The position numbers and the translations under genes were made by a program. 64,000 nucleotides of DNA. Origin: Cerasicoccus arenae (lineage in GTDB: Bacteria; Verrucomicrobiota; Verrucomicrobiia; Opitutales; Cerasicoccaceae). The notes under the pieces are model-generated. The model was not told the DNA's origin. It was given only the letters and a program-made list of their open reading frames with translations, and made no database searches. The DNA lies in assembly GCF_014651635.1 (NCBI RefSeq), contig NZ_BMXG01000003.1, positions 1 through 64,000 of the forward strand. The letters run 5' to 3'. The stretch's first letter is position 1. Every line of letters begins with the position of its first letter. Shown here in pieces: positions 1 to 64,000 of the stretch.

Positions 1-279
1 CTCGTGGACACGCTAGGGCTGGTGTTGTTGGCGGTCGTCCACCCAGCGAACATTCAGGACCGTGATGGCGCAAAGCTTTTGCTCGGTCTCTTGGCCAAGC
101 GCTTTGGATGGCTCAAAATCATTTGGGCCGATGGTGGCTATGCAGGAAAGCTCATTGATTGGGCCGCGCAAATAAAACGTCACCGCAAAATAAATCTGCA
201 CATCGTCAAACGCTCAGATACCGCCGGCAGGTTCGAGATACTGCCCAAGCGTTGGATCGTCGAAAGAACATTTGGGTGA
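1..279 (+). mobile_element. IS5-family transposase, C-terminal fragment
   Basis: The reading frame is open from the window edge and encodes the C-terminal part of an IS5-type DDE transposase. A typical 'VHPANIQDRDGAK' stretch is followed by 'IIWADGGYAGK', which carries the second catalytic Asp region, and by 'KRWIVERTFG', which carries the DDE Glu (E of VERTFG). Intact members continue after RTFGW for about 20-30 residues, but here the Trp codon position reads TGA, so the protein ends abruptly. The sequence then passes straight into an unrelated gene fragment. I infer a truncated, inactive insertion sequence whose left part lies outside the window. Confidence 0.8.
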
Positions 280-725
280 CGGTACATACTGACAATTCAG
301 GGCAACCGGACATCAAGCTGGGGCTGGAAGTTGAAATCCCCAAATTTCTTGCTATCAAACCGAGTTTGCTCGTCTGGAACCAGGAAGACGGGCTGACAAC
401 TAAAACGGTCAAGCTCGATCCAGAAGATGACTCAGTGGTCATTGAGGTGGTGCGGTGTGATTCCGAGGATTTCTCCGTGGAGCTAGTGAGGACGGAAGAT
501 TCCTCCGGTTGTGAACTGTTGGTTGCTCCTCTGGGACTTGAGACTGGCTCACATGCGGTGATCCGTATCGCTGCGCAGTCTCTAAAGGAGGGGGCGCGAA
601 GACGTTCTTCGCGCATGCTCTCATTCGCTAAAATGTATAATAAGGTGACTTCGATTAACGGGGTGTTTCTAGTCGATAGGTTTCGCGGTAACTACTTCAC
701 TTCATATCTGGCACAAACTGGCTAA
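272..725 (+). pseudogene. DUF1573-like protein fragment, 5' end lost
   Basis: An open frame runs to 725, but only the part after about position 272 is protein-like. The upstream part of that frame is the out-of-frame transposase. The segment 'VTVHTDNSGQPDIKL' followed by 'VEIPKFLAIKPSLLVW' resembles the repeat of DUF1573-containing lipoproteins common in Verrucomicrobiota and Bacteroidota, which have an immunoglobulin-like beta-sandwich. The 5' half, including any signal peptide, is absent. The junction with the IS fragment lies between roughly 268 and 279. The last 40 residues do not look like the usual family C-terminus. No start codon or ribosome-binding site is convincing, so this is best read as a gene remnant cut by the insertion. 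Confidence 0.55.
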
Positions 726-780
726 TTTCGGTGTTACCCACACGTTTCCCCATCGATTCTTGTTTTATTTTGGGACTGAG

Positions 781-1498
781 CTAGGGCCTGTTCAGTTAAA
801 TTAGTTTAGCCATTGAGATGATAACTACTGTAGTGGAATTAAGCGAAGAACACTACGAACTAATGTCTGATTGATTTCCGAAGCCGCGTGGGAGCTTGCG
901 CTACAGCAATTTGGAAGTAATTAACGCAATCCTTTACATAGCCGAAAACGTAGCGAAGTGGCGTCGACTTCCAGAGCGCTTTGGTCGGTTGGCACACGAT
1001 CTATTCGCGGATGCGCGCCTGGGCTGACAGCGGTGTTCTGGCACGTGTTTTTGAGGCGTTGCAACAAAAGCAACTTATCCATTTCAAGATCACGGTGGGT
1101 TCGCTGGACAGCACTTCGATCAAAGTGCTGTCCGATGGCTTGTGCCTCTCGCCGAGATAAAACAGAAGGACGAAACCTGCTCAAACAGTGGGCCACAGGG
1201 CGTCCTCAATCTCTGAAAGCCATTATTCATGGATCGCGCTTACAAGGGGGACGAGACTCGCCAACTCGTCTTCGATTTGAGACTGGAGTCAGTCGTGCCG
1301 CCCAAAATGAATCGGCTCAATAAATGGGAGTATGATCGTGAACTATACAAACGACGCAACGAGGTTGAGCGATTCTTCCGAAGACTCAAAGGATTCCGCA
1401 GGATCTTCTCTCGTTTCGAAAAACTGGACACTCATGTTCACCGTGTTATTCTCGTTGCGCTAATCTTCGATGCGCCCATTTACCTGAACACGCCCTAG
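781..1498. mobile_element. Degenerate IS5-family insertion sequence with terminal inverted repeats
   Basis: A 718-bp element is bounded by 21-bp imperfect inverted repeats (781-801 and 1478-1498) that match at 19 of 21 positions. Each end begins CTAGGGC when read inward. CTAG at both ends may be a 4-bp target duplication rather than part of the repeat. Between them lies a broken transposase gene (separate entry). The element sits between the DUF1573-like fragment and the carbonic anhydrase gene and does not disturb the latter. It is a second, independent IS5-type insertion next to the one at the window edge. Confidence 0.8.
818..1498 (+). pseudogene. IS5-family transposase, inactivated by a stop and frameshifts
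   Basis: Reading from ATG 818 gives 'VVELSEEHYELMSD', then an in-frame TGA at 872, then 'NLEVINAILYIAENVAKWR', which is a typical IS5 N-terminal helix region. A frameshift near 985 moves the sequence to the frame with 'IYSRMRAWADSGVLARVFEAL' and 'GSLDSTSIKV', containing the first catalytic Asp. Another disruption precedes the last open stretch (1229-1498). That stretch carries 'MDRAYKGDETRQL', with the second Asp, and 'YKRRNEVERFFRRLKGFRR', with the catalytic Glu. The protein therefore cannot be made in one piece. All parts lie inside the inverted repeats. Confidence 0.85.
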
Positions 1499-1521
1499 TA
1501 AAAGTCTTAAGTGTTGCCTGC

Positions 1522-2226
1522 TTAGTTTGCGTCGAGGATCTCGACCTTGCCAGAGTCTAGGTGGTAGACGCCGCCAACGACGGTCAACTTACCTTCAGCC
1601 ACAGCCTTGGAGAGAATTGTGCCAGCCATCTTTACCGACTGAGTGGCGTAGGCGACGTTTTCGTCAATGGCATGTTCCATTGTCACTGGGCCTTTGGCGC
1701 TCGCAATGGCGACGGCTGGTTCAATGCTATCGAGCAGGGAGTCGATACGGCCTGGGAATGTGGCGTTGTCTTTATAAGCCTGAATGCCTGCGTCTACCGC
1801 ACCACAGCTTTCATGGCCGAGTACGATGACTAAAGGACAGCCGAGAACTGCCACGGCGTATTCCATGCTGGCCTGACCTTCGAGAGTCAGTGTATTGCCC
1901 GCTACGCGGACAACAAACAAATCGCCCACACCCGCATCAAACAAAATTTCTGGGGCAACGCGGGAGTCCGAGCAGCTCAAGACAATCGCCATTGGGCGTT
2001 GACTGGTTGCGGTCTTGGCACGGGCGGCTTTATCGCGGTCGGGATTTTTTTCTTCACCCTTGGTAAAGCGTTCATTGCCGTCCATCAACTGCTTGAGGGC
2101 AGCGGCACCGTCAATGTTTGTCAGGGTGGTTTCACGACGGGTTTGGGCACTAACGGACAATGCAGCTAGTACTAAAATAGATGCGTGACACATCCAACGA
2201 GATAAAGAACTTTTGTGAGTAGGCAT
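1522..2226 (-). CDS. Beta-class carbonic anhydrase, exported
   Basis: This 234-residue protein would hydrate CO2 to bicarbonate using zinc. Residues about 10-27 form a hydrophobic signal peptide ending near 'SVSAQ', so the enzyme is probably periplasmic. Zinc ligands of the beta family are visible as C85 and D87 with R89 in 'CSDSR', and H138 and C141 in 'GHESCGAVDAG'. Length and spacing suit the bacterial beta-carbonic anhydrase family. It is transcribed divergently from xpt with only 40 bp between the start codons, so a shared promoter region is likely. The 3' end faces the degenerate IS5 element. Function is assigned with high confidence; the export is inferred from the N-terminus. Confidence 0.93.
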   Translation of the reverse strand: MPTHKSSLSRWMCHASILVLAALSVSAQTRRETTLTNIDGAAALKQLMDGNERFTKGEEKNPDRDKAARAKTATSQRPMAIVLSCSDSRVAPEILFDAGVGDLFVVRVAGNTLTLEGQASMEYAVAVLGCPLVIVLGHESCGAVDAGIQAYKDNATFPGRIDSLLDSIEPAVAIASAKGPVTMEHAIDENVAYATQSVKMAGTILSKAVAEGKLTVVGGVYHLDSGKVEILDAN

Positions 2227-2266
2227 AAAAATAATCTGCTACTAATGAGTTCAATATACAACATTA

Positions 2267-2860
2267 ATGATAAACGCCGTAGAATATATTCGCCACTTCA
2301 TTTCCGCCGAGGGTCGCAACCTCGGTAATGGCATTTTGAAGGTCGACGCTTTGCTCAACCACCAGATCCTGCCCGAGGTTATGCAGGCCTTCGGTCAAGA
2401 ATTCGCGCGTCGTTTTGCATCGCAACGCGTCACCCGAATCCTCACGGCAGAAATCTCCGGCATCGCACCAGCAGTGATGACTGGTCTGGCGCTGAATGTG
2501 CCCGTAGTCTATGCGCGCAAGAAACGCCCGGTAACCATGTCGGGGCCTGTTTACTTGGCTGAAGCCGCGAGTCGCACCAAAGGGGGGACTAATGAGCTAG
2601 TCGTGTCAGCGGAGTTTCTATTGGCAGGCGATCGTGTGTTGGTGATCGATGATTTTCTGGCCCGTGGGCAAACGTCAGCCGCGCTATTGAATCTGGTGCG
2701 TGAGGCGGGCGCGACGCCAGTGGGCTTGGGTTGCGTGGTGGAGAAAGCCTTCGAGGGTGGCCGCGCCTATTTACACGCAAACGGCTTTGCCGAGGTCTCC
2801 GTTGAGTCGTTGGCGAGCATTCTCAGCATGGACGATGGTAAAATTGTGCTGGCAGACTAA
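2267..2860 (+). CDS. xpt: Xanthine phosphoribosyltransferase
   Basis: This 197-residue enzyme would convert xanthine plus PRPP to XMP in cytosolic purine salvage. It is full length for the Xpt family of Bacillus type. The PRPP-binding loop 'VLVIDDFLARGQTS' lies at about residues 125-138, and the hydrophobic 'GIAPAVMTGLALNVPVVYARKK' region precedes it. The start ATG is 40 bp from the divergent carbonic anhydrase start. No purine-riboswitch leader fits in that gap, unlike in Firmicutes. About 200 bp of noncoding sequence without a clear feature follow before the peptidase gene. Confidence 0.93.
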   Translation: MINAVEYIRHFISAEGRNLGNGILKVDALLNHQILPEVMQAFGQEFARRFASQRVTRILTAEISGIAPAVMTGLALNVPVVYARKKRPVTMSGPVYLAEAASRTKGGTNELVVSAEFLLAGDRVLVIDDFLARGQTSAALLNLVREAGATPVGLGCVVEKAFEGGRAYLHANGFAEVSVESLASILSMDDGKIVLAD

Positions 2861-3064
2861 GCTTATGATTGGAACAAAATGTCCCACTCGCACGTCTCAA
2901 TGAGACAGAACGGCCGGGCATGAATCGCGCTGCCGCTTCGACGAGAAACCGCGCTGTCCGCTTGCTATCTGGCCTGGTAGGGTAATGGTTTGGTCGGCTT
3001 GAATTGGAACTGCACCTGCTGATTCATTTCCAAACAATTTATCATTTTCCAATCAGACAATACC

Positions 3065-3742
3065 ATGGGACTATTTATACTTTTGATCGTGCCGACGATG
3101 CTCCTCGGCCTATGGGCACAGCATCGCGTCAGTAGCACTTACAACAAATGGAAGCGCGTGCCGACACGCAGTCGTATTACGGGTGCGGAAGCCGCGTCTG
3201 CCGTCATGCGCAATGCCGGCATTTATGATGTAGATATCGTTGAGATCAGTGGCCACTTGACTGACCACTATGACCCCGCTCATAAGCGCTTGGCGCTCTC
3301 AAGTGAGAACTATCGTGGCAACAGTCTTGCGGCAGTGGGCGTTGCCGCGCACGAGGCTGGCCACGCGATCCAGCACAAAGTTGGCTATAAGGCGTTGGAA
3401 ATGCGGATGAGCCTCAACGGGATCACTGGCATTGCCTCCAAAGTGTTGCCCTTCATGATTTTTGGCAGCCTCTTCCTACCGTTTCTCGCCGCGAACATGG
3501 TTGGCATCAAAGTCGCCATCATTTGCTATGCGATAATCGCGTTGTTTCAATTCATCACGCTGCCCGTAGAGTTTGACGCCAGCAAGCGTGCGCGTGTGCA
3601 ACTTGCGAACTTAGGCATTGTTGGGCAGGATGAGTTGCCTGGCGTCGTCAAGACGCTCAATGCTGCTGGCTTCACCTACGTTGCCGCCTTCGTTTTAACC
3701 TTGGCTAACTTGCTTTACTGGGTTGCTGTTTCGCGCCGCTAA
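3065..3742 (+). CDS. Membrane zinc metallopeptidase, YugP type
   Basis: This 225-residue integral membrane protein belongs to the YugP/neutral zinc metallopeptidase family. The zinc-binding HExxH motif appears as 'AAHEAGHAIQH' (HEAGH at about residues 96-100). Hydrophobic segments occur at the extreme N-terminus, at about 130-165 and at the C-terminus. The 'VEFDASKRA' stretch provides the downstream acidic ligand region typical of the family. Substrates are unknown for most members. The last 48 bp overlap the 3' end of the convergent symporter gene on the other strand. Confidence 0.88.
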   Translation: MGLFILLIVPTMLLGLWAQHRVSSTYNKWKRVPTRSRITGAEAASAVMRNAGIYDVDIVEISGHLTDHYDPAHKRLALSSENYRGNSLAAVGVAAHEAGHAIQHKVGYKALEMRMSLNGITGIASKVLPFMIFGSLFLPFLAANMVGIKVAIICYAIIALFQFITLPVEFDASKRARVQLANLGIVGQDELPGVVKTLNAAGFTYVAAFVLTLANLLYWVAVSRR

Positions 3743-5212
3743 GCAATTGCCGATCCAGACCAACGCAAAGTTTAGCAACACGCCCCAGAGGCCTGCATGG
3801 ATGTGAAACGGTTTTCCGGGGATGGCGTTGTCGGTCACAATGCTGCCAACTTGGAAGATCAGCGTAAAAATCGTTCCCGCCAAAAAGCCCGCCAACACTG
3901 GGCCCGCGCGTAGCTTTTTAAAATGCAGGCCGCAGATGAGCGCGGGTGCGGTTTGGGCGAGGAGCTCGGTCTTGATCTCAATCAGTTTCCAAATGCTTTG
4001 CGGCAGCTCGGTGGCCAACAAGACGCAGATGATCATGACCCCGGTTGAGATTACTTTGCCAAGCAAAGTAAGTTTTTTCTGATCGTCGGTTTTAAACAGT
4101 GGGCGGAAGAAATCCTGCGTGGCCGATGAAGCAATTGCGAGGAGGATGCTGTCGGCGGTTGACATTATGGCGGCAATCACTGCGGCAACGAATACGAACA
4201 CGACCCATTTGGCCGCCGGGTGAGAAGCTGCGTAATCACCGAGCACCAGCATCGTGATACCCCCGCTGGATTGGGTGTCGAGGCCAGGGTGGGCGATGTT
4301 GCCCAGCACGCCAATCGTGACCATAAGCAACGTGGTGACGAGCGGCATGAAGACCATGACCTGCAAGGAACGTCGCAGTACCTTGGGGCTTTTCGCCGCG
4401 TAGATGCGTTGGATCGCCTGCGGATAAAGTGAGAATCCCAAAGAAATGATCAGCGCCGACGAGACCCAGCCAACACAGCTCATCGTGGAAAGCGGTTCCC
4501 AGAAATCAGGTCGCACGTCGTGTAATTTATCCGCCGCGCCGGACACTCCACCAAGGTTTGATAACGTGGCGGTGAAGATGATCGTGCAACCGATCAGCAA
4601 CAGTAGCCCCTGCAAGACATCCGTCCAGGCGACACTGCGTAAGCCGCCCAGTGTTTCGTAAATCAGAATGATCACCACTAGAATTAGGATGCCTTGCGTT
4701 GGCGTCAGGTAATCGCCCGCCACGACGGCCGTCATTTCCCCCATGGCCTTGAGGTTGGTGATCATGAAATTGCCCAGCGCGACGATTCCCGAAAGCGCGA
4801 TCAGGCTGGTCAGCCATCGGTGATTGTAGCGCCGCTGGATGTAGTCACCCAGCGTGATGAAATCCCCCTCACGGGAAAGGCGTTGCAGCTTGGGCGCATA
4901 GAGCAGGTAGAAGCCGATGCCCGCCATCATGAAGGGCAGGCTCACGAGGACTTCGAAGCCGGATCGATAGGCTTTTCCTGCGTAGCCGATTAGGGTGTTA
5001 CCGCTGTATTGAGTCGCATAGAGAGTCATCAGCAAAACGAAAAAACCAAGGCTGCGCCCGCCGAGGAAGAAGTCTCCGAGGGAATTTTCCTTGCGCGCAA
5101 AGCGTCCGGCCAGACCAAAGGCAATCATGAGGCCCAAGTAAATTGCGACCACGATAATGCCGCCCGCGCCAAAGGGGGAGTCAGCCTCAGTGGTTATGGC
5201 GAGGTACGTCAT
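3695..5212 (-). CDS. Sodium:solute symporter (SSS family)
   Basis: This 505-residue protein has a repeated pattern of about 13 hydrophobic segments and the SSS signature region around 'GLRSVAWTDVLQGLLLLIG'. The N-terminal 'AGRFARKENSLGDFFLGGRSLG' is the typical start of family members. It would couple Na+ influx to uptake of an organic solute such as an amino acid, sugar or pantothenate; the substrate cannot be read. It overlaps the upstream small membrane gene by 4 bp (ATGA type), which implies translational coupling and a two-component transporter. Its 3' end overlaps the convergent peptidase gene by 48 bp. Confidence 0.9.
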   Translation of the reverse strand: MTYLAITTEADSPFGAGGIIVVAIYLGLMIAFGLAGRFARKENSLGDFFLGGRSLGFFVLLMTLYATQYSGNTLIGYAGKAYRSGFEVLVSLPFMMAGIGFYLLYAPKLQRLSREGDFITLGDYIQRRYNHRWLTSLIALSGIVALGNFMITNLKAMGEMTAVVAGDYLTPTQGILILVVIILIYETLGGLRSVAWTDVLQGLLLLIGCTIIFTATLSNLGGVSGAADKLHDVRPDFWEPLSTMSCVGWVSSALIISLGFSLYPQAIQRIYAAKSPKVLRRSLQVMVFMPLVTTLLMVTIGVLGNIAHPGLDTQSSGGITMLVLGDYAASHPAAKWVVFVFVAAVIAAIMSTADSILLAIASSATQDFFRPLFKTDDQKKLTLLGKVISTGVMIICVLLATELPQSIWKLIEIKTELLAQTAPALICGLHFKKLRAGPVLAGFLAGTIFTLIFQVGSIVTDNAIPGKPFHIHAGLWGVLLNFALVWIGNCLAARNSNPVKQVSQG

Positions 5213-5415
5213 TCAACGCCCTCCTGGCCACCCGCTCGATTCCATAACCGTCCGTAGCTGATGGCGACGAAGATTGCGTAAACCACCGATGCAGCCACGC
5301 TGTAAATGACCCACAGCGGCAGCCCGGCAACCATGGTTTCCTGGCCAACGGCGAGAAATATCCATGGGGCGGTCAGCGTGATCAGTAGGAGATGGCCGAT
5401 GAGATAGCGGAGCAT
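5209..5415 (-). CDS. Small membrane partner of the symporter (DUF3311/YhdT-like)
   Basis: This 68-residue protein has two predicted membrane helices (about residues 5-22 and 32-52) and resembles the short DUF3311/DUF997-type proteins encoded directly upstream of SSS-family symporters, for example the YhdT-PanF pair. The stop codon overlaps the symporter start by 4 bp, so the two are probably co-translated. Its role in transport is not established for most pairs. A run of 12 cytosines lies about 120 bp upstream of the start, in the presumed promoter region. Confidence 0.7.
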   Translation of the reverse strand: MLRYLIGHLLLITLTAPWIFLAVGQETMVAGLPLWVIYSVAASVVYAIFVAISYGRLWNRAGGQEGVE

Positions 5416-5532
5416 GGCGATATACGTGATGTCAGTGAATCAATCAGACTGAAATAGGTTGGTGTAAGCATCATCTTGCCTCCGTGCAAAGCGAATCTAA
5501 ATCCAGCAGTAAGCTACTCTATGCACCTAACG

Positions 5533-5544
5533 CCCCCCCCCCCC
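5533..5544. repeat. C12 homopolymer tract in an intergenic region
   Basis: Twelve consecutive cytosines lie between the TPR gene (ends 5637 on the minus strand) and the start of the small membrane gene (5415). The tract is upstream of the symporter operon on the minus strand, where length change could alter promoter spacing. The rest of the 220-bp intergenic stretch shows no clear feature. Confidence 0.9.
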
Positions 5545-5636
5545 GGGTGGTGGTGTAAACCACAATTGGCTCATCTTTTCAGTTTGTGCAATTTGACCGA
5601 TGGCGCACTCCTCGCCCTACCGTTGAAAGCCGTTCG

Positions 5637-7325
5637 TTAGCGGTCTGATTTACGCAGATCTTCGTCGGTCAATTTGATGCCCTGAAGTTTTTCGTCACCG
5701 ATCAGACTTTGGAGGTCATTGGTCTCAGGCTTGTCGCCAACTAGGCGACTTTGCAGCGGATCGCTATGAATACGCTGATTTTGGTATCCGTCAGATTTAA
5801 CTGATGCAATTGTTTGGCGAGAATGCATGTCGGATTCCGATTGTTCCTTGAGGACCGTTTTACGCAGCTCGGAGAGTGATTGGCTGAAGGGAAATTCGGT
5901 GAGTCCCGCATTGAGGGCCAATTCCGCTGTGTCGTAAGCACCAATCTTACGCATCGCTTCCCCAGCTTCCCAATAGATTTCCATATTCAATCGGTTCGTT
6001 TCAAGGTATTTGACCAAGGTGGCGTATTCACCAGCGCTGCGCGCAATGGCTGCATTGAGTATGTGGTCATAGGCTTTAAAGATGCTCGCGGCAGCAGGAT
6101 CTTTCGGTGCCGCAGGGCTTAGCTTATCCATCTCAGCTTTGGCCTTTGCAAATTTGCCTTCGGTCATCAGTGCCTGGACGTAATAGAACCAGATGGAGCC
6201 TACTAGCTCAGGCGCATCCGTGCGGGCGCTACCAATCACCCGCATTACTCGGGTAGAGTCCGGCAGATCCGTCAGCTGGCCCGCTAGGCCTGTGAGGGCC
6301 GAGCCGTTGCGTCGATGAACTGCCAAGTAAAGGTCGATCAGGGAATCTGCTGCCGCTTCATCACCTTGATTCAGGAGCAGCATAACTGCGTCCAAATGAG
6401 AGCGCCAGGCGTTGGGGTGGTCGCGGAATAAGCGATGAAAGATACGTCGGGCACCGGCATCATCATCTTGAGCTTGTAGTAAGTAGCCTTTGATAAGGAC
6501 CAAATTGGGCGCTGCCGCTACCTCTTCCGGTAGGCTTTCCATATATTGAGTGGCGTCGTCGTAAGAACCCATCCTCAAGTAGGCGAAGAGGATCGAGTCA
6601 TGATACTGCTGGCTGAGCTCTTCTTCGTTGAGCCGCTCAGACGTTTCAATGACCCCGGCGTAGTCTCGCTCGACGATTTGAGCACGGAGGAGCAAATTCA
6701 TCAAAGCCACCCGTGAAGCTTTATTGCTAGCAACTTCAGGGTACCTTAAAATTGTGGGAATGGCCTTCAGCAAGGCTGGGTTGTTATCCGTATGCTGGGT
6801 TAACGCTAGTAACTGGTTGATGTAATTCGGATCATTGGGGAACCCGTAATCCAGCCCTTCAACCAGCAAGTCAGTGGCCTCGACCATAAAACCAGCGGCC
6901 ACGAAGAATTGCGAAAGCTCCAAGCGTGCTTGGAGATCGTCGGGCAGGCGCCTTATACCTGAACGGTATTTATAGAAGGCATCCATGACCTGACCATTCT
7001 TCAAATTGTCGCGGGCCTGTAGGATTTGCGTCTTTCCTTGCTTTTTGACGAGACCCCGCATGTCGACCGGTGCCAGAAGGATATCCGCATAAGTGATTTG
7101 ATTATGAGGCATCTTCGACCGCCAGAGATACAGCCCCAGCCCGCCCAAAAAATAGAGAGCCAGAAATGCAAACCCCGCGAAAAACACGCCTCGCAACAAA
7201 TTAATCTCTATTGTCAGGGCTTGATTGTGCTTTCTTCGACCAATGCGGACCCGAAAAAAATTCCCGCAACGCCGTAAGCTGCTAAGCCAGGATTCGGATC
7301 CGACTAGGACAATTTGTAAACTCAT
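5637..7325 (-). CDS. Membrane-anchored TPR-type protein of unknown function
   Basis: The open frame extends upstream to 7394, but that part starts at a GTG inside the SRP RNA gene, so I place the start at ATG 7325 (562 residues). A transmembrane helix at about residues 50-70 ('GVFFAGFAFLALYFLGGLGL') follows a basic, presumably cytoplasmic stretch. The rest is alpha-helical with degenerate tetratricopeptide repeats ('DAFYKYRSGIRRLPDDLQARLELSQFFVAAG'-like units). No catalytic motif is visible. Such proteins usually scaffold complexes in the envelope; the partner is unknown. A 9-bp-stem hairpin (7339-7359) lies in the short leader between the SRP RNA and the start codon. Confidence 0.7.
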   Translation of the reverse strand: MSLQIVLVGSESWLSSLRRCGNFFRVRIGRRKHNQALTIEINLLRGVFFAGFAFLALYFLGGLGLYLWRSKMPHNQITYADILLAPVDMRGLVKKQGKTQILQARDNLKNGQVMDAFYKYRSGIRRLPDDLQARLELSQFFVAAGFMVEATDLLVEGLDYGFPNDPNYINQLLALTQHTDNNPALLKAIPTILRYPEVASNKASRVALMNLLLRAQIVERDYAGVIETSERLNEEELSQQYHDSILFAYLRMGSYDDATQYMESLPEEVAAAPNLVLIKGYLLQAQDDDAGARRIFHRLFRDHPNAWRSHLDAVMLLLNQGDEAAADSLIDLYLAVHRRNGSALTGLAGQLTDLPDSTRVMRVIGSARTDAPELVGSIWFYYVQALMTEGKFAKAKAEMDKLSPAAPKDPAAASIFKAYDHILNAAIARSAGEYATLVKYLETNRLNMEIYWEAGEAMRKIGAYDTAELALNAGLTEFPFSQSLSELRKTVLKEQSESDMHSRQTIASVKSDGYQNQRIHSDPLQSRLVGDKPETNDLQSLIGDEKLQGIKLTDEDLRKSDR

Positions 7326-7372
7326 TGGACGGGAGGTTCTTCCCACTAGCAGTGGGAAGAGGAAAATAAAAA

Positions 7373-7470
7373 GTGGCCAGGCACCCTGCGGCACACGTGA
7401 ATCCTAGCTGCCCTTGCTTCCTTCCGGATCTGGGGGGATTCACCGGTTCGACGTTGCACAGGACCCGGCC
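7373..7470 (-). ncRNA. ffs: Signal recognition particle 4.5S RNA, bacterial small type
   Basis: On the minus strand the hallmark domain IV loop reads AGATCCGGAAGGAAGCAAGG (GGAA tetraloop plus the symmetric AGCA internal loop bound by Ffh). It is followed by ACGTGTGCCGCAGGGTGCC, matching the conserved 3' side of E. coli 4.5S RNA. The outer helix pairs GGCCGGGTCC at the 5' end with GGGTGCCTGGCC at the 3' end. A run of T residues directly follows and fits a terminator. The RNA lies between the divergent lipoprotein gene and the TPR gene, on the same strand as the latter. Ends are approximate by a few bases. Confidence 0.93.
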
Positions 7471-7581
7471 ATCGACAAGACCACGGTAGCAGCGCCCCAA
7501 TTTCAACACTTTTCTTCACCTGATGACAGGCTGAATATTAGCTTGCGCCGTGTCGCGACTCGCTTTTGTATATTACACACT

Positions 7582-8079
7582 ATGCTGGGAAACTATAAGA
7601 TTGTTGCCGGCGCCATAGCTGGCGTTGTGCTTTTATCAGGTTGCGCCATGAATGATCGGGGTATCCTCCGACCAGATGAGCATCTTGATGCCACATGGAA
7701 TGGTGACGTGAACAAGACGGACGCGATGCAGCGTTTTCTATACAACACCAATCAGTTCTTTGTGAACGACGGCATCCAGTTCCATGATCATGTCCAGAAG
7801 GACATGGGCCTGAATGCTGGTGAAACTTGGTACCCAACGGAAGAAATGGCCAATGGCGAAGTTCCGTTCTACCCGCCTTGTAAGACGGTAGCCGATCCAG
7901 AGCCCGATCCAGCCAAGGTTGAGAGCATGGTAGAATACACCGCACCAGAGCCAGTCGCCAAGCCTGGATCGACATCTGTCCCCGCGACTAAGTCGGCACC
8001 AGTTCCTAAGAGCATGCCTGAGCCTGGCGCTGGAACGATCGACTACAAGATGCTCCAACGCAGCATCAAGACGCAATAA
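7582..8079 (+). CDS. Lipoprotein of unknown function
   Basis: This is a 165-residue protein starting at ATG 7582. The frame is open further upstream, but that part overlaps the SRP RNA gene. A lipoprotein signal peptide is clear: a basic start, a hydrophobic core 'IVAGAIAGVVLLSGCA' and the lipobox LSGC, with lipidation expected on Cys21. The C-terminal half is rich in proline, alanine and glutamate ('EPDPAK', 'APEPVAKPG'), suggesting an extended periplasmic linker. No domain is recognised. It is followed after 39 bp by another tiny lipoprotein gene and then aroC, in one direction. Confidence 0.72.
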   Translation: MLGNYKIVAGAIAGVVLLSGCAMNDRGILRPDEHLDATWNGDVNKTDAMQRFLYNTNQFFVNDGIQFHDHVQKDMGLNAGETWYPTEEMANGEVPFYPPCKTVADPEPDPAKVESMVEYTAPEPVAKPGSTSVPATKSAPVPKSMPEPGAGTIDYKMLQRSIKTQ

Positions 8080-8118
8080 GCGCTTGATTACGTGGACATT
8101 CTGCAATCCAATTGGCCT

Positions 8119-8259
8119 ATGAAGCCATTGGCAGTTCTTCTTATTTTACTCGCTAGCATGCTAGTCGGGTGTGAATCCACGACGACGTCGGTCAACGACG
8201 GCTTTGGTATGGATTTCTCCGAAACCGGCGACGCGGACCAAGCGAAAGTGATAGACTAA
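8119..8259 (+). CDS. Small lipoprotein, 46 residues
   Basis: A short open frame beginning [20 protein letters not shown] shows a complete lipoprotein signal peptide with lipobox LVGC (Cys18), leaving a mature part of only about 29 residues. Its stop codon TAA overlaps the ATG of aroC (TAATG), so translation is probably coupled. The function is unknown. The clean signal peptide and junction argue for a real gene despite its length. Confidence 0.6.
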
Positions 8260-9380
8260 TGGGAAGCGTCTTCGGCTCTCTCTTCCGCATTGCGACTTGG
8301 GGCGAAAGCCACGGCGGCGGCATTGGCGTCGTTGTCGACGGATGCCCCCCCCGGCTGCCTCTTAGTGAGGCAGATATCCAGTTCGAACTGGATCGTCGTC
8401 GCCCCGGCCAGAGTGATATTACCACGCCACGTAAGGAAACGGATACCGCGACCATCGTGTCTGGCGTCTACGAAGGCCTCACCTTAGGCACCCCAATTGC
8501 GATCACCGTGCCAAATGCCGACCATCGCCCAGAGGCTTACGCCGAGATGAAGTCGAAGTTCCGCCCCTCCCACGCGGATTACACCTATCAGTCAAAATAC
8601 GGCATTCGTAACCACGAAGGCGGTGGCCGCTCTTCTGCTCGAGAGACCATTGGTCGCGTCGCTGCAGGAGCAATCGCCAAGAAAATCCTTCGGCTTGGAT
8701 CGAAAAGCCCGGTTGAGATTTGCGCTTACATTGAGCGCGTCCACAACATTACCATTCCCGGCCAAGACGGCCCCAACGGTCCTAATTTGGCATTTCCGAC
8801 ACTAGAAGAAGTCGAGGCCACTGCTGTGCGTTGCCCCGACTCTGATACGGCGGAAAAAATGATCGCACGCATTAAGGAAGCACGTAACGAAGGCGACAGT
8901 GTTGGCGGCGTTATTTGCTGTCGCGTGCGAGGACTCCCCCCCGGTCTGGGCGTCCCGGTTTTCGACCGCCTGGAGGCAGATTTGGCTAAGGCAATGCTCT
9001 CGCTCCCAGCGACGAAAGGCTTCGAGGTTGGTAGCGGCTTTGGCAGCGTCGGTTTGACTGGCCGTGAGCACAACGATCGATTTATCAATCGGGGAGGGGA
9101 GATTCACACGGAAACTAATCGCTCTGGTGGCGTCCAAGGCGGCATCAGCAATGGCGAGGAACTTTATTTCCGCATCGCCTTCAAGCCGACCGCTACGATT
9201 ATCCAAAATCAGGCAACGGTTGATCTGCAAGGCCAAGAAACCGAACTAATGGGCCGCGGGCGACATGATCCTTGCGTTGTCCCGCGTGCAGTGCCGATTG
9301 TCGAGTCCATGACTGCGCTGGTCCTCGTCGATCACTGGATGCGCCAGGAAGCGCAATGTGGCACTTTTTCCTTCGCATAA
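8259..9380 (+). CDS. aroC: Chorismate synthase
   Basis: This 373-residue enzyme catalyses the last shikimate-pathway step, EPSP to chorismate, using reduced FMN. Family signatures are visible: '[21 protein letters not shown]' near residue 14, '[20 protein letters not shown]' around 125, and 'AFKPTATI' near the C-terminus. Length matches bacterial AroC. The start overlaps the stop of the upstream small lipoprotein gene. Two cytosine runs (C8 at 8345 and C7 at 8936) occur inside the coding frame; they are read as proline codons and do not break the gene. Confidence 0.97.
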
Positions 9381-9476
9381 AATAAATACGGATGTGGCCG
9401 CTCAATTTAGGAAATTCTACAGCGAACCACGCGAATAATTCTTGGTAAATTCAGCACCTCGCTTAAAAGTAATTCC

Positions 9477-10235
9477 ATGGCCGACGTTTATTTAATTCTC
9501 GGGGCGGAAGGTGCTGGTCGCCGTGAAGTCGTACGCGATTTAATTGAAGGTGGGTTCGCGGATGACGAAATCGTCGCCGTGGGCCACTGTGAAACGGAAC
9601 CGGATTCCCCCGCCGATGAACAATTGGCTGCCCGCGCCACCAACCGGATCTTTGCCTACGCCACGCTTGCGCAGTCCAGCATTCCTGAAGATGCGGAGAC
9701 GGCCTTTCTCATCGCCCCCGGTCGCGGTAACCCAATTGATGCAGTGGAGGACTTTAGCGAGTGGTTGAGCCGCACTGGTCACACGCTGGCGCGTATTGTT
9801 ACGGTGGTCCATTGTATGCTTGTTTCCGCGAACCCGAAGCTCGAACTCTGGCATCGGGCATGCATTCATTTCTCCGATGCGGTATTACTCAATCGCCGGC
9901 TTGATGTGCCCAATAAGTGGCTCAGCGACTTCCGCCTTGCCTACGAACAGGAACGCTTTCCTTGTCTTTTTGAACTCGTAAAAAAAGGCCGAGTTGCCAA
10001 CCCAGCCTTGATCCTTGAGCCCCAGCCCCGCCGCCTTTCACTGGCTTTTGATGACGATATTGACCCAGTTGACCTAATCGATTTTGACGAAGATGATTTA
10101 CCTGAAGAAACCATTGATTTGACACGCCCATTGGACCCTTGGTTTGTTCGTTTACCCAGTGGTCAGCGCGAGCGGCATTTAGTCGACATTGCTAGATTTC
10201 TCCCTGAGTCCAATTCGCCCCCCCCCCCCTTGTAA
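9477..10235 (+). CDS. Conserved-looking cytoplasmic protein, possible degenerate P-loop fold
   Basis: I do not recognise this 252-residue protein. The N-terminus 'YLILGAEGAGRREVVRDLI' looks like a Walker A loop in which the invariant Lys is replaced by Arg. The layout (a beta strand, the loop, then a long middle with 'ARIVTVVHCML' and 'ACIHFSDAVLLNRR') recalls CobW/G3E-type GTPases, but the Cys-x-Cys-Cys motif is absent. The C-terminal third is very acidic ('FDDDIDPVDLIDFDEDD'). The last four prolines before the final Leu are encoded by a run of 12 cytosines (10218-10229), where a length change would alter only the C-terminal tail. Confidence 0.6.
   Translation: MADVYLILGAEGAGRREVVRDLIEGGFADDEIVAVGHCETEPDSPADEQLAARATNRIFAYATLAQSSIPEDAETAFLIAPGRGNPIDAVEDFSEWLSRTGHTLARIVTVVHCMLVSANPKLELWHRACIHFSDAVLLNRRLDVPNKWLSDFRLAYEQERFPCLFELVKKGRVANPALILEPQPRRLSLAFDDDIDPVDLIDFDEDDLPEETIDLTRPLDPWFVRLPSGQRERHLVDIARFLPESNSPPPPL
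10218..10229. repeat. C12 homopolymer tract at the 3' end of a gene
   Basis: Twelve cytosines encode the final four prolines of the gene at 9477, just before its Leu codon and TAA stop. This is the second 12-C run in the first 11 kb of the window. Confidence 0.9.
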
Positions 10236-10304
10236 GGCTACGATATTTACGAAACCGCACTTGACACGGCCCATTCGTGGCTTTGAATACATCTCTTCAC
10301 TCTT

Positions 10305-10389
10305 GCTCAGGTGGTGGAATTGGCAGACACGCTGTCTTCAGGTGGCAGTGCCTTCGGGTGTGCGGGTTCGACTCCCGCCCTGAGTACCA
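10305..10389 (+). tRNA. tRNA-Leu (anticodon CAG)
   Basis: An 85-nt class II tRNA. The acceptor GCTCAGG pairs with CCTGAGT, and the D region GGTGGTGGAATTGGCAGACA is typical of tRNA-Leu. The anticodon stem CTGTC/GGCAG closes the loop TTCAGGT with anticodon CAG. A variable arm GTGCCTTCGGGT and a T arm with TTCGACT follow, and CCA is encoded. The 3' half overlaps the antisense C-terminus of the integrase frame, marking it as the attachment site of the element to the right. Confidence 0.95.
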
Positions 10390-11647
10390 TTTGTCCCCCC
10401 GTGCCAACAGGTGCCAAAGCGGGACTAAGTGGATGATAAACAAGGATTTCAGGAATTGAAATGTCCTCGTATTCTTTGTCAAACTGTGACAGAGAAAGAC
10501 CCCAAAAGTCTGTGTTTTGTGGGTCTATTTGTGGGTCATCTTCCACGGTTGGTTTGCAATCGTTTTGGTGCCAGCCAATCGAGGCAACCGCATCAAAAGT
10601 GGGCAGTTGCGTGGCATCTGTATAGATCATGGCAGTCAGCTTGGGGTCACTGTGGCGCATGAGTTCTTGAGCCAATCGTTGAGACACCTGACTTTTTGCG
10701 AGCTTGGTGGCGAAGGTGTAGCGCAAAGCGTGGAAATCAACTTTACGTCCCAACGCGTCGATGCGGGCGATTCCGGCCCTCTCTAGATGACGGCGAAATT
10801 GCGCGTCTGGCTGCTTGATAATGGTAAAGACCGGTTCATCCATCTGGGGATTTTTTGGCCAGACTTTATTGAATTCCTCGACGAGTAAGGGATGGAGGGG
10901 GACCAAGGCGTCCTTGCGGTTTTTGGTCGTGATCGCTCTGGCCTTGATGTGGGGGCGCTCGCGATCAAAGACCACATCGGCGCGTAACACTTGACGCAGT
11001 TCCCCTAAACGGAGTCCGGTGTAAGCGGCTGTCAAGTAGAGGAGACGGTTGCTGCCCGCTATGGCCAAAAGCTTCTGTAACTCATCGTCGGTAAAGGCGC
11101 GGCGCTTGGCCTGTTTCCCCCGTGTATCGACTTTCTTGATCGTATCGAGGGGATTGTCGGTGATGCGGCCTTGATCCTTCAGCCAATTCATCAGCGAATG
11201 AGCGGCGCTCAGGTAGTCGTTGAGTGTTTTGGGCTTTAAATCGGCTTGGGCGCTACGCCATTGCGTGAAGTTATTAGCAGTGACATCGCTGAGCCTTGTC
11301 CATCCTTCGTCGCTGATTAAGCGTTTAAAACGCCGCCGAAGTAAGTCGATGTGCTTATCGGTTCGCCCAATGGCCCGCAAATCGGCTAGGAAATCTTTAA
11401 CGTGGGATTCTAATGATTTCTCGGCTGAATCACGCTGGAGTTTGGGCGCAATGATGCCGACGCGCTCTTGTTCCAATTCTTTGATGATCTCGGCGAGCCT
11501 CTTTTCGGCGACCTGCTTATCAGTTGTCCTGAGAGCGATTTCGGTGACGGCGAAGTCGCCATCGAGTCGGTAGCGCCCCCGGTAGTTGCGGCTGACAATT
11601 GTTTTGCCGTTCTTCTTGCGTTTGGGTTTGTAAACGTGGGAAATCAT
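10307..11647 (-). CDS. Tyrosine-type site-specific integrase at tRNA-Leu
   Basis: A 446-residue phage-type integrase. The core-binding domain spans about residues 65-160. The catalytic domain shows Arg in 'AYTGLRLGELRQ', the HxxR motif in 'FHALRYTFATKL', His in 'LMRHSDPK' and the nucleophile Tyr in 'MIYTDA'. The frame continues through antisense tRNA-Leu: the last ~27 residues ('RAGVEPAHPKALPPEDSV') are encoded by the complement of the tRNA and the stop lies at its 5' end. This arrangement is common in elements that insert into tRNA 3' ends; the native protein probably needs none of this tail. It is the insertion enzyme of the mobilizable element to the right. Confidence 0.92.
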   Translation of the reverse strand: MISHVYKPKRKKNGKTIVSRNYRGRYRLDGDFAVTEIALRTTDKQVAEKRLAEIIKELEQERVGIIAPKLQRDSAEKSLESHVKDFLADLRAIGRTDKHIDLLRRRFKRLISDEGWTRLSDVTANNFTQWRSAQADLKPKTLNDYLSAAHSLMNWLKDQGRITDNPLDTIKKVDTRGKQAKRRAFTDDELQKLLAIAGSNRLLYLTAAYTGLRLGELRQVLRADVVFDRERPHIKARAITTKNRKDALVPLHPLLVEEFNKVWPKNPQMDEPVFTIIKQPDAQFRRHLERAGIARIDALGRKVDFHALRYTFATKLAKSQVSQRLAQELMRHSDPKLTAMIYTDATQLPTFDAVASIGWHQNDCKPTVEDDPQIDPQNTDFWGLSLSQFDKEYEDISIPEILVYHPLSPALAPVGTGGQMVLRAGVEPAHPKALPPEDSVSANSTT

Positions 11648-11792
11648 GTGAGTTAAGCGTTTGGATTGATGATGATGTTTTGTTGGCCGTGATGCAATTC
11701 CGCATTGCTCAAGTGAGCAACTTAATGCATCTGTTTCACTATCAACTACGTATGTCGCCTTGGAATAATCCGAATGGATTTCGAGTAATTGG

Positions 11793-12350
11793 TTACCGGG
11801 ATCGACTGGTCTGGATTCTGGGATGTTGGGGTAAGGAAATCTTCATCAATTTAAGTGCCTGATGAGCAATCTCAATGGCGCGTGGATCAGGGCGGTAAAA
11901 TACGTTGAGAGGTAGCTTCTTGCTCCAGAGTGTATTTGGTGGCTCGGGAGTGCGCCATTTGAGGCCACAAGTCATCTGGGAAAATTGCTCTTTCAGAAAT
12001 CGAGTAGTGAAATCGATGGTTTCGCCCGTGTCCTGGAGCTTTACCCATACATGCATTTCGGGGAGGTTTCCCGTTGCCATGGCTAATAAGCTCAGCGGGT
12101 GTTCGGGCTCAAATTCGTAGGAAAAATGGGTGGGGCTGATACCATCGTCAAGGTGAGTTGGCGTGATGGGCCAATTCAGCGTTCCGGCTTGAAGCGTAGG
12201 ATTTAGGCCAGCGTCATGGAGCGCATGCATTGCGGCGGCGGCCCAGTAGAGGCATACTCGGGGATTCCTAGTCGATACATCAGGGAATAGCCGCTCAAAG
12301 GCGGCTTCGGTACGTAGGGATAGCAGTGGCTTATTGATCGGGTGCTTCAC
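11793..12350 (-). CDS. Unknown protein with a Cys-His-Asp pattern (papain/transglutaminase-like?)
   Basis: This 185-residue protein starts at GTG 12350. I see 'CLYWAAAAMHALHDAG', then 'HVWVKLQDTGETIDFTTRF'. A Cys at a helix start followed by a His-x-Trp strand and an Asp about 10 residues later is the order of catalytic residues in transglutaminase-like and NlpC/papain-like folds. This is an inference from spacing only. Similar proteins are carried by integrative elements of Proteobacteria as unknown cargo. It is the second gene of the element, reading toward the integrase. Confidence 0.6.
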   Translation of the reverse strand: MKHPINKPLLSLRTEAAFERLFPDVSTRNPRVCLYWAAAAMHALHDAGLNPTLQAGTLNWPITPTHLDDGISPTHFSYEFEPEHPLSLLAMATGNLPEMHVWVKLQDTGETIDFTTRFLKEQFSQMTCGLKWRTPEPPNTLWSKKLPLNVFYRPDPRAIEIAHQALKLMKISLPQHPRIQTSRSR

Positions 12351-12422
12351 CCGCCATTTATAGCGGGATCATTCGGGGACTGCAATGGGTGAATACTATA
12401 GCGAGTAGAAGGGATTCGACTA

Positions 12423-12619
12423 AGGGGCGCTGCCCCTAGCGCGATGCAAGGGTGTCCCCAACTTTCCGCGCTTCCGTTTCACTCCCGCTTGTGCAAGCCG
12501 GGTGATCCCCCTCCCTGGCATCTTGCCTCCCCGTTCTCGCCGAAGGGCAAGGTTCGCAGCGGCGAACCCTCCTCAAACTGAGGGGGGAGGACCGCAGAAC
12601 CAAACCCAACAAGCGAGAA
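12423..12619 (+). promoter_or_regulatory. Structured leader A (duplicated upstream of 20475)
   Basis: The leader of the ArdC gene contains three hairpin-prone blocks. The first is AGGGGCGCTGCCCCT (12423-12437). The second is the conserved run CCCCGTTCTCGCCGAAGGGC followed by GGTTCGC-AGCG-GCGAACC. The third is a hairpin (CCTCCTCA...TGAGGGGGGAGG) just before the start. The same blocks in the same order precede the gene at 20475. In the second copy the middle hairpin has GGTTCAC paired with GTGAACC, so a G-C pair has become A-T on both sides. The region from the preceding gene (12351) to 12422 shows no feature. Confidence 0.6.
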
Positions 12620-13471
12620 ATGATGAAATCGACACCTTATGAAAAAGTGACTGAACGCATTCTTAAACTAATGGAAGAGGGCGTTTGCCCATGGAAACGC
12701 CCCTGGAACCGGAGTTGCCTCAGGGCTCAGAATTTTCTGAGTCGCAACGAGTATCGCGGCATCAATCTGTTTCTACTAGAGGCTATGGCCTTTGAAAGCC
12801 CGTATTTCTTGACCTTCAAACAGTCCAAGGAATTGGGGGGAACCGTCAAGAAAGGCGAAAAGGGCTTGCCAGTTGTCTATTGGGGACAGAAGCAGATGGA
12901 GAACGAAAATGACCCCGATGCAGAGACCAAGCGCATTCGCTTTTTGCGTTCCTACACGGTCTTTAATGCCCGACAAATTGACGGGATAGAATTTCCGGCA
13001 CAGGCAATTCCTGAGTCAGTGGAATTCTCGCCGATTGAAAAGGCGACTGCCATTATTGAAGGATGGCGAACCGGCCCGGCCATCGAACATGGATTTCGAG
13101 CCGCTGCATATTGCCCAACCAGTGACCGGGTGACCATGCCGCGTCCGGAGTCCTTTCATGGTGCTGAGGAATATTACTCCACTTTGTTCCATGAACTGGG
13201 GCATGCGACTGGCATTCAAAAGCGGCTTAATCGGGATTTGACCGGTTTCTTTGGTTCACAGTCATATGGGCGTGAGGAGTTGGTGGCTGAAATGGCCTCA
13301 GCGTTTCTCTGCGCCGAGTGTGGAATCGATAACAGTGTTATCGAGAACCAAGCCGCTTATCTGGAGGGATGGACGCGGGCGATTAAGTCTGATTCCCGTC
13401 TGGTGGTTATTGCCGCCGCACAGGCCAGCAAGGCTGCCGCCATGATTACCGGTGCGGAATCCATAAATTAG
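12620..13471 (+). CDS. ArdC-type antirestriction protein (DUF1738 with zincin-like domain)
   Basis: A 283-residue protein of the ArdC family carried by plasmids and integrative elements. The N-terminal DUF1738 region ('VTERILKLMEEGVCPWKRPW', 'NEYRGINLFLL', 'GEKGLPVVYWGQ') is associated with single-stranded DNA binding. The C-terminal half has a metallopeptidase-like motif 'TLFHELGHATGI' (HELGH). ArdC proteins protect incoming single-stranded DNA against restriction during conjugation. This fits the MobF relaxase encoded nearby. A rho-independent terminator follows 8 bp after the stop. Confidence 0.88.
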   Translation: MMKSTPYEKVTERILKLMEEGVCPWKRPWNRSCLRAQNFLSRNEYRGINLFLLEAMAFESPYFLTFKQSKELGGTVKKGEKGLPVVYWGQKQMENENDPDAETKRIRFLRSYTVFNARQIDGIEFPAQAIPESVEFSPIEKATAIIEGWRTGPAIEHGFRAAAYCPTSDRVTMPRPESFHGAEEYYSTLFHELGHATGIQKRLNRDLTGFFGSQSYGREELVAEMASAFLCAECGIDNSVIENQAAYLEGWTRAIKSDSRLVVIAAAQASKAAAMITGAESIN

Positions 13472-13478
13472 TCACTAC

Positions 13479-13512
13479 GCCCGGTCACCCGCTTCGGTGG
13501 CCGGGCTTTTAT
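13479..13512 (+). terminator. Rho-independent terminator after the ArdC gene
   Basis: An 11-bp stem with one mismatch (GCCCGGTCACC with GGTGGCCGGGC) closes a short loop and is followed by TTTT. Confidence 0.85.
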
Positions 13513-13597
13513 TGGATGACGATAGTATGGGAGAGGTTTCTGTCCCCAGTAAAACCGGCTATAGGCTAGGTTTCACTTGAAACGAAAGGAACGCACT

Positions 13598-13846
13598 ATG
13601 CCTGCCAAGAAATCCACTCCTAAAACGACCGACAAAACCACCGCCCCAGATAAAAACGGCAATGGGCGTCAACCCGACTATTATATTTATCAGAGTGAAG
13701 AACTCGCGCCGGATAAGACCCGCTTAATTCAGCTAGGCGCTGCTTGGAATCACGTTAATGGGAACGGGTTGAGTATTAAACTCGATGCACTTCCGATTCG
13801 TAAATTCGACGGTCAATTGGTCGCCTTTCCAGCCAGAGAACGATAG
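13598..13846 (+). CDS. Small unknown protein, paralog of the one at 16018
   Basis: I choose ATG 13598 because AAAGGA sits 7-8 bases upstream; the frame is open from 13577. The 82-residue product has a lysine/threonine-rich N-terminus and a compact C-terminal domain with 'RLIQLGAAWNHVNGNGLSIKLDALP'. The gene at 16018 encodes the same pattern ('RLGVAFANKEGKGFTVLLDAQP'), so the two are paralogs. Homologues are frequent beside ArdC and relaxase genes in integrative elements, but I know of no assigned function. A strong terminator follows the stop. Confidence 0.7.
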   Translation: MPAKKSTPKTTDKTTAPDKNGNGRQPDYYIYQSEELAPDKTRLIQLGAAWNHVNGNGLSIKLDALPIRKFDGQLVAFPARER

Positions 13847-13867
13847 ACTATACTTCTTCTCATGTCT

Positions 13868-13897
13868 GCCGGGATCGTTGGATCCCGGCTTTTTTTG
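13868..13897 (+). terminator. Rho-independent terminator
   Basis: A perfect 9-bp stem (GCCGGGATC paired with GATCCCGGC, GTTG loop) is followed by eight T residues. It closes the transcription unit of the small gene at 13598. Confidence 0.92.
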
Positions 13898-13939
13898 TCT
13901 GGGCCGGAAATTTTCTTTTCACTACACGTAATTAATAAT

Positions 13940-15133
13940 ATGAATGATCCATATTATGACCCTGAGCAGGAAAACCGCCTGAGACAGGCTAAAACCATTA
14001 TCGAAAGCTTGATGAGCGCAAGTGATCAAGATCGAGAGGAGGAACGTGGCGAAGAGGCAGCGTCACGATGGGGGCAGCGTGATTACCGTCATTATGCGGA
14101 GGAACCAGCTGCTATGGAAAAGGCGGAGGCTCGAATGGTTCGAGAATTGGCCGAGTATTTAGAGCAGAAGAATGATATTGGCCGCCGAACGAATAAAGGA
14201 TCTATCGTGGTGGAAAACGCCGAAGAGGCGAAGAAGATCAATGAGAAGGTTCGTGAGCACCTGCAAATGCTCGGCGGTTTGGACACCAAGGAAAAAACGG
14301 TAACTTGGGATGAGCGGAAACTTTGGACCCCAGCCGAGAAATCCAATCCCGAAATGTACTCTGATGTTGATAAGCGTATGGAAGTTCGGTTCACCCGGGA
14401 TGTTGATAAATTCCGTGAAGGCGAACGGGCGCAAATCATCGGTCCCGCCCCTAAGGTTGAGGGTAACGGAAAAGACGTCTTGTTGCGGGGCGAAGATCAG
14501 ACTATCGGAGAGTTGCCACTGGATCGTGCGGATTCTTTCGAAATATTCGAGCGACAATCTCTTACAGTGGCCAAAGGCGAACAGTTGCGTATTGACCGGG
14601 ATTCAACGCATGTGCGCAACACGAGCTCGTACAGTTATCTTTCGGGAGGAAGAGATCATCGTCTCGACCGGGTGGAGTTTCGGCAAAATGAAATTAGTAG
14701 GGTGGATGGTATGGTTCCAGATACCACGGACGTGAACATGGGAGCCAAAGAGGCAATGCTGGGCCGAGGGGAATTTAGTTACGCCTACGCGATTACGCCG
14801 GACCAACTGCCTGACCACAAGCTCGGCAAAGTTTTTCTGGCGAGTGAAAAGCTGCGTGATGATGACCGACTGAAAGCCTATGCAGAAAAGTATCCCGACG
14901 CCATTCACGAATTAAAGATGACGGACCAGGAACGGGAGTCAGGCTTTTCAAAACCTGAGCGACACGCACACTTGAAGCGGGAGGGTGAAGCAAAAACCGT
15001 CTCCCTTAGCCAAGAAGAAAGGGATTACAGTTACTTGGATTGTCCTGATCATCTCCGGGAACATTTGCGTCCACCCTTTGAGCAAGATCGGGATGATGAG
15101 CGTGATCGAGATGGACCGGAAATGGAAATTTAA
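13940..15133 (+). CDS. Large charged protein of unknown function
   Basis: The frame is open from 13862, but that part covers the terminator hairpin, so ATG 13940 (398 residues) is the likely start. The protein is rich in Asp, Glu, Arg and Lys, starts 'MNDPYYDPEQENRLRQ' and ends in a very charged tail ('EQDRDDERDRDG'). No membrane segment, signal peptide or known domain is visible. The central 'RFTRDVDKFREGERAQIIG' and 'RDSTHVRNTSSYSYLSGGRDHRL' stretches might form beta-rich folds. It is cargo of the mobilizable element with no detectable role; its last 4 bp overlap the convergent gene. Confidence 0.6.
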   Translation: MNDPYYDPEQENRLRQAKTIIESLMSASDQDREEERGEEAASRWGQRDYRHYAEEPAAMEKAEARMVRELAEYLEQKNDIGRRTNKGSIVVENAEEAKKINEKVREHLQMLGGLDTKEKTVTWDERKLWTPAEKSNPEMYSDVDKRMEVRFTRDVDKFREGERAQIIGPAPKVEGNGKDVLLRGEDQTIGELPLDRADSFEIFERQSLTVAKGEQLRIDRDSTHVRNTSSYSYLSGGRDHRLDRVEFRQNEISRVDGMVPDTTDVNMGAKEAMLGRGEFSYAYAITPDQLPDHKLGKVFLASEKLRDDDRLKAYAEKYPDAIHELKMTDQERESGFSKPERHAHLKREGEAKTVSLSQEERDYSYLDCPDHLREHLRPPFEQDRDDERDRDGPEMEI

Positions 15134-15678
15134 GCGACCTGCCGATAAATGGCCAACCGGGGTTCCTCTTGAATGAGTTGTTCGTTCGCGTTATAGCGGG
15201 CATTGTCTCGCGCTACAGGGTTCAATCCGCCAAGCTTATCCAACAACACGCTAGCAGCAGCCTGTTGACTGAGGGTTCCTTGTTTACGTTCTCCGTAGCG
15301 AAAGTACAGGCGTTCTGTAATGACACCCAGTGCTATCGCGTACGCATTGGGGCGAGAGGTATACATCACTGGATTCCAGATTGACGGTGCGACTGCAGTA
15401 TGCTCAGCGCCGTCAAAGGTAAGCATCCAATTCATGGCCCAATGTTGAAATTGGCCTTCGGCCACGGTGATGGAAGCCGTTGCGCCTTCGCACTCCACAT
15501 GCAGAAGTGTCTCGGCGTTAACGAACATACCGTGCTTGTCGATTTTAGGACTATCCAGATGCAGCCCCCATAAGCGAGCGGCGTGAATCATGCCATCAAG
15601 CTCAGTTCCGTAAATATCTAGGATAGCTTTGATCCGTCCCTCATGACTGAGTGTAACAACTTCATTAGGATGAAGCAT
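15130..15678 (-). CDS. Unknown protein of the mobilizable element
   Basis: I place the start at ATG 15678 because AAAGGGG lies 7 bases upstream; the frame continues to 15723 without another good start. The 182-residue protein has no signal peptide and no domain I recognise. It contains several aromatic-rich beta-like segments ('GQFQHWAMNWMLTFDG', 'AIALGVITERLYFRYG'). It converges on the charged protein gene with a 4-bp overlap. The function is unknown. Confidence 0.6.
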   Translation of the reverse strand: MLHPNEVVTLSHEGRIKAILDIYGTELDGMIHAARLWGLHLDSPKIDKHGMFVNAETLLHVECEGATASITVAEGQFQHWAMNWMLTFDGAEHTAVAPSIWNPVMYTSRPNAYAIALGVITERLYFRYGERKQGTLSQQAAASVLLDKLGGLNPVARDNARYNANEQLIQEEPRLAIYRQVA

Positions 15679-16017
15679 GACAATCCCCTTTCTCAAAATG
15701 TCATTACATTTACTATAGAACATTTGGCCATCCAGGTCAATAGGCTCGATGTGTGCATCCCCAGTTTACAGAACGGAGCGTTTTCATTTTCGAGTCAACT
15801 TTGCCCCTTTTAATGGGTAGTCTCGGCGATCTTGCGGCCTTGGTCATGCGCCTGTCTGGCAGAGGCGACCCACCCCGCAACCTGCCAACCCGGCTTTCAC
15901 GCATGCGTGAACCTTCCGGGTTTCGGTTGACAGGTCGGCTCTATTCCTACTGCCCGATAAGACAGGCATGAAGGCCGCGATGGTCGCGAGCCCGAACCAA
16001 CAAAAGGAGACTCTTTT
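15679..16017. other. Noncoding stretch with a palindrome-centred leader
   Basis: No convincing gene lies here. The right part is a leader for the gene at 16018. It contains a perfect 16-bp palindrome (15896-15911, TTCACGCATGCGTGAA) inside a longer pairing of CCCGG with CCGGG, followed by a Shine-Dalgarno-like AAAGGAG 7 bases before the start. Its TTCACGC/GCGTGAA stem recalls the middle hairpin of the leaders at 12423 and 20227. Confidence 0.55.
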
Positions 16018-16242
16018 ATGACTCAATCAACTGAAACCAAAAATGCCCCAGACTTCGAAGTGCACTCAGTGACGGAGAAGCAGGGACGGACGAATTGGTT
16101 CCGACTGGGCGTGGCGTTCGCTAACAAGGAAGGCAAAGGCTTTACCGTTTTGCTGGATGCGCAACCACTCGGTGACCGTCTGGTATTACTACCGCCAAAG
16201 CCTAAGGACGAAAATGTTCATGATACAGCGGACTCCGTCTAA
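16018..16242 (+). CDS. Small unknown protein, paralog of the one at 13598
   Basis: This 74-residue protein has a strong ribosome-binding site (AAAGGAG) before ATG 16018. The core 'TNWFRLGVAFANKEGKGFTVLLDAQPL' aligns with the central part of the gene product at 13598. The family appears to be a small beta-rich fold typical of integrative-element cargo. It has no known activity. A hairpin-plus-T-run terminator follows the stop, inside the end of the convergent regulator gene. Confidence 0.7.
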   Translation: MTQSTETKNAPDFEVHSVTEKQGRTNWFRLGVAFANKEGKGFTVLLDAQPLGDRLVLLPPKPKDENVHDTADSV

Positions 16243-16833
16243 TCAGCTATCCTCCTGAACCACTTGCCGCCCGTAACCATACGGGCGGTCCTTTTTCTTG
16301 TTCACGTAAATTGGCCGGACACCTGGATAGTCAATGGGCGGTTCTCCGCGCTTTGTGCGTGCGTCATTCGCGAACTGAACGAGACTCTGGGCATCGGAGA
16401 GTCGACCATGCAATTGGAAGTGACGCTGTTCAATGTCGGTGGTCACCGCATCTCCCAACTCATCAATCGCTAGTTGGAGCGGGGGACTTGCGCAGTCTCC
16501 CTCGCGCGCCTCGGCAATCATTGTGCGCAGTGCTGCTTCAGCCTCCTCGTCCTCTTCCCACTCGTGCCGCGACCAAGGAAAGGGTGTTGGATCTTCTATT
16601 TCCCGCGTAAAGCGTGGCCTATTCTGCCTTTCCAGATAGGTGTGACGAAGGTCGCGAGCAGTGACTTTGCCGCCGGTAGCAGTCTCAATACGCCGCACAA
16701 TTGCGCCCGTGGGCATGCGTTCGCCTGAGAGGTAACGGGGAATAGTGGACCGGCTCTTGACGCCGATAGCTCGAGCGAATTCAACCGGGGTGAGATGGTT
16801 CTCGATGAGATAAGTTGCTAATTCCATGGGCAT
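16243..16833 (-). CDS. Xre-type DNA-binding regulator
   Basis: This is a 196-residue protein. Residues about 1-60 form a helix-turn-helix of the Xre/Cro type ('LTPVEFARAIGVKSRSTIPRYLSGERMPT'). The rest is acidic and has no recognised domain. It probably controls element genes such as the relaxase or the small gene at 16018, with which it converges. The two genes meet end to end, and the shared terminator hairpin (16267-16288) lies inside its coding sequence. Confidence 0.75.
   Translation of the reverse strand: MPMELATYLIENHLTPVEFARAIGVKSRSTIPRYLSGERMPTGAIVRRIETATGGKVTARDLRHTYLERQNRPRFTREIEDPTPFPWSRHEWEEDEEAEAALRTMIAEAREGDCASPPLQLAIDELGDAVTTDIEQRHFQLHGRLSDAQSLVQFANDARTKRGEPPIDYPGVRPIYVNKKKDRPYGYGRQVVQEDS
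16267..16296 (+). terminator. Terminator for the gene at 16018
   Basis: An 8-bp stem (CCGCCCGT with ACGGGCGG) is followed by TCCTTTTT on the plus strand. It lies within the 3' end of the convergent regulator gene. Confidence 0.75.
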
Positions 16834-16911
16834 GGGTTGTAGCCAAACCTTGATTACTAATCTATAGTTGCACCCGGCGATTTTGACCCCGCTGTGGAAA
16901 AGTTAGTCGCT

Positions 16912-17307
16912 TTAGTCCTTAATAATGCGGATGCATGTAATTTGCGTATAATCCGTGGAAAATGCGGTCCGCGAGCGCACAGATACGGAAGAGAGACGCT
17001 GGAGTGCGAGCAGACGGGCGAGCGGCTCGAGGTTCTTACCTTCAATCTCAATGCGCTCGACGATAGGGCAAGTTCCATGGATTGCCAGACGACCAGCACT
17101 GATTAATTCGACTAGGCTCATATTCGCATAGGGATAAGAGACTTGTAGCCCGTTCTTAAGATTGAGGACCAAGCGAATTACCGTGCGACTGTCTGCGCCG
17201 ACCTCTTCGTAGCATCCGGTCGCTGGGCTGCGAGATTCACGGGATTCGGCCCTGCGCAGGCGTTCGCGCTCAATGTCTCGGTCTAGTAGATGGCGGCGAT
17301 CATTCAT
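16912..17307 (-). CDS. Relaxase-coupled small protein of unknown function
   Basis: I choose ATG 17307 because it overlaps the TGA stop of the relaxase gene by 8 bases (ATGAATGA), indicating translational coupling. The 131-residue product starts with a strongly charged helix ('RDIERERLRRAESRESRS') and continues with a globular part containing 'IRLVLNLKNGLQVSYPYANMSLVELI'. I recognise no domain. Its position directly after a MobF relaxase suggests a role in DNA processing at transfer. This is inference from context only. Confidence 0.65.
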   Translation of the reverse strand: MNDRRHLLDRDIERERLRRAESRESRSPATGCYEEVGADSRTVIRLVLNLKNGLQVSYPYANMSLVELISAGRLAIHGTCPIVERIEIEGKNLEPLARLLALQRLSSVSVRSRTAFSTDYTQITCIRIIKD

Positions 17308-20095
17308 CGATGTCCCTTTCTCGGCTACGGTTATTGCGTTCTCGTGTGCGATGATTCTCACGATCACGATATTGATCGTGAGCGAGGCGAATGGCTTGCT
17401 CTCGTGTGAATGATTCACGCCGGTCGATTCCAGCCAATTCGATTGCGCTGCGCCGTGGCGCATCGCGCATAACCGCCTCCATCAGCTCTTGCCGATCATG
17501 GGTGAAGACGCGCGCTTCTTCTCTAGCTCGGCTGATTGCCACATAAAAACGGCGCAGATCCGTTGCGCTGAGAGAGTTTTCGCCGATAGAAGCGAATACC
17601 CGGTCGACAGTTTTGGCCTGAGCAGAATCCGCCGTGATACAGTAACCATGAGCGATATGCCCGAAATCCTGTGAAAGGGTCGCGCCGTTGGTGAGCACAA
17701 TATTACCCGCCCAGTCGAAATCAGCGATCTGGTAGGTCCCACCACGAGCCATTTCGAGTGGCCGCAACCCCGGTCCCCGGTCCAGCTTGGCCCCGGCGGT
17801 GACGCGGACTTTATCGCCAGCGGCCAGTCGAATTGTATCTCTTCGGTAGAGTTCAAGGTGAGTGGCGGCCTTGAGCGGCAGTGGCGAGAGAAACCCACCT
17901 GGGGAGCGCAAATGCGCCTTACCTTGGTCATTCATATCCACTGCGGCGATCTGTCCCTTCTTAAAGTCACCCCACTGTTGACCAAATCGCACCAACATGT
18001 CCGGCTGGTAGGTCTCTGGTGCAGCACGTTCTGCTTCAGTTGTCGCCAAGGGAACAAGCCGCGAAAAGGTTCGCTCCTGACCTGAGATTTGACCGGCTTC
18101 CTTGAGCTGCTCGCGAATATGCCGGGTGACCTGTTCGCCTTCGCGGTGTGTCGGCGAAATGACCAAAGCAGTTTTCTGGAAGCGACCACGCTTTTCCTGG
18201 ACGGTTTCGACGTAGGATTGCGCCAGTGCTCGCATGCGGTCTTCACTATCTTTGGCAATGATCCCTCCGTGATCCTCCAGTAGGCGGAATCCTTTGGCGA
18301 CTCGTCCTTCGGCAATGGCCTCCACGGCCTGCTTGAGCGCGGGGTCACGCTGCCGCTGAATCTTGCCGAGATGAGCCAAGTCCACGCCCCCGAACGCTTG
18401 TAAAGTTCGCAGGGCATCACCGCGCGGCACTGAGCGAATTTGTTTGGGGTCACCCGAAAGGACCACTTTCACCGCGCCCTGCTTACGCGCCGTTTCCAGA
18501 AGCGCTAGCATGTCCTTGGTACCAACCATGCCCGCTTCATCCACGAGCAAGACTTTATCACGCAAGCCTGCTTGCATTTGCTCGTCTGCGAGCAATCGCT
18601 TAACCGTATCAGCGTGATGGAATCCTTCGGCTCTGAGGACCTCGCGAGAAGCTTCGGCAGTTGGGGCGACAACGACCATGTCATAACCTGTTTCTCGCGC
18701 ACCAGCACGGATTTCCTTGAGCAGAGTTGTTTTGCCCGCGCCAGCTTTGCCGACGACGCCCGTTATCCAGTCGCAGCTATAGAGGATATGCCGAGCTGCC
18801 CGCTGTTGCTCGTCTGTGTCCCGCTGAGGATCACGCAAGAGGGGTTCCTTGAACTGATAAGGTTCTTCTACCAGAGGACGGAATTGGCCGCGTCCTGCCA
18901 GCGCTAAGTCTATCATTCGCTGCTCTTCTTCTAGAATCGCCAATGTAGTTACGCGGGTTTCATCGCCGTAAGCGCCACGAATGATATCGGGATGGGCGCT
19001 GTATGAGCCAACCATCGTCGCGATGTCCGTGCGTCCTATGGCGCTTTGCAGTGCAGTCCCGAGTAAGCGCTTTTCGCCCACTTCGGACACACGCTCGAGT
19101 TCATGGAGCAAACTAAATGACATGGCGTCCTGCGTGGCGTGGGAGTCAATGACTACGTCTTTGTCGGGTGATTCCTGTGCGCTGATCTGAGCGGCCTCTA
19201 ATTCGTGCATTTCGGTTCCCTCCATGGCTTGAGTCCATGCCGTCCGTAGTTCAGTCATGGTTAGGTCTTTATCTTTGCCGCTTCGCAGTTTTGCTCCGAG
19301 TTGTCCCCGTCGTTCTGGGTCGTGAATATCGTGCTCTTCCGCGAAATCTTCGATCTGTTTTGTGCGACGCGAGAAGCGCTTTATCGATGTAGCGGGAATA
19401 CCTTTTATTTCGAAGGCGTGCTTCGTGGGGGCGATCTCATAACCAAGTTTCTGGAGCTCGCCAGCTAAGCGCGTGTGGAAAGCGGCTTGATAGTAGTGTG
19501 CATCTCGTTTAATTCGCATGAATTCACCCGCTTTGAATCGATTCTCGACCGGGTCATAGGTGGCGTTAACGCAGTAGGCGTGTACGTGCAGGTGCGGGTC
19601 CGGTAATCCTTCGGCTAGTCCATGCATAGCTGGGGCTGGACGAGAGGTGTAGTGAGTGAAAGTTCCCCAGATCATATTGCCAGTCGGGCGGTCTTCGAAA
19701 GCACCGTCTCGCCGCACCCGCGTATGCATGTCTTGCTCGATTTCCATCATGGTTTCGTCAACCGCCCGGTGCAGGGCCGCTGTGATCGCCTCATCCGTGA
19801 AATAAGCTTGAAGAATGGATACCGATTTAGGCACGTCGAAAGTGAAGTCGTAACCGGGGCGGCGATTAAGAGCGTCGCGTGGCGTTAACCGGGAACCATC
19901 CGGTTGGCGATTGGACAGTAGCCTCATGAAGGCTTCCTTGGTTACGCCGCCTTTAAGATCGAGCATCGCCGCGCCCTTGCCGCCCCACTGGCCAGCGGCT
20001 TCCTGCCCGTCCAGATAGTAGTCGCCCCGGGTCAGGGCTTCTTGGAAGTATTTTTTCGCGCCCGCCTCTGAGTCGCTTACAGTAATTCTAAGCAT
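17300..20095 (-). CDS. MobF-family conjugative relaxase-helicase (TrwC/TraI type)
   Basis: A 931-residue protein that would nick the origin of transfer, stay covalently bound to the 5' end and unwind the DNA. The N-terminal relaxase domain has the tandem tyrosines 'GDYYLDGQ' (Y26, Y27) and the three-histidine metal motif 'PDPHLHVHAY' (about 163-170). The helicase half has Walker A 'GKAGAGKTTLL' (about 444) and Walker B 'LLVDEAGMVG'. Family members are about 950-1,000 residues, so it is essentially complete. GAAAGGA lies 8 bases before the ATG. No coupling protein or type IV secretion gene is in the window, so the element is probably mobilized by a helper. Confidence 0.93.
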   Translation of the reverse strand: MLRITVSDSEAGAKKYFQEALTRGDYYLDGQEAAGQWGGKGAAMLDLKGGVTKEAFMRLLSNRQPDGSRLTPRDALNRRPGYDFTFDVPKSVSILQAYFTDEAITAALHRAVDETMMEIEQDMHTRVRRDGAFEDRPTGNMIWGTFTHYTSRPAPAMHGLAEGLPDPHLHVHAYCVNATYDPVENRFKAGEFMRIKRDAHYYQAAFHTRLAGELQKLGYEIAPTKHAFEIKGIPATSIKRFSRRTKQIEDFAEEHDIHDPERRGQLGAKLRSGKDKDLTMTELRTAWTQAMEGTEMHELEAAQISAQESPDKDVVIDSHATQDAMSFSLLHELERVSEVGEKRLLGTALQSAIGRTDIATMVGSYSAHPDIIRGAYGDETRVTTLAILEEEQRMIDLALAGRGQFRPLVEEPYQFKEPLLRDPQRDTDEQQRAARHILYSCDWITGVVGKAGAGKTTLLKEIRAGARETGYDMVVVAPTAEASREVLRAEGFHHADTVKRLLADEQMQAGLRDKVLLVDEAGMVGTKDMLALLETARKQGAVKVVLSGDPKQIRSVPRGDALRTLQAFGGVDLAHLGKIQRQRDPALKQAVEAIAEGRVAKGFRLLEDHGGIIAKDSEDRMRALAQSYVETVQEKRGRFQKTALVISPTHREGEQVTRHIREQLKEAGQISGQERTFSRLVPLATTEAERAAPETYQPDMLVRFGQQWGDFKKGQIAAVDMNDQGKAHLRSPGGFLSPLPLKAATHLELYRRDTIRLAAGDKVRVTAGAKLDRGPGLRPLEMARGGTYQIADFDWAGNIVLTNGATLSQDFGHIAHGYCITADSAQAKTVDRVFASIGENSLSATDLRRFYVAISRAREEARVFTHDRQELMEAVMRDAPRRSAIELAGIDRRESFTREQAIRLAHDQYRDRENHRTRERNNRSRERDIDE

Positions 20096-20474
20096 TGCAT
20101 TATCCTTTCACTGAGAAATACGGTCGCGCTGAGCCGTTTATCCGGGGGGCGATGCTTTTAGCGGAATTTAGTTCTAGGCGCTAGAGTTGTCCCCGTCGCT
20201 GCGGTTGGAATCCATGTTTAAAACTAAGGGGCGCTGCCCCTGGCGCGGCGCAACCAGCCTCCCCCAACTTTCTCCCGCTTTGCTCAATGTGTTCAAGCGG
20301 CATTCAATGATGTCGAATAGCGGGACAAAGCCGGGAGATACCCCCATAGGCTAATTGCGCCTTGCCACCCCGTTCTCGCCGAAGGGCAAGGGTTCACGCA
20401 CAGGTGAACCCTCTTCCCTTATTGAGGATGTAACCTGAGGATCGATAACCCAACCGAGTGAAAGGATGACAATT
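20096..20474 (+). promoter_or_regulatory. Intergenic region with structured leader B and likely oriT
   Basis: This divergent gap between the relaxase and the gene at 20475 holds a second copy of the structured leader, at 20227-20474. It has the AGGGGCGCTGCCCCT block at 20227-20241, CCCCGTTCTCGCCGAAGGGC, and a hairpin GGGTTCAC...GTGAACCC that is compensatory relative to leader A. The part next to the relaxase (20096-20226) is where an origin of transfer would be expected for a MobF system, but I cannot point to a nick site. Confidence 0.55.
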
Positions 20475-20942
20475 ATGTTCAAGCTAAAACTCAAGCGTAT
20501 CTGGAACAATCAATCGGATAAGTCGGAGTCACAATACCTGCATGATGAGGCCCCCGCCGAGCGCGCCGAAAGCCATGCTGTATACAGCCAGAATCTTAAA
20601 GAATTCTGCGATGGACTGCGTGGTGCCATTTATGAGAACGAAGAAGAATCAAAACTGCGTCGAGCAGTTGCCGAAATACTACTTCAACAATTTGATCCCA
20701 TGAAAGTCTGCAAGAGCGTGACTTACAATGGCGTTAATCAGGACGGAACTATCATTATTGAGCAATTAGCCGAAGTCGATGCAGCGCAGCATTTTTTCGA
20801 CGACCATTATGAGGAAATTCTTGAATACCATGAATACGCTGGAGAGTTAGTGATCCCAGGATCAGTTGATATAAAGACTTATCTCGCTCGCCATTTCTTT
20901 GCGGTCATATGTAGCGAACTTTGGGGCGGCGGTAGGTGGTAG
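20475..20942 (+). CDS. Unknown acidic protein of the mobilizable element
   Basis: Two start codons are possible, 20466 and 20475. I prefer 20475 because GTGAAAGG lies 9 bases upstream, as in the relaxase gene, and directly abuts 20466. The 155-residue product begins with a basic helix ('MFKLKLKRIWNNQ') and continues with an acidic, helical body ending in 'FFAVICSELWGGGRW'. No domain is recognised. It is divergent from the relaxase and has its own structured leader, so it may be an accessory mobilization or regulatory protein; that is a guess from position. Confidence 0.6.
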   Translation: MFKLKLKRIWNNQSDKSESQYLHDEAPAERAESHAVYSQNLKEFCDGLRGAIYENEEESKLRRAVAEILLQQFDPMKVCKSVTYNGVNQDGTIIIEQLAEVDAAQHFFDDHYEEILEYHEYAGELVIPGSVDIKTYLARHFFAVICSELWGGGRW

Positions 20943-21076
20943 GAATCGTAGTGATTAAGAGCTTATATGGCCTCATTGAAACGATCGTCAGCCGTAGGTG
21001 AAAGCGGGTATGCCAGATCGGAAGCTTAAACTACAATTTAAAAAAACTTTGGCAGAGTTTAATTCCACATCAAAAA

Positions 21077-21102
21077 GCCCGGAGTGATCCGGGTTTCTTT
21101 TT
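21077..21102 (+). terminator. Bidirectional terminator
   Basis: The stem GCCCGGA with TCCGGGT closes a GTGA loop. It is followed by TTCTTTTT on the plus strand and, on the minus strand, by TTTTTG, so it can act in both directions. It lies about 135 bp after the gene at 20475. Confidence 0.8.
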
Positions 21103-21235
21103 GCCGATTGACCGTCGGATGAGAGTGGTTCTCCCGCGCGCAATGTACCTGTAAAAGAGTGAAGTATGCACCCGCCTTGAATCGCTCTTGCAAGCGCAAG
21201 GTTCCCAAGTTCTAGCCATGATCTAGCATTACCAT

Positions 21236-21321
21236 TGTCCCCGATTTGTTCCCACAGCATTCCCGTATTCAGTTATTAGCTTGCTGCACCCATGTCCCCA
21301 TTTTGTTCCCATCAGTATCCC
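21236..21321. repeat. Two 29-bp direct repeats, 57-bp period
   Basis: Units at 21236-21264 and 21293-21321 share TGTCCCC and TTTGTTCCCA at the same spacing. A related shorter copy, GTCCCCGTTTGTT, occurs at 22808-22820, just upstream of the Xre-type regulator start at 22801. They could be protein-binding sites for that regulator or arm sites of an integrase. Confidence 0.6.
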
Positions 21322-21580
21322 AACTGAACTCCGATGTGTTGCCATTACCCCGATCAGATTTATCCGCAGACGTCTCTCCTTAGGGAAAGATGGTGGCCGA
21401 TAACAGCATGGGGACAAGTCGATTGGGGACTGGGACGACTTATTGGTGAGGGTATTTATCTAAGACATTGATCTGAAATATTTGAACATTACATGTGATG
21501 AATATTGACAATCGTTGGAGGCTTTGATTGAGATAAATCTCTGTTCTTAGCGATACGCTTACATCTCAAAAAACACTGCC

Positions 21581-22405
21581 ATGCCATCATCCCGAAAAAG
21601 ACCTAAGCCTAAAACGCGTTATCAGCGTTTTTTGGAAAAACTCCGCCGGGAAAAACGTGATGGAAAAGGCCGCCCTCTCGTGCTGTCCGAAGGTGATTCT
21701 TGGTTTGCTTTCCCCAAAGAATTACGTCCAAGCACTATGGATATTCTGGACCGGAAACTGGATATGATTTTGATGCGATTGGAGACCAATGGGGACGAAC
21801 TCAGCGCGATGCTATCGGGAAAACAACGTCGCCGCTTGCAGTACTATTTGGGCAAATGGGATTTCAATTTATTGCTATTTAGCGGAGGAGGAAATGACAT
21901 CGTTGGGGACCGGCTTTTTCCGCTGCTAAACACCGTGTCTTCCAATGATCCTTGGGAGGCGGTCATCAACAAAGAAGCAATGCACGCTGCGTTCACCCTT
22001 ATTGAATTTTATTACCGAGATTTGATTCAGATTAGGGACGACCTACGCCCTGAATGCGACATCATTACCCATTGCTATGACTACCCGATTCCCAACGTGA
22101 ACGGCAAAGTTAAATGTTTGAATCAGGGGCTATTGGGGCCGTGGATTTATCCGGCTTTAGCAGCGCGTGGATTGATCGACAGTGCGGGGCAGCGGTCTTT
22201 TGCGCGGTGGTTAATTGGCCAGCACCGTGAAGTCCTCAAAAAAATTGCCGGAGAATATCCCCATTTTCACCTGATCGATACGCCGGGAACCTTGGCAGAT
22301 AATGAATGGGGCGATGAAATTCACCCTACTAAGGGCGGCTTCGAGAAGATTGCTGATAAGTTTATTATTGAGATCAAACGACATTTCCCAGTCGTAGAAA
22401 GTTGA
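21581..22405 (+). CDS. SGNH/GDSL-type hydrolase
   Basis: This is a 274-residue protein with the three SGNH blocks. The catalytic Ser lies in 'LSEGDSWFAFP' (block I, about residue 41), Gly-Asn in 'FSGGGNDIVGDR' (block III, about residue 106), and the Asp-x-x-His pair in 'DEIHPTKGGFEKIADKF' near the C-terminus. The family includes esterases, lipases and carbohydrate deacetylases; the substrate is unknown. There is no signal peptide, so it acts in the cytosol. A basic N-terminus ('RKRPKPKTRYQRFLEKLRREK') is unusual. It is probably cargo of the mobilizable element. Confidence 0.82.
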   Translation: MPSSRKRPKPKTRYQRFLEKLRREKRDGKGRPLVLSEGDSWFAFPKELRPSTMDILDRKLDMILMRLETNGDELSAMLSGKQRRRLQYYLGKWDFNLLLFSGGGNDIVGDRLFPLLNTVSSNDPWEAVINKEAMHAAFTLIEFYYRDLIQIRDDLRPECDIITHCYDYPIPNVNGKVKCLNQGLLGPWIYPALAARGLIDSAGQRSFARWLIGQHREVLKKIAGEYPHFHLIDTPGTLADNEWGDEIHPTKGGFEKIADKFIIEIKRHFPVVES

Positions 22406-22429
22406 ACTGATTGGGTCGGCTTTCTGAAA

Positions 22430-22801
22430 TTATGCTGCCTCTTTGGTTATCTTGGCGGCAGCGCTAATACATTGCTCAATGGCCGAACGTAAGTTGGGTG
22501 AGATTTGGGCTAAGGCGATCACAACGGAAAGTTCACGATCAGTTAGTGAAATGTCATTTGCCCAAGGTGGATCTTCAAAGAAGTAGGCGGATGAAATTTT
22601 GAAGTGCTCGCACACCAGAAAAAGGCTTCCTGCGGAGATTCGATTAGCTCCCTTTTCATATTTTTGAATTTGCTGGAAAGTTACGCCCAAAATTTGAGCC
22701 ATCTGCTCCTGCGTGTAATGTTTCGATAGCCGCAAGGTTCGCAATTTTCTACCTAGCCGCTGGTCTACATTTCCAGTGCGCGCAGCAATCGTTTCGTTCA
22801 T
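22430..22801 (-). CDS. Xre-type transcriptional regulator
   Basis: A 123-residue protein with a helix-turn-helix at about residues 18-72 ('TQEQMAQILGVTFQQIQKYEKGANRISAGSL'). The length and the C-terminal region 'LTDRELSVVIALAQI' are like the short phage and alphaproteobacterial Xre regulators. A possible operator related to the repeats at 21236 and 21293 lies directly upstream of its start. It converges on the SGNH hydrolase gene and probably regulates element genes. Confidence 0.85.
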   Translation of the reverse strand: MNETIAARTGNVDQRLGRKLRTLRLSKHYTQEQMAQILGVTFQQIQKYEKGANRISAGSLFLVCEHFKISSAYFFEDPPWANDISLTDRELSVVIALAQISPNLRSAIEQCISAAAKITKEAA

Positions 22802-23004
22802 GTCTTCGTCCCCGTTTGTTATGCGATCTACGCGTGTTTATCTTCTGACTGGGCTATCATTCTAAGGCATTAGACCATACTCACGAGATTTCGTCGATAG
22901 TCTCGGATCAAAAATTAATTCTGCTCCTGGCCAGAAGTTCTATCACCCATAATGAGTGCGGATTTTTATTGCCGTCACCCTTCATCTCGATAGAATCACA
23001 ATAT

Positions 23005-23031
23005 GCCCCAAAATTACCAATTCTGGGGCAT
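23005..23031 (+). repeat. Left 27-bp inverted repeat of the recombinase unit
   Basis: It reads GCCCCAAAATTACC then AATTCTGGGGCAT and is the exact reverse complement of 23763-23789. The arms flank ACC. Confidence 0.9.
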
Positions 23032-23033
23032 TA

Positions 23034-23753
23034 TCACAAGTGAAAATTTCGCTGCTTATCGATTTTTAGTTTTTTCCACATGGTCTCCATGTATTTCAGT
23101 TCCTCCTCACCATAAAACTGCTGATAGATTTCAGTGGTTTTGGAGTCTGCATGCCCCATCAGGCGTTGAACTAATGGATTTGGGGTGTGGTCGTCGGCAT
23201 GGTTCATCCCAAAGGTATGGCGAAGTCCATGGGGAGTTGCATGGGGACCTTGTATTTTTGCATTTGCCATGATTTCCTTAATCCAGCGGTAGGCTGTTTT
23301 ACGGTTGATGGGCCACAATCGGCGAGGCGGAGCCGATGAAGCACCTGATTGGAGGAGGTTAAAGTATAAATGCAGAGACTCCATAAAGTGATCGGTCAGG
23401 CGAACTGAACGATATCGATAGACCGGCTTGCCCACTTTTGGAGGCGGCCTTGTTAAGCTGAGCCAATTCCCAAGTGTTTGTAGAAGTGTAGGGGCAAAAT
23501 TAGCCTTATTTTGTCGCCTCTGCTTCAGCGTACGGAAGATCACAAAACCCGCTTCCAGATCAAAGCTGTCGGTTGTCAACGCCAGTGCCTCCGAGATACG
23601 GCAACCCGTTAAAACCAGCATGAGCGCAAACATGCGTCGCTCTGGTGGCTCTTGCAGAGCTGCGTTTGTAAAACGCAAGAGCTCATTGACTGTGAGATAC
23701 TTGCGCCGACCGCAGCGATCGACAACGGACATCGCATTAGGGGCATAATCCAT
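23034..23753 (-). CDS. FimB-like tyrosine recombinase without core-binding domain
   Basis: This is a 239-residue protein that starts directly with the catalytic domain ('RKYLTVNELLRFTNAAL'). The catalytic residues of the family are visible: Arg in 'LTGCRISEAL', HxxR in 'THGLRHTFG', HxxR-like His in 'LMGHADSKT' and the Tyr nucleophile in 'TEIYQQFYG'. Absence of the N-terminal SAM-like domain and the small size match the FimB/FimE invertase architecture rather than phage integrases, which are about 400 residues. The gene fills the space between two inverted repeats that likely are its sites. A half-site GGGGCAT at 23740-23746, close to the start codon, could allow autoregulation. Confidence 0.85.
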   Translation of the reverse strand: MDYAPNAMSVVDRCGRRKYLTVNELLRFTNAALQEPPERRMFALMLVLTGCRISEALALTTDSFDLEAGFVIFRTLKQRRQNKANFAPTLLQTLGNWLSLTRPPPKVGKPVYRYRSVRLTDHFMESLHLYFNLLQSGASSAPPRRLWPINRKTAYRWIKEIMANAKIQGPHATPHGLRHTFGMNHADDHTPNPLVQRLMGHADSKTTEIYQQFYGEEELKYMETMWKKLKIDKQRNFHL

Positions 23754-23762
23754 GGGCTTTCC

Positions 23763-23789
23763 ATGCCCCAGAATTGGTAATTTTGGGGC
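23763..23789 (-). repeat. Right 27-bp inverted repeat of the recombinase unit
   Basis: It is the exact reverse complement of 23005-23031 and ends 38 bp before the start codon of the PEP-CTERM gene. Confidence 0.9.
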
Positions 23790-23827
23790 CTTCCTTCAAA
23801 ATCATACTAACCAACACATACATTCAT

Positions 23828-24679
23828 ATGCAATTTTTACGCATTCGTCGGGCAGGCCAATTCTCGGTCATTGCCTTAACTGCCACACTCGCACCTACCA
23901 CCTTCGGCCTCATTCAAATTGATAACTACTTGGTCGATGGCGTTCCGTCCGCTGTCGATTTGAATGAGCCATTCATGCCTTATGCAGCGTCTGACAATAT
24001 TTCCGCCAATGGCATTTCTAATGCAGAGCTGGTTGATCAATCAACAACGGCGGCGATTGGGGGCATTCGCAATCTGCGAGTCAGCACAGTAACGGGGTCA
24101 GGTGGGTATCTCGGTGATATGGCCAGTAGTGCGGCGGTGCTGGGTTATGGAGCCAATCCTGGACTCCAACTCAGTGTTTCCAAGGAAACCTTGGCCAATG
24201 ATACATATCATTCTTCGGCGGCCATTCGCTATGGTTCGACGGGTTTTACGACTGGACTCAACCTTGACCTCATAGCCTTCTTAGGCGGACAGGCTCTCAG
24301 TGCCGGTTATTTCAATCTCGACGTAGGGGAGTTTACGGCCACCGGCGCAGTAACGGGCGAGGTCCGTATTGGTTTGACCCTTTGGTCATATCCCACCGGA
24401 GGGCCGATCATTAACGAGGAATCGGTGAAGACTATAGCAAATACCAACATTTCCGCCATCAACTGGAATTTTGAAGATTTCTCGCCGTCCATTTTGGGAG
24501 ATGTCGATCAAATGCAACTCACGCTCTACAGTGGCAATGTGGGGGATGGATTCACCGACATCCATCTTTCGGCAACATCATTTACGATTGTGCCAGAGCC
24601 GTCCACCTACGCCCTCATCTTTGGCGGGGCGGTGTTCTTCTTCCTCATTCACCGAAAACTCAAATATTCGAGATCATGA
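23828..24679 (+). CDS. Exported PEP-CTERM protein
   Basis: I place the start at ATG 23828 (283 residues); the upstream part of the frame reads through the recombinase repeat. A signal peptide ('SVIALTATLAPTTFG') is followed by a beta-rich body. The C-terminal sorting signal is complete: 'VPEPSTYALIFGGAVFFFLIHRKLK', meaning PEP motif, hydrophobic helix and basic tail. Such proteins are processed by an exosortase (not in this window) and displayed on the surface or in exopolysaccharide. No Shine-Dalgarno sequence is visible. The promoter must lie in or next to the recombinase unit, so inversion could switch it. The stop overlaps the next gene by 4 bp. Confidence 0.85.
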   Translation: MQFLRIRRAGQFSVIALTATLAPTTFGLIQIDNYLVDGVPSAVDLNEPFMPYAASDNISANGISNAELVDQSTTAAIGGIRNLRVSTVTGSGGYLGDMASSAAVLGYGANPGLQLSVSKETLANDTYHSSAAIRYGSTGFTTGLNLDLIAFLGGQALSAGYFNLDVGEFTATGAVTGEVRIGLTLWSYPTGGPIINEESVKTIANTNISAINWNFEDFSPSILGDVDQMQLTLYSGNVGDGFTDIHLSATSFTIVPEPSTYALIFGGAVFFFLIHRKLKYSRS

Positions 24680-24891
24680 AAATACAACAAATCATTGGCG
24701 AGCAAGGCCCTCAAACCGGTTTTTGCGCGAACGGCGGCTGTCCGGCCTTTCTCTTTACGGACGATAACCGTGTGCTGATTCAAGGCGCGATATTGTCAGA
24801 ATCTGAGAAAGCCAAGCTCACTGCTCCGGCCCACGAGGACTTCGTATCCATTCCCCGTGAGATATTCGAGAAGCTAACTGCTCACCTCTAG
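24676..24891 (+). CDS. Small cysteine-containing protein coupled to the PEP-CTERM gene
   Basis: This 71-residue protein starts in an ATGA overlap with the PEP-CTERM gene. It contains 'GFCANGGCPAFLFTDDNRVLIQG' with two Cys six residues apart, then a helical C-terminus with 'PREIFEKLTAHL'. The layout (Cys-x(n)-CP, an IQG-type strand, an acidic helix) resembles a small family often seen near helix-turn-helix regulators in Actinobacteria, but I am not certain of this. A strong hairpin with T-run follows 31 bp after the stop. Confidence 0.55.
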   Translation: MKIQQIIGEQGPQTGFCANGGCPAFLFTDDNRVLIQGAILSESEKAKLTAPAHEDFVSIPREIFEKLTAHL

Positions 24892-24922
24892 CGCACATCA
24901 TTGTCTGCGCACGTTTACAAAT

Positions 24923-24962
24923 CCTCCCGATGGCGCTATACATGCCTACGGGAGGTTTTTTT
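24923..24962 (+). terminator. Terminator whose 3' arm is also a Shine-Dalgarno sequence
   Basis: CCTCCCG (24923-24929) pairs with CGGGAGG (24949-24955) across a 19-base loop, followed by seven T residues ending directly at ATG 24963. The GGGAGG strand, 7 bases before the ATG, is also an excellent ribosome-binding site for the next gene. It is either the terminator of the upstream pair, or an attenuator that hides the ribosome-binding site, or both. Confidence 0.75.
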
Positions 24963-25397
24963 ATGATATTGGAATGGTTTTCGGCACTTGAGGGAGTCGC
25001 GAGTTTAGCGACATTGCTTGTGCTGCTATGGCAAATTGGGATGTTACTGCGCCAACTGCGCTTCAATGCCGTCCTACACATTTACGACATTAACCGTGAT
25101 CTCATTGGCCGGGCACTGGACGACCCTGATCTTCGCAAAGTATTGGACGGAGAGCAAATCGCCGACGCTTCCAAGGAGAAGCGATATTTTCAGCTATGGA
25201 TTAATCAGATCAAATTGATACACTTGGGATGGCGTAGCCGTTTCCTGCCAAGAACCTCATGGCCAAGTCTGCAAAAGGACATTGGCGATTTTACCTCGCT
25301 ACCTCGCTTCCAAACAAATTGGAAAGAGGTGTCGCAATATTACTCCGGGGATTTTCGCGAGTTTTTGGAAGAGACCAAGCGCAAGATGTCTCAGTAA
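24963..25397 (+). CDS. Small membrane-anchored protein of unknown function
   Basis: I choose ATG 24963 because GGGAGG is 7 bases upstream; the longer frame from 24930 starts inside the hairpin. The 144-residue protein has one N-terminal hydrophobic helix ('FSALEGVASLATLLVLLWQIGMLL') followed by a cytoplasmic helical domain ('IYDINRDLIGRALDDPDLRKVL', 'SKEKRYFQLWINQIKLIHLGW'). This shape resembles the DUF6082-like or 'hypothetical with N-terminal TM' proteins. No function is known to me. It converges on the ribbon-helix-helix gene, ending 3 bp away. Confidence 0.62.
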   Translation: MILEWFSALEGVASLATLLVLLWQIGMLLRQLRFNAVLHIYDINRDLIGRALDDPDLRKVLDGEQIADASKEKRYFQLWINQIKLIHLGWRSRFLPRTSWPSLQKDIGDFTSLPRFQTNWKEVSQYYSGDFREFLEETKRKMSQ

Positions 25398-25399
25398 CT

Positions 25400-25597
25400 C
25401 TATTCCGCCAGATTTTCCAAAGCAGTTGCAATATAGTTCGAGCGATTGCGGTTCTCCAAGGCAGCCATCCGATCAATCTTCTCCACTAAATCCTCCGGAA
25501 GACTTATGGATATTTGCGTCTTCCCGGTTGCGCGAGCTGGTGATGTTTTCTTTGCGCCCTTTTTAGTGGCGCGTTTAGCGGTCTTCTTTTTTGCCAT
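25400..25597 (-). CDS. Ribbon-helix-helix DNA-binding protein
   Basis: A 65-residue protein. The N-terminus is lysine/alanine-rich ('KKKTAKRATKKGAKKTSPAR'), and the C-terminal ~40 residues form a ribbon-helix-helix domain ('TQISISLPEDLVEKIDRMAALENRNRSNYIATALENLA') of the CopG/MetJ/Arc type. Such proteins act as small repressors, often in toxin-antitoxin or plasmid control. No toxin partner is evident; the neighbouring convergent gene encodes a membrane-anchored protein. It lies just before the defence operon and could regulate either side. Confidence 0.75.
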   Translation of the reverse strand: MAKKKTAKRATKKGAKKTSPARATGKTQISISLPEDLVEKIDRMAALENRNRSNYIATALENLAE

Positions 25598-25822
25598 AAT
25601 GAGAGTGGCCTATCGATAGAGGTTCAGGGAATCAAGCCGTTAAGCTCATCTATCTACTTTTGATGATCTGATACTTGCCGTGATCCTGAGGATCTCGTTG
25701 CTTCTACACGAACCTAAGCAACCTGCTGTCATGAATATACAGTACGGGAAGAATGCATTTTTAAGTTGATATGAATTGAGGCTTCTCAAGTAGGCAATAA
25801 TACCTACAGTCCATTAAGCTGT

Positions 25823-27454
25823 ATGCCTAAAACGAATTCACGCCCCGCCAAGAAATTACCCTCCGCCCCGAAGACCACGAAATCCTTCGAGGAATCCCTC
25901 TGGGAAACCGCGACCAAGCTGCGGGGGAGCGTTGAGTCCTCGGAATACAAGCACGTCGTGCTGTCGCTGATCTTCCTCAAGTTCGTCTCGGACAAGTTCG
26001 AGGAGCGCCGGGCGGAGCTGGTTGCGGAGGGGAAGGGGGACTATGCGGATATGGTGGAGTTCTACACTATGCGGAATGTCTTCTACCTGCCGGAGACCTC
26101 CCGCTGGTCTTATATCCAGCAGCATGCCAAGCAGGGCGACATCGCGATCAAGATCGACTCCGCCCTCACCGCCGTCGAGAAGAGCAATGCCTCGCTCAAG
26201 GGCGCCTTGCCGGACAACTACTTCTCCCGCCTCGGGCTGGATGGCAGCAAGCTCTCCGCACTCATCGATGCCATCAACAACATCGACACTGTCGGCGACA
26301 AGGAGGAGGACACCGTCGGGCGTGTCTATGAATACTTCCTGGGGAAATTCGCCGCCTCCGAGGGCAAGCTGGGGGGCGAGTTCTACACGCCCAAGTGCGT
26401 GGTCAATCTCATCGCTGAGATGATCGAGCCTTACAAGGGCAAGATCTACGATCCCTGCTGCGGCTCGGGCGGCATGTTCGTCCAGTCGCTCAAGTTCGTG
26501 GAAAGCCACCATGGCAATACCAAGGACATCTCCGTGTACGGGCAGGAAATGACCGCCACGACCTACAAGCTGGCCAAGATGAACCTCGCCGTGCGGGGGC
26601 TCTCGGCCAACCTCGGCGAAGTCCCCGCCGATACCTTCTTCAAGGACCAGCACCCCGACCTCAAGGCCGACTACATCATGGCCAATCCGCCCTTCAACCT
26701 GAAGGACTGGCGCGGCCCTGACGAGCTCGTCCACGACGGACGCTGGAACGGCTACGACACCCCGCCCACGGGAAATGCCAACTACGCCTGGATTCTCCAC
26801 ATGGTCTCCAAGCTTTCGGAAAACGGCGTAGCCGGCTTCGTCCTCGCCAACGGCTCCATGTCCACCAACACCAGCGGCGAAGGCGCGATCCGCCAGAAGA
26901 TGGTCGAGAACGACCTCGTGGACTGCATGATCGCCCTGCCCGGCCAACTCTTCTACACCACCCAGATCCCCGTCTGTCTCTGGTTCCTGACGAAAAACAA
27001 AAAGGCCGACAGTGAACGCGGCTACCGCAACCGCGAGGGCGAGACCCTCTTCATCGATGCCCGCAAGATGGGTTCCATGATCAGCCGCACGCAAAAGGAG
27101 CTGCTACCTGAGGACATCGCAAAAATCGCCGCCACCTATCACAACTGGCGTTTGGATGATGGGGGAGGGATGCGTGAAGACGGTTCCATCGTGCTGGTTG
27201 ATCGCGATAGTTCATCCATCTATTTGGATACGCCCGGCTACTGCAAATCCGCCACCCTCGAAGACATCCGCAAGCATGACTACGTGCTCACCCCTGGGCG
27301 TTACGTCGGCGCGGCCGATATCGAAGACGACGGCATACCCTTCGAAACCAAGATGTCCGAGATGAGCCAGACGCTTTACGCTCAGATGGAGGAGTCGGCA
27401 AAGCTGGATGAGGTGATCCGGAAAAACTTAGAGGGCTTGGGGTATGGTGGGTGA
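25823..27454 (+). CDS. hsdM: Type I restriction-modification methyltransferase subunit
   Basis: This 543-residue protein is the modification subunit that methylates adenine at N6 and forms the M2S core. An N-terminal HsdM helical domain ('SFEESLWETATKLRGSVESSEYKHVVLSLIFLKFVSDKFEER', about 20-65) precedes the SAM-binding motif I 'DPCCGSGGMF' (about 210). The catalytic motif IV is 'MANPPFN' (about 285-291). Length is normal. The DNA is more GC-rich and uses different codons from hsdS and the next gene. Translation overlaps hsdS by 11 bp. It is the first gene of a 14.6-kb operon; no clear promoter or Shine-Dalgarno sequence is visible in the 225-bp upstream gap. Confidence 0.97.
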   Translation: MPKTNSRPAKKLPSAPKTTKSFEESLWETATKLRGSVESSEYKHVVLSLIFLKFVSDKFEERRAELVAEGKGDYADMVEFYTMRNVFYLPETSRWSYIQQHAKQGDIAIKIDSALTAVEKSNASLKGALPDNYFSRLGLDGSKLSALIDAINNIDTVGDKEEDTVGRVYEYFLGKFAASEGKLGGEFYTPKCVVNLIAEMIEPYKGKIYDPCCGSGGMFVQSLKFVESHHGNTKDISVYGQEMTATTYKLAKMNLAVRGLSANLGEVPADTFFKDQHPDLKADYIMANPPFNLKDWRGPDELVHDGRWNGYDTPPTGNANYAWILHMVSKLSENGVAGFVLANGSMSTNTSGEGAIRQKMVENDLVDCMIALPGQLFYTTQIPVCLWFLTKNKKADSERGYRNREGETLFIDARKMGSMISRTQKELLPEDIAKIAATYHNWRLDDGGGMREDGSIVLVDRDSSSIYLDTPGYCKSATLEDIRKHDYVLTPGRYVGAADIEDDGIPFETKMSEMSQTLYAQMEESAKLDEVIRKNLEGLGYGG

Positions 27455-28877
27455 GAGAGCAGAAACAAAAACTGGTGGGCGTGAGGCATCAACCGGTTTT
27501 ATTCCCGGCGACTATTCACTGGCAGTCGGGATGCCAGCAACGCCGCCACCCAAAGGCTGGAAATGGTCTAAGCTAACTGATCTCGCTCGTTTGGAATCCG
27601 GCCACACACCAAGTCGCAAGTATCATGAATACTGGGACGGCGGGGTTTGCTGGGTCGGGATTCGTGATGCGACCGCAAATCACGGCCAAACCATCTACGA
27701 CACGAACCAACACGCTTCAGAACTGGGGATAAAAAACTCCTCCGCAAGGTTGTTGCCGAAGAACACTGTCTGCCTTTCCAGGACTGCTTCGGTTGGCTAC
27801 GTGATCGTCATGGGAAAGGAGATGGCGACCAGTCAGGATTTTGTGAACTGGGTATGCTCCGAAGAACTGGATCATCAGTTTCTGAAATACATCCTGCTTT
27901 CAGAGAACCGGAGTTTCCTTCGCTTCGCCAGCGGCACAACCCACCAGACGATTTACTTTCCAGAGGTAAAAGCCTTTCATATTTGCCACCCGCCCCTCCC
28001 CGAACAAAGAGCGATTTCTCACATCTTGGGTAGTTTGGATGACAAGATTGAGTTAAATCGGCGGATGAATGCGACGCTGGAAGGGATGGCGCAGGCGCTC
28101 TTCAAAAGCTGGTTTGTGGACTTTGACCCGGTGATCGACAATGCCCTCGCCGCCGGCAATCCCATCCCCGACGAACTCGCCGACCGCGCCGAAGTCCGCC
28201 GCCAAGCCCTCGCCAACGGCACCGCCAACCGCGAAGCCGCCAAACCCTTCCCCGCCGCCTTCCAACAAACCGAATCCATGGGCTGGATCCCGGAGGGGTG
28301 GGAAATCAGTTGTTTCGGGGAAGTCTCAACCTGTTTCGACAGAAAAAGAATTCCTCTTTCAAAGCCGCAACGCGAAGTGAAAAAGCCCGGAAAGATTCCT
28401 TACTACGGAGCTACCTCGATAATGGATTACGTGAACGAGTGGATCTTTGATGATACCTATCTTCTGATCGGTGAAGATGGATCTGTCATTAAAGATGACG
28501 GAACGCCATTCGTGCAATACATCTGGGGGAAATCATGGGTGAATAACCACGCACATGTTCTGCAAGGGAAGGACGGGATATCGACAGAGCACCTGATGTT
28601 ATTCATGCAGTCACAGAATTTAGCGGGTTACGTCACTGGGGCTGTTCAACTGAAAATCAACCAGAAAAACATGAACAGCATTCCATTCTTGAAAGCTCGT
28701 GATTCGGTCAACTTACAATTTTCCGAAGCGGTCACTCGACTGTATGAACGCATCAAGCTGCTCAGCGAAGAAAATGTAACGCTCATCAACCTACGCGACA
28801 CTCTCCTCCCGAAACTTATCTCCGGAGAGTTGCGCCTTTCCGATACAGCAGTCAAAGCCTACGAACTAACAGCATGA
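27444..28877 (+). CDS. hsdS: Type I restriction-modification specificity subunit
   Basis: A 477-residue protein that determines the two-part recognition sequence. The two target-recognition domains each open with the typical 'GWKWSKLTDLARLESGHTPSR' and 'GWEISCFGEVSTCFDRKRI' patterns (about residues 32 and 287). They end in conserved spacer helices ('RAISHILGSLDDKIELNRRMNATLEGMAQALFKSWFVDFDPVI'). The recognition sequence cannot be deduced. The target-recognition domains are AT-richer than the conserved part, as expected for segments exchanged by recombination. Overlaps of 11 bp with hsdM and 4 bp with the next gene indicate coupled translation. Confidence 0.95.
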   Translation: MVGERAETKTGGREASTGFIPGDYSLAVGMPATPPPKGWKWSKLTDLARLESGHTPSRKYHEYWDGGVCWVGIRDATANHGQTIYDTNQHASELGIKNSSARLLPKNTVCLSRTASVGYVIVMGKEMATSQDFVNWVCSEELDHQFLKYILLSENRSFLRFASGTTHQTIYFPEVKAFHICHPPLPEQRAISHILGSLDDKIELNRRMNATLEGMAQALFKSWFVDFDPVIDNALAAGNPIPDELADRAEVRRQALANGTANREAAKPFPAAFQQTESMGWIPEGWEISCFGEVSTCFDRKRIPLSKPQREVKKPGKIPYYGATSIMDYVNEWIFDDTYLLIGEDGSVIKDDGTPFVQYIWGKSWVNNHAHVLQGKDGISTEHLMLFMQSQNLAGYVTGAVQLKINQKNMNSIPFLKARDSVNLQFSEAVTRLYERIKLLSEENVTLINLRDTLLPKLISGELRLSDTAVKAYELTA

Positions 28878-31294
28878 GCACTTCATATTCAAACTGGTTC
28901 CGCGTCGACCTACATATTCACACTGACTGGAGCAAGAAGACCAAAATTGGCGACTACAACGGGACGTTTACTGTTGCGAAGTTACACGAAAAGCTTACCG
29001 GAAATCAGGTCGCGGTATTCTCCCTTACTGACCACAACATCATAAACATTGATGCTTACAAAGAATACTACTCAGCGTACTCAGAGGAGCAAAACCCTTT
29101 GCTTCTTGTTGGTGTTGAACTCGACATCATCTTAGAATCCAGCTCTACGGTGACGTATCACACCCTGATAATCTTCAATTTGTGTTCAGCAGATGGAGCA
29201 CAACGCGTGCATGATGCACTCGAGCAGAAATACTCGGAAAGAGGATTAGAGGCCACAGAACGCGTCCTGACGATGACCGAAGTCATCGAAATCTTTCCAG
29301 ATGATGACTTCTTCTTTATCCCTCACGCAGGAAGCAATAAGAGTATCATTACGCCTTACCGAGAAAATATCCGGGCAGCTCAGCAAATGATTATTCTAAT
29401 GCAGAGCGCTATGGAAAAGGTTAAGGAGCAACGACGCCACGAATACAATCTAAGATTTAACGATATTCTGACTGAAGCGTTCAAGAATCGAAATGACCAC
29501 GCTTATATTGAGTTTTCTGACAACCACTGCATCGAAGCGTATCCTTGTACGGGTCTAGGTGAAGACGCGGTAGAGCATTCCTTCTACTATCTCAAGGGCA
29601 GAAAGAGTTTTGAAACCTTGAGGCAAGCGTTCATTGATCCCCAATCCAGAATAAGGTCTAGTCAGCAGTTTAGTTCAATCCGCCCCTCACAGCGGCATCT
29701 TCAAGCTCTAGAGATTGATCCCCATGGAATTTTAGCGGGTCAAACAGTCACCTTTAGTCCTCACCTAAATGTTGTCATTGGCGGTAGATCGAGCGGAAAA
29801 AGCCTTTTCCTTTCCATGCTTGGCCAGAAGATTGATTCAATCCAGAACAGGGCAAACACGAATTACCCAATCAAAACGGATCGTGTGAAAATTAGAGCAG
29901 TCCAGGACGGGGGGCTGACTTTACAGACATCAATTGAAGCGAGACGATTAACATACATTGGACAGGGAGAGATCGTCAATTATTTCGAGCATGGCAATCT
30001 CAGTCGACTTGCCAATTCGACCGGAGCAAGTTCCGATTATGAAACTTCAAAAAAAGCGTTTGCCGAACACAGGCAAGACTTGGACTCCAAGGTTGAAGAT
30101 CTGCTTAGTGCATACAAAAAGAGTACTTTGCTCTCTGGTGAAAAGTTCATCCTGCACAAGTCAACTTTAGATCATCTATTTGGAGATAGCTTCACATTCA
30201 CATGGGATGATGAGAAGGTTCGGGAGAAATGTGATTTTACTGATCCCATTAATGATGCGGGAGAGAATATTTCTGATTTATTGATTCAGACTGAAGCGTT
30301 TAGAGATGACCCGCTGTTTGGTTTCACTAGTCAAGAGGAAGATCTGATCCAATCCTTCATCGAGCTCGTCGAGCGAAAGAAGACTGGGCTGGAGAAGGTG
30401 TCGAGTGATAATGCCAGCACTTTGGTGTTTCTCCAAAGTGTCGACCAAATTGTTTCTTCTAGAAACGCTGAGCTCGACGAAGGAGCTAGATTGAAAGCCG
30501 AAGCACGGATAGAGGTTCGGGAGCTAAAGAGCAGAGTTGCGGAACGCTTTCAGAATCTTAGTGATCTAAATTCTACCTCTCGCGAAGTTTCATCGTTCAA
30601 TTACAGCAAAGCGGAGGAAATAGGCCTTAATAACGGTATAAATCTAGTTCTTGAGGTGGAGCCAATTCCCGGCACTACTGTTCAAAGTTTGATAACAGAT
30701 GGCATCAAGGATGCGGATAACTCGAAATCCCTGTTCCTTGTTCTTCTGGATGTTTTGGCGGGAAACTGCCTGATCAAACATCACGGAGGCAATAGTGCTG
30801 AATCGCTGGAAAAGAAGATTCTATCGCAGTTAGAGCCAATATACGATCATCTCAATAGCCCGAGCGATCATCTCAATTATGCGGACGGCGAAACATCTAA
30901 GAGCAAAAGTCCCGGCTACAATTCTGAGAAGTATCTAGAAATCGTCTTAAGAAGTGCTGAGACGGAGTTGATCGTCATCGATCAACCGGAAGACAATTTA
31001 GGAAATGCATTTATAGCCGAGCGTTTGGTTGAACTGATTCGAGAGATTAAGTTTCAGAAGCAGGTATTTTTGGTGACCCACAACCCGTCTATTGTTGTAC
31101 ATGGTGATGCCGAAAATATCATTATCGCTACGAATGAAAACGGTATTGTCACATACTCACAAGTGGTCATCGAGGATAAGTCTTCACAAAAAGTGATCTG
31201 CAAGATTCTCGATGGGGGCGAATACATCTTCGACAAGAGATCTAAGAAATACAACATTGAGAGAATCCTAAGAGAACATGAGCGAGAAAAATAG
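28874..31294 (+). CDS. PHP-domain ATPase, TrlF-like, inside the hsd operon
   Basis: This 806-residue protein joins an N-terminal PHP-type metal-dependent phosphoesterase domain ('FRVDLHIHTDWS' at about 8-19, 'VFSLTDHN' at about 50) to an SMC/ABC-like ATPase. Walker A is 'IGGRSSGKSLF' (about 303). The ATPase signature region and Walker B are 'LIVIDQPEDNLGN' (about 699), with a switch His in 'VTHNPSI'. A coiled-coil-like stretch lies between. The DQPEDNL form is shared with RloC, a tRNA nuclease found in hsd loci, and with the NCBI-named TrlF family. I infer a nuclease activated when restriction fails. Start overlaps hsdS by 4 bp. Confidence 0.85.
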   Translation: MSTSYSNWFRVDLHIHTDWSKKTKIGDYNGTFTVAKLHEKLTGNQVAVFSLTDHNIINIDAYKEYYSAYSEEQNPLLLVGVELDIILESSSTVTYHTLIIFNLCSADGAQRVHDALEQKYSERGLEATERVLTMTEVIEIFPDDDFFFIPHAGSNKSIITPYRENIRAAQQMIILMQSAMEKVKEQRRHEYNLRFNDILTEAFKNRNDHAYIEFSDNHCIEAYPCTGLGEDAVEHSFYYLKGRKSFETLRQAFIDPQSRIRSSQQFSSIRPSQRHLQALEIDPHGILAGQTVTFSPHLNVVIGGRSSGKSLFLSMLGQKIDSIQNRANTNYPIKTDRVKIRAVQDGGLTLQTSIEARRLTYIGQGEIVNYFEHGNLSRLANSTGASSDYETSKKAFAEHRQDLDSKVEDLLSAYKKSTLLSGEKFILHKSTLDHLFGDSFTFTWDDEKVREKCDFTDPINDAGENISDLLIQTEAFRDDPLFGFTSQEEDLIQSFIELVERKKTGLEKVSSDNASTLVFLQSVDQIVSSRNAELDEGARLKAEARIEVRELKSRVAERFQNLSDLNSTSREVSSFNYSKAEEIGLNNGINLVLEVEPIPGTTVQSLITDGIKDADNSKSLFLVLLDVLAGNCLIKHHGGNSAESLEKKILSQLEPIYDHLNSPSDHLNYADGETSKSKSPGYNSEKYLEIVLRSAETELIVIDQPEDNLGNAFIAERLVELIREIKFQKQVFLVTHNPSIVVHGDAENIIIATNENGIVTYSQVVIEDKSSQKVICKILDGGEYIFDKRSKKYNIERILREHEREK

Positions 31295-31604
31295 AACCTG
31301 TAAAATAGTTGTTGATTCGACTGCTGAGGAGATTTCGATATCAGGTCTTTCGTCAGAGGATCTGACAATAGGATGCGAAAGCGACATCGATTTCACTGAA
31401 CTAGTATTGAGTTTGGCCAAACTGATCGATAAGGGGGAACCATTAACCCTCGAGATGCCCGCTGAAGAAAGTGACGAAAAGACCTCGTTGGTATTAGCGA
31501 CGATAAAGAACATTACGGAAGCGTATAATGCTAGCCTTGAGGTAGCTGAACTAAGCGCCTGCGCCGAGTCAGACACATCGGATGATGACGACATTCCGTT
31601 TTAA
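31278..31604 (+). CDS. Small acidic protein ending in an SSB-like tip (DDDIPF)
   Basis: This 108-residue protein overlaps the end of the PHP-ATPase gene by 17 bp and is followed 8 bp later by hsdR. Its first 90 residues are acidic with beta-like and helical segments ('VSTAEEISISGLSSEDLTI'-type, 'LVLSLAKLIDKGE', 'TSLVLATIKNITEAYN') and match nothing I know. The last residues are DTSDDDDIPF. The tip DDDIPF is the conserved C-terminal tail of bacterial single-stranded DNA-binding protein, used to bind RecO, RecQ, PriA, exonuclease I and others; no OB fold is present here. I infer a docking or decoy partner of the neighbouring ATPase. Function is not proven. Confidence 0.7.
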   Translation: MSEKNRTCKIVVDSTAEEISISGLSSEDLTIGCESDIDFTELVLSLAKLIDKGEPLTLEMPAEESDEKTSLVLATIKNITEAYNASLEVAELSACAESDTSDDDDIPF

Positions 31605-31612
31605 GATACCGA

Positions 31613-34600
31613 ATGAAATTCACCGAAGCCCAACTCGAATCAGCGATCATTGAACTCCTATCAGCGGAGGGCTACCCGCATGTGCTGGGGGAGACGATAC
31701 TGCGGTCTCCGCAGGAGGTGCTGATCAAGGAAGATCTGCGGCATTTCCTGGCAACTCAGTATGCGGCGGATTTCATCACGCCGCAGGAAATCGAGGCGGT
31801 GATCAAGCAGCTCGAAGCCTACTCCGCGGCGGATCTCTACGAGAGCAACAAGCAGATCATGAAGCTGGTCTCGGATGGCTTTCTGCTGAAACGGGAGGAT
31901 CGATCCCAGAAGGATCTGTATATCCAGTTGATTGATTACTCGGAGCTGGTGGCTTTCCGCGAACCGAAGGCGGGCGAGGTGCCGTCGATTCTGGCGGAGG
32001 AGGAGCCTGTCTATCAAACGGGTGGGAACATTTTCAAGATCGTCAACCAACAGGAGATTATCGGCTACGAGAAGCGCATCCCGGATGGGATTCTCTACAT
32101 CAACGGGCTGCCCTTGGTGGTGTTTGAGTTCAAGAGCGCGATACGCGAGGAGGTCGGGATTCACAACGCCTACGAACAACTGACGGTGCGCTACAAGCGG
32201 GATATCCCGGAGCTTTTCAAATACAATGCGTTCTGCGTGATCAGCGACGGGGTGAACAACAAGGCGGGTTCGTTCTTCGCGCCCTATGAGTTCTACTACG
32301 CGTGGCGGAAGACGGATGGCAGTGAGTTGGTAGAGGTGGATGGGATCAACTCGCTCTACTCGATGATCAAGGGGATGTTCCAGCAGAGGCGGTTGATCGA
32401 TGTGATACGGAACTTCGTTTACCTGCCGGACGTTTCCCGCAAGGAAGAGAAGATCCTCTGCCGCTATCCGCAATACTACGCGGCGACGAAGCTCTACCGG
32501 AACATCCTGGAGCACATGAAGCGTCCCGACGGTGAAGGCGGCTTCACGGGCGATGGCAAGGGCGGCACCTACTTCGGCGCGACGGGTTGCGGCAAGAGCT
32601 ACACGATGCTCTTCCTGGCGCGGCTGCTGATGAAGAGCGTGGATCTCGCGAGCCCGACCATTGTCCTGATCACCGACCGCACGGATCTGGATGACCAGCT
32701 CTCGGGACTTTTCACCAACGGCAAGGGCTACATCGGCGATGAAGCTGTGATCAGCGTGGAGAGCCGCGCTGACCTGCGCAGGCAACTGAAAGGGCGGAAC
32801 AGCGGGGGAGTCTTTCTCACGACGATCCACAAGTTCACCGAGGATACGGAGCTGCTGACGGATCGCACGAACGTGATTGTCATCTCGGATGAGGCGCACC
32901 GCAGCCAGGTGAACCTCGACCAGAAGCTCAGGATCACGGAAGACGGGGTGAAGCGGACGTATGGCTTCGCCAAGTATCTGCACGACTCCCTGCCGAACGC
33001 GACCTATGTGGGATTCACCGGAACGCCCATCGATGCGACGCTGGATGTCTTCGGCGAGGTGGTGGATGCCTACACGATGACGGAATCGGTGGCGGACGAG
33101 ATCACGGTGCCCATCGTTTACGAAGGCCGGGCGGCCAAGGTGATCCTGGACAACAGCAAGCTGGAGGAGATCGAGAAATACTACGACGAGTGCGCCGAGG
33201 CGGGGGCGAGCGATTACGCGATAGAGGATAGCAAGAAGACGATGGCGAACATGGGCGCGATCCTGGGCGATCCGAAACGCATCGCGGCGCTGGCGGAGGA
33301 TTTCGTGGCGCACTACGAGAAGCGCGTGAGCGAGGGCTCGACGGTGGCGGGGAAGGCGATCTTCGTGAGCAGCAGCCGGCAGATTGCCTATGATTTCTAC
33401 AAGCAGGTGATCGCGCTGCGCCCGCAGTGGGGTGAGGTGCGGATCTGTGCGGAAGGCGTGGAGCTGAGCGAGAAGCAGAGGAAGGAGATTCTGCCGATGG
33501 AATACATCAAGATGGTGATGACACGGGGGCAGGATGATGAGAAGGCGCTCTACGATCTGCTCGGCAACAAGGACGAGCGGAAGAAGTTCGATACCCAGTT
33601 CAAGAAGGCGGAATCCAATTTCAAGATCGCCATCGTGGTGGACATGTGGCTGACGGGATTCGACGTGCCTTTCCTCGATATCATCTACATCGACAAGCCG
33701 GTGCAGCGCCACAACCTGATCCAGACGATCTCGCGGGTGAACCGGAGATTCGAGAACAAGCAGAAGGGGCTGGTGGTGGACTACATCGGCATCAAAAAGC
33801 AGATGAACTTGGCGCTGGCGCATTACTCCAAGGCGGACAGCAGCAACATCGAGGAGATCGCGGCATCGATCACCGTGGTGAAGGATCATCTGGATCTGCT
33901 GGGACGGATCTTCCACCAGTTCGATACGAAGCCCTATTTCAGCGGATTGCCGATGGAGCAGCTGCACTGCCTGAATCTGGCGGCGGAGTTCGTGCAGCTC
34001 ACGGAGAAGATCGAGAAGCGGGTGATGTTCCTGGTGAAGCGGTTGAAAGCCGCCTACGACATCTGCAGCGGGAGCGATGCCTTCACGGAAACTGAGCGCG
34101 ACCACATCCACTTCTATCTGGCGGTGCGGGCTATCGTGGCGAAGCTGACCAAGGGCGAAGCACCCGACAGCGCGCAGATGAATGCGAAGGTGCGGAAAAT
34201 GATCTCAGATGCGCTGCAGAGTGACGGGATCGAGGAGATCTTCAAGCTGGGCGAAGACGGAGCGAAGGAGATCGATATCTTCGGCGACGACTACCTCGCC
34301 AAGATCGAGAAGATCAAACTGCCGAATACGAAGATCAAGCTGCTGCAGCAATTGCTCAAGCGGGCGATCGATGACTTCAAGAAGGTCAACAAGGTCAAGG
34401 GGGTGGATTTCACTAAGCAGTTCCAGGCGCTGGTGAACAAATACAACGAGCGGGATGAGAAGGATATCCTGCGCAGCGAGGTGCTGGAGGGATTCTCCGA
34501 TGAAATGATCGCCCTGATCCAAGCGCTGCAGAAGGAGAAGGAATCCTTCGGCGAGATGGGGATCGATCTGGAGGAGAAGTCATTTTACGACATCCTCAAG

Positions 34601-34852
34601 ACACTCGCCCATAAGTACGATTTCGAGTATCCCGAGGACAAGCTGATCAAGCTGGCCAAGGAGGTGAAGACGGTGGTGGATGATAAAGCGAAATACACAG
34701 ACTGGAGCCAACGCGCCGACATCAAGGCCGAGCTGAAAGTGGATCTGATCATCCTGCTGGCGGAGAACGGTTATCCACCGGTGGATAGGGATGAGGTTTA
34801 CAAGGAGATCTTCGAGCAGGCGGAGAATTTTAAGAAGTATCAGGCGCGATGA
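31613..34852 (+). CDS. hsdR: Type I restriction enzyme R subunit
   Basis: This 1,079-residue subunit translocates and cleaves DNA lacking the methylation set by HsdM and HsdS. The N-terminal nuclease domain shows 'GILYINGLPLVVFEFKSA' (ExK at about 172-174). The SF2 motor follows with Walker A 'GATGCGKSYT' (about 322) and DEAH in 'VISDEAHRSQ' (about 424). Motif III-like 'GFTGTPID' and motif VI 'QTISRVNRRF' come next. The C-terminal helical region for M2S binding is present. Length is normal. Base composition is GC-rich like hsdM, unlike the two genes inserted between hsdS and hsdR. The gene ends in a 4-bp overlap with the next one. Confidence 0.97.
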   Translation: MKFTEAQLESAIIELLSAEGYPHVLGETILRSPQEVLIKEDLRHFLATQYAADFITPQEIEAVIKQLEAYSAADLYESNKQIMKLVSDGFLLKREDRSQKDLYIQLIDYSELVAFREPKAGEVPSILAEEEPVYQTGGNIFKIVNQQEIIGYEKRIPDGILYINGLPLVVFEFKSAIREEVGIHNAYEQLTVRYKRDIPELFKYNAFCVISDGVNNKAGSFFAPYEFYYAWRKTDGSELVEVDGINSLYSMIKGMFQQRRLIDVIRNFVYLPDVSRKEEKILCRYPQYYAATKLYRNILEHMKRPDGEGGFTGDGKGGTYFGATGCGKSYTMLFLARLLMKSVDLASPTIVLITDRTDLDDQLSGLFTNGKGYIGDEAVISVESRADLRRQLKGRNSGGVFLTTIHKFTEDTELLTDRTNVIVISDEAHRSQVNLDQKLRITEDGVKRTYGFAKYLHDSLPNATYVGFTGTPIDATLDVFGEVVDAYTMTESVADEITVPIVYEGRAAKVILDNSKLEEIEKYYDECAEAGASDYAIEDSKKTMANMGAILGDPKRIAALAEDFVAHYEKRVSEGSTVAGKAIFVSSSRQIAYDFYKQVIALRPQWGEVRICAEGVELSEKQRKEILPMEYIKMVMTRGQDDEKALYDLLGNKDERKKFDTQFKKAESNFKIAIVVDMWLTGFDVPFLDIIYIDKPVQRHNLIQTISRVNRRFENKQKGLVVDYIGIKKQMNLALAHYSKADSSNIEEIAASITVVKDHLDLLGRIFHQFDTKPYFSGLPMEQLHCLNLAAEFVQLTEKIEKRVMFLVKRLKAAYDICSGSDAFTETERDHIHFYLAVRAIVAKLTKGEAPDSAQMNAKVRKMISDALQSDGIEEIFKLGEDGAKEIDIFGDDYLAKIEKIKLPNTKIKLLQQLLKRAIDDFKKVNKVKGVDFTKQFQALVNKYNERDEKDILRSEVLEGFSDEMIALIQALQKEKESFGEMGIDLEEKSFYDILKTLAHKYDFEYPEDKLIKLAKEVKTVVDDKAKYTDWSQRADIKAELKVDLIILLAENGYPPVDRDEVYKEIFEQAENFKKYQAR

Positions 34853-35820
34853 ACTACTGGTGGGTAAACCATAAGCAAACATTTCGCCAAGAATTTAGCG
34901 GGAAGTATGTTTGGTGCCCAAAGCTGAAGTCGAACGGACAGCAAAGCCATTACTATGAGTCGATGCGCGAGGTACAGCCAGGCGATTTATTATTTTCATA
35001 TGCCTATGCGGCGGTGCAGGGATTTGGCTTTGCTCGGACGCATTGCTACTCTTGTCCGAAGCCCGATGACTTCGGCAAAGTGGGCGACGTCTGGAACACG
35101 CGCGGCTGGCGAGTGGATGTCGAATTCCAAGCATTTTCCAATCCGCTGCGGACGGCCGATTACGCCAGTGAAATTGCACCATTGCTGCCCAACAAGTATT
35201 CGCCGATACGTGCCGATGGCTTCGGCAACCAGGTGGCTTATTTTGCGATGGTCCCCGAAGCAATGGCAATGAAAGTCGCTGAGCTAGCCGACCCTATGCT
35301 GGCCATGGGATTAACAAGCGTGGGCGAACGAGAGAATTTAATCGAGATTGCGCTACCCTCTTTGCAAGAGTGGGAAGACCGACAGCAGCAAATTATTGCT
35401 GCTAGGAATGAACTACCGCTAACTACCCGTGAGGCACTGATACAATCTCGAATCGGCCAGGGGCTCTTCAAGCAACGCGTTGGTCGCTTCGAACGTGCTT
35501 GCCGAATTACCAAGGTAGATAATCCAACGCACCTGATAGCCAGCCACATTAAACCCTGGCGTGAGTCGGACGACGAAGAGCGTCTCTCTGCTGGCAATGG
35601 CCTACTCCTCACGCCTTCCATCGACCACCTGTTTGATCGTGGGTTCATCTCCTTCGCTGATGACGGAGAACTGATCGCCTCTCCAATCGCCGACAAAGCA
35701 TCGCTGAAGCAGATGGGTGTCGCAACCGATGAAGTGATCCATGTTGGCCAATTTAACACCGACCAAAAACATTTCCTCGACTACCACCGTAAAGAAATCC
35801 TGCTGAAGTCAGCCTCTTGA
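34849..35820 (+). CDS. EVE-like plus HNH endonuclease, probable modification-dependent nuclease
   Basis: This is a 323-residue protein. The N-terminal ~110 residues ('MNYWWVNHKQTFRQEFSGKY' onward, 'QPGDLLFSYAYAAVQGFGFA') resemble EVE/PUA-like domains that bind modified bases. The C-terminal third is an HNH_2 nuclease: 'PTHLIASHIKPWRE' with the first His, 'LSAGNGLLLTPSIDHLFDRG' with the Asn and second His. This pairing is typical of modification-dependent (type IV-like) restriction enzymes that attack phages with altered bases, complementing the type I system. It shares a 4-bp overlap with hsdR and is 4 bp from the next gene. The modified base is unknown. Confidence 0.8.
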   Translation: MNYWWVNHKQTFRQEFSGKYVWCPKLKSNGQQSHYYESMREVQPGDLLFSYAYAAVQGFGFARTHCYSCPKPDDFGKVGDVWNTRGWRVDVEFQAFSNPLRTADYASEIAPLLPNKYSPIRADGFGNQVAYFAMVPEAMAMKVAELADPMLAMGLTSVGERENLIEIALPSLQEWEDRQQQIIAARNELPLTTREALIQSRIGQGLFKQRVGRFERACRITKVDNPTHLIASHIKPWRESDDEERLSAGNGLLLTPSIDHLFDRGFISFADDGELIASPIADKASLKQMGVATDEVIHVGQFNTDQKHFLDYHRKEILLKSAS

Positions 35821-35824
35821 AACC

Positions 35825-36694
35825 ATGAAAACGAGCCCTAAAACCCTCCAAATATTTCTACCTGAAGGAGATGCAGCCGGCATACGTGTGGCAGAGTTGA
35901 CAACACGCATTGTGCAAGCCGTCGCGGTTCCTCGCACTCGCCTGAAAGAGTTTTTTGAGCGAGCGGAATCCAGGCATATTGGCGTTTATTACTTATTTGG
36001 TGGTGACGACGAGTCGACCAAACCGATCGCCTATATCGGGCAAACGGAAGACTTGAAACAGCGTCTAAAGAATCATGACAGCAATAAGGAGTTTTGGAAT
36101 CTGGCAATCATTGTCATTTCGCGAACCCACTCCTTCACCCAAGCCCACATCCGATGGCTGGAGTGGCATTCTATTCGATTGGCAAATGAAGCAAAGCGTT
36201 TTCGCCTGGATAATGGCAATGCCGGTTCGGAGCCATTCGTGACGGAGCCTATTCGCGCGGACTTGGAGGAGATCTTTGAGACAGCGTCACTGCTGCTGGA
36301 AAGCTTGAGTTTTCCACTATTTGACCCACTGATCGAGCGGCTTTCAATGAGGCAAAAAGAGCAGGACTTGTGGCATATCAATGCGACTGGTGTTAGTGCG
36401 ACTGCAACCTTTACAACTGATGGCATCGTCGTGCACAAGGGATCGATTGCTAGATTAAAGATGTCTCGTAGTGCGGAAAACAGCTTCTTTGACAAACGGC
36501 GAGAGCGCATGATTCAAGATGGAATCCTGATCGAGAAAGATGGCGGCTACCTATTCACTGAAGACTACCCATTCAAGTCGCCCAGTGGCGCAGCAGCAAT
36601 CGTACGCGCCAGACATTCCAATGGCTGGATCGAATGGAAAAACAAATCCGGCCAAACGCTGAAGGAAGTCAAGCGCTCCGATGCCGACGAATAA
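35825..36694 (+). CDS. GIY-YIG nuclease-family protein with DUF4357
   Basis: This 289-residue protein contains a GIY-YIG fold at about residues 45-130 ('HIGVYYLFGGDDESTKPIAYIGQT': GVYY and YIG as the two signature triads, then 'WLEWHSI' with the possible catalytic Glu). The C-terminal ~90 residues ('ATFTTDGIVVHKGSIAR', 'SGAAAIVRARHSNGWIEWK') match the DUF4357 module. Such proteins are common next to restriction genes, though their activity is mostly undefined. The gap to the previous gene is 4 bp and it overlaps the helicase gene by 14 bp, so it belongs to the same operon. Confidence 0.82.
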   Translation: MKTSPKTLQIFLPEGDAAGIRVAELTTRIVQAVAVPRTRLKEFFERAESRHIGVYYLFGGDDESTKPIAYIGQTEDLKQRLKNHDSNKEFWNLAIIVISRTHSFTQAHIRWLEWHSIRLANEAKRFRLDNGNAGSEPFVTEPIRADLEEIFETASLLLESLSFPLFDPLIERLSMRQKEQDLWHINATGVSATATFTTDGIVVHKGSIARLKMSRSAENSFFDKRRERMIQDGILIEKDGGYLFTEDYPFKSPSGAAAIVRARHSNGWIEWKNKSGQTLKEVKRSDADE

Positions 36695-38444
36695 CCAGCT
36701 AGCCCTCTACCAGGAGCTCAAGCAGCTCGTGGCCGAAGAGTCCCGAGCCTTGCAAGCCAGCCACGAGAAACTGCTGCGCATGCCAGTGGGCAAGCGGGTG
36801 TTTCAAGGGAAATGTTTGGAGCGGGTTACCTATCGGCAGAAGCAGGACAACAACGTGCTGCGCTTTGAGTGTGATGAGAATCTATCCGAGTTTCGTGAAG
36901 GCGACCCGATCGTCCTGCACACAGGAAATCCCTTTGAGCCGGTAAGCTATGGCAACTGGGTGCGTGATGGTGAAACCTTCAGCGGACGAGAGTTTGTCGA
37001 GATTGCCGTCTCTGATGTAGGTACCCAGGCGATTGCCGCCTGTGGTGACTCCTTGATGATCGACGCTGGCATCTTTGATCCAGCGCCGCAGCTCAATCGA
37101 GCTTTGGACGAAATGGGAGCGTCGAAGCGTGGGCAGTCGCGTATCTTGCCGCTGATCGAAGGCAAAGTGCAAACGGATGGCGTTGATCCTGAAGAATACG
37201 ACAACGCAGCGACCGAAGCAGCAACCAACAACTTTAACGATTCGCAACAAGACGGGGTCGCCATTGGCAGCACGACTGACTGGTGCGCCCTGATTCAAGG
37301 ACCTCCAGGAACGGGTAAAACACGAGTGCTAGCGCAAATCGTTCGGCAGCGTTTGGCTTGTGGCGAACGCATTTTGGTAACGGCGTGCACGCACCGGGCG
37401 ATTCATGAAGCGCTGAATAAAATCCATGGACTAAATCCGGAGCTGGAGCGCGTGGCTAAAGTAGGGGTTTATAGCATTGATCAGAGTTTGGAAGTCCCGG
37501 TTTACGATAACTATGCCGAGTGTGGTTTCGACGAGAGCACCGAGGGCTACGTGATCGGCGCGACGCCCTTCACTGCGTTCAGCAGTCGGTTGAATCGGGC
37601 AGAGTTTGACTGCGTGATTATCGATGAGGCCAGCCAGATGACCTTGCCCTTGGCGATCATGGCGATGCTCAGCGCAGATTGCTATGTGGTCATTGGCGAC
37701 GAAAAGCAGTTGCCGCCAGTCTTGCTTTCCAAGTGTGCCTTTGAGGCTAAAAATTTTGGGCTGTTTCAACGTCTGCGTCATGTTGCGGAGCGTGAAATGC
37801 TGACGACGACCTACCGCATGAATCATGAAATATGCCGCTGGGTGAGCTCGGAATTTTACTCGGGTGAACTGGAGCCGCATGAAGGGTGCAGGGATAATGT
37901 GCTGCCACTGAGCGGCGAGGCGAGCCAACCCTGGCTCAACGAAGCCCTGAGTAGTGAGCATAGTCTGGTGTGGATACCCACGCAGGTTGAAAATACCCGG
38001 CACTACTCGATGGAGGAAGCTGACCTCGTGAACCAACTAATAGCTGAGTTGCATCGGCGGGGGCATCCCCTGAGCGACGTGGGTGTGATTACCCCCTTTC
38101 GTCGGCAAGCGCGAGTGATCCGCCAACGATTGCGCCAGAATCGCACCTGGGATCGAGCGGATTTGCAGGGCGTCGTCGTAGACACCGTAGAGCGTATGCA
38201 GGGTCAGGAACGCAGCGTGATCATCCTGAGCACGGCGGCGGCGGATCGGCGGTTTCTCAGCGCCGTCGAGGAATTTGTATATTTTCCGTCGCGCCTGAAT
38301 GTGATCGTGAGTCGCGCTAAAGTGAAGGTTATCGTGCTAGCGGCGGAGAATTTTTTGCAAACAGTGAGCGCGATGGATGAAGTGCGGGAAGCGATTGAGC
38401 ACTGGCGAAGCTTGAGGGAGGCAAGTCACGTCGTTGACGTATAG
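36681..38444 (+). CDS. SF1 helicase, UPF1/DNA2/NAM7-like
   Basis: A 587-residue superfamily 1 helicase. After an N-terminal domain of about 190 residues that may be a beta-barrel ('VFQGKCLERVTYRQKQDNNVLRFECDENLSEF') come the motor motifs. These are Walker A 'IQGPPGTGKTRVLAQIV' (about 205), DEAS in 'CVIIDEASQMTLPLAI' (about 316), motif III 'VIGDEKQLPPV', 'TTYRMNHEI' and motif VI 'NVIVSRAKVKVIVLA'. The GPPGTGK/DEAS form is that of UPF1, DNA2 and related nucleic-acid helicases. Members of this branch occur in several defence systems. The gene is 14 bp into the previous one and 2 bp before the next, so it is co-expressed. Confidence 0.88.
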   Translation: MPTNNQLALYQELKQLVAEESRALQASHEKLLRMPVGKRVFQGKCLERVTYRQKQDNNVLRFECDENLSEFREGDPIVLHTGNPFEPVSYGNWVRDGETFSGREFVEIAVSDVGTQAIAACGDSLMIDAGIFDPAPQLNRALDEMGASKRGQSRILPLIEGKVQTDGVDPEEYDNAATEAATNNFNDSQQDGVAIGSTTDWCALIQGPPGTGKTRVLAQIVRQRLACGERILVTACTHRAIHEALNKIHGLNPELERVAKVGVYSIDQSLEVPVYDNYAECGFDESTEGYVIGATPFTAFSSRLNRAEFDCVIIDEASQMTLPLAIMAMLSADCYVVIGDEKQLPPVLLSKCAFEAKNFGLFQRLRHVAEREMLTTTYRMNHEICRWVSSEFYSGELEPHEGCRDNVLPLSGEASQPWLNEALSSEHSLVWIPTQVENTRHYSMEEADLVNQLIAELHRRGHPLSDVGVITPFRRQARVIRQRLRQNRTWDRADLQGVVVDTVERMQGQERSVIILSTAAADRRFLSAVEEFVYFPSRLNVIVSRAKVKVIVLAAENFLQTVSAMDEVREAIEHWRSLREASHVVDV

Positions 38445-38446
38445 CC

Positions 38447-40456
38447 ATGGCCCGCATGCTTCCAGATCGCTTGCCGCAAAAGCTGCCCGACCACTTGGTG
38501 AAGGTGTGGCGGCAACTGCGTGCGATCGATGACGATGATCTAGTTTGCCGTATCAGTTACCAGATCGCCAATCCAAATCACCCAGATTTTCTGGTGATCT
38601 ACCGCAACCGCGCCGCGTTCTTGCTGGCCGTGAATAGCGCAGATACGGAGGCTGTGGATCGATATTTCCAATGCGAATTGCTGGACGGCGATGGCGAAGC
38701 GCCTGAGGACCTGAAGCAGGCGCATAGCCTAAGTGCCTTCACCCAAGTGGTGCTTGAAGAACTGGGTGCTGGCGCGGATCTGAGCTTGCAGCATTGGGTG
38801 CTCTTTCCCAAGGCATCCGATGAATCGGTGGAACGACTCGCGCGCAGTTGGCAGGGTGCGCCACGATTGTTCCTCGGCAAACAGGAGTGTCGCGAGGAAT
38901 CGTTGCTGCGGCATTTTCAAGCGGCGGCGGACCTTGAGCTGGACCAACAGGTATTGAACTTGATCGTCGGGCGTTTTGCGCCAGAGGCGGCGATTCCCGC
39001 AAGCTGGGTGACGCGCGCCGAGCGATTGTCGACTAAGGAAGCTCCCAAACAAATGGACTTCCTCCTGGATTATGACCAGGAGGCGGCCATGAAGCGTGAC
39101 TTGGAGTTGTCCAGTGAAGCATTTAAGGCGGCCAGCTCGGGGCATGTGCGCCTCGTGACGGGCACGGCGGGCTGCGGCAAAACGTTGATCCTGCTTTTCC
39201 GCGCGCGTCTCTCCGCCACACTGAATGATAATCAGCGTGTGCTCGTGCTGATGCACAACAAACCGCTGCGGGCGGATCTACAGACGCGGGCGAAGGAGCT
39301 GGGTATGTCGCGCAACGTGGAATGGCGAACGTTCTTCAGTTGGCTACATTCGATGATGAAGTTTAACATGATCGAGCCAGCGACCCGCAATGCGTTTATC
39401 AACCAAGCATTGAAAGACGAAGAGCTTGAAGGGCAGTTCACACGCGAGTTCCTGCTGGATGAGTTTGAATGGATTTCGGATAACGCTCTGGATAGCCCGT
39501 CACTCGACTGGTATCTGGAAAGCGCGCGGACCGGCCGCAAGCGAGCCCTGCAACCCACGCAGCGCCAAGGCGTCTACCAGCTATACTCCCTATACCGGAA
39601 GATGCTCGATTCGCAGGACCAAGTTGATTGGCCAGTGGCTCCCCGACTTTTTCTCAAGAAGCTGCGCGATGGCGCAATTGCGGGAAAGACTTACCACACC
39701 ATTTACATCGATGAAGCCCAGTTTTTTGCACCGATCTGGTTTGAGTGCGTGAAGGCTGCGCTTCACCCCGAATATGGTCGGCTCTTTATGGCGGCGGACC
39801 CAACCCAAGGCTTTTTACGCAGTGGACAGTCCTGGGTGCAAGTCTTGGGTGGCGACATGCGCGGGCGTTCGCAGCGCCTAACTAAACCCTATCGGAATAC
39901 CCGTGAGATCATGGCATTGGCTAAGCGATTCTACGTGAGCCGTATCCGCAGCGAGGAGGACGAAGTGAATCTGCCAGATCAGGCCTACATCGAATCGATG
40001 CCCAGTGGCGAGGCAGCTAACTTGGTCAACGCGGGCAGCCGATCGATGCAGAATGTCTTGGTGGAACAATTGAAGCAGCTCTTCGATAGCGGGCTCAACC
40101 CAGGTAATGTCCTACTGATCGATGCGTCAGGATACAGTGAGCAAAGCGAACTGGATCACCTGGGGATACACTTTGGCGATAAGATTGTCTCGGCTGCTGA
40201 CGCTAAGAACCGGAGCCAAATGCGCGTCAGCACGATCAACGCTTGCACGGGCATTGAATCACCGATTGTGGTGATCATCGGCCTGGATCGATTGTTCGAG
40301 CAGGAAAAAGCGCTCGGCATGGATGAAATAGATCGCGAAGAACTCGTGCGAAAGAATACTAAGCGTGTCTTCGTGGCAATTACCCGGGCTTCGCAAAAGG
40401 TCGTGGTGGTTTTTAAGAGCGAGAATACGCGGAGAATTTTGACAACGAAAGAATGA
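38447..40456 (+). CDS. SF1 helicase-like ATPase (UvrD/DUF2075-like) with unknown N-terminal domain
   Basis: This is a 669-residue protein. The ATPase part has Walker A 'VTGTAGCGKTLILLFRAR' (about 238), 'VLMHNKPLRADLQTRAKEL', Walker B 'HTIYIDEAQFFAPIWF' (DEAQ, about 421) and motif VI 'RVFVAITRASQKVVVV' near the C-terminus, as in UvrD-type and DUF2075 ATPases. The N-terminal ~190 residues have a faint likeness to the NERD nuclease fold ('DFLVIYRNRAAFLLAV'), but the family's ExK catalytic pair is not seen, so this is weak. The last gene of the operon; an integrase gene converges on it 64 bp later. Confidence 0.8.
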   Translation: MARMLPDRLPQKLPDHLVKVWRQLRAIDDDDLVCRISYQIANPNHPDFLVIYRNRAAFLLAVNSADTEAVDRYFQCELLDGDGEAPEDLKQAHSLSAFTQVVLEELGAGADLSLQHWVLFPKASDESVERLARSWQGAPRLFLGKQECREESLLRHFQAAADLELDQQVLNLIVGRFAPEAAIPASWVTRAERLSTKEAPKQMDFLLDYDQEAAMKRDLELSSEAFKAASSGHVRLVTGTAGCGKTLILLFRARLSATLNDNQRVLVLMHNKPLRADLQTRAKELGMSRNVEWRTFFSWLHSMMKFNMIEPATRNAFINQALKDEELEGQFTREFLLDEFEWISDNALDSPSLDWYLESARTGRKRALQPTQRQGVYQLYSLYRKMLDSQDQVDWPVAPRLFLKKLRDGAIAGKTYHTIYIDEAQFFAPIWFECVKAALHPEYGRLFMAADPTQGFLRSGQSWVQVLGGDMRGRSQRLTKPYRNTREIMALAKRFYVSRIRSEEDEVNLPDQAYIESMPSGEAANLVNAGSRSMQNVLVEQLKQLFDSGLNPGNVLLIDASGYSEQSELDHLGIHFGDKIVSAADAKNRSQMRVSTINACTGIESPIVVIIGLDRLFEQEKALGMDEIDREELVRKNTKRVFVAITRASQKVVVVFKSENTRRILTTKE

Positions 40457-40520
40457 TAAACTCGTAGCAAAATTTATTTTGCAAGAATTAGGCAGTTTTT
40501 CGGTTCTTGTGAGTGGGCTC

Positions 40521-42176
40521 TTATCGCAGCTTTTGTTTAGCTAATCTTATCGTTGAATTTGCAGGTGTCGTCCAAGGTGTAACCGATATTGGATAGTCGA
40601 TATTTTTGATCTCCTCGTAGAGAACTGTAATTTGAAATCCAACACCGTAGCGTGAACTCACCGCTGAATCGGCGTGCCCGGTGAGTGCATCATGCTTATC
40701 CCGGGGTATTCCCGCGTTACGGCAAGCGTCTTTGAATGTATGCCGGAAGCTATGGAATACTTTACGGGTGTCTTCGACCCCACAGTCCTGTGAGATGTAT
40801 TTATTGATCCACTTGGAGAACTGACGCGTACACTTTTCCTGATGGTGATTGAGATGAGGAAACAAGTGGGTGTGCTTTAGTCTTTGGATTGAGGCGATGT
40901 AGCTGATAAATCCCAATTCCAGCAACTTTGGGTGAAGGGGGATTTGGCGCATGCTACCCGATGTTTTCAATGATTTGCCTTCGCCATCAACATTGATGTC
41001 CAAATACCAAAGGTCATCCTGCTGTTTAACGTCGGTTAGCCGTAGTTGGCCCAATTCCTCGAGTCTCGCACCGGTGTATAGAGCCATTAGCGGAAGCCAA
41101 TATGCGGTTGCTATTCCACACTTTGGATGTCGCGCTTGTCCTAAATATACTGGGGACTTTTCGAATATAGCCTTTAGGTCCTCACTATCGAATGGCAATC
41201 GAGATTTCGCGGATACTTTGGGCAAGGGAGCAGCGATGCCTAAGGCCGGGTTCCGATCAATGTAGCCATTTTTGATGCACCAACTAAGCACAGAACGGAC
41301 TGCAGCGAGGATTTTGTTAATGGAGGCTGGGTGTAGTCGCGCACAATTATTCTTGCGATATTTTGCGATTAATTGAGGCATGGGTAATGAACGATCATTG
41401 CGCGCAACGCGCTTGGGAACTTGCAAAAGGGCTTCTTTAAACTCCCTAATATCGGCAGGAGTGATGGTCTCGACTGTCTTGTCACCCTTGAGATCAATGA
41501 ATCGCCGTATAGCCAATCTCCATTCTTGAATGGTTATGTCAGGGCGCTGTCCATCACGCTCCCACTTGATAAGCATCTCACTGATTCGATTGACGCTAGG
41601 AGATGTCGAAGCGTGAACGTTGGATATGGAGTGGGCGGGTTCTTCCAAATACTCAAGGTGCTGATTATCACCTGATGATCGTCGCATTATTTCTTCTAGG
41701 TATTCCAATCGGGCTTGGAGAAGATAGTAGCCAGCGCGTCGCCACGATTGAGTCTCGGGTTCTAAAAATGGCGCACGTTCCCGAGTCACTGAGTTTATGA
41801 AATCTTTCCGTGAGCGAAAGTCCATTTGCGCAAGTGATTGCCGTAAGGTTTCAGGAGAGTCATCGGGTGGAGTAACGGTTCCTGCCAGGCGATTCTCAAA
41901 GTCCTGATTAAGCGCCTGTCGTTTCCAATTTTCAGCCAGAGCTTTGGCTTCGGCGTGTCCAAACTGATCCATTAAGCGATATACATCCTCAAGCATTTGA
42001 TTTACGGATGCCATGACCAATGCGGCACGTCGATTGGCGCTGGCGATCCGTCTCGTTTTCAGCGAAAGACAGAGCTCGGTTTGACCGAGTAGGGGTTTTA
42101 GCGCAGCAGGCACGCGCTGTCTATAATAGTACCCGGATGAACGTTTTTGAACATAGCTGGCCAAGCGCATAGGCAA
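40521..42176 (-). CDS. Tyrosine-type integrase at a tRNA-Arg scar
   Basis: This is a 551-residue integrase with an N-terminal DUF6538-like region ('MRLASYVQKRSSGYYYRQRVPAALKPLLG'). The catalytic residues are Arg in 'LYTGARLEELGQL', HxxR in 'FHSFRHTFKDACR', and His and Tyr in 'LTGHADSAVSSRYGVGF'. It is longer than most phage integrases because of the N-terminal extension. The start lies about 100 bp from a 22-bp tRNA-Arg 3' fragment (42279-42300), probably its attachment site. It converges on the defence operon and is the likely mover of that island. Confidence 0.92.
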   Translation of the reverse strand: MPMRLASYVQKRSSGYYYRQRVPAALKPLLGQTELCLSLKTRRIASANRRAALVMASVNQMLEDVYRLMDQFGHAEAKALAENWKRQALNQDFENRLAGTVTPPDDSPETLRQSLAQMDFRSRKDFINSVTRERAPFLEPETQSWRRAGYYLLQARLEYLEEIMRRSSGDNQHLEYLEEPAHSISNVHASTSPSVNRISEMLIKWERDGQRPDITIQEWRLAIRRFIDLKGDKTVETITPADIREFKEALLQVPKRVARNDRSLPMPQLIAKYRKNNCARLHPASINKILAAVRSVLSWCIKNGYIDRNPALGIAAPLPKVSAKSRLPFDSEDLKAIFEKSPVYLGQARHPKCGIATAYWLPLMALYTGARLEELGQLRLTDVKQQDDLWYLDINVDGEGKSLKTSGSMRQIPLHPKLLELGFISYIASIQRLKHTHLFPHLNHHQEKCTRQFSKWINKYISQDCGVEDTRKVFHSFRHTFKDACRNAGIPRDKHDALTGHADSAVSSRYGVGFQITVLYEEIKNIDYPISVTPWTTPANSTIRLAKQKLR

Positions 42177-42278
42177 CTCCCTTGTGTAGCATTATTAACC
42201 GTTATGTGTAGCAACTTTTATGTTGCTACCGGCTCCAACTGGCTAATCCGTTGATTTCAAAGGGAATTTCGACAATCA

Positions 42279-42300
42279 TGGCGCACCCGGGAGGATTCGA
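42279..42300 (-). other. tRNA-Arg 3'-end fragment, attachment-site scar
   Basis: The minus strand reads TCGAATCC then TCCCGGGTGCGCCA, equal to the T-loop, T-stem and acceptor 3' end with CCA of a tRNA-Arg-type gene. The 5' side of the T stem and the rest of the tRNA are absent (the preceding bases do not pair). This is what remains when an element inserts into the 3' end of a tRNA gene. The adjacent integrase supports this. Confidence 0.75.
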
Positions 42301-42503
42301 CGCCGTTGAAGGAAATCCAGTGAAATCAGTAGCTTAGCCTAGAGCTATGAGCCGAATTACTGATCTTAGTGTAGCAGGCCGTGTGACGGCTGTGTAGCGA
42401 AGATTTTGTCGCTTGTGGATAACTTCAGGAACCAGAAGGACAAGAAATCCAAGGCAAATACGCGTTCAGAGGAAATCTAAATCGCATTGGCGTGAACATC
42501 ACT

Positions 42504-43616
42504 TTAGTCGTATGCTGGCAGGTGCAGCCAATAGCGGGTGTGGCGTAGTTTGCCGGTTTTTTTGAGCGCACTAAGTTCCACCAATTCAGCCAAGTCACGG
42601 GTAGCGGTAGCCCTCGATGTCTTGGCAATGGCAATATAGTTTTCGGCGCTGAGACCTCCGATAAACCCATCCGGGCCTTCACGGAACATCCGTTCCAGTG
42701 CCTTTTCCTGGCGCGCGTTTATTTGATCACGCAACCTGTCGTAGAGTTTCGTTTTATCAATCAGAAATTGAATATGAACCTCTGTCCTCTTCTGTGCCGA
42801 TAAGACTAAGTTAGCAAAGTACGTCAGCCAGTCTGTTAGCTCGTTATCACGACTAGCCGACGCGAGCTGGTCATAATAATTCTTTCGACCACGCTCAATC
42901 TGATGGGCCAGCGCCGTTAGCGACGGTTGCCCAATACTTTGAGCAATCGCCTTTTCTGAAATTGCCCGCCCAATTCGCCCATTCCCATCCTCAAAAGGGT
43001 GAATACTCACGAAATACAAATGGGCAATTCCGCTGCGGACGAGCGCGGGCAATGCGTTCTTTGATCCGGGAGCAGTCGCATTGAACCACTTGATGAAAGC
43101 GTTCATTTCCTTCTGCATCTGCTTGGAGGGCGGTGCTTCGTAGTGCACCTTGGGATCATGCATAGAACCGGAGACTACCTGCATTGGGTCAGCATGAGTG
43201 CGATAACAGCCAATTTCCTTCAGGTCGCGTCGTCCGTTAGTTAGTTGCCGATGCCACTCAAACAGCATATCATGTGACAGGTGTTTATCGAAGCTGCGAT
43301 ATAAGTGAACCATCATCTCCGCAATCCCCTGCTCAGCTGCCGGCACTTTCCTGCCGTCCGCTTGCAGGCCAAATTGACGACGGATGGAGGACTGCACACT
43401 TTCGCGGTTGAGCAGTTCCCCTTCAATCTCGGAGGTTTTCAGTGCCTCGGTGCTGAGCAAATCGATTTTTAGCGTATCTTTGTCATCATCCCGCAAATGC
43501 TTGAACGCGCCAATTACAACACCGGATTCCTGGAGGAACTGTTTCTCCAGTGTCTCCAATACCTTGGTCCGGTAGGTGAAATTCGGCCAATCAACCTGCT
43601 GCCAATTCCATTTCAT
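42504..43616 (-). CDS. Fic-domain protein, class II (N-terminal inhibitory motif)
   Basis: This 370-residue protein would transfer AMP or a related nucleotide group onto a target protein. The Fic core motif is intact: 'HPFEDGNGRIGRAI' (about residues 202-215). The auto-inhibitory helix motif (S/T)xxxE(G/N) is present N-terminally in 'TSEIEGELL' (about residue 62), which defines class II. An N-terminal DUF4172-like region ('KWNWQQVDWPNFTY') and a C-terminal winged helix ('GGLSAENYIAIAKTSRATATRDLAEL') complete the usual layout of this subfamily. Targets are unknown. It lies next to the tRNA-Arg scar, possibly on a second element. The 203 bp between the scar and its 3' end show nothing else. Confidence 0.92.
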   Translation of the reverse strand: MKWNWQQVDWPNFTYRTKVLETLEKQFLQESGVVIGAFKHLRDDDKDTLKIDLLSTEALKTSEIEGELLNRESVQSSIRRQFGLQADGRKVPAAEQGIAEMMVHLYRSFDKHLSHDMLFEWHRQLTNGRRDLKEIGCYRTHADPMQVVSGSMHDPKVHYEAPPSKQMQKEMNAFIKWFNATAPGSKNALPALVRSGIAHLYFVSIHPFEDGNGRIGRAISEKAIAQSIGQPSLTALAHQIERGRKNYYDQLASASRDNELTDWLTYFANLVLSAQKRTEVHIQFLIDKTKLYDRLRDQINARQEKALERMFREGPDGFIGGLSAENYIAIAKTSRATATRDLAELVELSALKKTGKLRHTRYWLHLPAYD

Positions 43617-44108
43617 GAGCTATAACCTTTCATTCTATAACTCAAAATTAGCATAATATTGATTGATTGGATAGCCTTTAATAGCTCATGCAGGCCAAAA
43701 AGGCCGCCTCGGAATCCAATCCAGCTATTATTGCAGGTAAACTGGCGGATACCTGCTTACTGTTACGGTCATTTAGATCGACTTGATACCCCTACACCGC
43801 CGAAGCCGTAGCCAGCGACCAAACGTTGCCCTGATTAACGCCAACTACAGAGAAAGTTCAAAGAGAGGTATCGGTGGAAAGTTACGATTCTCCGACCACC
43901 CCAACGCTGCGCCATAGAGTTATAAGCACCTAATGTTTATGGGGCGAAGAACAAATTCAATCTGTTAATGAAAAAGGAAATGAGGATTCATATAATCCCA
44001 TTCGCTCGATTGATATTACATTCTTATTTCACATTATTCACATTGTAATGATTTTAATTCTTAAGAATGGGCATTCTGGCACTTTTTTAGCTGGCACACC
44101 CACTGCTC
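43617..44108. other. Noncoding stretch, nothing recognised
   Basis: This is AT-rich sequence between the divergent Fic and membrane-protein genes. I see no RNA gene, repeat or conserved hairpin. Promoters for both genes should lie here. Confidence 0.6.
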
Positions 44109-45257
44109 ATGGAATCCAAGCCATACGCACGTTCAGAGCGAATTTACATCGTATTGGTGTGGATCATCGTGCTTTTGATTATTCTTGCCGCTTATCCCAA
44201 TCAGAATTTTGAAATTCCCTCTGACGAGGAAATCATTCAGCAGGTAATTCCATCCTACATGGAGTTTCAAGGGACAGTGACCACTAAGATTGTGTATGAT
44301 GAGAGCAATCGCCCAACTCTCAACTATCAGTTGCGTGGCGCGCTAACGGCTAAAGAAGATTTATTTTGTGAGGCGAAAACAGAACTTTTTTTGGCAGATG
44401 CACGTAGTGTCGATCTTCGTCGAATCGAAGCCGCCAGGCGAGTGATGCAGTTAGTTAGAGGCAATGATTTGAATCCTGGATTGTCTGAGTTAAAAGATCC
44501 ATTGAAGGTCACTCTCGTCAAACGAACGACTCATGGTGGTGATTCGCTCCCAATCGAATTAAGCCGTATGGCGCAACTTTCCAATGACAACTGGCGACTG
44601 ATCAAGTTAGCAAGTGTCCGAGAATTAAATCCCGACTTGGAGCTCGGCGCTGTTTTGAGCGCATCGAGGGGTTACTCCTTAACTGGAATGTCAATGCAAA
44701 GACTTTCAAAGAGAGCTCAAAAGCAAAAAGAAGATTCGAGGCTAATTTTTCCGGGAGTTCCACTGAGTGATATGAGAAAGCCAATTGTTGATATGGATTC
44801 ACCACAATTGCCAGAAAATCTTGATGCATTAATCAAGCGGGTAGAGAGTTTTCTAAGTAGCATTGAAACCGAGTTGAATCAGTGGATTACGGAGGTTGAA
44901 GCAATGAAATCTCATTCACTTCGAGTTTCGGTCGAATGGAAGGATGATGTGGTACAAATGGCGCAGTCAGGAACACTTTTGAAAGCAAAAACGGTGGCGC
45001 ATTTTGACTATGCCGATAGGGAACAGCGCCAATTTCAGCTAGGCCTTTCGCCGGAGGGACAGATCCTGCTATATTCAGAGAACCAACAAGGAGAGACGCT
45101 TTATTTTGAGGGAGGCTTCGAGCCAACAACTGAATCAGTCACCGAATACCGGAGGCCAGGGAAAAGCTTGAAGAATACCGCCTCGATTATAATACCTATA
45201 GACCACACAGCTCGCTGGGCTATCGGCCTCCGGCCGAATACGCCCAGCAAGCTGTAG
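44109..45257 (+). CDS. Membrane-anchored unknown protein with altered C-terminus
   Basis: This is a 382-residue frame. Residues about 10-28 form a membrane helix ('IYIVLVWIIVLLIILAAY'), followed by an extracytoplasmic domain I cannot identify, with a probable coiled-coil segment ('ENLDALIKRVESFLSSIETELNQWI'). The last ~30 residues ('SLKNTASIIIPIDHTARWAIG') are encoded by the IS3 transposase scar in a different frame, so the native C-terminus is lost and this is probably a damaged gene. It has no clear Shine-Dalgarno sequence. Confidence 0.55.
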   Translation: MESKPYARSERIYIVLVWIIVLLIILAAYPNQNFEIPSDEEIIQQVIPSYMEFQGTVTTKIVYDESNRPTLNYQLRGALTAKEDLFCEAKTELFLADARSVDLRRIEAARRVMQLVRGNDLNPGLSELKDPLKVTLVKRTTHGGDSLPIELSRMAQLSNDNWRLIKLASVRELNPDLELGAVLSASRGYSLTGMSMQRLSKRAQKQKEDSRLIFPGVPLSDMRKPIVDMDSPQLPENLDALIKRVESFLSSIETELNQWITEVEAMKSHSLRVSVEWKDDVVQMAQSGTLLKAKTVAHFDYADREQRQFQLGLSPEGQILLYSENQQGETLYFEGGFEPTTESVTEYRRPGKSLKNTASIIIPIDHTARWAIGLRPNTPSKL

Positions 45258-45313
45258 CCAAGACAACAACAACCCAATCGAAGCGGAAAATCCTAGCACT
45301 GCCTATGGCATGA
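45164..45313 (+). pseudogene. IS3-family transposase (OrfB) C-terminal scar
   Basis: In the frame starting at 45164 the sequence reads 'KLEEYRLDYNTYRPHSSLGY' then 'RPPAEYA' and ends at TGA 45311. This is the very typical C-terminus of IS3-group OrfB integrases, around and after the catalytic Glu. Nothing upstream in this frame continues the transposase, so only ~50 codons survive. It overlaps the 3' ends of both flanking genes. Confidence 0.85.
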
Positions 45314-47335
45314 AGATTGGGAGCGGGTCAATGCTTCATGCTGAATTATGCATTCATCGCCGTACTGATGATCATTCTCTAGAAGTATTGAATTCTCAAC
45401 ATTTGGAATATGAATCTTTGCGCTTTTTACCAATGGCTTAATCTGTATATATTCAGCCCTTCCCGGGCAATGTGGAAAGAGTCCTAGGCTGGAAAGTATA
45501 TACCAAGACGCCATCTCTCCGTTATCCTCATCGCCCGGAAAGCAATCAGGGCCATAAAGCTCAGTGGCAACGCGCTGCACCCAGTACCTAGATTTTTCTG
45601 GCCTGCCCATGAGCGCATACAAATAGAGATAAGCGTGTACCGGCTGGTTCGATTGGGCATATTGGCCAAATCCCGCCATGGCCATTTCCGTCATTTCGTG
45701 AATTTCAGATTCATATGTGCCAACCAGGAAATCGGGATCTGTGCTCAACATAGTATCCAACTTCGCGCAAAGTGCCTTCGGTCCACCAAATAAATCTGCC
45801 AACCCCGATGGATCATGGGGCACATGAAATGACCATTGCCACGGTCCACCCTCGACATAGCCCCCCCCCCAAAGGCGTTCATTAAACGCTGGGTCCCACG
45901 AACCATCAGTATTGCGACCTCGCATAAATCCGACTGAGGAATCAAAGACGTTTTTATAAAATTGAGTCCGCGGAAGCAGTTTCTCAACTATGGATTGCTG
46001 TTTGAGATGCTTAGCAACCTGCAAAACGCAAAAATCATTATAGCAAAAATCTAATGTGCTAGCGACTGAGTGAGGGTATCTATCGGCTGGCAAGTACCCC
46101 AACCGTTCGTAATCTCGCAATCCCTTCCGCCCATAAAGGCCTGAGTCACTCTCAGTGCTAGCGTCTTTCCATATGTAGTCGAAAGCTTCTTCGACAGACC
46201 AATTAGTCACGCCCTTGCACACCGCATCGGCAACTACGGCGTCAAAATGCGTCCCGATCATGCAATCCCGGAGCCGATATGTTGGCCACCGTGGAGCCCA
46301 TTTAGTATCCCGGCAAATAGTTAGCCACCCTTCAAGTATGTCAGACAGTATATCCGGGTAGACAAGAGCTAGAAGCGGATAAACGGTACGGAAGACATCC
46401 CAAAATCCGCTATCAGTGCACAGTGGTCCGTTGCCAACGTTGCCACTGAAGGGGCTGAAATGCACGCGTGCATTATGCTTATCGTATTCATCAAGCATAC
46501 GAGGAAAAAGCAAAGCACGATACAGACAGGAGTAGAAAGTAACTGCCTGACGCTCGTCAATCGGATCAATCTCAATTCGACTCAGTAGATTATTCCACTC
46601 CTGCGCACATTCCTGCGCCAAGGCATCCATGGAGCGATGTGCCACTTCTCTTTCATGGGTAATCGCAGCCTGGTTGTGATCAATAAATGAACCAGCTAGA
46701 GAAAACTCCACACTCTCCACCTCGCCGCCAAAGACTAAATAACCACCATCACCAAGACGGTTGAATTCCACAGGGCTTGGGTCAAACTGCCCGTGAATAT
46801 AGAGGGTATAATTCTGCGGCAACGTTTCGTGGGATTCGTTAATTTCCATGTTAAGCGTTCCCCCGCTCGAAGATTTCGTCAAACTGAGATCATGATCGCG
46901 ATCGAGCCAAAATCGAATTTTAATAGGCTCCCCGCTCTTCCGTTTTACCTTAAAACGAGCACCGCGCCGCGATGGGACAACATCAAGCTCGATACCATAG
47001 CGCAAAAGCTCCGTTTTAATATGGTTCGGCTTGAGCGTTGATTGACTCACGCTCCAACAGGAAGAAAGTTGCTCAATACTCCCCAATGAATTCCCGTGAA
47101 ATGGAGTTATTAGCATACTCGCATAGTCTCCAATCCATGGGCTTGGTTGATGCGTTAATCGTATGCCCTGCAATTTTGGGTGCTTGGGGTTGAAATACCA
47201 AGGCCCACGCGCAGTCTGTAGAGTCCAATGATGCATGCCCCAAGGCACTGATGCGATTGGCAATGTGTTACCTCGCGAATAGTCGTAAGTCGAATCCGTT
47301 CCTTGAAGAACATTAACAAGTTCGAGGGGCTTCAT
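45293..47335 (-). CDS. Glycoside hydrolase family 92 (alpha-mannosidase-like)
   Basis: This 680-residue enzyme of the GH92 family comprises exo-acting, calcium-dependent alpha-mannosidases. The hallmark C-terminal motif 'PGDEDNGEMASWYILSSLGLFP' is intact, as are 'GTDSTYDYSRGNTLP' at the N-terminus and 'DSGFWDVFRTVYPLL' (about residue 305). No signal peptide is evident, so it may act in the cytoplasm on imported glycans. The 3' end runs into the IS3 scar: the last ~7 codons are antisense transposase sequence, so the native C-terminus may be slightly shortened. A run of ten C residues (G10 on the coding strand) encodes 'WGGGY'. LacI is encoded upstream. Confidence 0.9.
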   Translation of the reverse strand: MKPLELVNVLQGTDSTYDYSRGNTLPIASVPWGMHHWTLQTARGPWYFNPKHPKLQGIRLTHQPSPWIGDYASMLITPFHGNSLGSIEQLSSCWSVSQSTLKPNHIKTELLRYGIELDVVPSRRGARFKVKRKSGEPIKIRFWLDRDHDLSLTKSSSGGTLNMEINESHETLPQNYTLYIHGQFDPSPVEFNRLGDGGYLVFGGEVESVEFSLAGSFIDHNQAAITHEREVAHRSMDALAQECAQEWNNLLSRIEIDPIDERQAVTFYSCLYRALLFPRMLDEYDKHNARVHFSPFSGNVGNGPLCTDSGFWDVFRTVYPLLALVYPDILSDILEGWLTICRDTKWAPRWPTYRLRDCMIGTHFDAVVADAVCKGVTNWSVEEAFDYIWKDASTESDSGLYGRKGLRDYERLGYLPADRYPHSVASTLDFCYNDFCVLQVAKHLKQQSIVEKLLPRTQFYKNVFDSSVGFMRGRNTDGSWDPAFNERLWGGGYVEGGPWQWSFHVPHDPSGLADLFGGPKALCAKLDTMLSTDPDFLVGTYESEIHEMTEMAMAGFGQYAQSNQPVHAYLYLYALMGRPEKSRYWVQRVATELYGPDCFPGDEDNGEMASWYILSSLGLFPHCPGRAEYIQIKPLVKSAKIHIPNVENSILLENDHQYGDECIIQHEALTRSQSSCHRQC
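45861..45870. repeat. C10/G10 homopolymer inside the GH92 gene
   Basis: Ten cytosines on the plus strand (ten guanines on the coding strand) encode Trp-Gly-Gly-Gly at about residue 488. A one-base change would truncate the enzyme. Confidence 0.85.
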
Positions 47336-47515
47336 ATAGTGTTGCTCTGAATAGAATCGCTATCTGCATATCAAGACTAAGCGCATTATATATCCCTTAG
47401 TTTGAGCAGAATAATAGTGGGAGTTTTTACGTGAGCATTCTTTTAAAGCGAAACCTCTTGACGCACACAATGCCAGTTAAGGCCTCCACTCCTCAACCAT
47501 AGCAAAACTGATATG

Positions 47516-48607
47516 CTAATTGTTTCGGTTTTTGCGATTTCCGTTCTTGCTCTGATTTCTGGGGGGGGATACCGAGTTGCCCATAACCACATATGTGTCC
47601 ATCGTAACAATCTGTGGCCCCATAGGTTCAATGCGCATTTTTTCTAAGGTATTCAGGACCCGGCGCGCCAATTCTGCGCGATCATATCGAATAGTTGTCA
47701 GGCCCATGAGTCGAGACTCTGGAATATCGTCACTTCCGATAATGGACAAATCTTTTGGCACGGAAAGACCATCAGCATGAACACCAATCCAAATACCACT
47801 GGCCAAAGTGTCATTAAAGGCCATGACGGCTGTAGGAGCATTGGACATTTCCCTAATCAACTGCCAAGCCTTAACCCCCGACTCACGGTTATTGGCATTC
47901 ATGATCACCAAGGACTCATCATACTCAATCTTATGCGACTTCAGGACCTCCTTATAGGCGCAAAATGAATTAGTAAATTTGGCCTGTGGATGATCCACTC
48001 CCACATAAGCAATGCGTCGATGTCCCATGCCGATCAAGTTGCGAAGTCCAATGCAAAAGGATTCGTAGTCATCTCTTCTGGCCTGTGAATATCCATCAGG
48101 TGCATAGTAGAGGGCCATGAATGGATAGCCACGATCGACCAGCTGTCGATACAGATCTCCGTTTTCAGTCCAGGATACAGCATCGCAAATAACGCCATCA
48201 GCCTCTCCAGCAGCCCAATGGCGGAGAAACGAAGATTCAACCTTCGCATCGTAGTGCGTCAGGCCCAATACAAAATTAGTACCTTGCCGATGAGCTTCAG
48301 CGTCAAGGGTCTCAACTAATTGTGCGTACTCGGAATTTTCTAGGTGAGGCAATAAGAGCCCCCATCGAAAGCTCCTTTGCGAGCGTATCATACGCGCGCC
48401 AGGGTGTGGTGAAAAACCGATTTCGCCGGCCGCCTTAATTATCTTATCACGCGTACCCTTTTTGACCGATGCTTTGGGATTGAATGCGCGAGATATAGTG
48501 CTTCTGGAAAAGCCGGTGAGGCTTTCCAAATCAGTGATCGTCGGCCGCTGGACATGGGGGGCAAGATGTCGAGCATTAGATAATTCGGACTTTGTAGATT
48601 TAGGCAT
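47516..48607 (-). CDS. LacI-family transcriptional regulator
   Basis: This is a 363-residue repressor-like protein. The N-terminal helix-turn-helix is canonical ('TITDLESLTGFSRSTISRAFNPKASVKKGTRDKIIKAAGEIGF', about residues 22-65), followed by a periplasmic-binding-protein-like sugar-sensing domain ('VMAFNDTLASGIWIGVHADGLSVPKDLSIIGSDD'). It lies directly upstream of the GH92 gene on the same strand, with 180 bp between, so it most likely controls that gene and perhaps neighbours in response to a sugar. A run of eight G (47561-47568) sits near its 3' end. No operator palindrome was identified with confidence. Confidence 0.93.
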   Translation of the reverse strand: MPKSTKSELSNARHLAPHVQRPTITDLESLTGFSRSTISRAFNPKASVKKGTRDKIIKAAGEIGFSPHPGARMIRSQRSFRWGLLLPHLENSEYAQLVETLDAEAHRQGTNFVLGLTHYDAKVESSFLRHWAAGEADGVICDAVSWTENGDLYRQLVDRGYPFMALYYAPDGYSQARRDDYESFCIGLRNLIGMGHRRIAYVGVDHPQAKFTNSFCAYKEVLKSHKIEYDESLVIMNANNRESGVKAWQLIREMSNAPTAVMAFNDTLASGIWIGVHADGLSVPKDLSIIGSDDIPESRLMGLTTIRYDRAELARRVLNTLEKMRIEPMGPQIVTMDTYVVMGNSVSPPRNQSKNGNRKNRNN

Positions 48608-48801
48608 TAAAACTGAGAAGAAGATGAATAAGAGTCAGCCCAACTCCAAGCAAAGAATCGCGTTTCAGTGTGATAAAATCCTCATAAATAAAAGGTAGAG
48701 CCCCTTGGGTAAAGCTCTACCTTTGCCGTCAAATTAGTTGACCGTCAATTTCAAGGAACGGGAATGCATCTCGGCCCAAACTATGCAGAAATGCTGTTCA
48801 A

Positions 48802-49461
48802 TTACGCATTTCGCTTACGACGCAGGCAAAGCAATCCGAGAGCCAGCGACCCTAAAGCCATTGCATAAATTGAAGGCTCCGGAATCGTAGTGGTAACAAT
48901 TGCCAATTCAGTTGCACGTCCAGCAGCAAAGCCATTAGAGCCCATTGTAAGAATCAAATAACGATGTGCAGGGGTGACAGACGTTGAAAAGTCAAAGTCC
49001 TGATGCCACGAAACAGAGCCGGTGCTAGCGACTGCTGTCGTTCCAAAATTAAAATCATTTGAATCGATATCCGTAAAAGTACCAACACCGCCACGGAGAT
49101 TGTTAGGAGTATCTGACCACCATAGCTCCTCAAAAGGAGTAGGAGTCGAAATATTTGAGAAAAATCGATACGCGGTCCAAAGTTCCTCAATCTGTATTGT
49201 GCTGTAGTCCGCGCCGAAATCGATATAGGCTTGGCGAGGACCGGCAAAACTGTCGATATTCGCACCTAGTTCGCTTCCAGGAACCGTGCTAATGGGGGCA
49301 ACAAGGTCGCCGATAACTGGTTGATCATCAAATGCACCCAGAAAGTTGTATGCAGCACCACCGGTTGCTGTGCCATAATCAGCTGGCGTAAAGACCTGCT
49401 GCGCACTGACTGATGCTGCGAATGCAAGCGATGAACTAAGTATTAATAATTTTACCGTCAT
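48802..49461 (-). CDS. Exported PEP-CTERM protein
   Basis: I place the start at ATG 49461 (219 residues) because a signal peptide starts there ('MTVKLLILSSSLAFAASVSA'); the longer frame to 49521 adds only a polar stretch. The C-terminal sorting signal 'IPEPSIYAMALGSLALGLLCLRRKRNA' is a textbook PEP-CTERM. The body is probably a beta-sandwich. It lies between the LacI gene and the large hydrolase and is likely a surface protein of the glycan locus. There is no visible Shine-Dalgarno sequence. Confidence 0.85.
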   Translation of the reverse strand: MTVKLLILSSSLAFAASVSAQQVFTPADYGTATGGAAYNFLGAFDDQPVIGDLVAPISTVPGSELGANIDSFAGPRQAYIDFGADYSTIQIEELWTAYRFFSNISTPTPFEELWWSDTPNNLRGGVGTFTDIDSNDFNFGTTAVASTGSVSWHQDFDFSTSVTPAHRYLILTMGSNGFAAGRATELAIVTTTIPEPSIYAMALGSLALGLLCLRRKRNA

Positions 49462-49886
49462 GAGGTTGAATGAGTTTGGGGTTGAATTATTGCCTTGAGC
49501 GTCTACCGCCTGTGGCTCCATCTAAATGAGAACAGTTCCAAAAATCTACAAATTAATGCTCAAAGTCAATAGATTTTTTAACGAATCAAGATATTAGAAT
49601 GACCATTAATGCTTCATCATCTCCAGCCAGAATAGCCCGATTTCTTACGACAATAAGCCAACTCCGCCCATCAACATACTGAAAAATCGCTACAATAATT
49701 TCCCAAAGAAATAATTTGGTATTAATCCCAAAATGAATGAGAATTCTGACTCAGTAATGGACACTAATTACGGGCAGTAAGAACGCCCCATTCGCTCAAA
49801 AGCTGACATTATCGCTTCCCTAGCCCTGAAGAATCAGGATGACCGACACAGCAAATCTCTAACTGGGTGGCCATCCTTACGCGTGC
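49462..49886. other. Noncoding stretch upstream of the PEP-CTERM gene
   Basis: AT-rich, without a recognisable RNA, repeat or terminator hairpin. It must contain the PEP-CTERM promoter (minus strand). Confidence 0.5.
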
Positions 49887-52601
49887 TCACTCCGCAGCTC
49901 CGTCGTGAGCCTCAGAAAGAATTTTTGACGCTACATCTCCATTGAAATCACTGAAGTAGGTCGGGAAAATATTCAATGGAAAGCTTGTACCAACTTGCTT
50001 CATACCGGTGTGGCCAAATGAGTCGGTGACTTGCCCCTCGCCCAAATTAATCCCCAATGGAGCAGTATCTTCAATTGCCCAAGCCGCAAGAATTAGTTGA
50101 CCATTCTTAACAGCCCCATAGACACGCACATTCTCGTCAGCATGCGGCACTTGGAAAAAGTGCTCCACACCGTCCATCACTCGAATTAAGGTCGCGTAAG
50201 TCAGGAAAGCCGGGCGAGGCTGCAAATCGTTGTCCAACATTCCGCTTGAGGAATGCTGCGTTGGCGTCGATCCTTTTTCGCGGTAAACAAATACCTTGTC
50301 CACTCCATGCCCCAAGATTGTCAGGATATTGCGCGGAGTATAGGCAGCATGTTCACGATAGCCTACGGCCATGCGACCGCCAGTATCAAAGCCAGTTTCC
50401 GTCATCCATACCTTCATCTCCGGCTTATAGCGCTGCTTCCACTCAATCAGTTCGGTCAAGTTATCTTCAAAAGACATCTGACCTGCTGAACCACCATTCC
50501 GCTCAATATTGGTATTAACAGTAGCAATCTCCGGTGCGATCGGCCCCGTATAATGATGCACGCTTAGTACATCAATGTAGTCCAAAGGTGTTGTGCCATC
50601 CTCATAGACGTAGGTGCGAAAGCGGTCTACAAGACTAAGTTCAGTTCCGGCCAATCCTCCATTAGAAACCTGCGCGGTCGGATCAGCACGCTTCACGGCA
50701 ATAGCACCCAACCTAAACATTTTTAAATACTCATCATAGGGACCGATCCAATGCCCCCATGACGGCGCATCCAAATTGGGTTCATTCCAGAGTTCGTAGG
50801 TCGTCATCAAGTTGAGCCCGGAAACCTTGTCTTCCGTCATCAGAACATCGGCCGGATGCGTTTGGCTGCCATATCGGGCAACTGTTTGAAAAACGAACTC
50901 AGCATAGTCTTCATAATTTCGGGGCGGGTAATGAAAAATCATATTTCCCGCATCCTCTGGTCCGATGGACTCAAACTCTGGCGTCTCAAATAAATAGGGT
51001 AAAACCGAAATGCCAAGATCATGGTAAGTTTCCACGTATTCATCAACATTCACTCGCCACGGAGCAACTTCTCCCGTGAAGTTGAATTCGCCTGGCTTGG
51101 GAGACATCATTGGCCACTTGAGGTTCTCAAAACGAATCCAACCAACACCCAACAGGCCATTCATCGCCGCCAATTCCGTCCATGAGGCGTTCATACCGAA
51201 GTGTGAATCCGGTGAAATTGAAATATCTCGAGGCGGCAGAACTAGCAACGTGCTCCAACTAATCCAACCCATATTAGGGTTTTTGCTCTCGTTCATGATC
51301 GAGAAGAGGTAGCAACCAGTATCAAGCGCCTCCTTCGTGGAAAACGGGATGACCTTATAACTGTTGGCCGGTATCGTTACGTTCAGCAAACCAGCATCGA
51401 CACTCTGCCCAGTTACGGGAAATTCAAGTGGCTCGTCAGAAGCACCATCATACACCGAAATCTCATTCGGCAATTTTAATGCTTTCATTGAATCGCCATT
51501 GTTGTGATAGCGCAAACGTATCCGACGCGCCTTAGTAGGAATCTCTACTGGTACAAAGAACTCTCCCCATTTTCCATTCCAATCGAGATTGGTCAGTCCG
51601 GGCACAGCCTCATATGTTGAGCCGTCAAGTGATGCTTCAATATCTACTTTGTACACCCAATTGGCGTCACTCGCTTTTACTCGAAGCAGCCTGAGTTCAA
51701 TGATTTCTCCAAAATCAATGTACTGCTTAGCCTCATCGACATTGGTCCCCCAATTGAAGCGGTAGCAGGTTGCGTCATTTCCGTCGGTTAATGTCCCGAC
51801 TCCTACTTCCTCGCCGTTTCGCTCTGTCCAAGATAATTTGTCCCTAGCTTCGTCGGTGCCGAGAGCGGTTGGCGAAGGCGGCGCAACTAATTGACTGTCG
51901 AGTTGTAGTAGATAATTCAGGGTGAGATTTTGCGGTTCTGACGTATAATTAGTCACCACAACATTCCCCAGTGACCTCTCCCCGGATTCAATGGCCGGGG
52001 AAATAGCGAGACTAAATTGCAATGGATTAGTTACCTGCGCTTGATCTACCCAGCCGATGAGCGAATTGATCTGCAATGCAGTCTCCCCTGGCCCATTGGT
52101 AAACCACACAACATTGACGCGCTTAAGCGGAAAATCCATTTCACCATTTTTATCGCCCTGTTTATAAGCCTGAATGAACTCAGCTTCCGCAAAATCGAAT
52201 CGCAGTTCCTTCCAACCACTATCTGTGTAAGGTATCGTCGATGACAAAGACTCGCCCTCGGAGTCCACAACCTGCACGCCTATCCGATTAACATTCTCCT
52301 GCGCATTGGCATAAAAGCTAAGAGCCATCAGGCTTTCAGGCAAAGCTGCACGTACGGATAAATCACCCTTCGCCCCCTTACAATTCGCCTGCCCCGTCAG
52401 TTGCAAGACGTCACCCTCATAATCCCGATACCTCCCAGCCGAGGTAATCGCCTGTATATGGTTAATCTGCCAGGCAGATATTTTGATGTCGTTTTTCTGA
52501 TTAAGCCCACTGAGAAAAACAGCCTGAGACCCATATCCAATAGACACCGACGCAATCGAAATTAAATTAAATGCTAATAACCGTAGTTTTATATACCTCA
52601 T
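49887..52601 (-). CDS. Secreted clan-A glycoside hydrolase (GH39-like) with discoidin-like domain
   Basis: This is a 904-residue enzyme. A signal peptide at residues about 1-28 is followed by a beta-rich N-terminal part and a discoidin/F5-8C-like carbohydrate-binding domain ('TLTDGNDATCYRFNWGT' to 'RRIRLRYHNNGDS', about 265-400). The catalytic TIM barrel follows, with acid/base Glu in 'YELWNEPNLDAPS' (about 602) and nucleophile Glu in 'MKVWMTETGFDTGG' (about 733). The WNEP and TE pattern fits GH39/GH5-type clan A; the exact family and substrate are uncertain. It is transcribed toward the PEP-CTERM gene, and a GntR gene lies upstream on the same strand. Confidence 0.8.
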   Translation of the reverse strand: MRYIKLRLLAFNLISIASVSIGYGSQAVFLSGLNQKNDIKISAWQINHIQAITSAGRYRDYEGDVLQLTGQANCKGAKGDLSVRAALPESLMALSFYANAQENVNRIGVQVVDSEGESLSSTIPYTDSGWKELRFDFAEAEFIQAYKQGDKNGEMDFPLKRVNVVWFTNGPGETALQINSLIGWVDQAQVTNPLQFSLAISPAIESGERSLGNVVVTNYTSEPQNLTLNYLLQLDSQLVAPPSPTALGTDEARDKLSWTERNGEEVGVGTLTDGNDATCYRFNWGTNVDEAKQYIDFGEIIELRLLRVKASDANWVYKVDIEASLDGSTYEAVPGLTNLDWNGKWGEFFVPVEIPTKARRIRLRYHNNGDSMKALKLPNEISVYDGASDEPLEFPVTGQSVDAGLLNVTIPANSYKVIPFSTKEALDTGCYLFSIMNESKNPNMGWISWSTLLVLPPRDISISPDSHFGMNASWTELAAMNGLLGVGWIRFENLKWPMMSPKPGEFNFTGEVAPWRVNVDEYVETYHDLGISVLPYLFETPEFESIGPEDAGNMIFHYPPRNYEDYAEFVFQTVARYGSQTHPADVLMTEDKVSGLNLMTTYELWNEPNLDAPSWGHWIGPYDEYLKMFRLGAIAVKRADPTAQVSNGGLAGTELSLVDRFRTYVYEDGTTPLDYIDVLSVHHYTGPIAPEIATVNTNIERNGGSAGQMSFEDNLTELIEWKQRYKPEMKVWMTETGFDTGGRMAVGYREHAAYTPRNILTILGHGVDKVFVYREKGSTPTQHSSSGMLDNDLQPRPAFLTYATLIRVMDGVEHFFQVPHADENVRVYGAVKNGQLILAAWAIEDTAPLGINLGEGQVTDSFGHTGMKQVGTSFPLNIFPTYFSDFNGDVASKILSEAHDGAAE

Positions 52602-52765
52602 GAATGATCTGCATTTGGTTTATTTAGGCAGCACACGCGTCCACTCGGACGGCTAGCCGAAAGATTATTTATAGATGGTCAGCTCGACACAAATCAAGGC
52701 TCACCAACCGTTCGAAGGTCAAACTGGTATGAGCATGAGTCGCAGACAACCATGCCCAATTAGAG

Positions 52766-53764
52766 CTAAGCAGGTGATTCATTTAGCCAACTACGCACTC
52801 CGGTTAGATAAACATTCAGCATATGCTGTGTGGCAACTGAGGCGTCACCCATACTACGCTTACGGTATATGCGGATTGCTTCGTCGATAAGATGATCCCA
52901 AGGATAAACTAAATTAGTCGTATTCGAATCCAGGGACTCTGTTGTATAACAAAAACCAATGTGCGGTAGGTGCTCACCTAATTCCCTTCCCATAACGATG
53001 GTAGCTGTATTGTGCGTGGAAAAGATGCCGTCAAAGTCCAGCTTACGAATTTCATCCAAAGCCTTAACATGATCAAAGCGATCCCACGAATCCAACTGGA
53101 AAACCTGACACTCCGGGCAGACGCCCTGAAACCCCTCTAGGATACTACGCATGCTATCGCAGGACAATGGACCGCATAGAATAAGTGGTTTGCTAATGTC
53201 TTTACGTAAGTTCATCAGCTCACCGGCTGTCCGGCCTGCCGATACAAAATCGAGTCTCAAACTGTCAGTAAAAACGGAGCATAAGCCCGAGTCAGCTACT
53301 TGGTCAATTAGCAGGCTGTAATGCAGGTCAGAATAAAATTTTCTTAAATCAAAACGATTGGCCCAGATTATGGCGAATCGATTCGGCATATATTCCGTAA
53401 AGCTGCTGCTTATGCGAATATCATAGGAGATGTTCTCCTGTTCTAACCGATCAATCATCCTTTGCTTGAGGATGCCGCCGTAGCTTTTCTCCTCAGTTGA
53501 CTCTGGATGCAAATATAGCGTGACGCCCTCTGGTGGTCGTTGCTCCGATGCAACGTAAGTTCCAGAAGCTGGAGTCCGATGAATATAACCCTCCTGACAA
53601 AGCTCGGTAATCAATCGATGTGCTGTCTGGTAGCTAATTTGGTATTGGCCCGCCAGCTCACGATTGGAAAAAAACCAATTACCAGGGCGGCGACGACCAG
53701 TTTTAACGCGCTCAACTAGTTCTTCTTTAATGTCTTGTATGCGTTGACTTCGCTTTCCGGCCAT
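52766..53764 (-). CDS. GntR-type regulator with sugar-binding-like C-terminus
   Basis: This is a 332-residue protein. The N-terminal winged helix ('GNWFFSNRELAGQYQISYQTAHRLITELCQEGYIHRTPASGTYV', about 28-72) is GntR type. The C-terminal ~230 residues look like a LacI/periplasmic-binding-protein sensor ('DFVSAGRTAGELM', 'DFDGIFSTHNTATIVMGRELG'), as in AraR-like fusions. Its ATG overlaps the stop of the preceding gene (TAATG), so it is co-translated with the Verru_Chthon cassette proteins. It probably senses a sugar and regulates this operon and the hydrolase downstream. Confidence 0.85.
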   Translation of the reverse strand: MAGKRSQRIQDIKEELVERVKTGRRRPGNWFFSNRELAGQYQISYQTAHRLITELCQEGYIHRTPASGTYVASEQRPPEGVTLYLHPESTEEKSYGGILKQRMIDRLEQENISYDIRISSSFTEYMPNRFAIIWANRFDLRKFYSDLHYSLLIDQVADSGLCSVFTDSLRLDFVSAGRTAGELMNLRKDISKPLILCGPLSCDSMRSILEGFQGVCPECQVFQLDSWDRFDHVKALDEIRKLDFDGIFSTHNTATIVMGRELGEHLPHIGFCYTTESLDSNTTNLVYPWDHLIDEAIRIYRKRSMGDASVATQHMLNVYLTGVRSWLNESPA

Positions 53765-54465
53765 TACTGATTAAGATTCATGTCAGATAAGATCCTAAAC
53801 TCCATCGGTCCGGCATCCTGAGACTTAGACTCGGAAATTAGAATCAGATATCGATAGTTGTCGAAGTGCATCCAGCGATTGTAATAGGCTGGAGTTAACT
53901 CGTCCTTCTCGCGCACAATAAATGCGACCTGATACTCATGCGTGCTTTCAAATGGATTCATCAGTTTTTCCAAACTTCGCGAATTCAGCTCAAGCTTATT
54001 TGAGCCTAACTGGGCTAACATATTCCTATTCGTGAGATTAAGAAAACGATAACTGCCCACGGGAAACGTATCAAAACTATCTTCGATTTCGAAAATCTTA
54101 TACTCATCACCTGAGCCGAAGAACAGGAAAAGTGGTTCGTGAATCCCTGGCTTCACCGTTACCCGAGCGACTGGCACGTAAGCCATTCCATCGGCCTTAT
54201 CACTGGGCTCTCGATAAAAAACAATCGGATTTGGCCCCTCATATTCAATTGGCTTGGAGCGTTGCATTGTATGGATACTAACAGGCTCCATTCCTTCACC
54301 AGCATTTACGTAGAGATTGCCTCCGATAGGCTTATTCCAACTGATGCAGCTGAATGTCACACGAATAGTTTCAGGTGTTGGCTGTGCAAATAATTTTGCT
54401 GCAAAGATTCCTTGCAGGCACAGGGCAATAATGAAGACACGAAGCATACTTGAACTATATTTCAT
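53764..54465 (-). CDS. Exported unknown protein in the Verru_Chthon cassette operon
   Basis: I choose ATG 54465 (233 residues), which overlaps the end of the large cassette gene by 11 bp; the frame to 54663 lies inside that gene. A signal peptide ('VFIIALCLQGIFAAKLFA') is followed by a beta-rich domain I do not recognise ('IRVTFSCISWNKPIGGNLYVNAGEGMEPVSI', 'YRFLNLTNRNMLAQLG'). No catalytic motif is evident. It ends in a TAATG overlap with the GntR gene, so three genes form one unit. Likely role: envelope or surface protein connected with the pseudopilin-like neighbour. Confidence 0.7.
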   Translation of the reverse strand: MKYSSSMLRVFIIALCLQGIFAAKLFAQPTPETIRVTFSCISWNKPIGGNLYVNAGEGMEPVSIHTMQRSKPIEYEGPNPIVFYREPSDKADGMAYVPVARVTVKPGIHEPLFLFFGSGDEYKIFEIEDSFDTFPVGSYRFLNLTNRNMLAQLGSNKLELNSRSLEKLMNPFESTHEYQVAFIVREKDELTPAYYNRWMHFDNYRYLILISESKSQDAGPMEFRILSDMNLNQ

Positions 54466-57400
54466 CCTCACTAAGCCAATGAAAGCCAACAACAACAAAG
54501 CGGCGTCCAAATTTTTGGTTAGTACTGGATAGGCCGTTAATCTCGTCCCAAGCGTCATTATCCTCAGGTCCGATATAATCAGGTAGACGTTGAACAATTG
54601 CCTCGCACCAGACTCCCGCACTTGGGACACCATCAAAACCTCCCCCGGATTCGCCATAGGCACGAATAATAAAGGTATCAGATCGTGCAGACAAGTATGG
54701 GGCCAACGGGGTCAGCACATCAGCTTGGGTTAACCAGCCCGGGGCACCCGCTGAAGTTGTGTCCAAGGTATTCTCCTGGTACAATCCTGAGTCTACATAA
54801 TCGCCATACGCATCAGTCCCACGACTGCGGATCCTATCGTTTATACCGGATGCTTCGATAGCTGCGGCAAGCGCACCTTGCTTGCGATGATCTTCCTCAA
54901 GAGATCCCGGGCGGCGATTCACAAAGTCTGCTAAACTCAGGAAAGGCCCACGTTCCTTGACCTGCTCCACAATCTCTTCAGCTAAACGGCTAATCTGGTT
55001 AACAGTCAACGCATGGGGAGCATACCAGTCATCACGAGGATTATTCTCATCACGCACTGTCGAGTTGGGAATGCCAAACCGAGAGAACAACGTACCATTG
55101 GTGCTCGCTTGCTCTAAACCTTCTTCATCAATGTATTGAAAGTCACGGCCAAGATTGGAAGCCAGAAAAGCCTTCCAAGCATCCACTGAAGTTGAATTAA
55201 CGTTGAAACCACCTTCAACTGACCAGTTCGCTGCCGTCTTCAAGTAGCCGTCCTCCGCCTTGAGCTCCTCTGCCAATGCATTCATGTCACTATCACCCAT
55301 GTAATCAAAGCGCTTGTTTGGCAGGCTTGGTTTTCCATCAACTATCGCGGCAGCAGCCAGACCATCAATGCGATCCCCAACGGATGTTTCACTTGGACCC
55401 GGTGCCAAGCTGGAGAAGAAATACGTGTCAAATAGCGCATGATTGCTCAAAAAGGAAACATCTGCAATAGTAGCATGGTTCGACCAACTTCCTTCGCTCC
55501 ATGTCTCGCTAAGATCAAAATCATTATTGGCCACAAAAAGAGATGCTTGGGAGTTAGCAATCGCATTCCTTGGCTCATAGCTGCTCAACGAAGTATTGGC
55601 ATGCTGAAGGGAGCCTAACGACCACAAAGGCGCAGTGGGCACCTCCTGCAGTACAACGGTATTAGATCCTGGATTTCCTCCGACAGAACTATTGGAGTAA
55701 CTATACCCGAACAAGGTATTGGCATCAGTCCCAACTGAAAGTTCCGGCTTCAGAAAATTGAGACTAGGCTCTCCATTCAGGGGATGCACAAATAGTTGGT
55801 AGCGGCCCGGGACAGTGTTGCCACTATGCTCGGTTGTGCCCAAAAGACCAAACGGATTCATACTTCCCAGCATCTCCAGCGGGATGCCATCATCCACGCT
55901 GCTTGATGGCGTTGAGTAGGCGGGGTTAAGACGAATTTCCAACGCCATGAATGGATATTTTTTGCTAAAAGAACCCGTGACCTGAATCGGGCTAATGACT
56001 TGGCCTCGAATTGAATTAAACTCACCCTGAGGGCTAAGGCCGGATGGTCTTTTATAAGTGCCAGCTTGCCCTCTAAGCAGGAAATCCTCAGTGTTGATGT
56101 CGCCTCCGTGCTCAATGCTATCAAAACCGAGCAAGGAGTCATCCAGCAAAAAATCGTACCACTTAAAACTAAAGACACCGCTATTATCGGCGGCATTTGG
56201 CTTGCCCCAATAAATGTCATGAATAGTGACAGCGCTACCAATAGGGATGTTATCCGTTACGATAGGCACATTTACACCATTGACCTTAACATTTGAACGA
56301 TGCACCGAGTCCAGTGCTCTATAAAAAACCAACCCGCCTGTAGTGCTCCAGCCCGGCTCTAGAAAAAGCGTTTCCTCGTGGATTATGATGTCTCCGACTT
56401 GTATTGGATCTGCCTGCTGCATGCTGAACAACTGCAATTCTCCTGGCTTCAGAACGATGGGTTCATCACCATCTGGTGGATTGCCAATTACAAATTCTAG
56501 ATTATCTCTGAAGGAGCCAAGAGTATTCCCATTCGAATCTTTTGCTGGACTAGCGTCATTCAATAAATTGCCCAGACTTGCTTCGTATCCTCGATCAACA
56601 GCGACCCCTCCTGACATTTCACTCCAAGAAAGACCAAATGTAATTTCTGGCTTTTCTAAGGCTATTTTGTACCCGCTAAATTCAATCGGAACATTATACG
56701 GATTCCATAAAACAGCTACTGGCTGAACCATCATGGTCATGGCTGTCGTTTGCCCAAAATTTTCAATTACGTAATTCCAGTCATTACCTTCAATCTTGAT
56801 CGGGGCACCCGAATCATCGCGTGCAATTTTCCCCAATCCTTCTGAAGGGGTGACCTGAGCGAGGCTGAAGATGTAGTAAAAACGGACAACTACAGGAGCA
56901 ACCTGATGGCGAGTCAGCCGAGGAATTTGAACCTGCTGACCACCATTTAAGTATTCATCCCCGAGTTTTGATTTTGTACTAACCGTGTTATTGTTAATGC
57001 CCACATTACCGCCCTTTGTCTCAAACATGCTGACGAAGGTCCGCTTGATCCCTTGAAGCTTGCTATCACCAGTATTGTTATGATCGACAGTATTGGGGCG
57101 ATATGGTCTTGCACGATAGGACTCACCGACCGAGTAGTGCTTATAAAGCTGATAGTAATCCCGCAAGTAATCCCACGACGGCCCTCGCAAATAGGCCTCA
57201 TTGCTAATTTCCGGTATGTTGTATTTATATAGATAACTGACAGGGCCCTCAGTAAACTCATCTCGATAAACCGAAACATCGTCATAAGGTGGGTTATCCG
57301 AGCGATCGGTCCTAGGATTTCCAGCAAATGGGCTATTGCTGAAGTCTTCATCTGAAAGCTCAAAAAGCAGGCTTAAATCTTTCTTCAGTCCGCCGTTGGA

Positions 57401-58390
57401 TACGTCTACCTGAAGCATATTTGTCTTAATGCCCAAATCGTGATAGTATTGAGGCAATATAGTTTTCCACTGATCGACCTGAGGGTCGGCAAGAACAATA
57501 TCTGAGAAAAGGCTAATACGCTCCAAGGCGCTTGCGAGTGACTCTTGCTCCAGATCGTAACTCGCCAAACCATTTAATACCTGAAGCCCCACCTTCTCTG
57601 GAGCCATTAAGCTGTAGCGACTACTGGAATATTCTTTGCGGAACTCCTGCTCTTGTAGACTCGTTGCTGCCCCCAAATAACGGCCATCGACCAGATTAAC
57701 AGGCGCTTTTTGCGACTCATCCGAAATCCAATAGGCGTATTTACCAAGCGTCGTAGATGTCCCATTTTCAACATCAACTTTTGGAGCATAAACGAAATCC
57801 GTTATGTTGGTATCACCCACAGAATCCCCAGCAACCAAGCGAACAAAACCTGTGGGCGCTTCCCCATTTGGCTCTGGAGTAAAATCGGTACCAGACAAGT
57901 CACCCTGCATGGTTTCAACACCAGACACTAGCCAACCCAGATGCTCGACATTCGGATCACGCACCCAGCCAAGAGCTGACTGATTGGGCGTGGCCTCTCC
58001 GGGATTCAATCCCTTACTTGATGAGTCCCATACGCCCTGCCAAAAACGACGGGGATCATCAGCAGCTATTGCTGAAATCTGCGGATCACCATTTTCGCGA
58101 ATAAAAATCGCCGAGGCTGAAACGCGTTGATCAGGACCCATTTGCTTTTGCAATTGGCCCAAAGCTACAGACAGACCAAGCAGAGCATTTTGACGAGCTT
58201 GAACCTTGTCCCGCTGATGACTCACCGTTGATAGCTGCAACTTGATTGTTGTAGATAAACTCAGCAACAACAGTACGATCAGAGCCATCAAGCTCAATGC
58301 TACAACGAGCGCAAAGCCTTCACGGAATTGATGTGACGAGCCCCTTTTTTTCGGGGCACGATCAAACCAACGGTTGTTATTATGAAACAT
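54455..58390 (-). CDS. Verru_Chthon cassette protein A-like (pseudopilin-type, very large)
   Basis: This is a 1,311-residue protein from ATG 58390. The N-terminus has a prepilin-like hydrophobic helix ('EGFALVVALSLMALIVLLLLSLSTTIKLQ', about residues 24-52, preceded by a basic stretch with Gly). A region 'ARQNALLGLSVALGQLQKQMGPDQRVSA' matches the VccA-type family known almost only from Verrucomicrobia/Chthoniobacter relatives. The rest is a long, mostly beta-rich extracytoplasmic part. Function is not known; association with type II secretion-like or pilus-like machinery is inferred from the N-terminus. It is the first gene of an operon with the exported protein and GntR regulator. Confidence 0.82.
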   Translation of the reverse strand: MFHNNNRWFDRAPKKRGSSHQFREGFALVVALSLMALIVLLLLSLSTTIKLQLSTVSHQRDKVQARQNALLGLSVALGQLQKQMGPDQRVSASAIFIRENGDPQISAIAADDPRRFWQGVWDSSSKGLNPGEATPNQSALGWVRDPNVEHLGWLVSGVETMQGDLSGTDFTPEPNGEAPTGFVRLVAGDSVGDTNITDFVYAPKVDVENGTSTTLGKYAYWISDESQKAPVNLVDGRYLGAATSLQEQEFRKEYSSSRYSLMAPEKVGLQVLNGLASYDLEQESLASALERISLFSDIVLADPQVDQWKTILPQYYHDLGIKTNMLQVDVSNGGLKKDLSLLFELSDEDFSNSPFAGNPRTDRSDNPPYDDVSVYRDEFTEGPVSYLYKYNIPEISNEAYLRGPSWDYLRDYYQLYKHYSVGESYRARPYRPNTVDHNNTGDSKLQGIKRTFVSMFETKGGNVGINNNTVSTKSKLGDEYLNGGQQVQIPRLTRHQVAPVVVRFYYIFSLAQVTPSEGLGKIARDDSGAPIKIEGNDWNYVIENFGQTTAMTMMVQPVAVLWNPYNVPIEFSGYKIALEKPEITFGLSWSEMSGGVAVDRGYEASLGNLLNDASPAKDSNGNTLGSFRDNLEFVIGNPPDGDEPIVLKPGELQLFSMQQADPIQVGDIIIHEETLFLEPGWSTTGGLVFYRALDSVHRSNVKVNGVNVPIVTDNIPIGSAVTIHDIYWGKPNAADNSGVFSFKWYDFLLDDSLLGFDSIEHGGDINTEDFLLRGQAGTYKRPSGLSPQGEFNSIRGQVISPIQVTGSFSKKYPFMALEIRLNPAYSTPSSSVDDGIPLEMLGSMNPFGLLGTTEHSGNTVPGRYQLFVHPLNGEPSLNFLKPELSVGTDANTLFGYSYSNSSVGGNPGSNTVVLQEVPTAPLWSLGSLQHANTSLSSYEPRNAIANSQASLFVANNDFDLSETWSEGSWSNHATIADVSFLSNHALFDTYFFSSLAPGPSETSVGDRIDGLAAAAIVDGKPSLPNKRFDYMGDSDMNALAEELKAEDGYLKTAANWSVEGGFNVNSTSVDAWKAFLASNLGRDFQYIDEEGLEQASTNGTLFSRFGIPNSTVRDENNPRDDWYAPHALTVNQISRLAEEIVEQVKERGPFLSLADFVNRRPGSLEEDHRKQGALAAAIEASGINDRIRSRGTDAYGDYVDSGLYQENTLDTTSAGAPGWLTQADVLTPLAPYLSARSDTFIIRAYGESGGGFDGVPSAGVWCEAIVQRLPDYIGPEDNDAWDEINGLSSTNQKFGRRFVVVGFHWLSEDEI

Positions 58391-59113
58391 ATCTGGGGCA
58401 AGCAAAGTGCAAGTTTAATAAAAAAAACTAAACATAAAGAATATCTGAAATACCTATCCGCGCAAACCTTATCAAAACCCAGCGTTTTCTAACTGGTATG
58501 AAGATTCCGAATTTAAACATTTAACATCACTAAAATCATATAAAACGACCAGAACGCTAGGCATTAAAATACTGTGCTGAAAAAGTCCGAAGCAGGGCAA
58601 ATATTTTCAAGTTTGTGCAAGCCATTACATCTCGGCCAGAAGCAGCCCTATCTAACTTAAAACCACACAATTGCGCCAATAAAGCCACAACGCACAAATT
58701 TGGACCTAACAAAAATGGGAATATTTCCAACATACCTCCAAATTAGTCATACACGACAATCTTTCAATCAAAAACTTAGCCACGCCTAGCCTCAATCAAT
58801 CCAGCCCTCCATCAATTCAATATATCTATTGATTATCAAACACTTATACACATCAAGGACTTATAAAAACTCTGTAAATCCAAATAAACTCCATCTTCAT
58901 CGAACAAACAAAACCACATCCATCGCAACCAACCATAGCTCCATATCTTAGATCAGATAAGAACTTGACCACAATTAAATGGGAACATTCCCATTGACAA
59001 GGCATCGGATCCATTCTAACAATTTCAAGTCCCGCGAGGGGCATACGCCTTCTAGTTTCGGCGCATTGACCCTCTGTTACCGAAAGTCCAACCCCAACCC
59101 CAAAAAGAGTATC
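58391..59113. promoter_or_regulatory. Divergent regulatory region with palindromic candidate operators
   Basis: This 720-bp AT-rich gap separates the cassette operon (minus) from the hydrolase gene (plus). Two related palindromes stand out: AATGGGAACATTCCCATT (58978-58995) and TGGGAATATTTCCA (58716-58729), both of the form GGGAA-N2-TTYCC. The first directly precedes and overlaps a TTGACA hexamer (58994-58999), which could be a -35 element for the plus-strand gene. No RNA gene or terminator is visible. Confidence 0.5.
58978..58995. promoter_or_regulatory. Perfect 18-bp palindrome overlapping a possible -35 element
   Basis: AATGGGAA and TTCCCATT arms flank CA. The last bases form the start of TTGACA. 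No strong -10 follows (best is AACAAT at 18-bp spacing), so the promoter part is weak. Confidence 0.5.
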
Positions 59114-62100
59114 ATGCATAAGCATCTATTCACGTGCGCACTCGCCCTACTCGGGACGAATGCAATGCACGCAAGTATTGTCTTACAACAAGACTTCAGT
59201 ACTTTTACATCAGTCGGCTCATACGTTCACATTACGGCCCCAAATTCCGGTGAATTCAACGACATTAGCGCCGAGGCTGACGGCGGTAATTGGTCCATCA
59301 CTTATGGACAATTAAAGATCGATCGCGCTGGCAGCTACGCGTCCACCAATGGCGCAGGATTCATGCGTTGGACAGATCTTGACGGAGCACCTAGCAAACT
59401 GCATGTCGCAGTTGACTTTGGCGCTACGCTCGACAGCTATCAGAACAATTCTCTCTCTATCGAAATCGGTAAATTCACCGCTTTCAGCGACTACAATAAC
59501 TGGCCCACATCGAACGACATTTTTCTACAGTTCAATGTAGATGGTGCTGGTTCTGATTTGATGCGATTCGAGTCAAACTCCGTCAGTAGTTCGACCTACG
59601 CATCCGATGGTTCACTCTATCATCTTGAGTTTTTCCTCAACAAATCCGGGAGTTCTACTACCTATACAGGGCCTGACGGCACAGTAAAAACTCTCGACGA
59701 TAGTAAGTATGCATTCTGGGTGGGAACTACCTGCGTGCACGATAACCTCACTGCGAACAATGGGGCCAATTCGACACTCAGCGATTTCCGAGTTCGCTTT
59801 TCTACCGGTGAATCGGGAACTTGGTTCTTTGATAACCTAGTAATCAAAGATACCTTACCGCCGACATTACCAACAACGTCTGCCAAACTGGTTATCACAC
59901 CGGATATGCTTCTGAACGAGCTAGCATCAGGGGACGCTGGATTGCTATTTGACGAACAAACCCTTGCCGGCGATCCGCTTAACTCGCCTCCTGGCGGTTT
60001 ACCGGTAACCAAATTCGCCCCGCCACTCGGTGCATCCGCCGCATGGAAGTATCCGCTCAATACCGTCATTGATCTAGGGGCACCACACGTCATAACCGAT
60101 ATTGCATTGCATGACAGCAATGGCATTTCCGATGTGACTGTTTCGGCAGGGACACCCTTCGATTGGGATGTATTATTTACGGACCCACAGTCCTCCTTTA
60201 ATCAATGGAAGTTGCACTCTGTGTCGGTCGTGACTCGCTATTTACAGGTGAGCATCGCATCCAGTGCCGCGGCTCCAAATGAGCTGGTCATCTACGGATA
60301 TCCACTCGATTACCCAGATCCAGCACCTACGCCGACGTCACACGTGCGTCCCGAGATTGATAAGTTCATGGGCGTTAATACGTTTTACGGAGAGCCCCTG
60401 CACCGTCAGGAAGCCTTCGGATGCCTCCGCGAATATCACGACTGGGCATGGGATGAAGGCCATACTCAAACAACCTACCCAGGCTATCCTGACAATGAAA
60501 ACGGCTTCGACCCTGCATGGACAGGTAATAAGAATGACAAGTTTTACTCAGATCTCGCATTCTTGGGTCTAACCGTTTGCCCAGACATCCAAGGGAACGT
60601 GCTTTGGCTTACTGGAAACGATGGTTCCCTCTTGAACAACAAGCCCATCCCGATTGGTTCAGGCCGCGACCCGGTCGATCCTGCATCCTACATTGAGCAC
60701 GCAGATCACCTGTTCCAGCATGTAGCACGATACGGCATGGTCTCTGTTAGTGATTCCCTTCTCAAGCTACGCTCGGACAATGAGCGGCTGTCAGGTTTGG
60801 GCCTACTCGACTACTACGAGAACTGGAATGAACCAGACAAGTGGTGGAAAGGCAGAGACGGCTATTTCACCCCTTATGAGTATGCAGCTATGTCTAGTGC
60901 AGACGCTGATGGACACATGGGTACCATGGGCAGCACCGTGGGTATTCGGAATGCAGACCCTGGAGCATTACTTGTGATGGCTGGCATCACGAGTCCCAGC
61001 GTCGACTATATCAAGGCCATGAAATTTTGGTGCGACTATAACCGCGCTGGTGATTTCCCTTGGGATGTGATCAATGTCCATCACTACTGCAACGATGGCG
61101 GCGGCCAATTCAGTGGCGGATCGGGCATCAGTCCAGAAGAGGGTAATTTGCGCGAGCATATGGAGCTTATCCGCGAGTACCGCGATCAATACCTCCCTGG
61201 TGTCGAAGTATGGATTTCAGAATTTGGATATGATACCAATCCAGGCTCATCACAACATGCCCCGATAATTGGAGCGTTCAGTGCAGAAGAAGTACAAGCT
61301 CAGTGGCTGGTACGTAGCTATCTGGAGCTAGCCGCAGCAGGCGTTGATCGGGCTTTCGCCTATCATTTAGTCGACTTCGGATCTAGCTCGGGTTTGTACA
61401 CCACATCCGGCATGCTCAAGAGAAAGGCCGATAATTATGAGACCAAAATAAGCTGGTGGTATCTCTATTCACTTAAGAATCGGTTGAAGGGGCTACGATT
61501 TGAATCCGAGCAAGCATCCGGAAACTCCGATGTCAAAATCTACCGTTTCCAGGACGACCAAGACGAGGTGAAAGCGTATGCAGTCTGGTGCCCTACGAGT
61601 GACGAAACGACTGTCTCCAGCTACTCACTAGCGGTGCCAAGTGGCATATCAACCGCCTCACTCGTCACACTAACCGACGGAGATCCTGATGGAGTAAAGA
61701 GCGGACTTACTATAACCGGAGATACAGTGTCTATAGATGTTAGCGAGCGCCCGGTGTTTGTGCTTCTGGATCACACAGACCCAGACTTCGAACTAACTGA
61801 AAAGCTGACGCTTACAACAGCAATGGTTACCAACGAGTCTGGATACGGTGATGCGGAGATGCTTGTGGACGAGCAGACTCTCGCCGGCGACCCACGAGAA
61901 GAGGGTGGAGCTGGCTCTCCCACGACCATTTGGGCTCCAGGCAGCGGAACTGCTAGCGCTTATATTGATCTGGGTTCCGTGAAGTCACTAGACCGAATCT
62001 TCATACGAGACATGAATGGCATTGGAGATCTTACAATATCCACAGGTACACCAGGCAGCTGGACAGTCTTGAAAGTCGACGAGCTCGAGCGTTTCGAGAG

Positions 62101-62200
62101 TTGGAAAATGCATGTCGTCGATCTCGACACACGCTATTTGCGATTCACGCGAGCCGACGGCCAAGCAAACTTTTCCGAAGTAGTACTCTATGGAAAATAG
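59114..62200 (+). CDS. Secreted clan-A glycoside hydrolase (GH39-like) with flanking duplicate modules
   Basis: The open frame starts at 58979, but the signal peptide 'MHKHLFTCALALLGTNAMHA' begins at ATG 59114 (1,028 residues). A lectin-like beta-sandwich (about 25-230) is followed by a discoidin-like module with 'LLFDEQTLAGDP'. The catalytic barrel follows, with acid/base Glu in 'YENWNEPDKWW' (about 571) and nucleophile Glu in 'VEVWISEFGYD' (about 703). A second copy of the discoidin-like module with 'MLVDEQTLAGDP' forms the C-terminus. The WNEP/SE pattern is like that of the hydrolase at 49887, so the two probably act on related substrates. Exact family uncertain. Confidence 0.8.
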   Translation: MHKHLFTCALALLGTNAMHASIVLQQDFSTFTSVGSYVHITAPNSGEFNDISAEADGGNWSITYGQLKIDRAGSYASTNGAGFMRWTDLDGAPSKLHVAVDFGATLDSYQNNSLSIEIGKFTAFSDYNNWPTSNDIFLQFNVDGAGSDLMRFESNSVSSSTYASDGSLYHLEFFLNKSGSSTTYTGPDGTVKTLDDSKYAFWVGTTCVHDNLTANNGANSTLSDFRVRFSTGESGTWFFDNLVIKDTLPPTLPTTSAKLVITPDMLLNELASGDAGLLFDEQTLAGDPLNSPPGGLPVTKFAPPLGASAAWKYPLNTVIDLGAPHVITDIALHDSNGISDVTVSAGTPFDWDVLFTDPQSSFNQWKLHSVSVVTRYLQVSIASSAAAPNELVIYGYPLDYPDPAPTPTSHVRPEIDKFMGVNTFYGEPLHRQEAFGCLREYHDWAWDEGHTQTTYPGYPDNENGFDPAWTGNKNDKFYSDLAFLGLTVCPDIQGNVLWLTGNDGSLLNNKPIPIGSGRDPVDPASYIEHADHLFQHVARYGMVSVSDSLLKLRSDNERLSGLGLLDYYENWNEPDKWWKGRDGYFTPYEYAAMSSADADGHMGTMGSTVGIRNADPGALLVMAGITSPSVDYIKAMKFWCDYNRAGDFPWDVINVHHYCNDGGGQFSGGSGISPEEGNLREHMELIREYRDQYLPGVEVWISEFGYDTNPGSSQHAPIIGAFSAEEVQAQWLVRSYLELAAAGVDRAFAYHLVDFGSSSGLYTTSGMLKRKADNYETKISWWYLYSLKNRLKGLRFESEQASGNSDVKIYRFQDDQDEVKAYAVWCPTSDETTVSSYSLAVPSGISTASLVTLTDGDPDGVKSGLTITGDTVSIDVSERPVFVLLDHTDPDFELTEKLTLTTAMVTNESGYGDAEMLVDEQTLAGDPREEGGAGSPTTIWAPGSGTASAYIDLGSVKSLDRIFIRDMNGIGDLTISTGTPGSWTVLKVDELERFESWKMHVVDLDTRYLRFTRADGQANFSEVVLYGK

Positions 62201-62348
62201 TCCATCCACAGTAACGAATCGATGGCTACTTCTCCCTCCTGGAGACTAGCCAGAAGATAAATTCAAATTGGGTGATCACCTTAACAGGTGGTCACCTGAT
62301 TTGCATCCACATACGCCCTTGAATACAACACACAAAAACTCCCTAGCT

Positions 62349-64000
62349 ATGCGTAATATAGTGATTCCCAGCTCAATGCTCCAAAGACGAACTTGTCTGT
62401 TTGCCTCGCTCATCGCTTTTTCCATTTTCTCGGTGGCTTGCCCTAAACTTAGAGCTGACCCTGTTGCGGATTCCGTCCCGGGTTTCTTTTCTGGATTTGC
62501 TGCGAACGGGGAAGTGAAATCCATGTATTACCGGATTTTTGAGGCAAGCGAGGCAACAGCGAGTAGTCCCAAGCCGCTAGTGATCTTTCTCCACGGTCAA
62601 GGTGAGAGAACGGGAACAGAGCTTCAGCGAGATGGAACGGTCAATACGCTGCAGGTCAAATATCATATTCAGGACCTCATCAGTGAGCTAGATACGTCAC
62701 TACACAATGCCTACCTCCTCTGCCCTCAGGAATGGTACGGTGGTGATGCTGAAGCAGACGTAATTGAAGCAATGATCTACGCCATGATGCGCCGCTATCA
62801 TATTGATCCGACGAAAATCTATATCACCGGGCTTTCCGCTGGAGGCGGCCAGGCCATTAAGTGCATCACCGATTCGCCCGGTTTGTATGCCGCAGCAGCA
62901 CCACTGTCCGGTGCCAACGGATCAAGCGATCCAGCCGCCATGGTCTCAACTCCAACTTGGTTGATGTGTGGTAACAGCGACAGTTTTAAGGGCATATCGG
63001 ATGGACTCTATAACCAGATCGTCGATGCTGGCGGAACTCCAAGACTTACTCTGATCCCGGGCATGGGGCATGGTGGTTGGAACCATATTTATAATGATGA
63101 GCCGGCTTATACGGGCTTCTATGAAGGTGGCGATCCCGCCTACGATTCGACTACAGGCTTCTATGACTGGCTCTGGGCACATGACAATGCCAGCCCGGTG
63201 CATAAGCAGCCCCTTTCGTTGGGCAAGACCGTCCTGATTGACCTCGGGGAGACCTACACAATGGTCACAACTCCCGATAGCTCTGGACGCTATTACAACA
63301 GCCCCGAACTCCGGGACACATTTATCAGCACGCCTGACTTCTCAATTTCCGGTGGTTTTGTAACCACGGATGGAGAGCGCATTGATATGGAATTGAGTAT
63401 ACCTCAAGGATTCACGAACGCAGCTGCTTCCGGCGTTCATTCCACCGCTTTATACGCAAATGATGCCGCTCGCGACACATGGTATGTTAACGCTGGCAGC
63501 ACCGCGGTAGTCAAATTAGCCGGTCTAACTCCTAACGGGAATTACCGGATTAAGCTGTTTGCGTCCCGTGAAAATGGTGCCAGCAGCTACTGGAGTCGCT
63601 ACTCGATCAACGGCATTAGCCTGGACCTCAATGCGAGAAACAACGTGTCCAGCACGGCTTTGTTTCCGAACGTCGTCGCTAATTCCGACGGCGAGATAAG
63701 CATTTCGACCAGCGTCGTCCCTGATTCTGGATCTCCACAAGCTCACTTAGGTATGATCGAAGTCACCAGAATTTCGAGTGGGGGTAGTGGCAATATTCCG
63801 CCACTAGCCATCAACGACACCGCCATCACCGATGAAGACGTTGACGTGAGTATCGACGTGCTCGCAAATGACAGTGATGCAGATGCCAGCCCACAACCGC
63901 TTTCCATTACAGGCGTGAGCACCCCTTCAAACGGGACCGCTCAGATCCTTAACGGAGAAATCCTCTACACCCCGGGCAGTGGCTACTTTGGCAATGACTC
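62349..64000 (+). CDS. Secreted esterase-type alpha/beta hydrolase, partial
   Basis: The frame starts at ATG 62349 and is still open at the window edge (at least 550 residues). A signal peptide is at about 10-37. An alpha/beta-hydrolase domain resembles feruloyl/PHB-depolymerase-type esterases: 'LVIFLHGQGERTGTE' (oxyanion loop, about 81), nucleophile Ser163 in 'GLSAGGGQAIK', and the catalytic His in 'GMGHGGWNHIY' (about 240). It is followed by a beta-rich domain and by tandem cadherin/Ig-like repeats ('NDTAITDEDVDVSIDVLAND'). It may remove acyl groups from a polysaccharide. The complete length and C-terminal anchoring signal are outside the window. Confidence 0.8.
   Translation, partial: MRNIVIPSSMLQRRTCLFASLIAFSIFSVACPKLRADPVADSVPGFFSGFAANGEVKSMYYRIFEASEATASSPKPLVIFLHGQGERTGTELQRDGTVNTLQVKYHIQDLISELDTSLHNAYLLCPQEWYGGDAEADVIEAMIYAMMRRYHIDPTKIYITGLSAGGGQAIKCITDSPGLYAAAAPLSGANGSSDPAAMVSTPTWLMCGNSDSFKGISDGLYNQIVDAGGTPRLTLIPGMGHGGWNHIYNDEPAYTGFYEGGDPAYDSTTGFYDWLWAHDNASPVHKQPLSLGKTVLIDLGETYTMVTTPDSSGRYYNSPELRDTFISTPDFSISGGFVTTDGERIDMELSIPQGFTNAAASGVHSTALYANDAARDTWYVNAGSTAVVKLAGLTPNGNYRIKLFASRENGASSYWSRYSINGISLDLNARNNVSSTALFPNVVANSDGEISISTSVVPDSGSPQAHLGMIEVTRISSGGSGNIPPLAINDTAITDEDVDVSIDVLANDSDADASPQPLSITGVSTPSNGTAQILNGEILYTPGSGYFGND

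Follow-up and report, generated by a model that had tools for sequence, protein, structure and literature searches.

The stretch of DNA considered here (below, the window) comprises the first 64,000 nucleotides of contig NZ_BMXG01000003.1 of Cerasicoccus arenae and contains a type I restriction-modification locus with hsdM, hsdS and hsdR in one operon (Table 1). Two further genes lie between hsdS and hsdR, of which the first encodes a protein with a PHP domain and an SMC-type ATPase and the second a small acidic protein. The ATG of the second gene is situated inside the last 17 nucleotides of the ATPase gene, its stop codon is TAA (31602-31604), and hsdR starts 8 nucleotides past this stop. 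Close behind hsdR lie genes for an HNH protein, a GIY-YIG/DUF4357 protein (PADLOC PDC-S14) and two SF1-type helicases, spaced or overlapping by only a few bases. From hsdM to the second helicase, nine genes make up one tight run (25823-40456), which looks like a defence island. A tyrosine recombinase gene (40521-42176, minus strand) adjoins this run.

Table 1. Features of the hsd operon and of the two genes nested in it (positions in the window).
Feature	Coordinates	Strand	GC3	Characteristics
hsdM	25823..27454	+	0.827	N6_Mtase 6e-104
hsdS	27444..28877	+		Methylase_S 2e-38
PHP-domain/SMC-type ATPase gene, TrlF-like	28874..31294	+	0.473	806 aa; NF045780 E 1.2e-75, 256 bits
Overlap of ATPase gene end and partner gene start	31278..31294	+		17 nt
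Small acidic partner protein gene	31278..31604	+	0.468	108 aa, net charge -19, pI 4.05
Codons of the SSB-like tip DDDDIPF	31581..31601	+		Evidence: sequence and rarity
hsdR	31613..34852	+	0.821	HindI-like C-terminal domain; HSDR_N 8e-31, T1RH-like_C 2e-93

In the alignment, the PHP motifs of the ATPase, its Walker A (GGRSSGKS) and its Walker B (VIDQPED) are all intact. The score of this protein lies below the curated cut-off of 350 bits of the TrlF family NF045780, and by that model its sequence is that of a relative, not of a member. Directly behind the ATPase gene, where a TRL-type pair has an AlbA_2-like TrlG, the 108-aa acidic open reading frame is found instead. TrlG-like partners, judged by inspection, occur in loci L013, L018, L020-L022 and L041.

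The product of the small gene has the C-terminus ESDTSDDDDIPF, with SDDDDIPF as its terminal residues, and so shows the acidic end followed by hydrophobic-P-F at the exact C-terminus that is characteristic of the single-stranded DNA-binding protein SSB. In Escherichia coli, the C-terminal tip of SSB is DDDIPF (PMC5872125). Searches of Pfam, NCBIfam and PADLOC left the small protein without a match, and hence without one to an SSB model; the host SSB, by contrast, matches Pfam SSB at 1.7e-32. A single AlphaFold2 model of moderate confidence (mean pLDDT 73.4, pTM 0.56), built from an input alignment of 2 sequences, has the predicted topology beta-beta-beta-alpha-beta-alpha with strands at residues 6-13, 18-22, 29-32 and 56-59 and helices at 39-50 and 67-97, after which a loose acidic tail follows with the SSB-like tip at its very end. 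This predicted fold does not resemble an OB fold. A comparison of the model with PDB structures was uninformative, the best Z being 5.8 and no hit reaching E < 0.001. Thus, three statements of a preliminary description of this DNA hold, namely the presence of an SSB-like tip in the 108-aa product, the location of its gene between those of the PHP-ATPase and HsdR, and, at the moderate confidence of the model, the view that the protein is not an SSB.

The tip is uncommon by several measures. When the residues of the protein were shuffled, an end of the form [DE]x3-[ILVM]-P-F appeared at a probability of 1.9e-6, and when only the acidic last 24 residues were shuffled, at 1.5e-5, neither value being corrected for the selection of this feature among many. 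Across the 4.1-Mb genome, 4 sites match the DNA pattern for [DE][DE]-hydrophobic-P-F-stop; one of them was dropped, as it reads TGG and hence has no stop, and a reversed-pattern control in the same genome gave 1 match. The three genuine carriers in the whole genome are the host SSB (DEDVPF, ending in VPF and not IPF), a DUF3127 protein (EEDVPF) and the small protein. The DUF3127 protein, of 116 aa and with the end EEEDVPF, is encoded on another contig of the same genome (L056:1168-1518, plus strand; genome G000, contig C17).

A scan of 28 genomes of the same order, in which TAA or TAG was taken as the stop, returned 27 pattern sites, including 17 in SSB (identified by phmmer), 3 in spurious short frames and 7 in other proteins. 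SSB accounts for 17/24 of the genuine proteins with such an end, and in the host's order this C-terminal end is mostly an SSB signature with a non-SSB background; at least one member of that background, a short-chain dehydrogenase, is a likely accident. Since the genome has only three carriers and 17 of 24 carriers in the order are SSB, chance is a poor, though still conceivable, explanation of the origin of the tip. Three other proteins of the background may be mentioned in their own right. In genome G965, the C-terminus of a HerA-type ATPase (L063:1501-2994, minus strand; DUF87; PADLOC HerA models with E down to 1e-22), a type of protein known from defence systems, reads PLEDDDIPF and matches the SSB-type tip exactly. 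In genome G970, a 268-aa protein with the abortive-infection C-terminal domain Abi_C (L065:193-999, minus strand; E 3.5e-13) ends in SELIDEIPF. In genome G972, a protein of 239 aa (L080:1504-2220, minus strand) ends in NDEDEDDLPF and has no Pfam or PADLOC match. The literature yielded no description of an SSB-like tip on a protein other than SSB.

Relatives of the ATPase were collected from a GTDB contig scan, which gave two, and from genome searches, which gave the others. The genome searches comprised 1787 look-ups, with some genomes repeated and mostly in the host's own order and phylum and in Bacillota, and revealed close relatives only in genomes G710 and G289 and distant ones in G676 and G834. 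Distant TrlF relatives were found in just one of the viral-contig scans, and the plasmid and phage protein searches yielded no homologue of the small protein and, with the ATPase, either general TrlF proteins only or no match. The locus is rare.

In Proteiniclasticum aestuarii (Bacillota; locus L005), the full-length ATPase shares 44% identity with that of the window, and the next open reading frame, of 98 aa, overlaps its gene by 14 nucleotides and ends in DVDKDED. The small proteins of L005 and of the window share a common core, ENDIDFTDLVKQLTFLIE and ESDIDFTELVLSLAKLID, respectively, with about 30% identity and a BLASTP E of 3e-5 in this single comparison. The small protein of L010 (genome G710, Bacillota) is nearly the same as that of L005 and ends in VVDENDD. 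These two are the only homologues clear by sequence; both come from another phylum, occupy the same slot between PHP-ATPase and hsdR, and have 29-30% identity to the window protein in the body. Small acidic open reading frames were also found in L011 (G676, a more distant ATPase relative; 78 aa, end VSSDF), and, overlapping the ATPase gene end, in L052 (G834) and the viral contigs L048 and L024, with the ends SSEKEE, DDDPAEE and LRQESE, respectively. Because a profile comparison of the small-protein group with L011, L048/L052 and L024 showed no significant link, these four count as partners similar in style rather than as established homologues. An AlphaFold2 model of the L048 partner was set aside (pLDDT 48). 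On the same viral contig, the PHP-ATPase gene has an in-frame TAG after LMVTHRP (L048:4150-4410), past which the C-terminal part of the ATPase and the overlapping partner frame are readable; this copy may be broken or mis-sequenced.

None of the six compared partners (L005, L010, L011, L052, L048 and L024) ends in IPF, five of the six have at least four acidic residues among the last twelve, and the net charge across the partners ranges from -12 to -19. The preliminary description had proposed to test whether homologues keep the tip while the body varies. In L005 (KDED) and L010 (ENDD), the body and the acidic character are kept and IPF is missing, and by this test the interpretation of the tip as a conserved adaptor appears to be refuted, as judged from two clear homologues. 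SSBs of Bacillota bear such tips too, so the homologues in L005 and L010 had an equal opportunity to gain one. The small protein may be the same partner of the ATPase with an IPF end that arose by accident, the tail of the family being variable and acidic and acting by charge alone. The ends of the six partners and the existence of non-SSB proteins with similar ends in related genomes agree with this explanation, but the low shuffling probability even within the acidic tail and the strong tie of such ends to SSB in the order do not; we consider it a serious, if somewhat doubtful, possibility.

The grouping of the genes provides a more solid result than the reading of the tip. ATPase and partner frames overlap in every pair (L005, L010, L011, L052, L048 and L024), by 14, 14, 1, 23 and 4 nucleotides and by about 24 nucleotides where the ATPase has the in-frame stop. 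In the window, both genes differ distinctly in base composition from hsdM and hsdR (GC3 in Table 1), which suggests that they were inserted into the hsd operon as a cassette. The L005 pair also lies between hsdS and hsdR, and the hsd genes there are non-orthologous to those of the window, with 22% identity in a partial alignment for HsdM and no full-length alignment for HsdR. The G676 pair is situated upstream of hsdM, and that of G834 has no hsd genes in its vicinity. In Vibrio cidicii, the hsdS-hsdR slot is occupied by a canonical TrlF gene and an AlbA_2-like gene (L013:4468-8243), so that at least two kinds of PHP-ATPase pair are found in this slot.

The conserved unit is a two-gene cassette of a short TrlF-like PHP-ATPase and a small acidic protein, the start of which overlaps the ATPase stop. 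We conclude that the cassette is one that inserts into restriction operons. The small protein probably goes with the ATPase rather than with the restriction enzyme, since comparable pairs are found beside non-orthologous hsd genes, upstream of hsdM or with no hsd genes in the vicinity. A physical association of the two proteins would be in keeping with the pairing and overlap of their genes, from which we infer it. The earlier suggestion that the small protein recruits repair factors to the restriction complex is weakened by the same distribution. A role as an adaptor for DNA-repair enzymes at the HsdR complex would suit a gene located directly upstream of hsdR in the operon, but homologues in the same slot have no tip, the pair accompanies non-orthologous hsd genes in L005, and a similar pair stands elsewhere without hsd nearby; this role is, in our opinion, very improbable.

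Alternatively, the small protein could inhibit the PHP-ATPase or serve as its antidote, acting as an acidic DNA mimic held in the DNA-binding groove until infection, with the tip helping to sense competition from SSB or single-stranded DNA. The high acidity of all partners and the tight, overlapping pairing of the genes would fit such a role, as would the analogy with PrrC, which is silenced by the linked type I restriction enzyme (PMC2610378). However, PrrC and RloC domains are absent here, and the partner gene sits after that of the ATPase. Antidote genes often precede the toxin-side gene. An antidote function is improbable, less so than that of an HsdR adaptor.

The explanation that we prefer, tentatively and at somewhat less than an even chance, is that of a small acidic partner of a PHP-ATPase in a mobile cassette, with an SSB-type tip that was gained in this lineage and docks, or competes, in the host. 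The small protein would be a partner subunit of the ATPase encoded just upstream, and the two genes would constitute a mobile cassette that has inserted into the hsd operon and probably serves in defence. Binding to the ATPase would fall to the folded body (residues 1 to about 97), and regulation of the ATPase or of its contacts to the acidic tail; this is the part that conservation favours. In the host lineage, this tail ends with a full SSB-type tip, which might dock in an SSB-tip pocket of the RecO, RecQ, PriA, RecJ or Exo I type or, alternatively, compete with SSB at this pocket, and either event would tie the ATPase to single-stranded DNA sites. Docking in such pockets requires a tip of this type on an exposed acidic end (PMC5872125, PMC11981726). 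It is favoured here because the tip is rare and complete in form and disfavoured because the homologues lack it; the VPF end of the host's own SSB and the seemingly accidental end of the short-chain dehydrogenase also speak against it. A lineage-specific docking tip seems possible, and the probabilities of a functional and an accidental tip appear nearly equal, roughly as in a coin toss. The broader proposal that a defence accessory protein independently gained an SSB-type tip and plugs a PHP-ATPase nuclease into the host SSB-binding network, with the HerA-type (LEDDDIPF) and Abi_C (LIDEIPF) tips of the order as additional examples of a tendency common among defence proteins, is rather unlikely in our estimation.

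The study defines a compact cassette, nested in type I restriction operons, whose partner protein is named in none of the family libraries used. If the tip is functional, the case would demonstrate that immune modules can borrow the docking code of the host SSB.

Among known systems, the TRL locus of Photorhabdus (trlR-trlF-trlG; PMC7554251; NCBIfam NF045780) has a PHP domain followed by an SMC-type ATPase and a partner gene directly behind it, as here, and the TrlF-TrlG-type pair of V. cidicii is located between hsdS and hsdR, as is the window pair. The window ATPase is, however, shorter than TrlF (806 aa compared with some 875 or more) and below the family cut-off, and its partner is a 108-aa acidic protein instead of an AlbA_2-like TrlG. 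PrrC and RloC (PMC2610378, PMC3874168) combine an ABC/Rad50-like ATPase with a fused nuclease domain in or near an hsd operon, as in the window, where the nuclease domain is PHP and not an anticodon nuclease and a separate small acidic partner is encoded. With SSB, the small protein has in common a loose tail whose very last residues are acidic ones followed by I-P-F (PMC5872125), but it has neither an SSB domain match nor an OB-like topology in the model, and its tip is not conserved among homologues. The literature search found no defence system that itself bears an SSB-like tip. A link of SSB to defence is not outlandish, since phage SSB is known to trigger the systems Hna, Nhi, Hachiman, Retron-Eco8 and AbpAB (PMC13381803), which connect SSB with defence ATPases or nucleases, as is proposed here; in those systems the trigger is the phage SSB, whereas in C. 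arenae the defence locus itself would bear the SSB-like tip.
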